Source: Deltaproteobacteria bacterium
GTDB taxonomy: Bacteria; Myxococcota; SpSt-1050
Direction of reading: 5' to 3'
Assembly: GCA_026416535.1 (NCBI GenBank)
Contig: JAOAFA010000028.1
Coordinates: forward strand, 1 to 38,455
Length of the DNA stretch: 38,455 nucleotides
Shown here: positions 1 through 38,455 of the stretch, piece by piece
Numbering within the stretch: position 1 is the stretch's first letter
How the letters are laid out: every line of letters starts with the position of its first letter
Translations under genes and position numbers: made by a program
Notes under the pieces: model-generated
What the model was told of the DNA's origin: nothing
Database searches by the model: none
What the model saw: the letters and a program-made list of their open reading frames with translations, nothing else

Positions 1-2
1 CA

Positions 3-353
3 AAGGGCAAAAGGATAATCAGAGAGATAAAAGAGTTTGAAAACTGGTTTTATCAGGCAATAGACATCTTCCCTCAGAATCACAAATCCTTTGTATTTAC
101 CTTTCTGATTGAGTTGCTCAAAATCTTAAAACAGGAGGGCAATCTCGAGGTACTGCGGTCATGTATACTCTGTGAAAATTTTGAGGCATTCAGATTCAAA
201 GGGAAAGACAAGCCCCACTTCTGCCGTCTTCTTAATCTCAGCATGGACAACGACCAGATACAGATAGACTGCACATCCAACAGACCGTCGGATTCAAACC
301 TGAAATCCAGAGAACCTGTCCTGATTAAAAACGGAGGGGATTTTATATCTTAA
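3..353 (+). CDS. C-terminal part of an unknown cysteine-containing protein (5' end outside window)
   Basis: The frame is open from the left edge to a TAA at 351-353, so this is the 3' part of a longer gene. The visible ~116 residues start with a charged helical stretch, followed by a cluster with a CxxC pair (SCILCENFEAF), a HFC motif and another Cys about 19 residues later, suggesting a metal- or disulfide-binding tail. I do not recognise the family. It ends one base before the nrfH ATG, so it is probably the preceding cistron of the nitrite reductase operon. An internal TTG at 114 is a possible start but the frame continues upstream of it without interruption. Confidence 0.6.
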   Translation, partial: KGKRIIREIKEFENWFYQAIDIFPQNHKSFVFTFLIELLKILKQEGNLEVLRSCILCENFEAFRFKGKDKPHFCRLLNLSMDNDQIQIDCTSNRPSDSNLKSREPVLIKNGGDFIS

Positions 354-354
354 G

Positions 355-783
355 ATGTTAAGAAAAGTTATAACAGCGGCGGTTGTTCTGTGTCTTCTGT
401 TGGCAATTGCCTATGGAAGGAGAATATACCACTATTCAGAGACCCCCGCTTTCTGCAACTCCTGTCATATCATGAACTATCAGTATGAAAACTTCATCCA
501 CAGCGGTGCTCATCAGAGTAAAAAATGTATAGATTGTCATCTGCCCAACGATAATTTTGCCAACCATCTCCTGTGGAAAGGTATAGACGGGACAAAAGAT
601 GTTATTTATTTTTACGGAGGGCTTTACACAGAACCTGTAATCATATCGAATCATGGCAGAAAGGTAGTTCAGGAAAATTGTATCTCCTGCCACAGCGAAA
701 TGGTCAGCCGTATCAATACCACAGAGAGGAGATGCACCGATTGCCACAGAAGGCATACACACAAACATACAGGAGTTTTCTGA
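355..783 (+). CDS. nrfH: NrfH, tetraheme cytochrome c quinol dehydrogenase subunit
   Basis: This is the membrane-anchored small subunit that takes electrons from menaquinol and passes them to NrfA for six-electron reduction of nitrite to ammonium. The 142-residue protein has one N-terminal membrane helix (about residues 5-22) and four CxxCH haem sites at C34-H38, C58-H62, C109-H113 and C127-H131. The first is followed by Met40 (CNSCHIM), the CxxCHxM arrangement typical of NrfH haem 1. The NapC/NirT-type fold, length and position directly before nrfA make the call firm. The purine-rich GGAGGGG lies about 14 bases upstream of the ATG, so translation is probably coupled to the preceding gene. 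Its stop overlaps the nrfA start (TGATG). Confidence 0.96.
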   Translation: MLRKVITAAVVLCLLLAIAYGRRIYHYSETPAFCNSCHIMNYQYENFIHSGAHQSKKCIDCHLPNDNFANHLLWKGIDGTKDVIYFYGGLYTEPVIISNHGRKVVQENCISCHSEMVSRINTTERRCTDCHRRHTHKHTGVF

Positions 784-2243
784 TGAAGAAGTTATTTTTG
801 ATTTTAGCCATTTTCTTTTTAATTAGCGGATGTCAGGGACCAAAGCCTGAATCGCCCAGAAAATCTGAGATTCCGGAGAATGAGATAGAACCGGCGGTGT
901 GGGGTAGAAATTACCCCGTAGAATATGACCTCTGGAAGAAGACGGCTGAAGGAAAACCGGCAGGTCTCTCCAAATACAAAAAGGGATCTGACCTCGGAGG
1001 GATAATTTATGACAAGATTAGTGAATTTCCGTTTCTCTCAGTCATCTATAGTGGTATGGCATTTTCTATAGAATACAACGAGCCGCGCGGACACTATTAT
1101 ATGATGACAGATACTCTTGAGATTGACCCTTCCCGAAGAGGGCCAGGTGGGGTCTGCCTTACGTGTAAATCCCCTTACGCAAATCCGCTCAGAGAGCAAA
1201 TGGGAAATGATTACTTCGGAAAACCGTTTGACGAGGTCCACTCAAAAATTCCGGATAAGCACAAAGAACTCGGGGTCAGTTGCATCGAGTGTCATAATCC
1301 AAAGACCATGCAGAACAGAATAACAAAATTTATTGCAATAGAGGGTTTTAAAAAGATTGGGAAGAATCCCGAAGAACTCGGACATCAGGAACTTCGCTCC
1401 GCAGTCTGTGCTCAATGCCATGTAACATATACAATTCCAAGAGACGAGAATAATAAAGCCGAGTACGCCTTCTTCCCATGGGACGGCTCAAAATACGGCG
1501 ATATCTCCATTGAAAATATTATAAAAGTGCTAAAGAGCAACCCGAAGCACAAAGAATGGACACACAAGGTCACAGGATACAGACTTGCCTTTATAAGGCA
1601 TCCCGAATACGAACTTTACACGAGGAATTCTGTCCATTTCAACGCCAATGTCTCCTGTGCAGATTGTCATATGCCATATAAGAGAGTCGGTGCATATAAA
1701 GTCTCAGACCACAATGTCACAAGTCCCCTCAAGACAGGTATGAAGAGCTGCATCGTCTGCCATTCAGAAGGAGAGGAATACCTAAGAAATCAGGTGTTCA
1801 CAATTCAGGACAGGACTATCTCCACAATGCTCAAGGCGGGTTACAAAATAGCCTATGTAGCAAAATATATTGAGAGGATAAATGAACTAGTAAAAGACGG
1901 AAAAGAAGTTGACAAAACACTTCTGTCAAGAATTCAGGATTTATATGAGGAATCAGTCTACAGGCTTATCTTCATAATAGCAGAAAACTCTCTGGGCTTT
2001 CACAACCCGACCGAGACAATGAGAATACTTTCTGATTCCATATCCTTTGCATCGGAATGTGAAAAGATTACGGTTAAGATTCTCTCGGAAAATGGTGTTG
2101 ACTACAACTCTATTAAACTTTCACTGATGAATCACTTGAATAACAGAGGAAAGAAGAGACTAAACTTTAAGCCAGAGCAGGAATTCAGAGATCCATACAA
2201 TATTCTTTACAACTTCATTCCTGAAAAAGTGGAGGAGAGATGA
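783..2243 (+). CDS. nrfA: NrfA, pentaheme cytochrome c nitrite reductase (ammonia-forming), lipoprotein
   Basis: This is the catalytic subunit of dissimilatory nitrite reduction to ammonium. The frame can be extended to 573, but that would run through nrfH; the ATG at 783 overlaps the nrfH stop and begins a signal peptide with lipobox ISGC (Cys17), giving 486 residues, normal for NrfA. The active-site haem is the lysine-ligated CLTCK (C125-K129); four His-ligated haems follow at C167-H171, C209-H213, C292-H296 and C323-H327. Candidate catalytic residues are Arg102 in RGHYY, Tyr216 just after the third haem, and His273 in RHPEY. The lipobox implies anchoring by lipid as well as by NrfH, as in several deltaproteobacterial enzymes. 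Confidence 0.97.
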
Positions 2244-2244
2244 T

Positions 2245-2634
2245 ATGCTTTACATTGAGGTAAAGACAAAAGAACGGGAAACACTGGTAAACATAACAGG
2301 TGTCATAAGCGCTCTTGTTGAAAATTCGGGGATAAAAAACGGAATATGCATTGTTTATGTCCCCCACACCACTGCTGCAATTACCATCAATGAATCTGCT
2401 GACCCAGATGTGGTGAGAGATATTATCGACAGACTCAAAGAACTTGTTCCACACAAAGGGGACTACGCCCACTCAGAAGGCAACAGTGATGCACACATCA
2501 AGGCATCAATTATCGGTAACAGCAGAATTATAATTGTTGAGAACGGGAAATTAGCCCTCGGTACATGGGAAGGGATATTCCTATGTGAATTTGATGGACC
2601 AAGGACAAGAAAGGTGTTTGTAAAGATAATTTAA
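2245..2634 (+). CDS. yjbQ: YjbQ/UPF0047 family protein
   Basis: This 129-residue protein matches the YjbQ (UPF0047) family in full length. Visible landmarks are [12 protein letters not shown] (about residues 35-46), the conserved HxEGNxDAHIKAS segment in the middle, and the C-terminal [13 protein letters not shown] signature. The family is a small trimeric beta fold with a His-rich site; in E. coli a weak thiamine-phosphate synthase activity has been described, but the physiological role is unclear. It starts one base after the nrfA stop with a GGAGGAG ribosome-binding site inside the end of nrfA, so it is co-transcribed with nrfHA. A functional link with nitrite reduction is not established. 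Confidence 0.9.
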
Positions 2635-2980
2635 AATCTACTGATAAAGACAAGAATCACCAATTAACTCTAATCCTAATCAACACCACAAAATTCGACT
2701 CAAAACACAGCCATACGATCTCATTACTTAAAAGGGCAAAGGTAGAATATCTTTGGAGAAGTGAAGCTTATAGATAAAACAAATAGACCATATACTTTCT
2801 TATTTCTTAGACCCACCACCACTTCACACATAAGTATTGCTAAGACCCTCCTACTTCTCCGACCATCTAACTGAACAAAAAATCGTAGAATTCCTCGATC
2901 CTGGATAACAAGCTAATAAACTTGAGTCCCACTAAAAATGCCCTATTTTGAAGGATTCGGAAAACTCAGTCAATAAAATT
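2635..2980. other. Gene-free interval between convergent yjbQ and a lipoprotein gene
   Basis: This 346-base interval separates two convergent genes. All frames are broken by frequent stops, and I see no tRNA, convincing terminator hairpin with a T-run, or repeat. I see nothing further in it. Confidence 0.6.
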
Positions 2981-3646
2981 TCATAACTCTACATTTACTG
3001 AAGCACCTTTAATCTCTTGAGATTCTCTTAAGAGCACCCTATTTTTGTTAGCGTCAACTGAGTAAATATTGTATCTACCTTCAGGAACTCTCAAATAATA
3101 GGAGTTACTCACAGGGGATCTATCAATCGTCTTTAAGAATATTTCTCTTACAGGGTCATAAAAGATTATCGATGAGACTTTTTTATCATTTACGGTCACA
3201 TTAACTTCACTACTCGGAATTTCCACTGACTCAAAAGTAAATTCTGTTTTTACCCCCTTATGCACATCTATCATATATTCTCCATTGGAAACAAATCCTC
3301 CAATTGAGGATTTATCTATACTATAATATCCCCCAAAAGAGACAGAAAGTTTATCTCCCACGTAAGCCTCAACAAGTGCCTCAAAGTAGTAATTTTCCCT
3401 TTCCGCATCGACATATCTTATTACGAGATTAAAACTCTGATCCCCAGAACGAAGACCTTTTACTACAACCCTTGCTACGGCAAAAAAGTTGTCTATAGAA
3501 AACTCATTACTTACGATACCATCAAAAGAGTCACCCTGTTGCTTGGCCTCTAAAGGTATCCTCAACTGAATTTTCACAACTTCACTATCAGAGCCATAAC
3601 AAGAGAGAACTGAAACAGCAATAAGACACAGTATAACTAATCTCAT
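2981..3646 (-). CDS. Putative lipoprotein of unknown function
   Basis: The 221-residue product begins with a signal peptide ending in a lipobox (VLSC, Cys16), so it is probably a lipid-anchored envelope protein. The rest is rich in alternating hydrophobic/polar stretches consistent with beta-sandwich modules; a segment near residues 145-220 (VNVTVNDKKVSSIIFYD to the C-terminus) looks like a PEGA-like or carboxypeptidase-regulatory-like beta domain, but I cannot assign a family. GGAGG lies seven bases before the ATG. It starts four bases after the FecR-domain gene, so both are one transcript. Confidence 0.75.
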   Translation of the reverse strand: MRLVILCLIAVSVLSCYGSDSEVVKIQLRIPLEAKQQGDSFDGIVSNEFSIDNFFAVARVVVKGLRSGDQSFNLVIRYVDAERENYYFEALVEAYVGDKLSVSFGGYYSIDKSSIGGFVSNGEYMIDVHKGVKTEFTFESVEIPSSEVNVTVNDKKVSSIIFYDPVREIFLKTIDRSPVSNSYYLRVPEGRYNIYSVDANKNRVLLRESQEIKGASVNVEL

Positions 3647-3650
3647 TAGA

Positions 3651-4550
3651 TTACCTCCTTAATTTAACAAAAGGCAGGAGAATCCTAATCACTATCATTC
3701 TATTACCACTTTTGATGTCATAGTCTCCTCCATCTTTTTTCGTTATAATAATACCATCGACCATTTCATCTCCAGAATCCCTCTTCTCAATAGCGTCTGA
3801 AGGCAAATCCCCACTCCTTTCCTGGGTCTTTCCTTCTATTACCTCTGTAGAGACCTTTCTATCTAACGTCTTATTCCTAACATCATGTTCCAATAGAGAT
3901 TCTCCTGAAATCCCGGTCCCCCGTTCCAACATCGCCAACTGCATTCTACCCTTCCTAATATGGAATGTATTTGTATATTCTTCCAAAATCTTTTGATCTA
4001 ACTCAGATATCACATAGCCTTTTGAAGAATCAACAAATTTCCCTTGTGTTAGAACCAATTCTATATCTTTCGTCTTCAATACAACTTCTCCATTTATAAC
4101 GCCTACAAACTCCTTATCTCCACTCTCCACAATAAACTTCGTTCCTCTAACACCGGCGACAGCATTCTTTGTTTTCACTTCAAACTTGCCCTCAGGCTTA
4201 GAGAACGCCTTGTTTATATAAAATAGTATTCTACCTCTTATTAAACTCAACACAGATGTCCTCTTCTTGTTTCCCAATTCAACCACGTACTCATCAATGG
4301 AAAACTCAGTATTCGGTGCTATAACAAGTAGGGAGTCATCCATCATCATAATCTTCACCCGTGAATCCTTTTTTGTTATTATCTTTGAACCCTTCTCTAT
4401 AAACATCCCGACATTGAGTCTTTTCTCTTTACCAGAGGATATAGCGTATACCTCGTTCTCCAAATCAGAGACGACACCTACAGAAAGTTGTTCTGACACC
4501 AAGGTAAGAGGCAACAACAATATCGATAAGAAGATCAAACTGTTTCTCAT
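3651..4550 (-). CDS. Exported FecR-domain protein
   Basis: The 299-residue product has an N-terminal signal peptide (about residues 1-19) and a FecR domain covering roughly residues 22-175. Typical landmarks are VGMFIEKGSKIITKKDSRVKI, the LSLIRGRILFYI strand and KTKNAVAGVRGTKFIVE. The C-terminal ~120 residues are charged and low in complexity. Unlike classical FecR there is no membrane-spanning anti-sigma segment and no sigma factor or TonB receptor nearby, so regulation of iron uptake is not supported. This secreted FecR type is often found with TPR/beta-barrel proteins, as here. GGAGG precedes the ATG by six bases. Confidence 0.85.
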   Translation of the reverse strand: MRNSLIFLSILLLPLTLVSEQLSVGVVSDLENEVYAISSGKEKRLNVGMFIEKGSKIITKKDSRVKIMMMDDSLLVIAPNTEFSIDEYVVELGNKKRTSVLSLIRGRILFYINKAFSKPEGKFEVKTKNAVAGVRGTKFIVESGDKEFVGVINGEVVLKTKDIELVLTQGKFVDSSKGYVISELDQKILEEYTNTFHIRKGRMQLAMLERGTGISGESLLEHDVRNKTLDRKVSTEVIEGKTQERSGDLPSDAIEKRDSGDEMVDGIIITKKDGGDYDIKSGNRMIVIRILLPFVKLRR

Positions 4551-4692
4551 ACAAATACCTCCGGAATCAATACTATAGCTTTCTCAAAAATCGTTCCAGA
4601 AACAAACTAAAAAATCTTCGTAATCACAAATAGTTAGAAGAAGCATTTCTACGTTATTCAACAAACACTATTCAAATACTTAAAGTCATGTA

Positions 4693-9759
<5,067 letters not shown>

Positions 9760-10052
9760 TTATACTTCCTCCTACTCATATAGTATCCTTTGTTTATATA
9801 ATAATTATTAGCATAAGTAAAGGGTGTTTAGTTGTTTAAAAATAGGTCTAGTTATCTGATCTCTCTGGTAATTTTCTAACTGGTGGTTGTTTATGACCTG
9901 TTTTTTACTTTGATAATTTTTTGCTATCTCTGTTCTGATGCTGAAGTTTCTTAGTGATTTGTATGTTCTTTTATGCATGTTTTAATCAGTTAGCTAATGA
10001 CCTTTTAAACAAGTTTTTTAAGAAAACAAACATGTTATAATCATACTCCTAG
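9760..10052. other. dnaA-dnaN intergenic region, AT-rich
   Basis: This is a very AT-rich spacer of 293 bases, long for a dnaA-dnaN junction. It contains the dnaN promoter and a block of A/T between about 9780 and 9840. An inverted repeat ACTCCTA/TAGGAGT (10045-10051 and 10062-10068) spans the dnaA stop codon; it lacks a T-run on the dnaA transcript side, so it is not a convincing terminator for dnaA. The spacer is a secondary candidate for origin function because some bacteria have oriC between dnaA and dnaN, but I see no cluster of canonical DnaA boxes. Confidence 0.4.
9793..9821 (-). promoter_or_regulatory. Sigma70-type promoter for dnaN
   Basis: On the minus strand TTTACT (9821-9816) is separated by 17 bases from TATAAA (9798-9793). 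The predicted start would leave a leader of about 25-30 bases with AGGAGG before the dnaN ATG. Read by eye only. Confidence 0.5.
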
Positions 10053-11384
10053 TCATAGTGATAGGAGTTTTTGTTCAAGTGTTCCTATTACTTCTCTTAC
10101 TGAGCTATCCTCTTTTATGGTATTTTCAATCTTTTTTATAGAGAAGAGAACTACACTATGGTTGCTTTTCTTAAATTTAAAACTGATTTCGGAGAGGGAT
10201 AAGTTTAGATGCTTTCTTATTAGGTATATTGATATGTGTCTTGCGATAGATATGTTTTTACTCTTTTTCTCCGACAGTATATCCTCCTTACTAAGACCGT
10301 AGAAGTCTGCGACTGTTTCTATTATTTTATCTGGGGTGATCCTGTTCTTCTCTACTCTGAAGAAGTCCTTGAGGGACTCCTTAACTAGGGCGATGTCTAT
10401 CTCATGCTTGGTTAGGTTAGAGAATGCCTCTATGTGGTTTAGTGCACTTTCTAACTCTCTCACATTTGACTTGATGTTTGTTGCAATGAAGTCAATTATT
10501 TCATCAGTGAGTCTTAGACCAAGCAATTTTGATTTAAACTTTAATATTTCCCTTCTTATTGATAATTCGGGTGCCCTTATTTCGCATGTTAGACCCCATG
10601 TAATCCTTGATAGAAGCTTTTCATCTAAATTCTCTATCTTTGATGGATGGACATTTGAGACGATGACAATCTGTCTCTTTTTCTCAAGTAAGTAGTTCAC
10701 TATGTTAAATAGCTCTTCCTGAGTAGCCTCCTTTTTTCCGCCGATAAATTGTATGTCATCTAGTAAGAGTATTTCACAATTCTTTCTAAATTTCTCTCTG
10801 AATCGCAGCATGTCATCGTTCTTCGTAGAGTAGACAAACTCGTTCATTAGTTGTTCGGATGATATGTATATGAGGTTTCCGTGGTATCTTGCAAACCAGA
10901 GGTGTCCTATGGCGTTTAGTAGGTGGGTTTTTCCAAGGCCTGATTTACCATATATTACGAGTGGATTGTATTTTTGAGCAGGTTTTTCGGCCACTGTTCT
11001 TGAGGCATAGTATGCAAGTTCGTTCGAACTACCTACTACAAATCTTTCAAATGTGTATTTTGGATTGAGTAGTGGATGAGAATTCTTTATTGGCTCCGGG
11101 TTGTTTTCTGTGTACTTCGGATTATCCTTTTCGTCTTTTTCTATTATTACAATAGATGGTGTAGAAGACGTGCCCATAACCTTGGCCACCTCTTCGAGGA
11201 GAGGTTTTGAAAAATTGTTGATAAAAAACTCCTTGAAAAATCTATTCGGGACTGAGACCTCAATGGTATTGTCTTTCATGGATACAAATTCAAGTCTTCT
11301 ATACCACACCTCAAAGGTGGTAGGATTTATCCTTTCCTTTAAGTTGCTGATCGCCTTTTCGAAGATGTGGATGCCTGTGTCCAT
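10053..11384 (-). CDS. dnaA: Chromosomal replication initiator DnaA
   Basis: This 443-residue AAA+ initiator melts oriC and loads helicase. The frame reaches 11543, but the ATG at 11384 begins the conserved N-terminal domain (KERINPTTFEVWYRRLEF), and a good promoter lies at 11425-11453, inside the longer frame. Domain III has Walker A YGKSGLGKTH, Walker B LLLDDIQFIGGK and the sensor region SRITWGLTCEI. Domain IV is present, but its signature reads KSNHSVV (Asn408-His409-Ser410-Val411) where most DnaA proteins have RDHTTV, so contacts to the DnaA box may differ. dnaN and gyrB follow. Confidence 0.97.
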   Translation of the reverse strand: MDTGIHIFEKAISNLKERINPTTFEVWYRRLEFVSMKDNTIEVSVPNRFFKEFFINNFSKPLLEEVAKVMGTSSTPSIVIIEKDEKDNPKYTENNPEPIKNSHPLLNPKYTFERFVVGSSNELAYYASRTVAEKPAQKYNPLVIYGKSGLGKTHLLNAIGHLWFARYHGNLIYISSEQLMNEFVYSTKNDDMLRFREKFRKNCEILLLDDIQFIGGKKEATQEELFNIVNYLLEKKRQIVIVSNVHPSKIENLDEKLLSRITWGLTCEIRAPELSIRREILKFKSKLLGLRLTDEIIDFIATNIKSNVRELESALNHIEAFSNLTKHEIDIALVKESLKDFFRVEKNRITPDKIIETVADFYGLSKEDILSEKKSKNISIARHISIYLIRKHLNLSLSEISFKFKKSNHSVVLFSIKKIENTIKEDSSVREVIGTLEQKLLSL

Positions 11385-11895
11385 AATTGTGTTCCCGCGA
11401 GATAATTTTGGTTGCGGAGATAAGTTTATATTTACTTCCAATAGATAAGTCAAATGTTTTTTGAGCTTTTTATAATTGTAACGGAGAGGCAATGAAGGAG
11501 AGATCCCAAAAACAAGGGAAGTACTCCCACTACTTTTAACCATAAAGCTGTGGTAGAATAGATCGTAGATGAGGATATGGGTGAGTGTCCATAGGTTATT
11601 ATCTGTTGTTAGATGTATACAAAGGGTTCGTTTTATGATCGGGGAGATCTCTTTTGAACTGAGATTTTACCGTTCTGTGCAATGTATACTGTAAAAACAC
11701 TAAATGAAGCTTTTTTATGAACGCGTACAAAAAGGAGACATAGTTTAGGTGTAAACGGAAGTGCGATAATGGGTGAGCCAAATATTTACTTGTGGATGAA
11801 ATGTTTTTTGATCTTAAGGTGAGGAGTAGGAGCTCAATTTGGGTCTATGTAGGATGGGAGTGAAAATTTTATACAAAATCTTACTAATTCCAATT
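11385..11895. other. Non-coding region upstream of dnaA; possible part of the origin
   Basis: No supported gene occurs here. The interval holds the dnaA promoter and a strongly G-over-C stretch on the plus strand (hand count for 11581-11880 about 78 G to 32 C). The only near-consensus DnaA box I find is TGTGGATGA at 11791-11799 (one mismatch to TGTGGATAA); TGTGGTAGA at 11549 and TGTTGTTAG at 11604 are weaker. One 60-codon frame at 11599-11781 has no recognisable features and is probably chance. Confidence 0.45.
11425..11453 (-). promoter_or_regulatory. Sigma70-type promoter for dnaA
   Basis: On the minus strand TTGACT (11453-11448), a 17-base spacer and TATAAA (11430-11425) form a near-consensus promoter. 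It predicts a leader of roughly 34 bases to the ATG at 11384 and supports that start over longer upstream options. Confidence 0.6.
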
Positions 11896-13437
11896 TTAGT
11901 TTGATAATAGGATTGCCCCATGGTAGGTTTCTAATGTAATACCTGCTTTTAAATCTCCTACAGGGGCGTTTTCCGGAGTTTTAAAGTTTTCGTGATTGAG
12001 TATTCTCACCTTAGGTCCTTTCTCAATCTTGAGTGTCTTCTCCTCCTTATATGGGTTCACAGCTACGAATCCCTTTTCGAACTCTCTATACCAAATGCCA
12101 TTTTCTGTCCTTATTGCCGAGCCTTTGGGTTTTCCTAGATTTAAAAGTTTTGGATCATATTCTTCAAACCAATATTGGTCTCTAAATTCCCATAGACTAA
12201 ACAGAAAATAGGCATTTGGTTTATCAGGGTTGTATGCGAGCAGATAACTACTCATCGAAAACCAAAGCCATTGCCATCCTGTTCTTCCTTCGTAGATTCT
12301 ATCCATTCTCTGTAGTCCTTCATTAGGGGCGGGACCAGAGTTGTTGGGACTAGCTGCACCGGGGGGCATATTGACAGATAAGATTGTATAATTATCTGCA
12401 CTCTGCATGGTTTTGACTCTCTTTTCCCATTGGTCAACAGGTAGCACTTTCCAGCACAGAAATCCACATTCCTCCATTACAAGGATCTTAAGGTCCTCGT
12501 AGAGCGCTATTTGTGAGTCGTAGTAGATAACCCATGAGTTTAGTCCTAAGTGGACGCCTTTGGAATAAAAATAATCAACGGCCTTTCTAAGAAACTCATC
12601 GTAGTGTTTTTGCCATAAATCATTTCTATACTTTTGGGTAGATGTGTCATAGTATGCATCAGGATGATCTATCTCAGTGCTGATCCATGTCCAAGTAGAC
12701 TCATCAAAGCTTGACTCGGGCCTCCAGTTGTTTTGCCAACTAACACCGTATTGCATTCCATCTAAAAAGATCCCATCAGCCCATCTTCCATCAAATCCTC
12801 CAAATGGCTCACCCCAAATTCGTTTATAGTTGTATTCAATCCAGTATTGTTGCCAGTTTTTATTACCTAATATCATAGCCCTTTCCACTGGATATGGGAC
12901 ACTCCTTAGATATTCTTTTGTCTTTACACCAACAGCTATCCATCTGTCAAAATTATCTTTTCCGTGATTCTCTTTTATCCATTCCCAGTCTTCTTGTGAC
13001 CATTTGTCATATTTACTTACTATATATTGCCCCGGTCCCATGCGATATAAGTAAATTTTGATTTTAGGATTTATCCTTTTTAACTCTTCAAAGGCGTTGA
13101 GATTTCTATTCTCTCTTACCTCACACCACCTTGTGGTTGAAAAATTGTCGGGACCTGTTTCAAAGAGATCGAACTTCCCTGCAACAGATAAAGGGAAGCA
13201 GTCATCTGGATAAGTTGGACCAAATCTACCATATAAAACAAGTGCTGAATAAACAAAAGTATTGTGGCGCTCGCCTAAGCCAGCATCATAATCTAGAATA
13301 GCATCACTTGTACTACCATCCCTATTGAATATGATATCACTTTGTTCGTCTCCAAGGTTCTCTTGATCACATTGGCAACAAAAAAAGTTAAACACTGAAC
13401 CAAATATGACAATAAAACCCAATATTAACGACTTCAT
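11896..13437 (-). CDS. Exported glycoside-hydrolase-like protein (TIM-barrel type, possibly GHL15)
   Basis: The 513-residue product has an N-terminal hydrophobic export signal (about residues 3-20) followed by a Cys-rich CCQC that might be lipid-modified, although the lipobox is poor. The core looks like a (beta/alpha)8 carbohydrate-active fold: strands such as KIKIYLYRMGPGQY, a likely acidic strand end in RWADGIFLDGMQYG, LGLNSWVIYYD and MEECGFLCWK, many Trp/Tyr residues, and a small C-terminal beta domain. It resembles hypothetical glycosyl hydrolase family 15-like proteins (GHL15), from memory of the motif style only; the substrate is unknown. No Shine-Dalgarno precedes the ATG. It stands alone between dnaA and a long non-coding stretch. 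Confidence 0.7.
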   Translation of the reverse strand: MKSLILGFIVIFGSVFNFFCCQCDQENLGDEQSDIIFNRDGSTSDAILDYDAGLGERHNTFVYSALVLYGRFGPTYPDDCFPLSVAGKFDLFETGPDNFSTTRWCEVRENRNLNAFEELKRINPKIKIYLYRMGPGQYIVSKYDKWSQEDWEWIKENHGKDNFDRWIAVGVKTKEYLRSVPYPVERAMILGNKNWQQYWIEYNYKRIWGEPFGGFDGRWADGIFLDGMQYGVSWQNNWRPESSFDESTWTWISTEIDHPDAYYDTSTQKYRNDLWQKHYDEFLRKAVDYFYSKGVHLGLNSWVIYYDSQIALYEDLKILVMEECGFLCWKVLPVDQWEKRVKTMQSADNYTILSVNMPPGAASPNNSGPAPNEGLQRMDRIYEGRTGWQWLWFSMSSYLLAYNPDKPNAYFLFSLWEFRDQYWFEEYDPKLLNLGKPKGSAIRTENGIWYREFEKGFVAVNPYKEEKTLKIEKGPKVRILNHENFKTPENAPVGDLKAGITLETYHGAILLSN

Positions 13438-14311
13438 ATTACATATGTAGTAGAGAAATTTTCGACCATTGTCAAGTGACCATTATCAAATAAATGTACA
13501 ACACAAGTGCCGAATAGATAAAAGGTCTCTCTTCCGATAACCCCACGTCGTCGATAGGAGTGGCATCATTTAGGCTAATTAATATAGTACCCTAAAAAAC
13601 TCTTCTTCGCTTCCAAGATCTATCCATATGCATACATAGATTACCGCATACTTGATCCTTTCTATCTCCTCATCCTTGATACTCATATGGGCTATCATGC
13701 TAATGGCAAATTAAAATATGCAGCAGATGGTTAGTAATTAGTGGAAGATTTTTACACTGATTGAAAAACTACACGGCAATATCAAATCTATTTTAGTAGC
13801 AATCAGCTCGAATTTACTATAATGATACGAGATTTGAACTAAGATTATGTTACAAAGATCAATGGTAGTTTGGGAGAGAGTTACACAATTGAAAAATTAG
13901 GTTTCTTATTGTGGCTATTTATCAGTGGGAATAGGTTTAGAGGGTAATTTATGTATTATAGTTATAAGGGTCTTAAAACTTCTGTAAATTGTAAATGGTA
14001 GATCGGGTTATGCTTTAAAGTTATGGAGCAAACAGAAGTGGTAGTTGGGAGACATGTACAATAGATGTTGAAAGTTATGTTGGTGAATGTAAATCTGTAG
14101 TGTGTATTACGAGTGGAAGGATAAGAGAATTTTACAAAATAGAAAAGGTACCTCATTTATAGGTTAGATAGAGATGTTAGAAGGTTAAAAGGTATTGTCT
14201 GATGAAGTTGTCTTCAAACCTCTTTATACAACACGTGTGATCTTATTTTAAAAGATGTAATATACGTATTGTATCCTCTAACCATCCATGGGCAAGAATT
14301 TGATAAGAAAA
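13438..14311. other. Long non-coding interval with a switch in G/C strand bias; candidate replication origin
   Basis: These 874 bases hold no convincing gene; the one 64-codon minus-strand frame (13962-14156) lacks family features and a ribosome site. Hand counts on the plus strand give about 12 G to 31 C for 13561-13680, but about 64 G to 15 C for 13861-14100, so the bias flips near 13.70-13.86 kb. Genes to the left (through dnaA-gyrB) run leftward and the main block to the right runs rightward, as expected around an origin. Three similar direct motifs, TGGTAG-N1-2-T-(N)-GGG, occur at 13863, 13996 and 14039. Canonical DnaA boxes are not evident. Confidence 0.45.
13447..13475 (-). promoter_or_regulatory. 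Possible promoter for the glycoside-hydrolase-like gene
   Basis: On the minus strand TTGACA (13475-13470), 17 bases, then TACTAC (13452-13447). Transcription would begin within a few bases of the ATG at 13437, and no ribosome-binding site is visible, so the mRNA may be leaderless. Confidence 0.35.
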
Positions 14312-14384
14312 TGACCCCACCGGGAGTCGAACCCGGGTTTTAGCCGTGAGAGGGCTACGTCCTAGACCACTAGACGATGGGGCC
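14312..14384 (-). tRNA. tRNA-Glu (CTC anticodon)
   Basis: The minus strand folds as a standard 73-nt cloverleaf: acceptor GGCCCCA/TGGGGTC with discriminator A, D-arm GTC...GAC, anticodon arm TAGCC-CTCTCAC-GGCTA with anticodon CTC, and T-arm CCGGG-TTCGACT-CCCGG. CCA is not encoded; a short T-run follows. It lies five bases after tRNA-Gln and is probably processed from the same transcript. Confidence 0.93.
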
Positions 14385-14801
14385 ATGGTTGGCTGGGAGA
14401 CTAGGATTCGAACCTAGATAGACGGATCCAGAGTCCGTCGTCCTGCCGTTAGACGATCGCCCAGTCTCTTCCCTTGGAATTATAAAAATTCGGGTTTCTC
14501 GTTTATACTCGTATATATTTATTCCCTCCCACTTTGAAGAGGGATTGTTATTTTTGATATGTATAGCTCTTAGATCTGACCTCACGATTATCTTTTTAAA
14601 TTCATAGTTTTGGCTTGCCCCTGTAAGCTTCTTGTAATACTTTATTGTATCTGTATAATTTTTGGGGCTTTTGTATCTACATCTCTCAATCTTCGTGGAA
14701 CCCTCTGGTAGAGGAGCAATATTGCAGTCGTCTTTTTCTCCATAGGCAACGTCAATGAGAAATAAACACGCTATAATTGTATGTGCAACTCTATAAACCA
14801 T
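14370..14801 (-). CDS. Small exported protein whose frame runs through tRNA-Gln
   Basis: The 143-codon frame begins with a signal peptide (about residues 1-21, ending VAYG). The mature part has two Cys (Cys26 and Cys41) that could form a disulfide and a compact domain to about residue 110 (ending EYKRETRIFIIPRE). From there the frame reads the tRNA-Gln gene in phase and finds a stop only in the tRNA-Glu D-arm, so the last ~30 residues are translated tRNA. I do not recognise the domain, though the KNNNPSSKWEGINIYEY segment looks conserved in style. No Shine-Dalgarno precedes the ATG; the sequence there is CTCCTCCTT instead. The true end of the functional protein is uncertain. Confidence 0.6.
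   Translation of the reverse strand: MVYRVAHTIIACLFLIDVAYGEKDDCNIAPLPEGSTKIERCRYKSPKNYTDTIKYYKKLTGASQNYEFKKIIVRSDLRAIHIKNNNPSSKWEGINIYEYKRETRIFIIPREETGRSSNGRTTDSGSVYLGSNPSLPANHGPIV
14390..14463 (-). tRNA. tRNA-Gln (CTG anticodon)
   Basis: A 74-nt minus-strand cloverleaf including an encoded CCA end. The anticodon arm is ACGGA-CTCTGGA-TCCGT with anticodon CTG, the T-arm is CTAGG-TTCGAAT-CCTAG, and the D-arm GTCTAACGGCAGGAC is typical of Gln. The acceptor stem TGGGCGA/TCTCCCA contains one C-T opposition (fifth pair). It overlaps the 3' part of the preceding protein-coding frame. Confidence 0.9.
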
Positions 14802-14832
14802 AAGGAGGAGTAGATATATACTCTTGTTGTAT

Positions 14833-14865
14833 AAAAATCAAGAAAATTATTTTTGCTTGATTTTT
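14833..14865. terminator. Terminator-like hairpin just upstream of zapA
   Basis: A perfect 10-base inverted repeat, AAAAATCAAG (14833-14842) and CTTGATTTTT (14856-14865), with a 13-base A/T-rich loop and T-runs outside on both strands. It sits between two divergently oriented genes, 29 bases before zapA, where a conventional terminator is not expected. Confidence 0.5.
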
Positions 14866-14894
14866 TAGCACAAAAGATATATGGTAAACGCAGT

Positions 14895-15191
14895 ATGAAG
14901 TCTACTAATACATTTGATATAAATATTTTAGGTCAGAAGATTAAGATTGCGACTGATAGCGATGCCGACCATATCAATATGGTTGTAAATTTTGTGGAAA
15001 AAAAGTATGAAGAGGTGAAAAATAGCATTAAAGGTGTTAATACTCAGAGTATTCTGATAATGACGCTCCTTAATATTGCTGATGAGTTTATAAAACTGAG
15101 GAAGGGTAAAGCTCAGGAGCTGGATAATGTAATCTCAAAAATGAAGAGGATTCTAGAGATTATTGAGTGCCATGAGTCTCAGAAAGCATAG
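14895..15191 (+). CDS. zapA: ZapA-type cell division protein
   Basis: This 98-residue protein is a ZapA family member, which bundles FtsZ protofilaments at midcell. The N-terminal beta part FDINILGQKIKIATDSDADHINMVVNFVEKKYEEV matches the family head, and the C-terminal half is a coiled-coil-prone helix (about residues 45-95). The frame can be extended to a TTG at 14853, but the family normally begins near MKSTNTFDINILG, so the ATG at 14895 is chosen despite a weak ribosome-binding site. It is immediately followed by 6S RNA, a pairing conserved in many proteobacteria, which supports both calls. Confidence 0.88.
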   Translation: MKSTNTFDINILGQKIKIATDSDADHINMVVNFVEKKYEEVKNSIKGVNTQSILIMTLLNIADEFIKLRKGKAQELDNVISKMKRILEIIECHESQKA

Positions 15192-15192
15192 T

Positions 15193-15381
15193 ATAGCCCC
15201 TGTCGTGTTGGTAAGAAATGCACTGTTTGTGAACCAACATCATAGATTTAGGGAACGCCCTCTGTTCGTGGTGTGCAGGCCCGTCTTGAACGGGAAGCCT
15301 AAAGCGAATACCGGTGTGCCCACCTATCATTGCGATAGGTTCCATAATAGGTATTTCTACCGCACAGATGGCGGGGGCTAT
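15193..15381 (+). ncRNA. ssrS: 6S RNA
   Basis: 6S RNA binds the sigma70 holoenzyme and mimics an open promoter. The element is about 189 nt, directly after zapA. The ends pair (ATAGCCCC near 15193-15200 with GGGGCTAT at 15374-15381). The central part GGTGTGCAGGCCCGTC...GGGAAGCCTAAAG resembles the E. coli core GGTGAGCATGCTCGGTCC...GAGAAGCCTTAAA. The long interrupted rod with a central bubble is consistent with the family. A small overlapping frame on each strand here is not coding. Exact ends are estimated. Confidence 0.87.
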
Positions 15382-15392
15382 TTTGATAATTC

Positions 15393-15413
15393 GCCTGATT
15401 CTTTCGGGCTTTA
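15393..15413 (+). terminator. Probable terminator of 6S RNA
   Basis: A hairpin GCCTGA-TTCTT-TCGGGC (15393-15409, one G-T pair) is followed by a short TTTA tail, 12 bases after the predicted 6S 3' end. The weak T-run makes this a moderate call. Confidence 0.4.
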
Positions 15414-15440
15414 CATATATTGTGTAGTATAGGAGTTTTA

Positions 15441-15580
15441 GCGCAAGAGAATAAGACACCTGATTAAAAAGGTTAATAATAATAGTATGGAGTACATGAT
15501 AAAATACAAGACCTTGGGAGTGTCCAAGAGATTAATTATTTAATCTCTGATAACCATTAGGTTCTCTTATTCTCTTCGCG
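15441..15580 (+). ncRNA. Unidentified hairpin-rich element between 6S RNA and rny
   Basis: A closing stem pairs GCG-C-AAGAGAATAAG (15441-15455, one bulged C) with CTTATTCTCTTCGC (15566-15579). Inside are potential local hairpins: ACCT/AGGT near 15458-15473, CTTGG/CCAAG at 15513-15517 and 15524-15528, the perfect 9-base AGAGATTAA/TTAATCTCT with TTAT loop at 15527-15548, and AACC/GGTT near 15552-15563. The last two overlap or abut others, so not all can form together. It could be an rny 5' leader element, an independent small RNA, or a small mobile palindromic element with terminal inverted repeats. I do not recognise a known family. Confidence 0.5.
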
Positions 15581-15624
15581 AAAATTAGGATTTCATACAT
15601 ACTTTAGGATCTAGGAGGTATAAG

Positions 15625-17178
15625 GTGATTTATCTTGTGGTAGGAATGGCAACTCTTGTTATCGGATTCATTGCGGGTATGATAATAGAGACTATTAGGA
15701 ACCAAAGGAGACGAGAGGGGGCGTTAAAAAAGGCGGAGGATATCATAAGTGAGGCAAAAAGGGAGGCAGATAACATAATTAAAAATGCCCGTCTTGATAT
15801 CAAAGAGCTCGAGATTAAATCAAGGACCGAGTTTGAAAGAGAGACGAGAGAAAAGAAAGAGGAATTGGTGCAGATCGAAAAGAGGTTGCGGCAAAAAGAA
15901 GAAAACCTTGAAAAGAAAGTAGACTTCCTTGATAACAGGGAAGAAGAACTTAAGAGGAGGGAGAAGAATATTACAAAAAGGGAGCAGATGGTAGCTGAGA
16001 ATGAAAAAAGGTATAGTGAGCTTTTAGATCAGGCAAGATCCCAGCTCGAGCGGATTGCTGGACTCTCTCGGGAAGAGGCAAAAAAGGAGCTCATTCAATC
16101 CCTAATTGATGAGGCAAAGCTTGAGGCTGGAAAGATGATTAAGCAGATCGAACAAGAGGCAAGAGATGAGGCTGAGAAGAAGGCGAAGGAGATTATAGCC
16201 CTTGCCATTCAGAGATACGCTGGTGACTATGTGGCAGAACGGACAGTGACTGTAATAGATTTGCCAAATGAGGATCTGAAGGGAAGGCTTATAGGACGTG
16301 AAGGGAGAAACATACGTGCTATTGAACAGGCAACCGGGGTGGATCTGATAATAGATGACACTCCAGAGGCTGTTGTAATTTCTTCGTTTGACCCTATTAG
16401 AAGGGAGATTGCGAGAATAGCTATTGAAAAACTTATTGCAGATGGAAGAATACACCCAGCAAGGATTGAAGAGATAGTGGCGAAAACGAAAATGGAAGTG
16501 GATAATGCTATGAGACAGGCTGGGGAACAGGCAGTTTTTGACCTTGGAATTCATGGTATGCATCCCGAGCTTGTGAAATTAATAGGTAGATTAAGATATA
16601 GGTATTCTTATGGACAGAATCAGTGGAAACACTCAATTGAGGTCGGCTTTTTGGCAGGAATTATGGCAGCTGAACTAGGCCTGAACGTAAAACAGGCAAG
16701 AAGGGCGGGTCTATTACACGATATCGGGAAGGCCGTAGACCACGAGATGGAAGGCTCGCATGCTATTATCGGTGCTGAGCTTGCAAAAAAATATGGTGAG
16801 TCTCCAAAAATAGTCCATGCAATCAAGTCTCATCATGAGGAAGAAAAACCAGATTCTATATTGGATGTAATTGTTCAAGCAGCAGATGCACTCTCAGGTG
16901 CGAGACCAGGTGCAAGACATGAGGTACTAGAGACTTATATAAAAAGACTTGAAGATATGGAGAAGATATGTGCCGAATTTGAGGGAGTGGAAAAGGCATT
17001 TGCTATCCAAGCAGGTAGAGAAATAAGGGTAATTGTTCATAATCAAAAGATAACGGATGAACAACTCCCCATACTCGCAAAGGACATATCTAAAAAGATT
17101 CAAGAGACCCTTGCATATCCTGGTCAGATCAAGGTTGTTGTGATACGGGAAAGCAGGGCAATTGAATATGCAAAGTAG
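15625..17178 (+). CDS. rny: Ribonuclease Y
   Basis: This membrane-anchored endoribonuclease starts bulk mRNA decay. The 517-residue protein has an N-terminal transmembrane helix (about residues 2-20), a long charged coiled coil (about 25-190), a KH domain ([21 protein letters not shown], about 215-275) and an HD domain (HSIEV near residue 336 and [12 protein letters not shown] near 370, then SHHEEEKP). Start is GTG at 15625 with AGGAGG seven bases upstream. It lies six bases before the YmdB-type gene, a pairing common in many bacteria, where both influence RNA turnover and downstream physiology. Confidence 0.96.
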
Positions 17179-17184
17179 GTCCTC

Positions 17185-17970
17185 ATGGCATTAATAAAAG
17201 GCTTCTTATTCGGAGATATTATTGGTAGAGGTGGCAGGGAGACCGTAAAAAAGTTTCTCTCGTCTCTTCCCAATAGAGAAGAAATTGATATTATCATCGC
17301 CAATGGAGAAAATGCCTCTGGAGGTCTTGGTATTACCCCCAAAACGGCTCTCGAATTAAAGGAGATGGGGATTGATGTGATAACTACTGGAAATCACATA
17401 TGGAGAAAGCGTGAGATGTATAACGAGATTCATAAGATCCCCTACCTTGTAAGACCTGCGAATTATCCACCCGGTCTACCCGGCTTGGGTTTCATAACTG
17501 TTAGAAAGAGAGACATAGATATTGCTATAATTAATTTAGAGGGCAGGACATATATGAACCAACTGATTGATTGTCCTTTTAGGGTTGGTGATACAATAAT
17601 AAAGCAGCTCAGTGATGTTATGGTTAAAATAGTAGATTTTCATGCTGAGGCTACGAGTGAGAAACGGGCACTTGGATTCTATTTCGATTCTCGTGTCTCC
17701 CTGATTGCCGGGACCCATACGCATATTCAGACAGCAGACGAAGAGGTGTTGCCCGGAGGGACTGGATACATAACAGATGTTGGGATGGTGGGCCCGCACT
17801 ATTCAGTAATAGGTCTGAAAAAAGAGCTCGCAGTTGACAAGTTTCTTACGAGTAGACCCAATAAATATGAGATTGGTGATGGGGTCCAGATACTAAATGC
17901 CATTTATTTCGAGATATGTGCTTATACTGGTAGATGTTTAAAAATAGAGAGGATTATCAGGAGGTATTAG
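17185..17970 (+). CDS. ymdB: YmdB-type metallophosphoesterase (TIGR00282 family)
   Basis: The 261-residue protein is a full-length member of the YmdB/TIGR00282 group, a di-iron phosphodiesterase active on 2',3'-cyclic nucleotides in characterised members. Visible metal and active-site motifs are GDIIGRGGR (10-18), [10 protein letters not shown] (35-44), [11 protein letters not shown] (66-76) and [27 protein letters not shown] (173-199). It follows rny by six bases, and only a weak AGG precedes its ATG, so it is probably translated by coupling. Role in this organism is inferred from the family. Confidence 0.9.
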
Positions 17971-17974
17971 GAGG

Positions 17975-19213
17975 ATGTCAGATTTAGAGAATATGATGAA
18001 TCAATTACTTAGAGGGGTTGTTGATATAGTTACAAAAGAGGAGCTCTATAGACGTCTTGAAGAATCAATAAAAAATGACAGGCCACTCATAATTAAGGCG
18101 GGTTTTGATCCTACAGCACCCGATTTGCACCTGGGACATACCATTGTTTTACAAAAAATGAGACAGTTTCAAGAGCTTGGGCATAAAGTGGTGTTTGTAA
18201 TAGGAGACTTTACTGCTATGATTGGTGATCCAACAGGTAAAAATGTAACAAGACCTCCTCTTAGTTATGAGCAGGTAATGGAGTCTGCAAAGACATATAC
18301 AGAGCAGGTCTATAAAATACTGGACAGAGGCAAAACAGAGGTCAGATTCAACTCTGAGTGGTTGAGTAAACTTGGTACAGATGGTATAGTTAGACTTGCG
18401 GCAAAATACAGTGTAGCTCGCATGTTGGAGAGAGATGATTTCAAAAAGAGATATACCTCTGGGATATCTATATCAATCCATGAGTTTTTGTATCCTTTAC
18501 TCCAGGCTTATGACTCAGTAGCCCTTAGGTGTGATGTAGAGTTGGGTGGAAGTGATCAATTGTTTAATCTCCTGCTTGGACGGGAAATTCAAAGGGAGTA
18601 TGGTCAAAGTGAGCAAATAGTAATGACAATGCCACTTTTAGAAGGGTTGGATGCAAGGCTAGTTGATGGTAAACTTGTTGGGAATAAGATGAGTAAATCC
18701 CTTGGCAATTATGTAGGAATAAATGAACCGCCTGATATGATGTTTGGTAAACTAATGTCAATAAATGATGAACTCATGTGGAGATATTATGAGCTCTTGA
18801 GCAATATGTCAATTGATGAGATAAAAAGGATTAGATCTGATTGCGAATCTGGTAGAATGAATCCAATGGATGCGAAAAAATCCCTCGCGAAAGAGATTGT
18901 AGCAAGGTTTCACTCCTCTCAGGATGCAGAGAATGCACTTAGAAATTTCACCGAGGTGTTCTCTAAGAGGAATCCACCAGAAAAGATGGATGAGTATAAT
19001 ATCAGAGCAGAAGATGATGGACAGATCTGGGTCTGTAGGGCACTTGCCTCCATAAAGGTGGTAAAATCCACAAGTGACGCAAAGCGACTTATAAATCAAG
19101 GTGGCCTATATATAAATAGTGAGAGAGTTGTAGATTCCAATTTGAGTTTGAAAATCGGCTCTTATATTGTAAAATTGGGTAAGAAAGTTTACTTTAGACT
19201 CAACATAATCTAG
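17975..19213 (+). CDS. tyrS: Tyrosyl-tRNA synthetase
   Basis: This class I synthetase charges tRNA-Tyr. The 412-residue protein has HIGH-type HLGH at 52-55, the tyrosine/tRNA-binding region [21 protein letters not shown] (175-195), KMSKS at 238-242, and a C-terminal S4 RNA-binding domain (about 345-410, with [19 protein letters not shown]). Two purine-rich blocks precede the ATG; the upstream AGGAGG (about 10 bases away) is spaced better than the one that abuts it. It is the third gene of the rny-ymdB-tyrS run. Confidence 0.97.
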
Positions 19214-19223
19214 GAGGTTCAAG

Positions 19224-19502
19224 TTGAGTAGAAAGAGAGATGATTTTGAGTCCAAGTTGAAGAGATTAGAAGAAATTACTGGAAAGCTTGAGAGTGGGAG
19301 TCTAGGTCTTGAGGAGTCAATAGAGGCCTATAAAGAGGGAATAGAGCTTGCGAGATCATTAATCCTTATCCTGAAAGATGCCGAAAAGAAGATCCAATTG
19401 ATCCAAAGAGAAGGCATATCTGAGTTTGACGATATTAAGGAGTTGGAAAACAAGCTTTCTGATTACCAAGATATGGAGCATGACAAGGGAGATGAAGGAT
19501 AA
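19224..19502 (+). CDS. xseB: Exodeoxyribonuclease VII small subunit
   Basis: XseB associates with XseA to degrade single-stranded DNA. The 92-residue helical protein carries the family pattern FESKLKRLEEITGKLESGSLGLEESIEAYKEGIELA and a charged C-terminal tail. Translation starts at a TTG at 19224 behind AGGAGG. No xseA is present in this window, so the large subunit must be encoded elsewhere. The 3' end overlaps the start of the receiver-domain gene. Confidence 0.92.
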   Translation: MSRKRDDFESKLKRLEEITGKLESGSLGLEESIEAYKEGIELARSLILILKDAEKKIQLIQREGISEFDDIKELENKLSDYQDMEHDKGDEG

Positions 19503-19854
19503 ACTTATTGCTATAATAGATAATGATATAGTCTTTGCTAATGCCCTTGCGTCAAAATTAAACAGTATTGGAGTCCAGACTGTTGTAATTGATAGTGCCC
19601 TTGAATTACTGTCAGTTTTATTCGTTGATAGACCAGATTACATCATTGTTGATACAATGCTCAGTTGGATTGATCCTTATCAGTTTTTGGAGTCTCTCTA
19701 TAAAAACCCTGCGTTGAGCGATATTAAGGTGTTTTTAATGACTCGTCAGCAGCTGTCTAAAGGGAGATCGAAGAAGAGAGAGACCCTTATGTGTTTCCAC
19801 AAGATAACTGAAAGTGACCTTTTAATTGAAAAAATCAGAGAGGAGATTTCTTGA
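19492..19854 (+). CDS. Single-domain response-regulator receiver protein
   Basis: The 120-residue protein is a lone CheY-like receiver domain. It keeps the acidic pocket (Asp10-Asn11-Asp12), the phosphoacceptor Asp54 in YIIVDTML, Thr84 in FLMT and Lys104 in CFHKI. There is no output domain. The frame opens further upstream; I chose the ATG at 19492 (overlapping the xseB stop at 19500-19502) because it starts the first beta strand directly; an ATG at 19480 is the alternative. It sits between xseB and dxs, the place where ispA is found in many bacteria. No histidine kinase is nearby. Confidence 0.85.
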   Translation: MKDKLIAIIDNDIVFANALASKLNSIGVQTVVIDSALELLSVLFVDRPDYIIVDTMLSWIDPYQFLESLYKNPALSDIKVFLMTRQQLSKGRSKKRETLMCFHKITESDLLIEKIREEIS

Positions 19855-19855
19855 G

Positions 19856-21778
19856 ATGAGCTTACTTGATAAAATAAAGGATATAGATGATCTAAAAATG
19901 ATTCCAGTCGAGGAACTCCCTATGCTAGCCAAAGAGATTCGTTCTCTAATAATAGATGTTGTGTCTAAAAATGGAGGGCACCTTGCAAGCTCATTAGGAG
20001 TAGTAGAGTTAACAATTGCGCTACACTATGTATTTGATATTAGAAGAGACAAGATAATCTGGGACACTGGCCATCAGTCGTATGCGCATAAGATACTCAC
20101 AGGAAGAAAAGAGCGATTTCACACCTTGAGGCAGTACAAGGGGATAAGTGGATTTACGAATATAAAGGAGAGTATCTACGATGTGTTTGGGACAGGTCAT
20201 GCCTCAACCTCAATATCAGCGGCCCTGGGGATTGCAGAGGGGATGAGGATTACTAATCAGAATGGACATACAATTGCTATAATCGGGGATGGGGGAATGA
20301 GTTCAGGACTTGCATTTGAGGGACTAAACAACGCAGGTCATATGGAAAAGGACCTTATCGTAATTTTAAATGATAATGAAATGTCTATTGGCCCAAATAC
20401 AGGTGCTTTATCAAGGTGGTTTTCAAGAAAGTTCGCCTCAAATACTTTCTCTCAGACAAGGCAGAAAATCAAGAACTTGCTAAATAAAGTTCCATCGTTG
20501 ACCAATGAAGGTATTATGCTCGCAAGACGTGTTATAAACTCTTCTAAGGTTTTATTGACACCTGGAATTCTATTTGAGGGGCTTAATTTTCAATATATTG
20601 GTCCTCTTGACGGTCATAATATATTCGAACTACTAGAATTCCTAAGCGAGATCAAGAAATTGGATGGACCGGTGCTAGTTCACGTGTGTACACAAAAGGG
20701 GAAAGGGTATCAATTTGCAGAACTGAATCCGGAAAAGTTTCATGGGATAACCTCTTTCAATATAAAGACCGGAGATAAAATACAAGTATCACCAAACTCA
20801 AGGACGTTTACTGATGTATTTTCAGAGATCATAACTGATATCGCGGAGAAGGATAATTCGATAATAGCAATCACAGCCGCTATGACTGATGGGTGTGGAC
20901 TAAAGAGGTTTAAGAGTAGATTTCCCGACAGATTCTATGATGTGGGTATTGCTGAATCTCATGCAGTTACATTTGCGGCAGGATTAGCTACCCAGGGACT
21001 CAAACCCGTAGTGTGCATCTATTCAACATTTCTACAAAGGTCTTTTGACATGATAATTCACGATGTTGCATTGCAAAATCTAAAAGTTATCTTTGCCATA
21101 GACAGGGCCGGCATTGTTGGAGAAGACGGACCTACTCACAATGGATCATTTGACCTGTCTTATCTCTCATTGATACCAAATCTAAAGATTATCGCTCCTT
21201 GTGATGAGGTTGAGATGAGACAAGCTTTTGAATATGCAATAGAGACAGATGGCCCTGTGGCTATAAGATATCCTAGAGCAAATGTTGATAATTACGGGAT
21301 TGGACTCAGACACTCTCCAATGGTAACCGGAAGAGGAGAGATCGTCTATGGATTGAGGGATATCAGTTCTGATGTTCTGATCATAACACTAGGCTCTATG
21401 GTCTACGAGTCGATTCGAGCAGCCAAGATACTTGAGAAGATGGGAGTTAAGGTTACAGTCTTTAATGCCCGCTTTGCCAAACCGCTTGATAAGGAGACCA
21501 TCTCAAGGCTCAGTAAATACTCAGACTTTGTAATAACAGTTGAAGAGAATACTATAGCAGGTGGGTTTGGTTCTTACGTGAATCAATTATTAATAGGGGA
21601 ACATCTCAAAAATATAAGCATTTTAAATATAGGTATTCCAGACATGTTTATTGAACACGGACCAAGAAGATTAATCCTTGATAATATAGGCTTAAGTTTT
21701 GAAAAGATAGCCTTAAGGATTAGAAATTTTGTCGCTGAGTCGAAGAAGAATAACATAATTAACTACCCTGTGAGTTAG
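19856..21778 (+). CDS. dxs: 1-deoxy-D-xylulose-5-phosphate synthase
   Basis: This thiamine-diphosphate enzyme condenses pyruvate and glyceraldehyde-3-phosphate in the first step of the MEP isoprenoid pathway. The ATG at 19856 lies one base after the receiver stop with AGGAGA about nine bases upstream, giving 640 residues. Landmarks are WDTGHQSYAHKILTGR, GTGHASTSIS, the ThDP motif GDGGMSSGLAFEGLNNAG (about 143-160), DVGIAESHAVTFAAGLA (with the catalytic Glu) and RAGIVGEDGPTHNGSFD. The C-terminal transketolase-like domain is complete. Confidence 0.97.
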   Translation: MSLLDKIKDIDDLKMIPVEELPMLAKEIRSLIIDVVSKNGGHLASSLGVVELTIALHYVFDIRRDKIIWDTGHQSYAHKILTGRKERFHTLRQYKGISGFTNIKESIYDVFGTGHASTSISAALGIAEGMRITNQNGHTIAIIGDGGMSSGLAFEGLNNAGHMEKDLIVILNDNEMSIGPNTGALSRWFSRKFASNTFSQTRQKIKNLLNKVPSLTNEGIMLARRVINSSKVLLTPGILFEGLNFQYIGPLDGHNIFELLEFLSEIKKLDGPVLVHVCTQKGKGYQFAELNPEKFHGITSFNIKTGDKIQVSPNSRTFTDVFSEIITDIAEKDNSIIAITAAMTDGCGLKRFKSRFPDRFYDVGIAESHAVTFAAGLATQGLKPVVCIYSTFLQRSFDMIIHDVALQNLKVIFAIDRAGIVGEDGPTHNGSFDLSYLSLIPNLKIIAPCDEVEMRQAFEYAIETDGPVAIRYPRANVDNYGIGLRHSPMVTGRGEIVYGLRDISSDVLIITLGSMVYESIRAAKILEKMGVKVTVFNARFAKPLDKETISRLSKYSDFVITVEENTIAGGFGSYVNQLLIGEHLKNISILNIGIPDMFIEHGPRRLILDNIGLSFEKIALRIRNFVAESKKNNIINYPVS

Positions 21779-21779
21779 A

Positions 21780-23174
21780 ATGATCATTAGACATAGGAGG
21801 ATATACTCCGATATTCTGTGGTTTAGGAGGGACTTAAGAATTAAGGATAACCCCCTTTTATCTGTCCCATCAAAAATAGTTCTCCCTCTCTTTATATTTG
21901 ACACAAACATACTAAATAGATTGAAAAAGGATGACAATAGAATAACACTTGTATTTAATTCTATAGTGAGGCTGAAGAAAGACCTACGCTCTTTAGGTCT
22001 TGATCTTTTGGTCTTCCGTGCAAAACCAATAGAAGTCTTCAATTATCTATCTAAATTAATTTTCATAGGAAAGATATATGCAACAAAAGAAAATGATTCA
22101 TACTCAAAAGCCAGAGACCAAGAGATCCAAAAAGATTATAAACTTTGCCTAATAAATGATTCGTTTTTAATTAATCCTGATGATATATTAACTAAAAATG
22201 GAAAGGCCTATACTGTCTTCTCTCAATTCAAACGGATGGCCTTGAAGAGGTTTATACAAAGCGCTGATGTCAAATTTCTACCAACAAATGATTTTAAGAC
22301 TCCAAATATAAGATTCGATAATATTATTGTAATAAAGGACAATAACATTTTATATCTGCCATTTGAAATAAAAAGTATCGGTTTTGAAAAAAAGGAGCTC
22401 AAGTACATCGGAGCCACTGAAGAGCCTGAGAGATTACTTGAAAACCTTGATAAAGTCATCAACCAATATGAGAAGGAGAGGAATTTTCCTTATCTCGATT
22501 CAACATCACATCTAAGCTGTATACTTAGATTTGGAACTATATCAATAAGAGAGATAATAAGAAAAGCCCTTGCCAATAAAAATCCCTTAGCTTTTATAAA
22601 TGAACTTATATGGAGAGAGTTCTTTAACTACTTACTTTATCATTTCCCTCACTCTGAAACTAAAAATATGAAAGGTATCTCTGTCAGTTGGAACTACAAC
22701 AAAGAACTGTATAATAGATGGAGATATGGAGAGACAGGTATTCCTATTGTAGATGCTGGGATGAGACAACTCCTAATAGAGGGATTTATTCATAACAGAG
22801 TAAGGATGATAGTTGCAAGTTTTCTTACAAAAAATCTTCATATTGATTGGAGATATGGAGAAAGACATTTTGCAGAACTCTTAATAGATTACGAAGTATC
22901 TTCAAATGTTGGAAATTGGCAGTGGATAGCTGGCACAGGAGCTGATCCCAAATCCATTTTCAGAACATTCAATCCGTTTCTGCAGGCACAAAAATTTGAT
23001 CCTGATGCAAAGTATATCAAAAAATACCTGCCCGAATTAAAAAATATAAATCCCGCATTAATAAATTCCTCCGATTTCATTTATTCAACCAGGATAAAGA
23101 ATTATCCAAAGCCTATTGTGGAGATAAAAAAGAGTGCAAAAGACTTTAGGTTGCTTTTTCTAAAGAAGGAATAA
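21780..23174 (+). CDS. phr: Deoxyribodipyrimidine photolyase
   Basis: This FAD enzyme repairs UV-induced pyrimidine dimers using light. The 464-residue protein begins with the photolyase head (ILWFRRDLRIKDNPLL), then has the FAD-binding catalytic half with LIWREFFNYLLYHFP, WRYGETGIPIVDAGMRQL, HNRVRMIVASFLTKNL, DWRYGERHFAELLID and NVGNWQWIAGTGADP. The Trp residues of the electron-transfer chain are in place (WRYGETG and NWQW segments), which favours class I CPD photolyase over a cryptochrome. It starts one base after dxs and ends two bases before the PIF1 gene. Confidence 0.92.
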   Translation: MIIRHRRIYSDILWFRRDLRIKDNPLLSVPSKIVLPLFIFDTNILNRLKKDDNRITLVFNSIVRLKKDLRSLGLDLLVFRAKPIEVFNYLSKLIFIGKIYATKENDSYSKARDQEIQKDYKLCLINDSFLINPDDILTKNGKAYTVFSQFKRMALKRFIQSADVKFLPTNDFKTPNIRFDNIIVIKDNNILYLPFEIKSIGFEKKELKYIGATEEPERLLENLDKVINQYEKERNFPYLDSTSHLSCILRFGTISIREIIRKALANKNPLAFINELIWREFFNYLLYHFPHSETKNMKGISVSWNYNKELYNRWRYGETGIPIVDAGMRQLLIEGFIHNRVRMIVASFLTKNLHIDWRYGERHFAELLIDYEVSSNVGNWQWIAGTGADPKSIFRTFNPFLQAQKFDPDAKYIKKYLPELKNINPALINSSDFIYSTRIKNYPKPIVEIKKSAKDFRLLFLKKE

Positions 23175-23176
23175 GA

Positions 23177-24742
23177 ATGAGTCTTCTTTTAGAGATAGAT
23201 GACAATATTGCCGAGGCCTACAAACTAATGGAGAAAAGTAAGAAGAATGTCATAATAACTGGTAGAGCTGGAACAGGTAAATCTACACTTATTAAATACT
23301 TCATTGAGAATACAAATAAGAACGTAGTTGTTCTCGCACCAACCGGAGTTGCCGCAATAAACATAGGAGGGCAGACAATTCATTCGTTTTTCAAATTTGG
23401 CATAGATGTTACTGTTGACAAGATTACAAAACTCCCTAAAGGGTCTGAGAGGCTTTATAAACTAATCGATACTATTGTTATTGATGAGATATCAATGGTT
23501 AGGTCTGATATATTTGATTGTATAGATAAGTTTATGCGATTAAATGGTAGGAAGAAAAGACTTCCATTTGGTGGTGTTCAGATGATCCTTGTTGGGGATA
23601 TCTATCAGCTTCCTCCTGTTGTAACAAAGCATGAGGAACAGATATTTAGTGATCTATATGACAGTCAGTACTTTTTTGATTCGAAAGCATTTAAGGATTC
23701 TGAGTTTGAGTATATTGAGCTGGAGGAGGTGTTTAGACAGCAAGACGAAAACTTTGTAAGTATATTGAATTCAATAAGAAACAATACAGTTACAGATGCG
23801 CAATTGAGGGTATTGAATTCAAGGGTGGATGAGGACTTCATACCTTCTGAAAAAGATATGTACGTACATCTCACCACTACACGAGACATCGCGGAAAAGA
23901 TTAACAATTTTGAGCTTTCAAGAATCGATGGAGAGACAATAACCCTTTGGGGAGATATCAGAGGCGAGTTTGATGAGAGGCTTCTGCCTACGGATAGGGA
24001 GTTGCATCTCAAGATTGGTGCCCAGATTATGTTGATTAATAATGACGCAGAAGGTAGATGGATTAATGGAACCATAGGTAGAATTCTAGATTTTGAGCAA
24101 ATAGATGACCTTTTTGCTATAGTTGCGGAGCTCGATAATGGCGAAGTAGTTGAAATAACACCTTATACATGGAAGTTAATTCGCTACAATTATGATAGGG
24201 AAAAAAAGAAGATTACTACAGAACAAATAGGATCATTTACTCAGTACCCTGTCATGCTCGCATGGGCAATAACGATTCACAAAAGTCAGGGAAAGACGTT
24301 TGAGCGAGTGATAATTGATTTGGGTAGAGGGACATTTGCCCACGGTCAACTCTATGTTGCACTTTCAAGATGTAGGAGCCTTGATGGAATAGTCCTAAGA
24401 AAACCTATTGAGAAGAGCCATATAATAATGGATAAGCGAGTAGTGGAATTTATTACTCAAATCCAATATATTCAATCCGAAAGTAGACTCCCTCAGTCAG
24501 AGAAACTAAAGATCATAAAAAGGGCTATTGATGAAGGTAATGAGCTAATTATCACTTATCTTAAAAAGACAGATGAGAAGTCCAGAAGAGAGGTCGTCCC
24601 ACTTTATGTCGGGGAATTAGACTATGGTGGGAATAGGTTTTTGGGGCTTAGGGCTATAGATAAATCGAAGAATTTAGAGCGAAATTTTAAATTGGAGAGG
24701 ATACTGGATATTGAAACAAAGGACAAGGAGAGCCGAGACTAG
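23177..24742 (+). CDS. PIF1-like DNA helicase with C-terminal WYL domain
   Basis: The 521-residue protein is a superfamily 1B helicase of the Pif1/RecD group. Walker A is GRAGTGKST (29-37), Walker B VIDEIS (101-106), the Pif1-type motif GDIYQLPPV is at 140-148, and motifs V-VI are HKSQGKTFERVIIDLGRG and LYVALSRCRSLDG (about 370-405). The last ~75 residues (KIIKRAIDEGNELIITYLKK, SRREVVPLYVGEL, NFKLERILDIE) match the WYL fold. Pif1-WYL fusions are known, for example in Thermotoga, where WYL binds single-stranded DNA. Its place after phr suggests DNA repair or G-quadruplex processing. Confidence 0.9.
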   Translation: MSLLLEIDDNIAEAYKLMEKSKKNVIITGRAGTGKSTLIKYFIENTNKNVVVLAPTGVAAINIGGQTIHSFFKFGIDVTVDKITKLPKGSERLYKLIDTIVIDEISMVRSDIFDCIDKFMRLNGRKKRLPFGGVQMILVGDIYQLPPVVTKHEEQIFSDLYDSQYFFDSKAFKDSEFEYIELEEVFRQQDENFVSILNSIRNNTVTDAQLRVLNSRVDEDFIPSEKDMYVHLTTTRDIAEKINNFELSRIDGETITLWGDIRGEFDERLLPTDRELHLKIGAQIMLINNDAEGRWINGTIGRILDFEQIDDLFAIVAELDNGEVVEITPYTWKLIRYNYDREKKKITTEQIGSFTQYPVMLAWAITIHKSQGKTFERVIIDLGRGTFAHGQLYVALSRCRSLDGIVLRKPIEKSHIIMDKRVVEFITQIQYIQSESRLPQSEKLKIIKRAIDEGNELIITYLKKTDEKSRREVVPLYVGELDYGGNRFLGLRAIDKSKNLERNFKLERILDIETKDKESRD

Positions 24743-24798
24743 ACAGATAAAAGGATTAGTGTTATTATGAAAAATATAGAGCTAGTTATTGGAGTTTT

Positions 24799-25104
24799 AT
24801 GGGTTTGAGCAACAGTAGGAAATGCTTCATATGTGGACGCCAGGGGAGGCACAACAAGTCAGAATTCTTATGTGAGAAGTGCCTTATACTAGCATTAAAA
24901 CGGCCTCTCTTTAGATGTTCAAATTGTAACTCCACGGGGGTTGTAATAGAAGAGGTAGAGAATATACTCAGAAATCGTATTGGTGAAGACATGACTCATC
25001 CCTGTGTCATACTCACTAATTATTGCTCAAACTGTGTCAGTGGACTTAATAAAATAGAACTCAGTGTTAAGATCTATGGACTGAATAAAAATAGCTATTC
25101 ATAA
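24799..25104 (+). CDS. Small Cys-rich putative zinc-binding protein
   Basis: The 101-residue product contains CFICGRQGRHNKSEFLCEKC (two CxxC knuckles, about residues 9-28), then CSNCNS (about 40-45), and near the C-terminus a further C and CSNC. Four CxxC pairs suggest two zinc ribbons. GGAG lies five bases before the ATG. It follows the PIF1-WYL gene by 56 bases and is probably cotranscribed. I do not recognise the family; a nucleic-acid-binding or protein-interaction role is a guess. Confidence 0.75.
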   Translation: MGLSNSRKCFICGRQGRHNKSEFLCEKCLILALKRPLFRCSNCNSTGVVIEEVENILRNRIGEDMTHPCVILTNYCSNCVSGLNKIELSVKIYGLNKNSYS

Positions 25105-25109
25105 CTTTT

Positions 25110-26444
25110 CTACCTTCCTCTAAAGTTTATGGTGATGGGTACGCCCTCAAATTCAAACCTATTCCTAATCTTGTTTATTAAATATCTCTTATAAGCAAAA
25201 TGAATCTCATCAGGATAGTTAGCGAAGATTGTGAAATTGGGCGGTGCCTCCTCTGTCTGGGCGGCATAAAAGAATTTTATCATCCTACCCTTAGTCCCAT
25301 GAGGTGGATGTTCTATTTGAATCTGCTCAAGTAACTGATTTAATTCACTTGTTTTCACCCTTCTTCGAAAGTTTTCGTCAACCTTTATAATCAGATCTAA
25401 TATCTCTTCTTTGCTTCTGAGTTTTAGTGCAGAGTCTATTATTAGTGGACAATAGGTATTAGCCTTGAAGATATAGTAAAATTCCTTTGTGAAGGCATCC
25501 TCATTCTCGTATTTTTTACTCTTCTCAACCAGGTCCCATTTGTTGGCAAAAAATATTATACCTCGCCCCCTCTTTTCTGTCAGGCTTAAAATCCTCTTTG
25601 TCTGTTCTGATATCTCCTCGTTGGCATCAAACATAATGATAACCACTGATGCCCTTTCAATAGTAGCTATGCTCTTCCTAACCGAGATCTCCTCGAGCTC
25701 ATCTTTTATCTTTTTTTTCCTTCTTATACCAGCAGTGTCAATAAATACAAACTCATATCCTTTATAGCTAAACTTCACATCGACCGTATCCACTGTAGTG
25801 CCAGGTACCTCAGAGACAATGAGCCGTTCATCATCTATGAGCGAATTTATGAAAGAAGACTTTCCTACATTTGGGGTCCCGAGTACGGCTATGTTAATAC
25901 TTTTAGAGACACTCGTAGTCTCCTCTCTAAAATCGGAGTTAAGGCTCTTAGACCTCCTGATTATTTCATCCCTTAGTTGTGAGACCCCGTATCCTGTTGT
26001 GGCAGAGACTACAAATAGTTCGCCTAACCCTAATTTGTGAAATTCTTGGGAGTTGAGATTCTGTTCGTATGCATTATCACACTTGTTCACAACCACTATA
26101 ACTGATTCCTTTCTTCTTCTTAGGAGATTTGCTATCTCAATGTCAAAAGCGGTACAACCTTGTTTTACATCTGTAACAAACACTAACAGATCGGCACTAT
26201 TCATGCCTCTTTCTATCTGGGTCCTTACGAGTTTTGTAAGTCTATCGGCATCTTCGGATATGATAAATCCACCTGTATCGACGAGTATTATGTTGTGTTC
26301 CCCTTCCTTTAACTCTACCTCCTTTCTGTCCCTGGTTACTCCAGGTCGGTCAAAGACTATCGATACTCTTTTCCCTACAAGCCTGTTTATGAGAGTGGAT
26401 TTACCAACGTTGGGTCTCCCCAAAAAGAGGACTCTATAACTCAT
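25110..26444 (-). CDS. der: Ribosome-biogenesis GTPase Der (EngA)
   Basis: Der is a tandem GTPase needed for 50S subunit maturation. The 444-residue protein has two complete G domains: G1 motifs GRPNVGKST (9-17) and GTPNVGKSS (about 187-195), G3 DTGGF and DTAGI, G4 NKCD and NKWD. A C-terminal KH-like domain follows (about 360-444, with PPNFTIFANYPDEIHFAYKRY). Its start overlaps the era stop by four bases (ATGA type), so the two are translationally coupled. It converges on the zinc-ribbon gene with a gap of five bases. Confidence 0.97.
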   Translation of the reverse strand: MSYRVLFLGRPNVGKSTLINRLVGKRVSIVFDRPGVTRDRKEVELKEGEHNIILVDTGGFIISEDADRLTKLVRTQIERGMNSADLLVFVTDVKQGCTAFDIEIANLLRRRKESVIVVVNKCDNAYEQNLNSQEFHKLGLGELFVVSATTGYGVSQLRDEIIRRSKSLNSDFREETTSVSKSINIAVLGTPNVGKSSFINSLIDDERLIVSEVPGTTVDTVDVKFSYKGYEFVFIDTAGIRRKKKIKDELEEISVRKSIATIERASVVIIMFDANEEISEQTKRILSLTEKRGRGIIFFANKWDLVEKSKKYENEDAFTKEFYYIFKANTYCPLIIDSALKLRSKEEILDLIIKVDENFRRRVKTSELNQLLEQIQIEHPPHGTKGRMIKFFYAAQTEEAPPNFTIFANYPDEIHFAYKRYLINKIRNRFEFEGVPITINFRGR

Positions 26445-27367
26445 ACCTTTTCATATCCTAAGTCAGCGAGAAAATACTTATCCTTGTTCCAGTTCTTCTT
26501 TACTATTACTCTCAGCTCTAAAAAGACACTACACCCTAAAAGATCTTCTATGTTTTTTCTGGATAATATTCCTATCTTCTTAATCATCTCTCCACCTTTG
26601 CCAATAATGATGGGTTTTAGTGACTCTCGTGCTACATATATGACACCACTTATCCTCACAATCCTCTTTTGAGGGTCACTATTCTCTCTGTCTGACTCAT
26701 CAAATTTCTCAATTGTAACAGCACATTCATAAGGTATCTCTTTCTTTAGCAGATAAAATAGTTGTTCCCTTATCATCTCTTGCGCAAGGAAACGTTCGCT
26801 TTTTATTGAAATCTGGTCAGGATCATACAAGAACTCCCCATCAGGTAGATATCTTCCGAGGGTATCAATCAGCTTGTCTATATTTGTATTGTTTAGTGCC
26901 GATATTGCTACAATCTCTCTCGATATATTTTTTGCCATGAGCTCCTTTGTTGATGTTTCGACCTCAGCCTGAGTTAGGGTATCACATTTATTTAATGCTA
27001 AAATTACAGGTTTTTTTGAGTCATTTATTCTTTTCCTAAATGAGCAGAATACATTATTATTTTCATCAAGCAGTGGTATGTTCTTGGGTTCTATCAGTAT
27101 TAGTATTAGATCTGACTTATCTATAGCGTCCTCTATCTCAACTTGAAGTATGTGGTTCAATCCTGATTCTGCAACAATGAACCCTGGTGTGTCGACAAAT
27201 ATTATTTGTGTATCAGCTGTAGAATAGATCCCCTCGATCCTGTATCTTGTGGTTTGAGGTCTTGGACTCACTATGGATAACTTCTGTTTAAGGATTGTGT
27301 TTAGTAAAGTGGATTTACCGGCATTTGGAAAGCCAATAATTGCAACGAACCCAGATCTTCTAATCAT
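26441..27367 (-). CDS. era: GTPase Era
   Basis: Era binds the 3' end of 16S rRNA and assists 30S assembly. The 308-residue protein has G1 GFPNAGKST (about 12-20), switch region RPQTTRYRIEGI, G3 DTPGF, G4 NKCD, and a C-terminal KH domain with the GKGGEMIKKIG loop (about 258-268). Length and architecture are normal. The ATG at 27367 lies 116 bases from the divergent pepT start. der follows with a four-base overlap. Confidence 0.96.
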   Translation of the reverse strand: MIRRSGFVAIIGFPNAGKSTLLNTILKQKLSIVSPRPQTTRYRIEGIYSTADTQIIFVDTPGFIVAESGLNHILQVEIEDAIDKSDLILILIEPKNIPLLDENNNVFCSFRKRINDSKKPVILALNKCDTLTQAEVETSTKELMAKNISREIVAISALNNTNIDKLIDTLGRYLPDGEFLYDPDQISIKSERFLAQEMIREQLFYLLKKEIPYECAVTIEKFDESDRENSDPQKRIVRISGVIYVARESLKPIIIGKGGEMIKKIGILSRKNIEDLLGCSVFLELRVIVKKNWNKDKYFLADLGYEKV

Positions 27368-27423
27368 GGCAAAAATTTATGCATTTATTGTGAAATTGCA
27401 ACTTAATTTATTGATGAATTTTC

Positions 27424-27452
27424 TTGAATATAAAAAGGGCTTCTAATATATA
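27424..27452 (+). promoter_or_regulatory. Possible pepT promoter
   Basis: TTGAAT (27424-27429), a 17-base spacer and TATATA (27447-27452) lie about 30 bases before the preferred pepT ATG. Read by eye; other A/T-rich alternatives exist. Confidence 0.35.
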
Positions 27453-27483
27453 CGATCTGTTGATTAAAGAAAGGAGTTTTTCC

Positions 27484-28746
27484 ATGAGATTAACAGGTGA
27501 GGTATTAGATTTTATTAGAAGAGATGCACTTGAGAGATTTTTGAGATATGTCAAAATACATACTACTAGCAGTGAAGAGAGTGGGACAAATCCTTCTTCA
27601 AAGAATCAATTTGAGCTTGCCAACCTACTTAGGGAAGAACTCTTGTCAATAGGGGTAGAGGCGATTGTGGATGAGTTCTGCTACCTATATGCCACGCTAC
27701 CAGCCTCAGATGGTGTAAAGAGTCATCCTATAAGCTTCATGGCACATCTTGACACATCGCCTGCTGTATCAGGGGAGAATGTAAAACCCGTGATTCACAA
27801 AAATTATGATGGTGGAGAGATCAGATTTGTGGATGACCCTAATTTAGTCTTGAGCCCCAAGGACTCACCGGAGCTATTGGAATTCGTGGGTCAGGATATT
27901 ATTACTGCATCTGGAACGACTTTATTGGGTGCGGATGACAAGGCCGGTATAGCAATAATTATGACAATGGTAGCGGCCTTCAAAAAATTTCCTCAACTTA
28001 TTCACCCTGAGATCAGAGTCTGCTTTACTCCTGATGAGGAGATTGGAGCCGGAACAGCGAAAATTGACATAAGTAAGCTGGGTAAGGTTTGTTATACATT
28101 TGATGGGGGTATGATCGGGGAAATAGAAAATGAGTGTTTTGATGCCATGGGTGTCAAAGTAAGATTTATAGGATTGAATGTCCACCCTGGATATGCAAAG
28201 GGTAAGATGATAAACGCAGCAGGTATAGCAGCTAGGTTTTATGCCATGATCCCAGAGTATGAGACACCGGAGAGGACAGAGAATAGAGAAGGTTTCTTTC
28301 ATCTACTAAAAATGAACGGTGACGAGAGCGAAGCGACTTTGCAGTTTATAATACGTGATTTCGAGCATTCTCGAAATGAAAAGAGAGTAGAACTGTTAAG
28401 ATCACTAAAAGATTTCTTCGAAAAGAAATATTGTGGTCTTAAGATCGACATAGAGGTAAAAGAACAATACAGAAATTTCAAAGAGGTTCTCGACAAGACA
28501 CCTGAGGTTACAGAGTTTGCAATCAGGGCTATTGAAATGGCAGGGATCAAACCTATTAGAAAGGCCATAAGGGGTGGAACTGATGGTGCAAGGTTAAGTT
28601 TTATGGGGATACCTACCCCTAATGTATTTGCAGGTGGCCTACTTTTTCATTCGAAAAAGGAGTGGATCCCGGTTGTGGCATTTGAGAAGGCGGTAGAGGT
28701 AGGTATAAACATATGTAAGTTATGGGCAGAAAAAGTGTGTAATTAG
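27484..28746 (+). CDS. pepT: Peptidase T (tripeptidase)
   Basis: This M20-family zinc aminotripeptidase releases the N-terminal residue of tripeptides. The frame extends to 27424, but the ATG at 27484 with AAAGGAG seven bases upstream gives a normal 420-residue protein. Metal and catalytic motifs are MAHLDTSPA, GADDKAGIA, TPDEEIGAGT, YTFDGG and the C-terminal FHSKKEW, with the diagnostic RGGTDGARLSFMGIP. The gene converges on the aldolase gene and the two stop codons overlap within 28743-28746. Confidence 0.95.
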   Translation: MRLTGEVLDFIRRDALERFLRYVKIHTTSSEESGTNPSSKNQFELANLLREELLSIGVEAIVDEFCYLYATLPASDGVKSHPISFMAHLDTSPAVSGENVKPVIHKNYDGGEIRFVDDPNLVLSPKDSPELLEFVGQDIITASGTTLLGADDKAGIAIIMTMVAAFKKFPQLIHPEIRVCFTPDEEIGAGTAKIDISKLGKVCYTFDGGMIGEIENECFDAMGVKVRFIGLNVHPGYAKGKMINAAGIAARFYAMIPEYETPERTENREGFFHLLKMNGDESEATLQFIIRDFEHSRNEKRVELLRSLKDFFEKKYCGLKIDIEVKEQYRNFKEVLDKTPEVTEFAIRAIEMAGIKPIRKAIRGGTDGARLSFMGIPTPNVFAGGLLFHSKKEWIPVVAFEKAVEVGINICKLWAEKVCN

Positions 28747-29519
28747 ATCAGACTATCTAGTTCTTTTAGTTCTCGCCTTGAAAGACAAATAGGTTGAAAT
28801 CCGGACTTAAAAAGGAGAAGGGCTATCTGAGCGGCCTTGTTTGCTATATCCAGGTTATCAAAGGTGGTTATTACATCCTTGTCTATTGACAGTGCCCCGT
28901 GCCTCTCCCAAACTATGAGCCTCTTCCCATCTCTTAGTGCTTTCAAGGTATTGGCTGCTAGACTTTCTGAACCTGTAAGAGCATATCTTACAAAACCTAT
29001 TTTGCCCCTTAAGTTGATATATACCTCTGGATGAGCTGAGACAAGAAGCTTATTGAGGTCTTCAGAGGTCCGGTATCTTTTGATATGGGATAATGCTATT
29101 AGCTCTGTCGGATGAGTATGTAATACTACATTGTCATCTGACTTGATCCCTCTCAGAAAGTTGTGAATTTTTAGATGTGTCCTTAATTCGCTGGTCGGTC
29201 TCCTATCAAGGGCTCTACTTGATATCCTATATCCATCTCCCCTCTCATTTATTCTGATAGTAAGTAATCTCTCTCGGGCATTCTCCGCAATATCTCTGAA
29301 TTTACTCCCAGAGTATGTCATCAGGAATATTCTATTCTTGAGGTTCTCATAGGTAGTATCAAGTTTGATCTCGTCAGAATTAAATTTACAAAACACTCTG
29401 CTTTCTTGAGTTATATCTATTGACAGGTTGCCCGCATTTTTCTCTGCCCATCCACGATCGGTCAACAATCTTGACACTAATTCAATTTCTTTGAAAAGTT
29501 TGGAGAATCCACAGGGCAT
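28743..29519 (-). CDS. Class II aldolase, rhamnulose-1-phosphate aldolase-like
   Basis: The 258-residue protein is a zinc class II aldolase most like RhaD, which cleaves L-rhamnulose-1-phosphate to dihydroxyacetone phosphate and L-lactaldehyde. Zinc ligands are His134, His136 (LHTHPTELIAL) and His207 (WERHGAL). Glu111 in PTSEL matches the RhaD catalytic Glu, and GWAEKNAGNLSI and TYSGSKFRD fit the phosphate-binding region. No rhamnose kinase or isomerase is nearby, so the natural substrate is uncertain; a related phosphorylated ketose is possible. It lies 14 bases after the aldehyde dehydrogenase gene and is likely cotranscribed. Confidence 0.85.
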   Translation of the reverse strand: MPCGFSKLFKEIELVSRLLTDRGWAEKNAGNLSIDITQESRVFCKFNSDEIKLDTTYENLKNRIFLMTYSGSKFRDIAENARERLLTIRINERGDGYRISSRALDRRPTSELRTHLKIHNFLRGIKSDDNVVLHTHPTELIALSHIKRYRTSEDLNKLLVSAHPEVYINLRGKIGFVRYALTGSESLAANTLKALRDGKRLIVWERHGALSIDKDVITTFDNLDIANKAAQIALLLFKSGFQPICLSRRELKELDSLI

Positions 29520-29533
29520 AATAAATTAAAATA

Positions 29534-31084
29534 TCAAACTCCCTTAAACAGGTTTTTTATTAACTTAAATTTCTCTATGAGTGGAGAGGGTTTATCTATT
29601 AATCCTACGAGTGCGAAGAACCTATTTAGTTTTTCCCGTGAATATGGGTACCAGACCATGTTTTTCATCGGGAAGACCTCGTAATTGACGTGGTATGCCT
29701 GGCAGAGATCCCTGAGTCCGTCATCTGAATGAACTCTTCCTATACCACTCTCCTTGACTCCCATCCACGGCGTCTCTGGGAATGCATGTGTCATAAGTGC
29801 ATCATTTATTATAACTGTTCCGGCCTCTAATCGCTCTGCAATCTTTCTCCCTCTCTCCTGATCTTTTGTATATACGCAGGCAGTAAGGCCATAACATGAA
29901 TTGTTTGCCCTCTCAATAGCCTCATCCTCTGTCCTAAATTTCATTATTGGTAGTATGGGACCAAAAGATTCTTCACAGGAGACAGGCATTGAGTCGTCTA
30001 CGTTTATTAAAATGGTAGGTTCGAAGTACATCTCACCAAGTTTACTCCTCTTTCCGCCTGTTAAGACTATTGCTCCTTTTGCCTTTGCATCTTCAATATG
30101 TTTCTCTACAACCTTGATCTGGTTTTTATCCGTCATTGCCCCAATATCCGCATTAGGATTCTCTATTGGGTTATCTTGTCTTAGTCCTTTTGTGATCTCA
30201 ACAGCCTTTTGAACGAATTCGTCAAATATGCTTTCGTGGACGTATGTCCTCTCTATGGATGCACATATCTGTCCTGAATTCGCGAACGCTCCCCACACTA
30301 CAGATCGGGCAGCGGCATCGACGTCTGCATCATGACACACGATTGCAGCATCTTTGCCGCCCAGCTCCATTGAACATGGAATGAGCATCTTACCGCATAA
30401 GGCCGCTACCTCTCTCCCTATCTGAGTAGAGCCGGTAAAGTTTACATAATTGATCTCTCCCGTCTCAATTATCTGTGAGCCAAGGGAACCCGGCCCTGTT
30501 ATTACCTGAAAGATATCTTTGTTTAGTCCTGCTTCATCAAAGAGTTCTCTTAATTTCACGGCAATGAGTGGTGTTAGAGAGGCCGGTTTTAGTATTACGG
30601 CGTTCCCAGCAATAAGCCCCATTATTACTTCTCCGGCTGGTATTGAGAGCGGAAAGTTCCAGGGGGATATTACCAGCATGGTCCCCCTGGGTTTGTAGTG
30701 TATATAACTAGCCCTATTCTTGAAGACAGATATAGATATCTTCTTCGGAGAGAGTATCTCTTTTGCATTCTTTGCAAAATATGTAGTAAGGTGCAAAACT
30801 GGGATTATCTCAAACATATACGATTCATATATGGTCTTTCCGTTTTCGGATGAAATAAGATTTGCCACCTCTTCAGCTCTGCTGTATAAAACATCTGCAA
30901 AATCAAGCATCTTTTTGCATCTCTCTTCTATAGAGATGTTACCCCAGTATCTCTGAGCCTCCTTTGCCCTTTTGATAGCGTCTTTAGCCTCGTTGAGCGA
31001 AAAGACTTTTACCTCTCCGATCTTCTTTTGATTGAGAGGGCTGAATACCTCTATTACACTATGTTTTTTTTCGGAGCTCATCAT
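29534..31084 (-). CDS. NAD(P)-dependent aldehyde dehydrogenase
   Basis: This oxidises an aldehyde to the acid. The 516-residue protein is a complete ALDH superfamily member: oxyanion Asn143 in SPWNFPLS, cofactor-binding NFTGSTQIGREV, general base Glu240 in MELGGKDA, and nucleophile Cys274 in SGQICASIERTYV. A ~40-residue C-terminal extension (from about WYPYSREKLNRFF) is amphipathic and may bind membrane or a partner. AGGAGG precedes the tandem ATGATG start. The aldolase downstream suggests lactaldehyde or a similar product as substrate, but this is inference. Confidence 0.93.
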   Translation of the reverse strand: MMSSEKKHSVIEVFSPLNQKKIGEVKVFSLNEAKDAIKRAKEAQRYWGNISIEERCKKMLDFADVLYSRAEEVANLISSENGKTIYESYMFEIIPVLHLTTYFAKNAKEILSPKKISISVFKNRASYIHYKPRGTMLVISPWNFPLSIPAGEVIMGLIAGNAVILKPASLTPLIAVKLRELFDEAGLNKDIFQVITGPGSLGSQIIETGEINYVNFTGSTQIGREVAALCGKMLIPCSMELGGKDAAIVCHDADVDAAARSVVWGAFANSGQICASIERTYVHESIFDEFVQKAVEITKGLRQDNPIENPNADIGAMTDKNQIKVVEKHIEDAKAKGAIVLTGGKRSKLGEMYFEPTILINVDDSMPVSCEESFGPILPIMKFRTEDEAIERANNSCYGLTACVYTKDQERGRKIAERLEAGTVIINDALMTHAFPETPWMGVKESGIGRVHSDDGLRDLCQAYHVNYEVFPMKNMVWYPYSREKLNRFFALVGLIDKPSPLIEKFKLIKNLFKGV

Positions 31085-31560
31085 TTACCTCCTATATTCC
31101 AATGGTGGACATAATAATATGTTTTAACCTCAAAAGTCAACTAAGGATTTTACTACCTAATTAATGACGGCAACTAGACTCAATCCCTAAAAGAGTTATT
31201 GGGTAAAGTATTGCATTGACATCATAGTTTCAAAATAGTTTTGCCTTACTGCAAAGATAACAAATATCTTGTAAAAGAAAATTTTATCATGATGATAGAA
31301 TAGCTTTATACAGAATTCTGGTCTTCATTGATTGGCACTTATTTAGATCCTACAATTAAACAAATCTTGGTTTATGGATAAGTAGGTTATCTTTACATTT
31401 TGCGCATTAAACCAACGTTAAAATGTTATATCTCTGCAAAATCGAGATGTCGCATTTAAAATTACCCTCCCAGTATCGGTATTCTACTAAAGGTTAGTAA
31501 ATTTTAACACAATATTTATTTGACATAAGCAAATAAAAGAATGATAAGAGGAGGTGTTAT
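31085..31560. other. Divergent intergenic region, aldehyde dehydrogenase / OPA transporter
   Basis: These 476 AT-rich bases contain the dehydrogenase promoter at the left end and the transporter ribosome-binding site at the right end. A TTGACA at about 31521 followed by TGATAA is too close to the transporter ATG to act as its promoter without losing the ribosome-binding site. I see no gene, RNA or clear operator elsewhere in it. Confidence 0.5.
31111..31140 (-). promoter_or_regulatory. Sigma70-type promoter for the aldehyde dehydrogenase-aldolase unit
   Basis: On the minus strand TTGACT (31140-31135), an 18-base spacer and TATTAT (31116-31111) give a near-consensus promoter with a ~20-base leader containing AGGAGG. 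Confidence 0.5.
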
Positions 31561-32907
31561 ATGGGAGACGTGATCCAGCATTCAAAAGCATTTAGAGTGA
31601 GAAGGTTCATAAATTGGTTTCCTTTGGGGATCTCCTATGCACTTCTGTATATGGGAAGATATAATCTGACTGTAAGCCAGACAGTTTTGGGAAATCTCAT
31701 GCCAAAGGATGCCTTTGGGACAATTTTTGGAGTCGGGGCATGGGTCTATGCAATTGCTTTTCTGATTAATGGTCCTCTTACAGATAAGATTGGAGGAAAG
31801 CGCGGTATCCTGATAGGAGTGCTTGGTGCGGCTATCTCAAATCTTCTAATGGGGCTATATGTCTGGTATGCAATATCGCTTCCGCCAGGTACTGATATTA
31901 ACATTGTACCTGTATTTGTTGTTTTGTATGCAATGAATATGTATTTTCAGAGTTATGGTGCTGTTGCCATAGTCAAAGTCAATGCCCATTGGTTTCACGT
32001 GAGAGAGAGAGGAACATTTTCGGGCATCTTCGGTATAATGATATCCACAGGTCTATATCTGGCTTTTGATGTAAGCGAGAAGATACTGAAGTTGGTTCAA
32101 AAGGGTGGTTCAGCTGAAATGGAGGGGGTGTGGTGGGTCTTCTTTACGCCCTCAATATTGCTCTTTACATTCTTCCTGATAGAACTCTTCCTGTTAAAAG
32201 ATAGACCCTCACAGGCGGGTTTTGAGGATTTTGATACGCAGGATGCATCAAGCGGTGAGGATGACAAGGCACCCCCGATTTTTGAGGTCTTAAAGAAGAT
32301 TCTGACAAATAAAATTATCCTTACAATTGCCCTTGTTGAATTTTGTACAGGGGTGCTCAGGAACGGAGTTATGCACTGGTTTAAGATTTTTGCAAAGGAA
32401 CATATAAAGGCAGGAGATACAGTGGGCTGGCAATATGTGAATGATAACTGGGGACTGATGCTTATGATAGCAGGTATTACGGGGGGAATGATTGCGGGAG
32501 TTGTGAGTGATAAGTTCTTTCAGTCGCGCAGACCACCAGTTGCGGCAATTCTATATGGAATAATGTTTTTTAGTGTAATACTGATGATACCATTTTTGCA
32601 TGATGGTTGGATATTAGGATTGCTTGTATTCCTTATCTCTATCTGTGTTATTGGAACTCATGGAGTCCTCTCTGGGACGGCCACCATGGACTTTGGGGGC
32701 AGAAAAGGTGCCGCAACAGCAGTAGGTATTATAGATGGTTTTGTCTATCTCGGGACTGGTTTTCAATCACTGGCTCTTGGTTTTATCACAATGAGAAACT
32801 GGCTATTCTGGCCTATATTCCTCGCCCCTTTTGCACTTATTGGGGTAATACTGCTTGTGCGTATTTGGAATGCAACTCCTCTTAAAAAACCTGCAGCACC
32901 ACACTAA
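31561..32907 (+). CDS. OPA-family MFS transporter (GlpT/UhpT-like)
   Basis: The 448-residue inner-membrane protein has about 12 hydrophobic helices, split by a cytoplasmic loop near residues 220-240 (DTQDASSGEDDKAPP). The N-terminal pattern RRFINWFPLGISYALLYMGRYNLTVS and the GPLTDKIGGKRGILIG loop resemble the organophosphate:phosphate antiporters that import glycerol-3-phosphate or hexose phosphates in exchange for phosphate. The exact substrate cannot be read. GAGGAGG lies before the ATG. It converges on the barrel gene without spacing. Codon use looks somewhat more GC-rich than the housekeeping block. Confidence 0.85.
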   Translation: MGDVIQHSKAFRVRRFINWFPLGISYALLYMGRYNLTVSQTVLGNLMPKDAFGTIFGVGAWVYAIAFLINGPLTDKIGGKRGILIGVLGAAISNLLMGLYVWYAISLPPGTDINIVPVFVVLYAMNMYFQSYGAVAIVKVNAHWFHVRERGTFSGIFGIMISTGLYLAFDVSEKILKLVQKGGSAEMEGVWWVFFTPSILLFTFFLIELFLLKDRPSQAGFEDFDTQDASSGEDDKAPPIFEVLKKILTNKIILTIALVEFCTGVLRNGVMHWFKIFAKEHIKAGDTVGWQYVNDNWGLMLMIAGITGGMIAGVVSDKFFQSRRPPVAAILYGIMFFSVILMIPFLHDGWILGLLVFLISICVIGTHGVLSGTATMDFGGRKGAATAVGIIDGFVYLGTGFQSLALGFITMRNWLFWPIFLAPFALIGVILLVRIWNATPLKKPAAPH

Positions 32908-33453
32908 TCAAAATTCGGCTCCTACATTAAAAGCCATAAAACTGAAAATTCTCTTTTCAATTTCAAAATAGCCAAGTCCAAATCTTGAGTATGTTATTTC
33001 GGCAAATAGTGACGAAAGGAGTCCATTCTGCTGTAAAAGCCTTGCTCCTAATCCGAGGATTATAGAATAAGTTGCAGCATTGTCTTTACGGTCGGTGAGA
33101 TATGTAATCTGACTGAGTATGTCGTGGGTAAAGAACGGGGTAATCTTTTCAAATGCATTCAAATAGACTCTTATGGCAAGTCCGAATCTTATCGTATGCA
33201 TCTCTCTTTCGGATAAGGTATAGTAGTTATACCAATTTGCCGCACCTATTTCGGTATTTATGATTCTGGTCTCATCATTGATAGGGTATAAGAGATGTAA
33301 TCCTGCACCATAAATACCGGCGGTCTCACTGCTAAATTCGTTTCTTAAAGAAAAGCCGGTAGAAGTAGTAAGTCTTATTTTTGCTGCATATGCCTCTTCT
33401 AATGTCAGTAGTATTGTTGTTATAAGAACTGTAAGGTAGATTCTGAAAATCAT
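32908..33453 (-). CDS. Small outer-membrane beta-barrel-like protein
   Basis: The 181-residue product has a signal peptide (about 1-23, ending AYA) and then alternating strands rich in aromatic residues, with turns such as RLTTSTGFSLRNEF and YFEIEKRIFSFMAFNVGAEF. The C-terminal Phe is the usual barrel-assembly signal. It may be an 8-stranded porin-like barrel. Its start is one base after the propeller gene stop, with GAGGAG inside that gene, so the two are coupled. Function unknown. Confidence 0.75.
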   Translation of the reverse strand: MIFRIYLTVLITTILLTLEEAYAAKIRLTTSTGFSLRNEFSSETAGIYGAGLHLLYPINDETRIINTEIGAANWYNYYTLSEREMHTIRFGLAIRVYLNAFEKITPFFTHDILSQITYLTDRKDNAATYSIILGLGARLLQQNGLLSSLFAEITYSRFGLGYFEIEKRIFSFMAFNVGAEF

Positions 33454-33454
33454 T

Positions 33455-34738
33455 CTAATTCACAATCTCCTCGACATAATAAAATCCGTTGTTGTCTTCA
33501 TAGATATATCTCACACGGTCGGAGCCATCAAATATAAATGGCGGTCCATCGGGTGACTCTGATATTGATGATATATTCCTGAATGTCTTTGCGTCAAGCC
33601 CGAGGGAAAAACCGATCTGCTCATCCTTGTCCTGATAAGTATAAACTATATGTGCCGAATCAGGACTAAAGATTACTTTGTAAAATTTGTCGTGAACAGC
33701 GAGCTTATTCTCATTTACATACAATGCCTCCCTCTTCCCTTCCTTTACTACATAAGCAAATTTTGTCGAGTCTGGTGAAAAGGCGATTGAATTCTGATTT
33801 GATGACCATAAAATATCCTCATAAGACCCCATTTTGTTTCCATTCAGGTATATTGCGGTTCTGTCTGCATTCTCAGGATCGGGTGCAATGAATGAATAAT
33901 CAGTGGAATTAGGTGCAAATTTACAGAAGAGCGGTCTTGAATTCTTCATAAGAGGGAACCTGAATGTCTTTTTGTCTACGTTTATTACAATATTCTTTTT
34001 GTCATTAGAGATAGTTATAAACTTTCGGCTGTCTCTTGATGTGCAGTAGTAGTAAACACCACCAGGGAATTTCTGCTGTTCCTTACCGTTTATGACAAGA
34101 AATTCTGTGCTTCCGTCTGTTGCAAGATAGTATATATCCGAAAACTCCGAGAATCTTATATCCCGCACCATTTTATACTTCTTATGTTCCTTATCATTGA
34201 CAACTATGAACTCACTCTCCTTCTCCTTTGCTTTGAATACAATAGTCTTCCCATCGTTCATAAACGTTATAAAATCAATTCGGTCATATCTCTTTTTCTG
34301 TGCCTCTCCATCAATGACTATAAATTCCTTGTTGTTTTCAGCACCTACGTAGACAAACTGCTTCAGAGGAGGAGAGTATGTAAATACCCTGCTCTTTGAG
34401 GAAATGTATTTTGAATACTCTTTGCCGTTTACGACCCAGAAGAGACTTTTACATCCATCCCTTGATGCCAAAAATACCACACTCTCTGTGCCGGGCAGGA
34501 ATGTAACGCCGGAAATACAGTCATAAGTTGCCTCCTGAATCTTGCCATTTACCGAGATAGAGACTTTATTATCTTTCTTTACGGGATATGCGACTGACTT
34601 TAGTGTCTGACTGAATGCAATCTCCTTGCGGTCATAATTGTCATAAGAGGGATTTGAGTCTATTGTTATCCTCTGAATCTCCTTAAATCCGGCCATTGCG
34701 ACTATTGGAATAAACAGAATGACTATTGCAGTCTTCAT
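33455..34738 (-). CDS. Exported WD40-like beta-propeller protein with NGKE repeats
   Basis: The frame extends to 34792, but an ATG at 34738 preceded by AGGAGG starts a clean signal peptide (MKTAIVILFIPIVAMA), giving 427 residues. About seven repeats of ~45 residues follow, each with a hydrophobic strand, then (V/I)(N/D)GK or a variant: VVNGKEY, VIDGEAQ, VVNDKEH, VINGKEQ, YLNGNKM, YVNENKL. SPDS motifs (AFSPDSTKFAYV, IFSPDSAHIVYT) are typical of PD40/TolB-like propellers. It is probably periplasmic and may partner the small barrel encoded next. Confidence 0.78.
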   Translation of the reverse strand: MKTAIVILFIPIVAMAGFKEIQRITIDSNPSYDNYDRKEIAFSQTLKSVAYPVKKDNKVSISVNGKIQEATYDCISGVTFLPGTESVVFLASRDGCKSLFWVVNGKEYSKYISSKSRVFTYSPPLKQFVYVGAENNKEFIVIDGEAQKKRYDRIDFITFMNDGKTIVFKAKEKESEFIVVNDKEHKKYKMVRDIRFSEFSDIYYLATDGSTEFLVINGKEQQKFPGGVYYYCTSRDSRKFITISNDKKNIVINVDKKTFRFPLMKNSRPLFCKFAPNSTDYSFIAPDPENADRTAIYLNGNKMGSYEDILWSSNQNSIAFSPDSTKFAYVVKEGKREALYVNENKLAVHDKFYKVIFSPDSAHIVYTYQDKDEQIGFSLGLDAKTFRNISSISESPDGPPFIFDGSDRVRYIYEDNNGFYYVEEIVN

Positions 34739-34919
34739 TATTAACACCTCCTGATTTAGCAAAAATATATAATCTGTTTGCTGTTTTAACAATAAAAAAT
34801 TTGGGATAATACTTTACTTTTTTGAAAGAAAGTCTTATGTAAGGGTATGGAAGGGATGAATAAAACCAAAAACTATATTTGCTTGAATCCCACATGTAGG
34901 ATTTTGTTAGCATTAGCAT

Positions 34920-36203
34920 ATGGATTTGGAATCAAAAATAGAACTTCGTAAAAGGCATTTTGCATTGTTTATTAGGTTTCTTGGGGTCTATATTTTTATT
35001 TGAACGTTTTATTATATATTCTGAGACATGGAACCCAGTCTTTATATTATCAGGTTTCTTAGGTGCCGCGGCATTGTTTTTTATGTGGTTCTATTTTACC
35101 ACTTATTCCGTGAAAACAACTGGAGGGATTTTGACTGAGATTTTACTTTGTTTGACTATTGGTTTAACTTTTTTCTTAACTGGTTTGTTGGCGGTCTTTA
35201 TCCAGTTTTTGCCAGTATTTTGGTTAGATTTCTCATGGAATCAAAATATAAAAACGTTCCTTTCGGATATAGGTATAGATTTACCATCTCCATGGCGACA
35301 AATATCTGAGAACGTCAAAGACTTGCTATGGTGCTCTCTATTTGCCATTTTGCCATGGAGTGTGAAGCGGCGATTAGAACAACAAAAGGGATTTACATAC
35401 CTTTTCATCCTTAGAGTTTTTATAATGGCGATAGTGGTTGCAGTTTTGCTCATACCTTTTGTTGTTATCTCGGTTGTAAGAAATTGTGATGAACCTGTGA
35501 TTTTATTTCATATTATTTTTCAGCTATTGTTTTTATTTATTTTACTTGTAGTGTTGATATACCTAACAATATCTCCGGAGTTGATTGTACTATCTTCGCG
35601 CGAGAGTATAGGATACTTGTTATTTGAACACTTCAAATATGGATTGGGTCTCCGTGCCGGAGAGACGGATGTGCCTGATGATCATATCAAAGCACTTGGT
35701 ACACTATTCAAAGATGCATTCCCAAAACCTATTCATGTTCTCGATATATGCGGAGGCAAAGGGACATTCGCTAAGTGGTTGGTAGAAGAGTACCACTCTA
35801 GCGAAAGCTTAAAGCAATATACTCTTAATGTGATCATGAGGTATTTTTTGAGCAAATGAGGACAGTACTTAGTGATAACGGAGCATTGCTGGTGGTAGAT
35901 GAATTCCCACAGCAGGCACCAATTCCTGAAAGTGATCCTAATAAGCGGAGTGTCGATATAATGATAAAACGTGCAGATGTTTTGATGCCTTTATTCAGTA
36001 TTGGGATCAGAGATCTTATAAAGTGGGCTGATTCAAGTGGATTGGAGTGTATAGCCATAGGAGAGGTAGATATACACAGGGAAAAAGGTTATCATCCTCC
36101 GATTACAGGTCTATTATTTCGTCCATATAATGGATCTTTTAATCTCGATTTGGGAAGAATAAATAAACAAAGATCTTCTTCTAATTGGATAATATTTAGT
36201 TGA
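34920..36203 (+). pseudogene. Broken membrane-anchored SAM-dependent methyltransferase
   Basis: Three frames together describe one protein. An ATG at 34920 gives MDLESKIELRKRHFALF and a hydrophobic stretch but stops at 35001. The next frame (open from 34942 to 35859) supplies several membrane helices and then a methyltransferase motif I, IHVLDICGGKGTFAKWLVEE (SAM-binding). The third (35850s to 36203) supplies the later motifs (EQMRTVLSDNGALLVVDEF). Only about 20 residues separate motif I from the later part, against about 60 in intact enzymes, so there is an internal deletion as well as frameshifts. A sequencing error alone would not explain the missing segment. Confidence 0.7.
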
Positions 36204-36952
36204 TAGAGTGAGGTCACCTATCAATTCTAATTAAAGACATAATTTTTTTGCATTTATAAAAGCATCCAATAATAAAAAGTCTTTGTTGTAATTTTTTGTG
36301 TAAAAAGAAAAAGAAAAGAAAAAGTAACTGGCACTCCAACTATTAATTTCTTATAAATTTTTTAACCTACATTTGTATCATTAGTGGCATAAAGCATTGG
36401 TTATAATCTAACCCGGCTTTAGCCTGTTGTTGTTCAAGAATACCTCCTAATAAAGATTAGTTTAAGGTAATATATTTGGACTGAAAAGTCAAAGAAGATG
36501 TATAAAACCTGAATACATGTATAAAAAAACAAAACACCCCGTTTTTCAATATTTCAGAAGAATAGCGACTGATTGTTCTTAAAAGAACAAGAAAAAGGTA
36601 ACTGGCACCACAACTATGCTCACAACGATAGGTTAGGGCAAGTATGCCGTTTATCGCTTTGAAATCACGTTGTTTTTATGATGCAACTTTTCCGGCTGAG
36701 CATAGAATGTACCTGGCACCTTTCCTCCGATGTTATGGAAATGTGATTTAGTCCCATTTTAATACTGTATAGTAAAAATATACATGGCGGTGATTTTTGT
36801 TTTGCCGCCTACTGTTAAAAAGTAACTGGCACCAATCAGGTACCAATTAATTATCAGTAAAATCAATGCGTTAGAGTTAAGGTGCGGTTGAACCTTAAAA
36901 TTTGGCACAAGCATTGAGTGTATAAGAAACAGACACCTTAAAGGAGGTAGCT
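36204..36952. other. Gene-free interval with REP-like repeats
   Basis: No supported gene occurs in these 749 bases. Beside the four REP-like copies it has an A/G tract (36301-36323), a perfect inverted repeat TTGTTCTT-AA-AAGAACAA (36573-36590) just before copy 2, and a GGCGG/CCGCC hairpin at about 36786-36810. It separates a pseudogene from the recombinase-like gene and looks like a decaying insertion-prone spot. Confidence 0.55.
36322..36833 (+). repeat. Four REP-like copies of GTAMCTGGCAC(C)
   Basis: Direct copies of a short motif lie at 36324-36334 (GTAACTGGCAC), 36598-36609 (GTAACTGGCACC), 36709-36720 (GTACCTGGCACC) and 36822-36833 (GTAACTGGCACC), mostly preceded by an A-rich run. The last three are spaced 111 and 113 bases apart. 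Copies 2 and 3 are joined by outer inverted repeats TATGCTCA and TGAGCATA. The look matches short repeats that flank RAYT-type tyrosine transposases, but no such gene is present here. Confidence 0.65.
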
Positions 36953-37444
36953 ATGAGTAAGAAGGCTATTGCATATGTAAGCGACATAATCCTTGGAAGG
37001 ACAGGGGAGGTAATCTCCAAGGCTTATCAGAGGCAAGAGATTGAGAATTACGCAAAGGAAAAAGGCATTGAAATTATCAAATGGTTTGAGGATGATGTCT
37101 ACAATGAAGATGTTATCTCCCGTCCAGCAGTACAGGATATCCTTTCATTTGAACAGGAGTACGATATTATTCTTGTTGAAAGGATATGGGCATTTTCGAG
37201 GAGATGGCAGACACTCGCATCTCTATTTGCCGAACTCGACAGAAGAGGGGTTAAAGTAGAGTGTGCGACACTCATGTGGGATTGTGTCTCTCAGATGGCG
37301 AGAAGAAGGTATATGGACAGTTCCTGCAAGAATATCAAACCCAGAGAGCTGGTCACAAGAGATGAGGTCCCTGCTGTCAGAATCAAAAAGCCCGAAAAGA
37401 TTCACTTCATAAATCTTGCTACTAAGCAGGCTGGTGACAAATAA
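36953..37444 (+). CDS. Serine-recombinase-like (resolvase) domain protein, probably not catalytic
   Basis: The 163-residue protein follows the resolvase N-terminal fold: KKAIAYVS, RQEIENYAKEKGIEIIKWFEDD, SRPAVQDIL, YDIILVERIWAFSRRW and LFAELDRRGVKVECAT. The conserved RxS (Arg then nucleophilic Ser) and the DRLxR motif are not conserved (YVSD, RIWAFSRR), and the DNA-binding HTH of resolvases is replaced by a basic tail. AAAGGAGG precedes the ATG. It is followed closely (64 bases) by an Fe-S oxidoreductase, so it may be a domesticated DNA-binding or structural protein rather than a mobile-element enzyme. Confidence 0.7.
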   Translation: MSKKAIAYVSDIILGRTGEVISKAYQRQEIENYAKEKGIEIIKWFEDDVYNEDVISRPAVQDILSFEQEYDIILVERIWAFSRRWQTLASLFAELDRRGVKVECATLMWDCVSQMARRRYMDSSCKNIKPRELVTRDEVPAVRIKKPEKIHFINLATKQAGDK

Positions 37445-37508
37445 TCATCTTGGAATCCAGAGTACGACAACCACCACTTTGGCGGTGTTGATATGAAAGG
37501 AGTAGAGG

Positions 37509-38455
37509 ATGAATGAACTTCACCTGGCACATAGAGAGATAATGTGGAATATTACCACACCCGTTGTGATGTATATCCTTTTCATTGTTGCATTGATTAT
37601 ATTTGGATATGGCACCTATAAAAGGATAAAATTCTACTTGAATGGACAGCCGGACAATGAAAGGTTACAGAACCTACCTCTTAGACTTTTTCTTGTGTCA
37701 AAGGAGATGTTAAGAAGACTACTCCTAATGATAAAGGAGACACTAACACAGAATAGAGTAAGGGATTCGATATTTCCTGGAATATTTCATAGCCTTATAT
37801 TTTACTCGTTTGTAATTCTAGTGATTACAACGGCGATCATTGCCCTTGACTATGATTTTGGGACAAGCTTTTTCAACGGGTATGTGTATGTTTTCTTTAC
37901 AGTGCTCTCGGAACTTGCCGGCTTATTAATCTTGGTCGGTGTACTAATGGCAGCGTACAGAAGATATATTAAAAGGCCTGAGACAATCGATACCAAGACA
38001 GGAGATACAATAGCGCTCATTTTGCTAGCATTAATAGTCATTACAGGTTTTATGGTTGAGGGACTCAGGATTGCTACAGCTGGCGACAAATGGGCATTTT
38101 TGTCGTTTGTAGGTCTTGGGGTGTCAAGATTATTCACAGGGATAACCGAAGATACAGGGAGGATTATGCACAAAATGTTCTGGTGGTTTCACGCAGCCCT
38201 TGCCTTCGGTTGGATCGCTACGTTGCCGTATACAAAGTTCTTTCATATTCTGACCCTTCCTGCAAATATATTCTTTGCAAAACTCAAACCTAGAGGGGAG
38301 CTCAGGCGCGTTGACATTGAGGCATTAATGACATCTGAGGATTTTAATGAGGAAAACTTTAAGATTGGCGTTGAGAAGGCAACAGACTTTACATGGAAGC
38401 AGCGGCTCGATTTTGATGCATGCATATCATGCGGAAGGTGTGAAGAGGTCTGTCC
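37509..38455 (+). CDS. Membrane Fe-S oxidoreductase, NarI-like plus ferredoxin domain (3' end outside window)
   Basis: An ATG at 37509 with AAAGGAG six bases upstream opens a frame that continues to the right edge (315 residues visible). The N-terminal ~250 residues have about five membrane helices with His residues typical of a NarI-like cytochrome b domain (FHSLIFYS, HKMFWWFHA). The start of a 4Fe-4S motif (CISCGRCEEVCP) lies at the edge. This architecture, normally followed by CCG (DUF224) domains, is that of ETF:menaquinone oxidoreductases and related HdrD-like proteins, which pass electrons from flavoproteins to quinones. The downstream part, not seen, would confirm this. Confidence 0.8.
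   Translation, partial: MNELHLAHREIMWNITTPVVMYILFIVALIIFGYGTYKRIKFYLNGQPDNERLQNLPLRLFLVSKEMLRRLLLMIKETLTQNRVRDSIFPGIFHSLIFYSFVILVITTAIIALDYDFGTSFFNGYVYVFFTVLSELAGLLILVGVLMAAYRRYIKRPETIDTKTGDTIALILLALIVITGFMVEGLRIATAGDKWAFLSFVGLGVSRLFTGITEDTGRIMHKMFWWFHAALAFGWIATLPYTKFFHILTLPANIFFAKLKPRGELRRVDIEALMTSEDFNEENFKIGVEKATDFTWKQRLDFDACISCGRCEEVC

Follow-up and report, generated by a model that had tools for sequence, protein, structure and literature searches.

The analyzed window corresponds to contig C16 in full (38,455 bp). The contig comes from a metagenome-assembled genome of 2.96 Mb, here G000, and carries dnaA, dnaN, and gyrB, all oriented leftwards (Table 1). The dnaA gene is the only copy in the whole genome. 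Its reading frame is open to 11543, and the start of DnaA in the sister genome (L032:5001) is the Met equivalent to the ATG at 11384, hence the length of 443 residues. Domain I, the AAA+ domain III, and the helix-turn-helix of domain IV are all present in one protein (PF11638, PF00308, PF08299, TIGR00362), which scores 440 bits with TIGR00362 (cut-off 344) and 77 bits with PF08299; bacterial DnaA family models are thus matched well above the cut-off despite a variant domain IV signature. The closest PDB match to an AlphaFold2 model of this DnaA (mean pLDDT 90) is 8btg, the B. subtilis complex of the basal unwinding system (BUS), and the modeled fold is intact. Just upstream of dnaA lies a 513-aa ORF (11896–13437, minus strand) without a Pfam match and with GC3 skew near zero; tandem tRNA-Glu(CTC) and tRNA-Gln(CTG) genes are found at 14311–14463 (minus strand).

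Table 1. Features of the dnaA region; positions refer to the window.
Feature	Position	Strand	Remarks
gyrB	6191..8638	-	TIGR01059
dnaN (beta clamp)	8647..9759	-	TIGR00663
dnaA-dnaN intergenic region, proposed oriC	9760..10052	-	TAAACA cluster, sister footprint, GC3-skew switch
Further WWWTAAACA site, ATATAAACA	9791..9799	-	at the end of the trios
Eight DnaA-trio-like triplets, TTA CTT ATG CTA ATA ATT ATT ATA	9797..9820	-	NAN on the opposite strand
Proposed DnaA box 2, AACTAAACA	9825..9833	-	co-oriented, 1 bp overlap with box 1
Proposed DnaA box 1, TTTTAAACA	9833..9841	-	upstream box of the tandem pair; sister equivalent ATTTAAACA
Further TAAACA site, TCATAAACA	9888..9896	-	
Further site, TTTTAAACA	10003..10011	+	opposite orientation, distal cluster
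dnaA	10053..11384	-	443 aa; ATG at 11384
SNHSVV, start of the recognition helix of domain IV	10149..10166	-	residues 407–412 from the ATG; E. coli RDHTTV 432–437
Lys codon, equivalent to E. coli minor-groove Arg399	10263..10265	-	alignment
Only near-canonical box, TCATCCACA	11791..11799	-	one mismatch to TTATCCACA

The genomes compared included the sister genome (a metagenome-assembled genome recorded as 'Bdellovibrio sp. isolate Tomsk_43_40', of the same genus as G000), one order-level relative, G002 (n = 1 for the order), and the phylum relatives G024 and G036. DnaA of G000, the sister, and G002 was aligned with B. subtilis (8btg), T. maritima (2z4r), and other relatives, which made 59 further rows (about 50 distinct DnaAs). 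The case is built on two genomes, both metagenome-assembled and both of one genus.

SNHSVV stands where the alignment with B. subtilis, T. maritima, and the relatives gives K/R-D-H-S/T-S/T-V. The sequence-only reading had pointed to this motif, and both the coordinates and the alignment bear out its numbering of Asn408, Ser410, and Val411; in the AlphaFold2 model the recognition helix begins at His409, after the turn 404–408. A second change in domain IV, absent from that reading, is Lys in place of Arg399. The protein is hence a DnaA that has neither the typical (R/K)DHTTV-type signature nor Arg399, and the family models require neither. In E. coli, the major-groove contacts to the 3' part of the box, TnCACA, come from the helix 434–451, TTA is read by Arg399 in the minor groove, and both R399A and T435M are defective (PMC5742627). 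The sister DnaA (76% identical) has SNHSVI and also Lys at the Arg399 position, and G002 has KDHSTV and Arg. Arg399 is kept in all 59 other rows, among which the only exceptions to the motif are RSHPVV of T. maritima and RNHSTV of G036 (D433N only). The earlier suggestion to see whether the substitutions are conserved in the clade thus has a graded answer: they are present in the sister, and not in the order or the phylum. Most simply, the change in domain IV would be derived in this genus or family. At the positions of B. subtilis E183 and N187, known to hold the trio adenine (PMC10721633), the alignment shows no variation, hence the single-strand (trio) side of DnaA looks unchanged.

In G036, a genome of 0.5 Mb from the phylum of G000, DnaA reads NRNHSTV, with D433N alone, and dnaA is apart from dnaN. 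This genome was considered as an independent test of the motif/box change and set aside, as its dnaA does not adjoin dnaN and no box cluster was found.

Exact TTWTNCACA does not occur within 1.4–1.5 kb on either side of dnaA, and there is no cluster of canonical TTWTNCACA boxes near the gene. The sole match to TTATCCACA with at most one mismatch in these flanks is TCATCCACA, which has no counterpart in the upstream dnaA flank of the sister; the scan agrees with the initial claim of few canonical boxes and one near-consensus box at 11791. As several GC-rich relatives with canonical DnaA likewise show no canonical boxes in 1.5 kb flanks, their absence alone is weak evidence for a box change. The informative part is the substitutions together with what replaces the canonical boxes.

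The hexamer TAAACA is present in the dnaA-dnaN gap in five copies per 293 bp in G000 and in four copies per 266 bp in the sister, with 0.33 and 0.25 copies, respectively, expected from noncoding DNA. TAAACA was first spotted by eye, and the choice of the word is covered by a blind test, in which it ranks first among all 6-mers by joint enrichment in both gaps; the fraction of random noncoding window pairs scoring as high is 0.0007 (0.07%; the null is made of 42 and 19 noncoding segments). In each genome, the gap is the densest TAAACA/WWWTAAACA cluster of about 300 kb sampled, with no other 250-bp stretch equal to it, and the other gaps have no TAAACA. The over-represented word near dnaA that the sequence-only reading had proposed to look for in sister genomes is, therefore, TAAACA, in both genomes, which supports its suggestion of a diverged DnaA box alongside the changed motif. 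No relative combining these substitutions with ordinary boxes, the finding that would have spoken against it, was encountered.

The entire sister genome has a single copy of TTTAAACANNNAAACA, located in the dnaA-dnaN gap. G000 has two extra sites, one in coding sequence on contig C70 and one noncoding on C114. The former is taken as chance. The latter is a double box, TTTAAACAATTAAACA (locus L077, C114:6995–7010), beside a UvrD/PcrA-like helicase gene, and is one of only two TTTAAACAANNAAACA sites in the G000 genome; it is possibly an extra DnaA-binding locus.

Two of the TAAACA sites form, with the adjacent triplets, a compact layout: the two boxes point the same way and share 1 bp, and 4 bp further on a run of eight DnaA-trio-like triplets begins. 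Read in the dnaA sense, it is TTTTAAACA-ACTAAACA-CCCT-TTA CTT ATG CTA ATA ATT ATT ATA in G000 and ATTTAAACA-AACAAACA-TACT-TTA CTT ATA CTA ATC TTT ATT ATA in the sister. In both genomes the trio run starts 12 bp after box 1 and has eight triplets in the same register. The upstream box of each tandem is the better one (TTTTAAACA then AACTAAACA in G000, ATTTAAACA then AAACAAACA in the sister). Exactly this box-trio block comes out as the top ungapped match over 48 bp when the two gaps are compared (39/48; null maximum 31/48), and of gaps simulated with a Markov model, 0.3% (G000) and 5% (sister) contain a run this long. A box at 0–16 bp from at least three NAN trios, the BUS criterion, is found in both genomes with WWWTAAACA as the box, and is not found with TTATCCACA at up to two mismatches. 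A point against the proposal is that most of the trios depart from 3'-GAT-5', with G as the first base in just two of eight.

The phylum relative G024, with canonical DnaA, has TTATCCACA-TATGCACA-GCCC-ATT ATT ATT... in its own dnaA-dnaN gap, i.e., the same 8-bp box offset and 12-bp spacer as G000, but the ordinary boxes TTATCCACA/ATATGCACA. Across about 890 kb of loci, a core-open pattern (NNNTNNACA, a second ACA 8 bp on, 4 bp, and six NTN) has no more than three distinct matches, at the proposed origins of G000, the sister, and G024; other box-trio geometries give on average 0.2 matches in the same loci.

On the plus strand, GC3 skew goes from −0.36 in dnaN to +0.17 in dnaA of G000, and from −0.23 to +0.14 in the sister. 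As the skew flips though the two genes are co-oriented, the direction of replication appears to change between them, and the best reading is that the dnaA-dnaN gap is oriC. The upstream gaps 11544–11895 and 13438–14311 were rejected as the origin, having no TAAACA; their only canonical-like box-trio match is TTATACAAA with four triplets, in the gap 11544–11895. The cryptic origin anticipated by the sequence-only reading is cryptic to a TTATCCACA search, but its place and layout are ordinary: the dnaA-dnaN gap, with tandem boxes and trios.

What is directly seen is the substitutions, the cluster of boxes and its geometry, which the sister conserves, and the switch in skew. The best reading is that DnaA specificity and the boxes co-diverged, notably by C to A at the otherwise constant box position 6, with the trio side still ordinary. 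DnaA appears to have been re-specified from TTATCCACA to roughly TTTTAAACA, with the neighboring origin carrying the new word in the standard layout. Judged by sequence comparison, we put at roughly four in five the probability that the double-strand recognition domain of DnaA in this lineage was re-specified together with the origin at the dnaA-dnaN gap, with WWWTAAACA as the cognate box. It is rather likely, if a little less so, that this is a natural re-specified initiator–origin pair, in which the R399/D433 readout has been lost, the boxes have become nnnTAAACA with loss of C at position 6, and the AAA+/trio half has stayed ancestral.

In such a system, DnaA would anchor on the tandem TTTTAAACA/AACTAAACA pair at 9825–9841, helped by the distal TAAACA sites, and would extend over the eight trios (9797–9820) by polymerizing through its AAA+ domain, which is ordinary; the AT-rich stretch would then open, as in the basal unwinding system of B. 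subtilis. On this reading, TAAACA would be what DnaA binds, the substitutions would be the cause of the box change, and unwinding would start in this region. The looser 5' part of the box would fit the loss of Arg399, and the change of C6 the altered start of the helix.

An unlikely alternative is that the conserved block is the dnaN promoter in an AT-rich gap, with TAAACA belonging to another DNA-binding protein and the origin lying elsewhere. The block does contain TTTACT-17 bp-TATAAA/TATATT with the 17-bp spacing conserved, and a promoter scan flags TTTACT-TATATT in the sister; however, promoter-like matches are not above shuffles (0 vs. 2.0 expected in G000, 2 vs. 2.5 in the sister), and a dnaN promoter accounts neither for the distal TAAACA sites nor for the skew switch, nor for a box offset of 8 bp that recurs in G024 with its canonical boxes. 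A promoter and an origin can also coexist in this gap, and a dnaN promoter may overlap the box-trio block.

It is very unlikely that the changes in domain IV are neutral drift, degenerate canonical-like boxes still being used and TAAACA reflecting A/T composition bias. Low-affinity boxes are bound by DnaA in many species, the gap is AT-rich, and the best shared 6-mer reaches only p of about 0.07 against plain shuffles, probably due to A-runs that dominate the shuffles; the comparison with real noncoding DNA was run after this test. On the other hand, TAAACA itself is enriched both over dinucleotide shuffles and over real noncoding DNA, the gap has no canonical box, even at up to two mismatches, adjoining a run of at least four triplets, and, apart from these substitutions, the positions concerned, R399 among them, hardly vary or do not vary at all in the alignment. 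That the chromosome origin lies elsewhere (in the 13.4–14.3 kb gap or off the contig), possibly independent of DnaA boxes, is highly improbable: the cumulative G-C curve has its absolute minimum at about 13.6 kb, not at 9.8 kb, and is nearly flat from 9.76 kb onward, but the 13.4–14.3 kb gap has neither TAAACA nor a box-trio match, and right-arm skew is already seen in dnaA of both genomes, which puts the switch between dnaN and dnaA.

The DnaA box is regarded as close to universal, and TTATCCACA is the default setting of origin-finding programs. If true, the co-divergence of DnaA and its box in this genus would be a second strongly diverged DnaA–box pair, nested among canonical relatives, and evidence that DnaA can change its specificity by a traceable route while keeping box spacing and trio register. 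It would allow testing directly which base is read by which DnaA residue, and would give a reason for origin finders to infer the box from the architecture. The pair should also be orthogonal to ordinary DnaA/oriC if the reading is true, hence a possible orthogonal origin for synthetic replicons. Within the literature searched, DnaA is not paired in any paper with TTTTAAACA, TTTAAACA, or whole-word TAAACA.

Among the known systems, T. maritima, with the box ACCTACCAC/AAACCTACCACC (PMC10316083, PMC6669920), is similar in having a non-canonical box and a substituted helix start (SHPVV, with D433 lost and T436V); unlike G000, it has a different box and keeps Arg399, and the lineage of G000 sits among relatives whose DnaA is canonical. 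On reading the sequence, no ACCTACCAC repeats caught the eye. The box of Epsilonproteobacteria, TCATTCACA with the core TTCAC, is also lineage-specific and linked to changes in helix 5 (PMC5043019, PMC6052347), and in C. jejuni twin boxes overlapping by 1 bp are followed by about 5 bp (PMC6052347), a geometry like that of G000; however, in Epsilonproteobacteria D433-H434 and R399 are unchanged, as is C at box position 6. Compared with the E. coli box TTATCCACA, positions 4, 7, 8, and 9 (T, A, C, and A) are kept in the new box, while C6 is replaced by A, position 5 is A throughout, and positions 1–3 are mostly A/T; unlike in E. coli, the proposed origin of G000 adjoins dnaA. According to a 2015 review, boxes differ from TTATCCACA by at most two bases except in T. 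maritima, and all the 9-mer boxes there have C at position 6 (PMC4285127). A point against the main reading comes from a clostridial metagenome-assembled genome with canonical DnaA (L033:6475), where a predicted BUS box TTTTCAACA has A at position 6; this box precedes a second box, CCCC, and eight NTN triplets.

There is a close likeness to the BUS, where the boxes are tandem and co-oriented, the upstream box is the better match, spacer length has its peak at 10–13 bp, and the trios have a central A (PMC8287927). With the BUS of B. subtilis oriC (PMC6669920, PMC8287927, PMC10721633) the proposed G000 origin shares the dnaA-dnaN gap, the tandem boxes, the spacer, and the central-A trios; it differs in that the boxes are WWWTAAACA, not TTATCCACA, and in the small share of trios beginning with G. 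The case is a variant of a known system.
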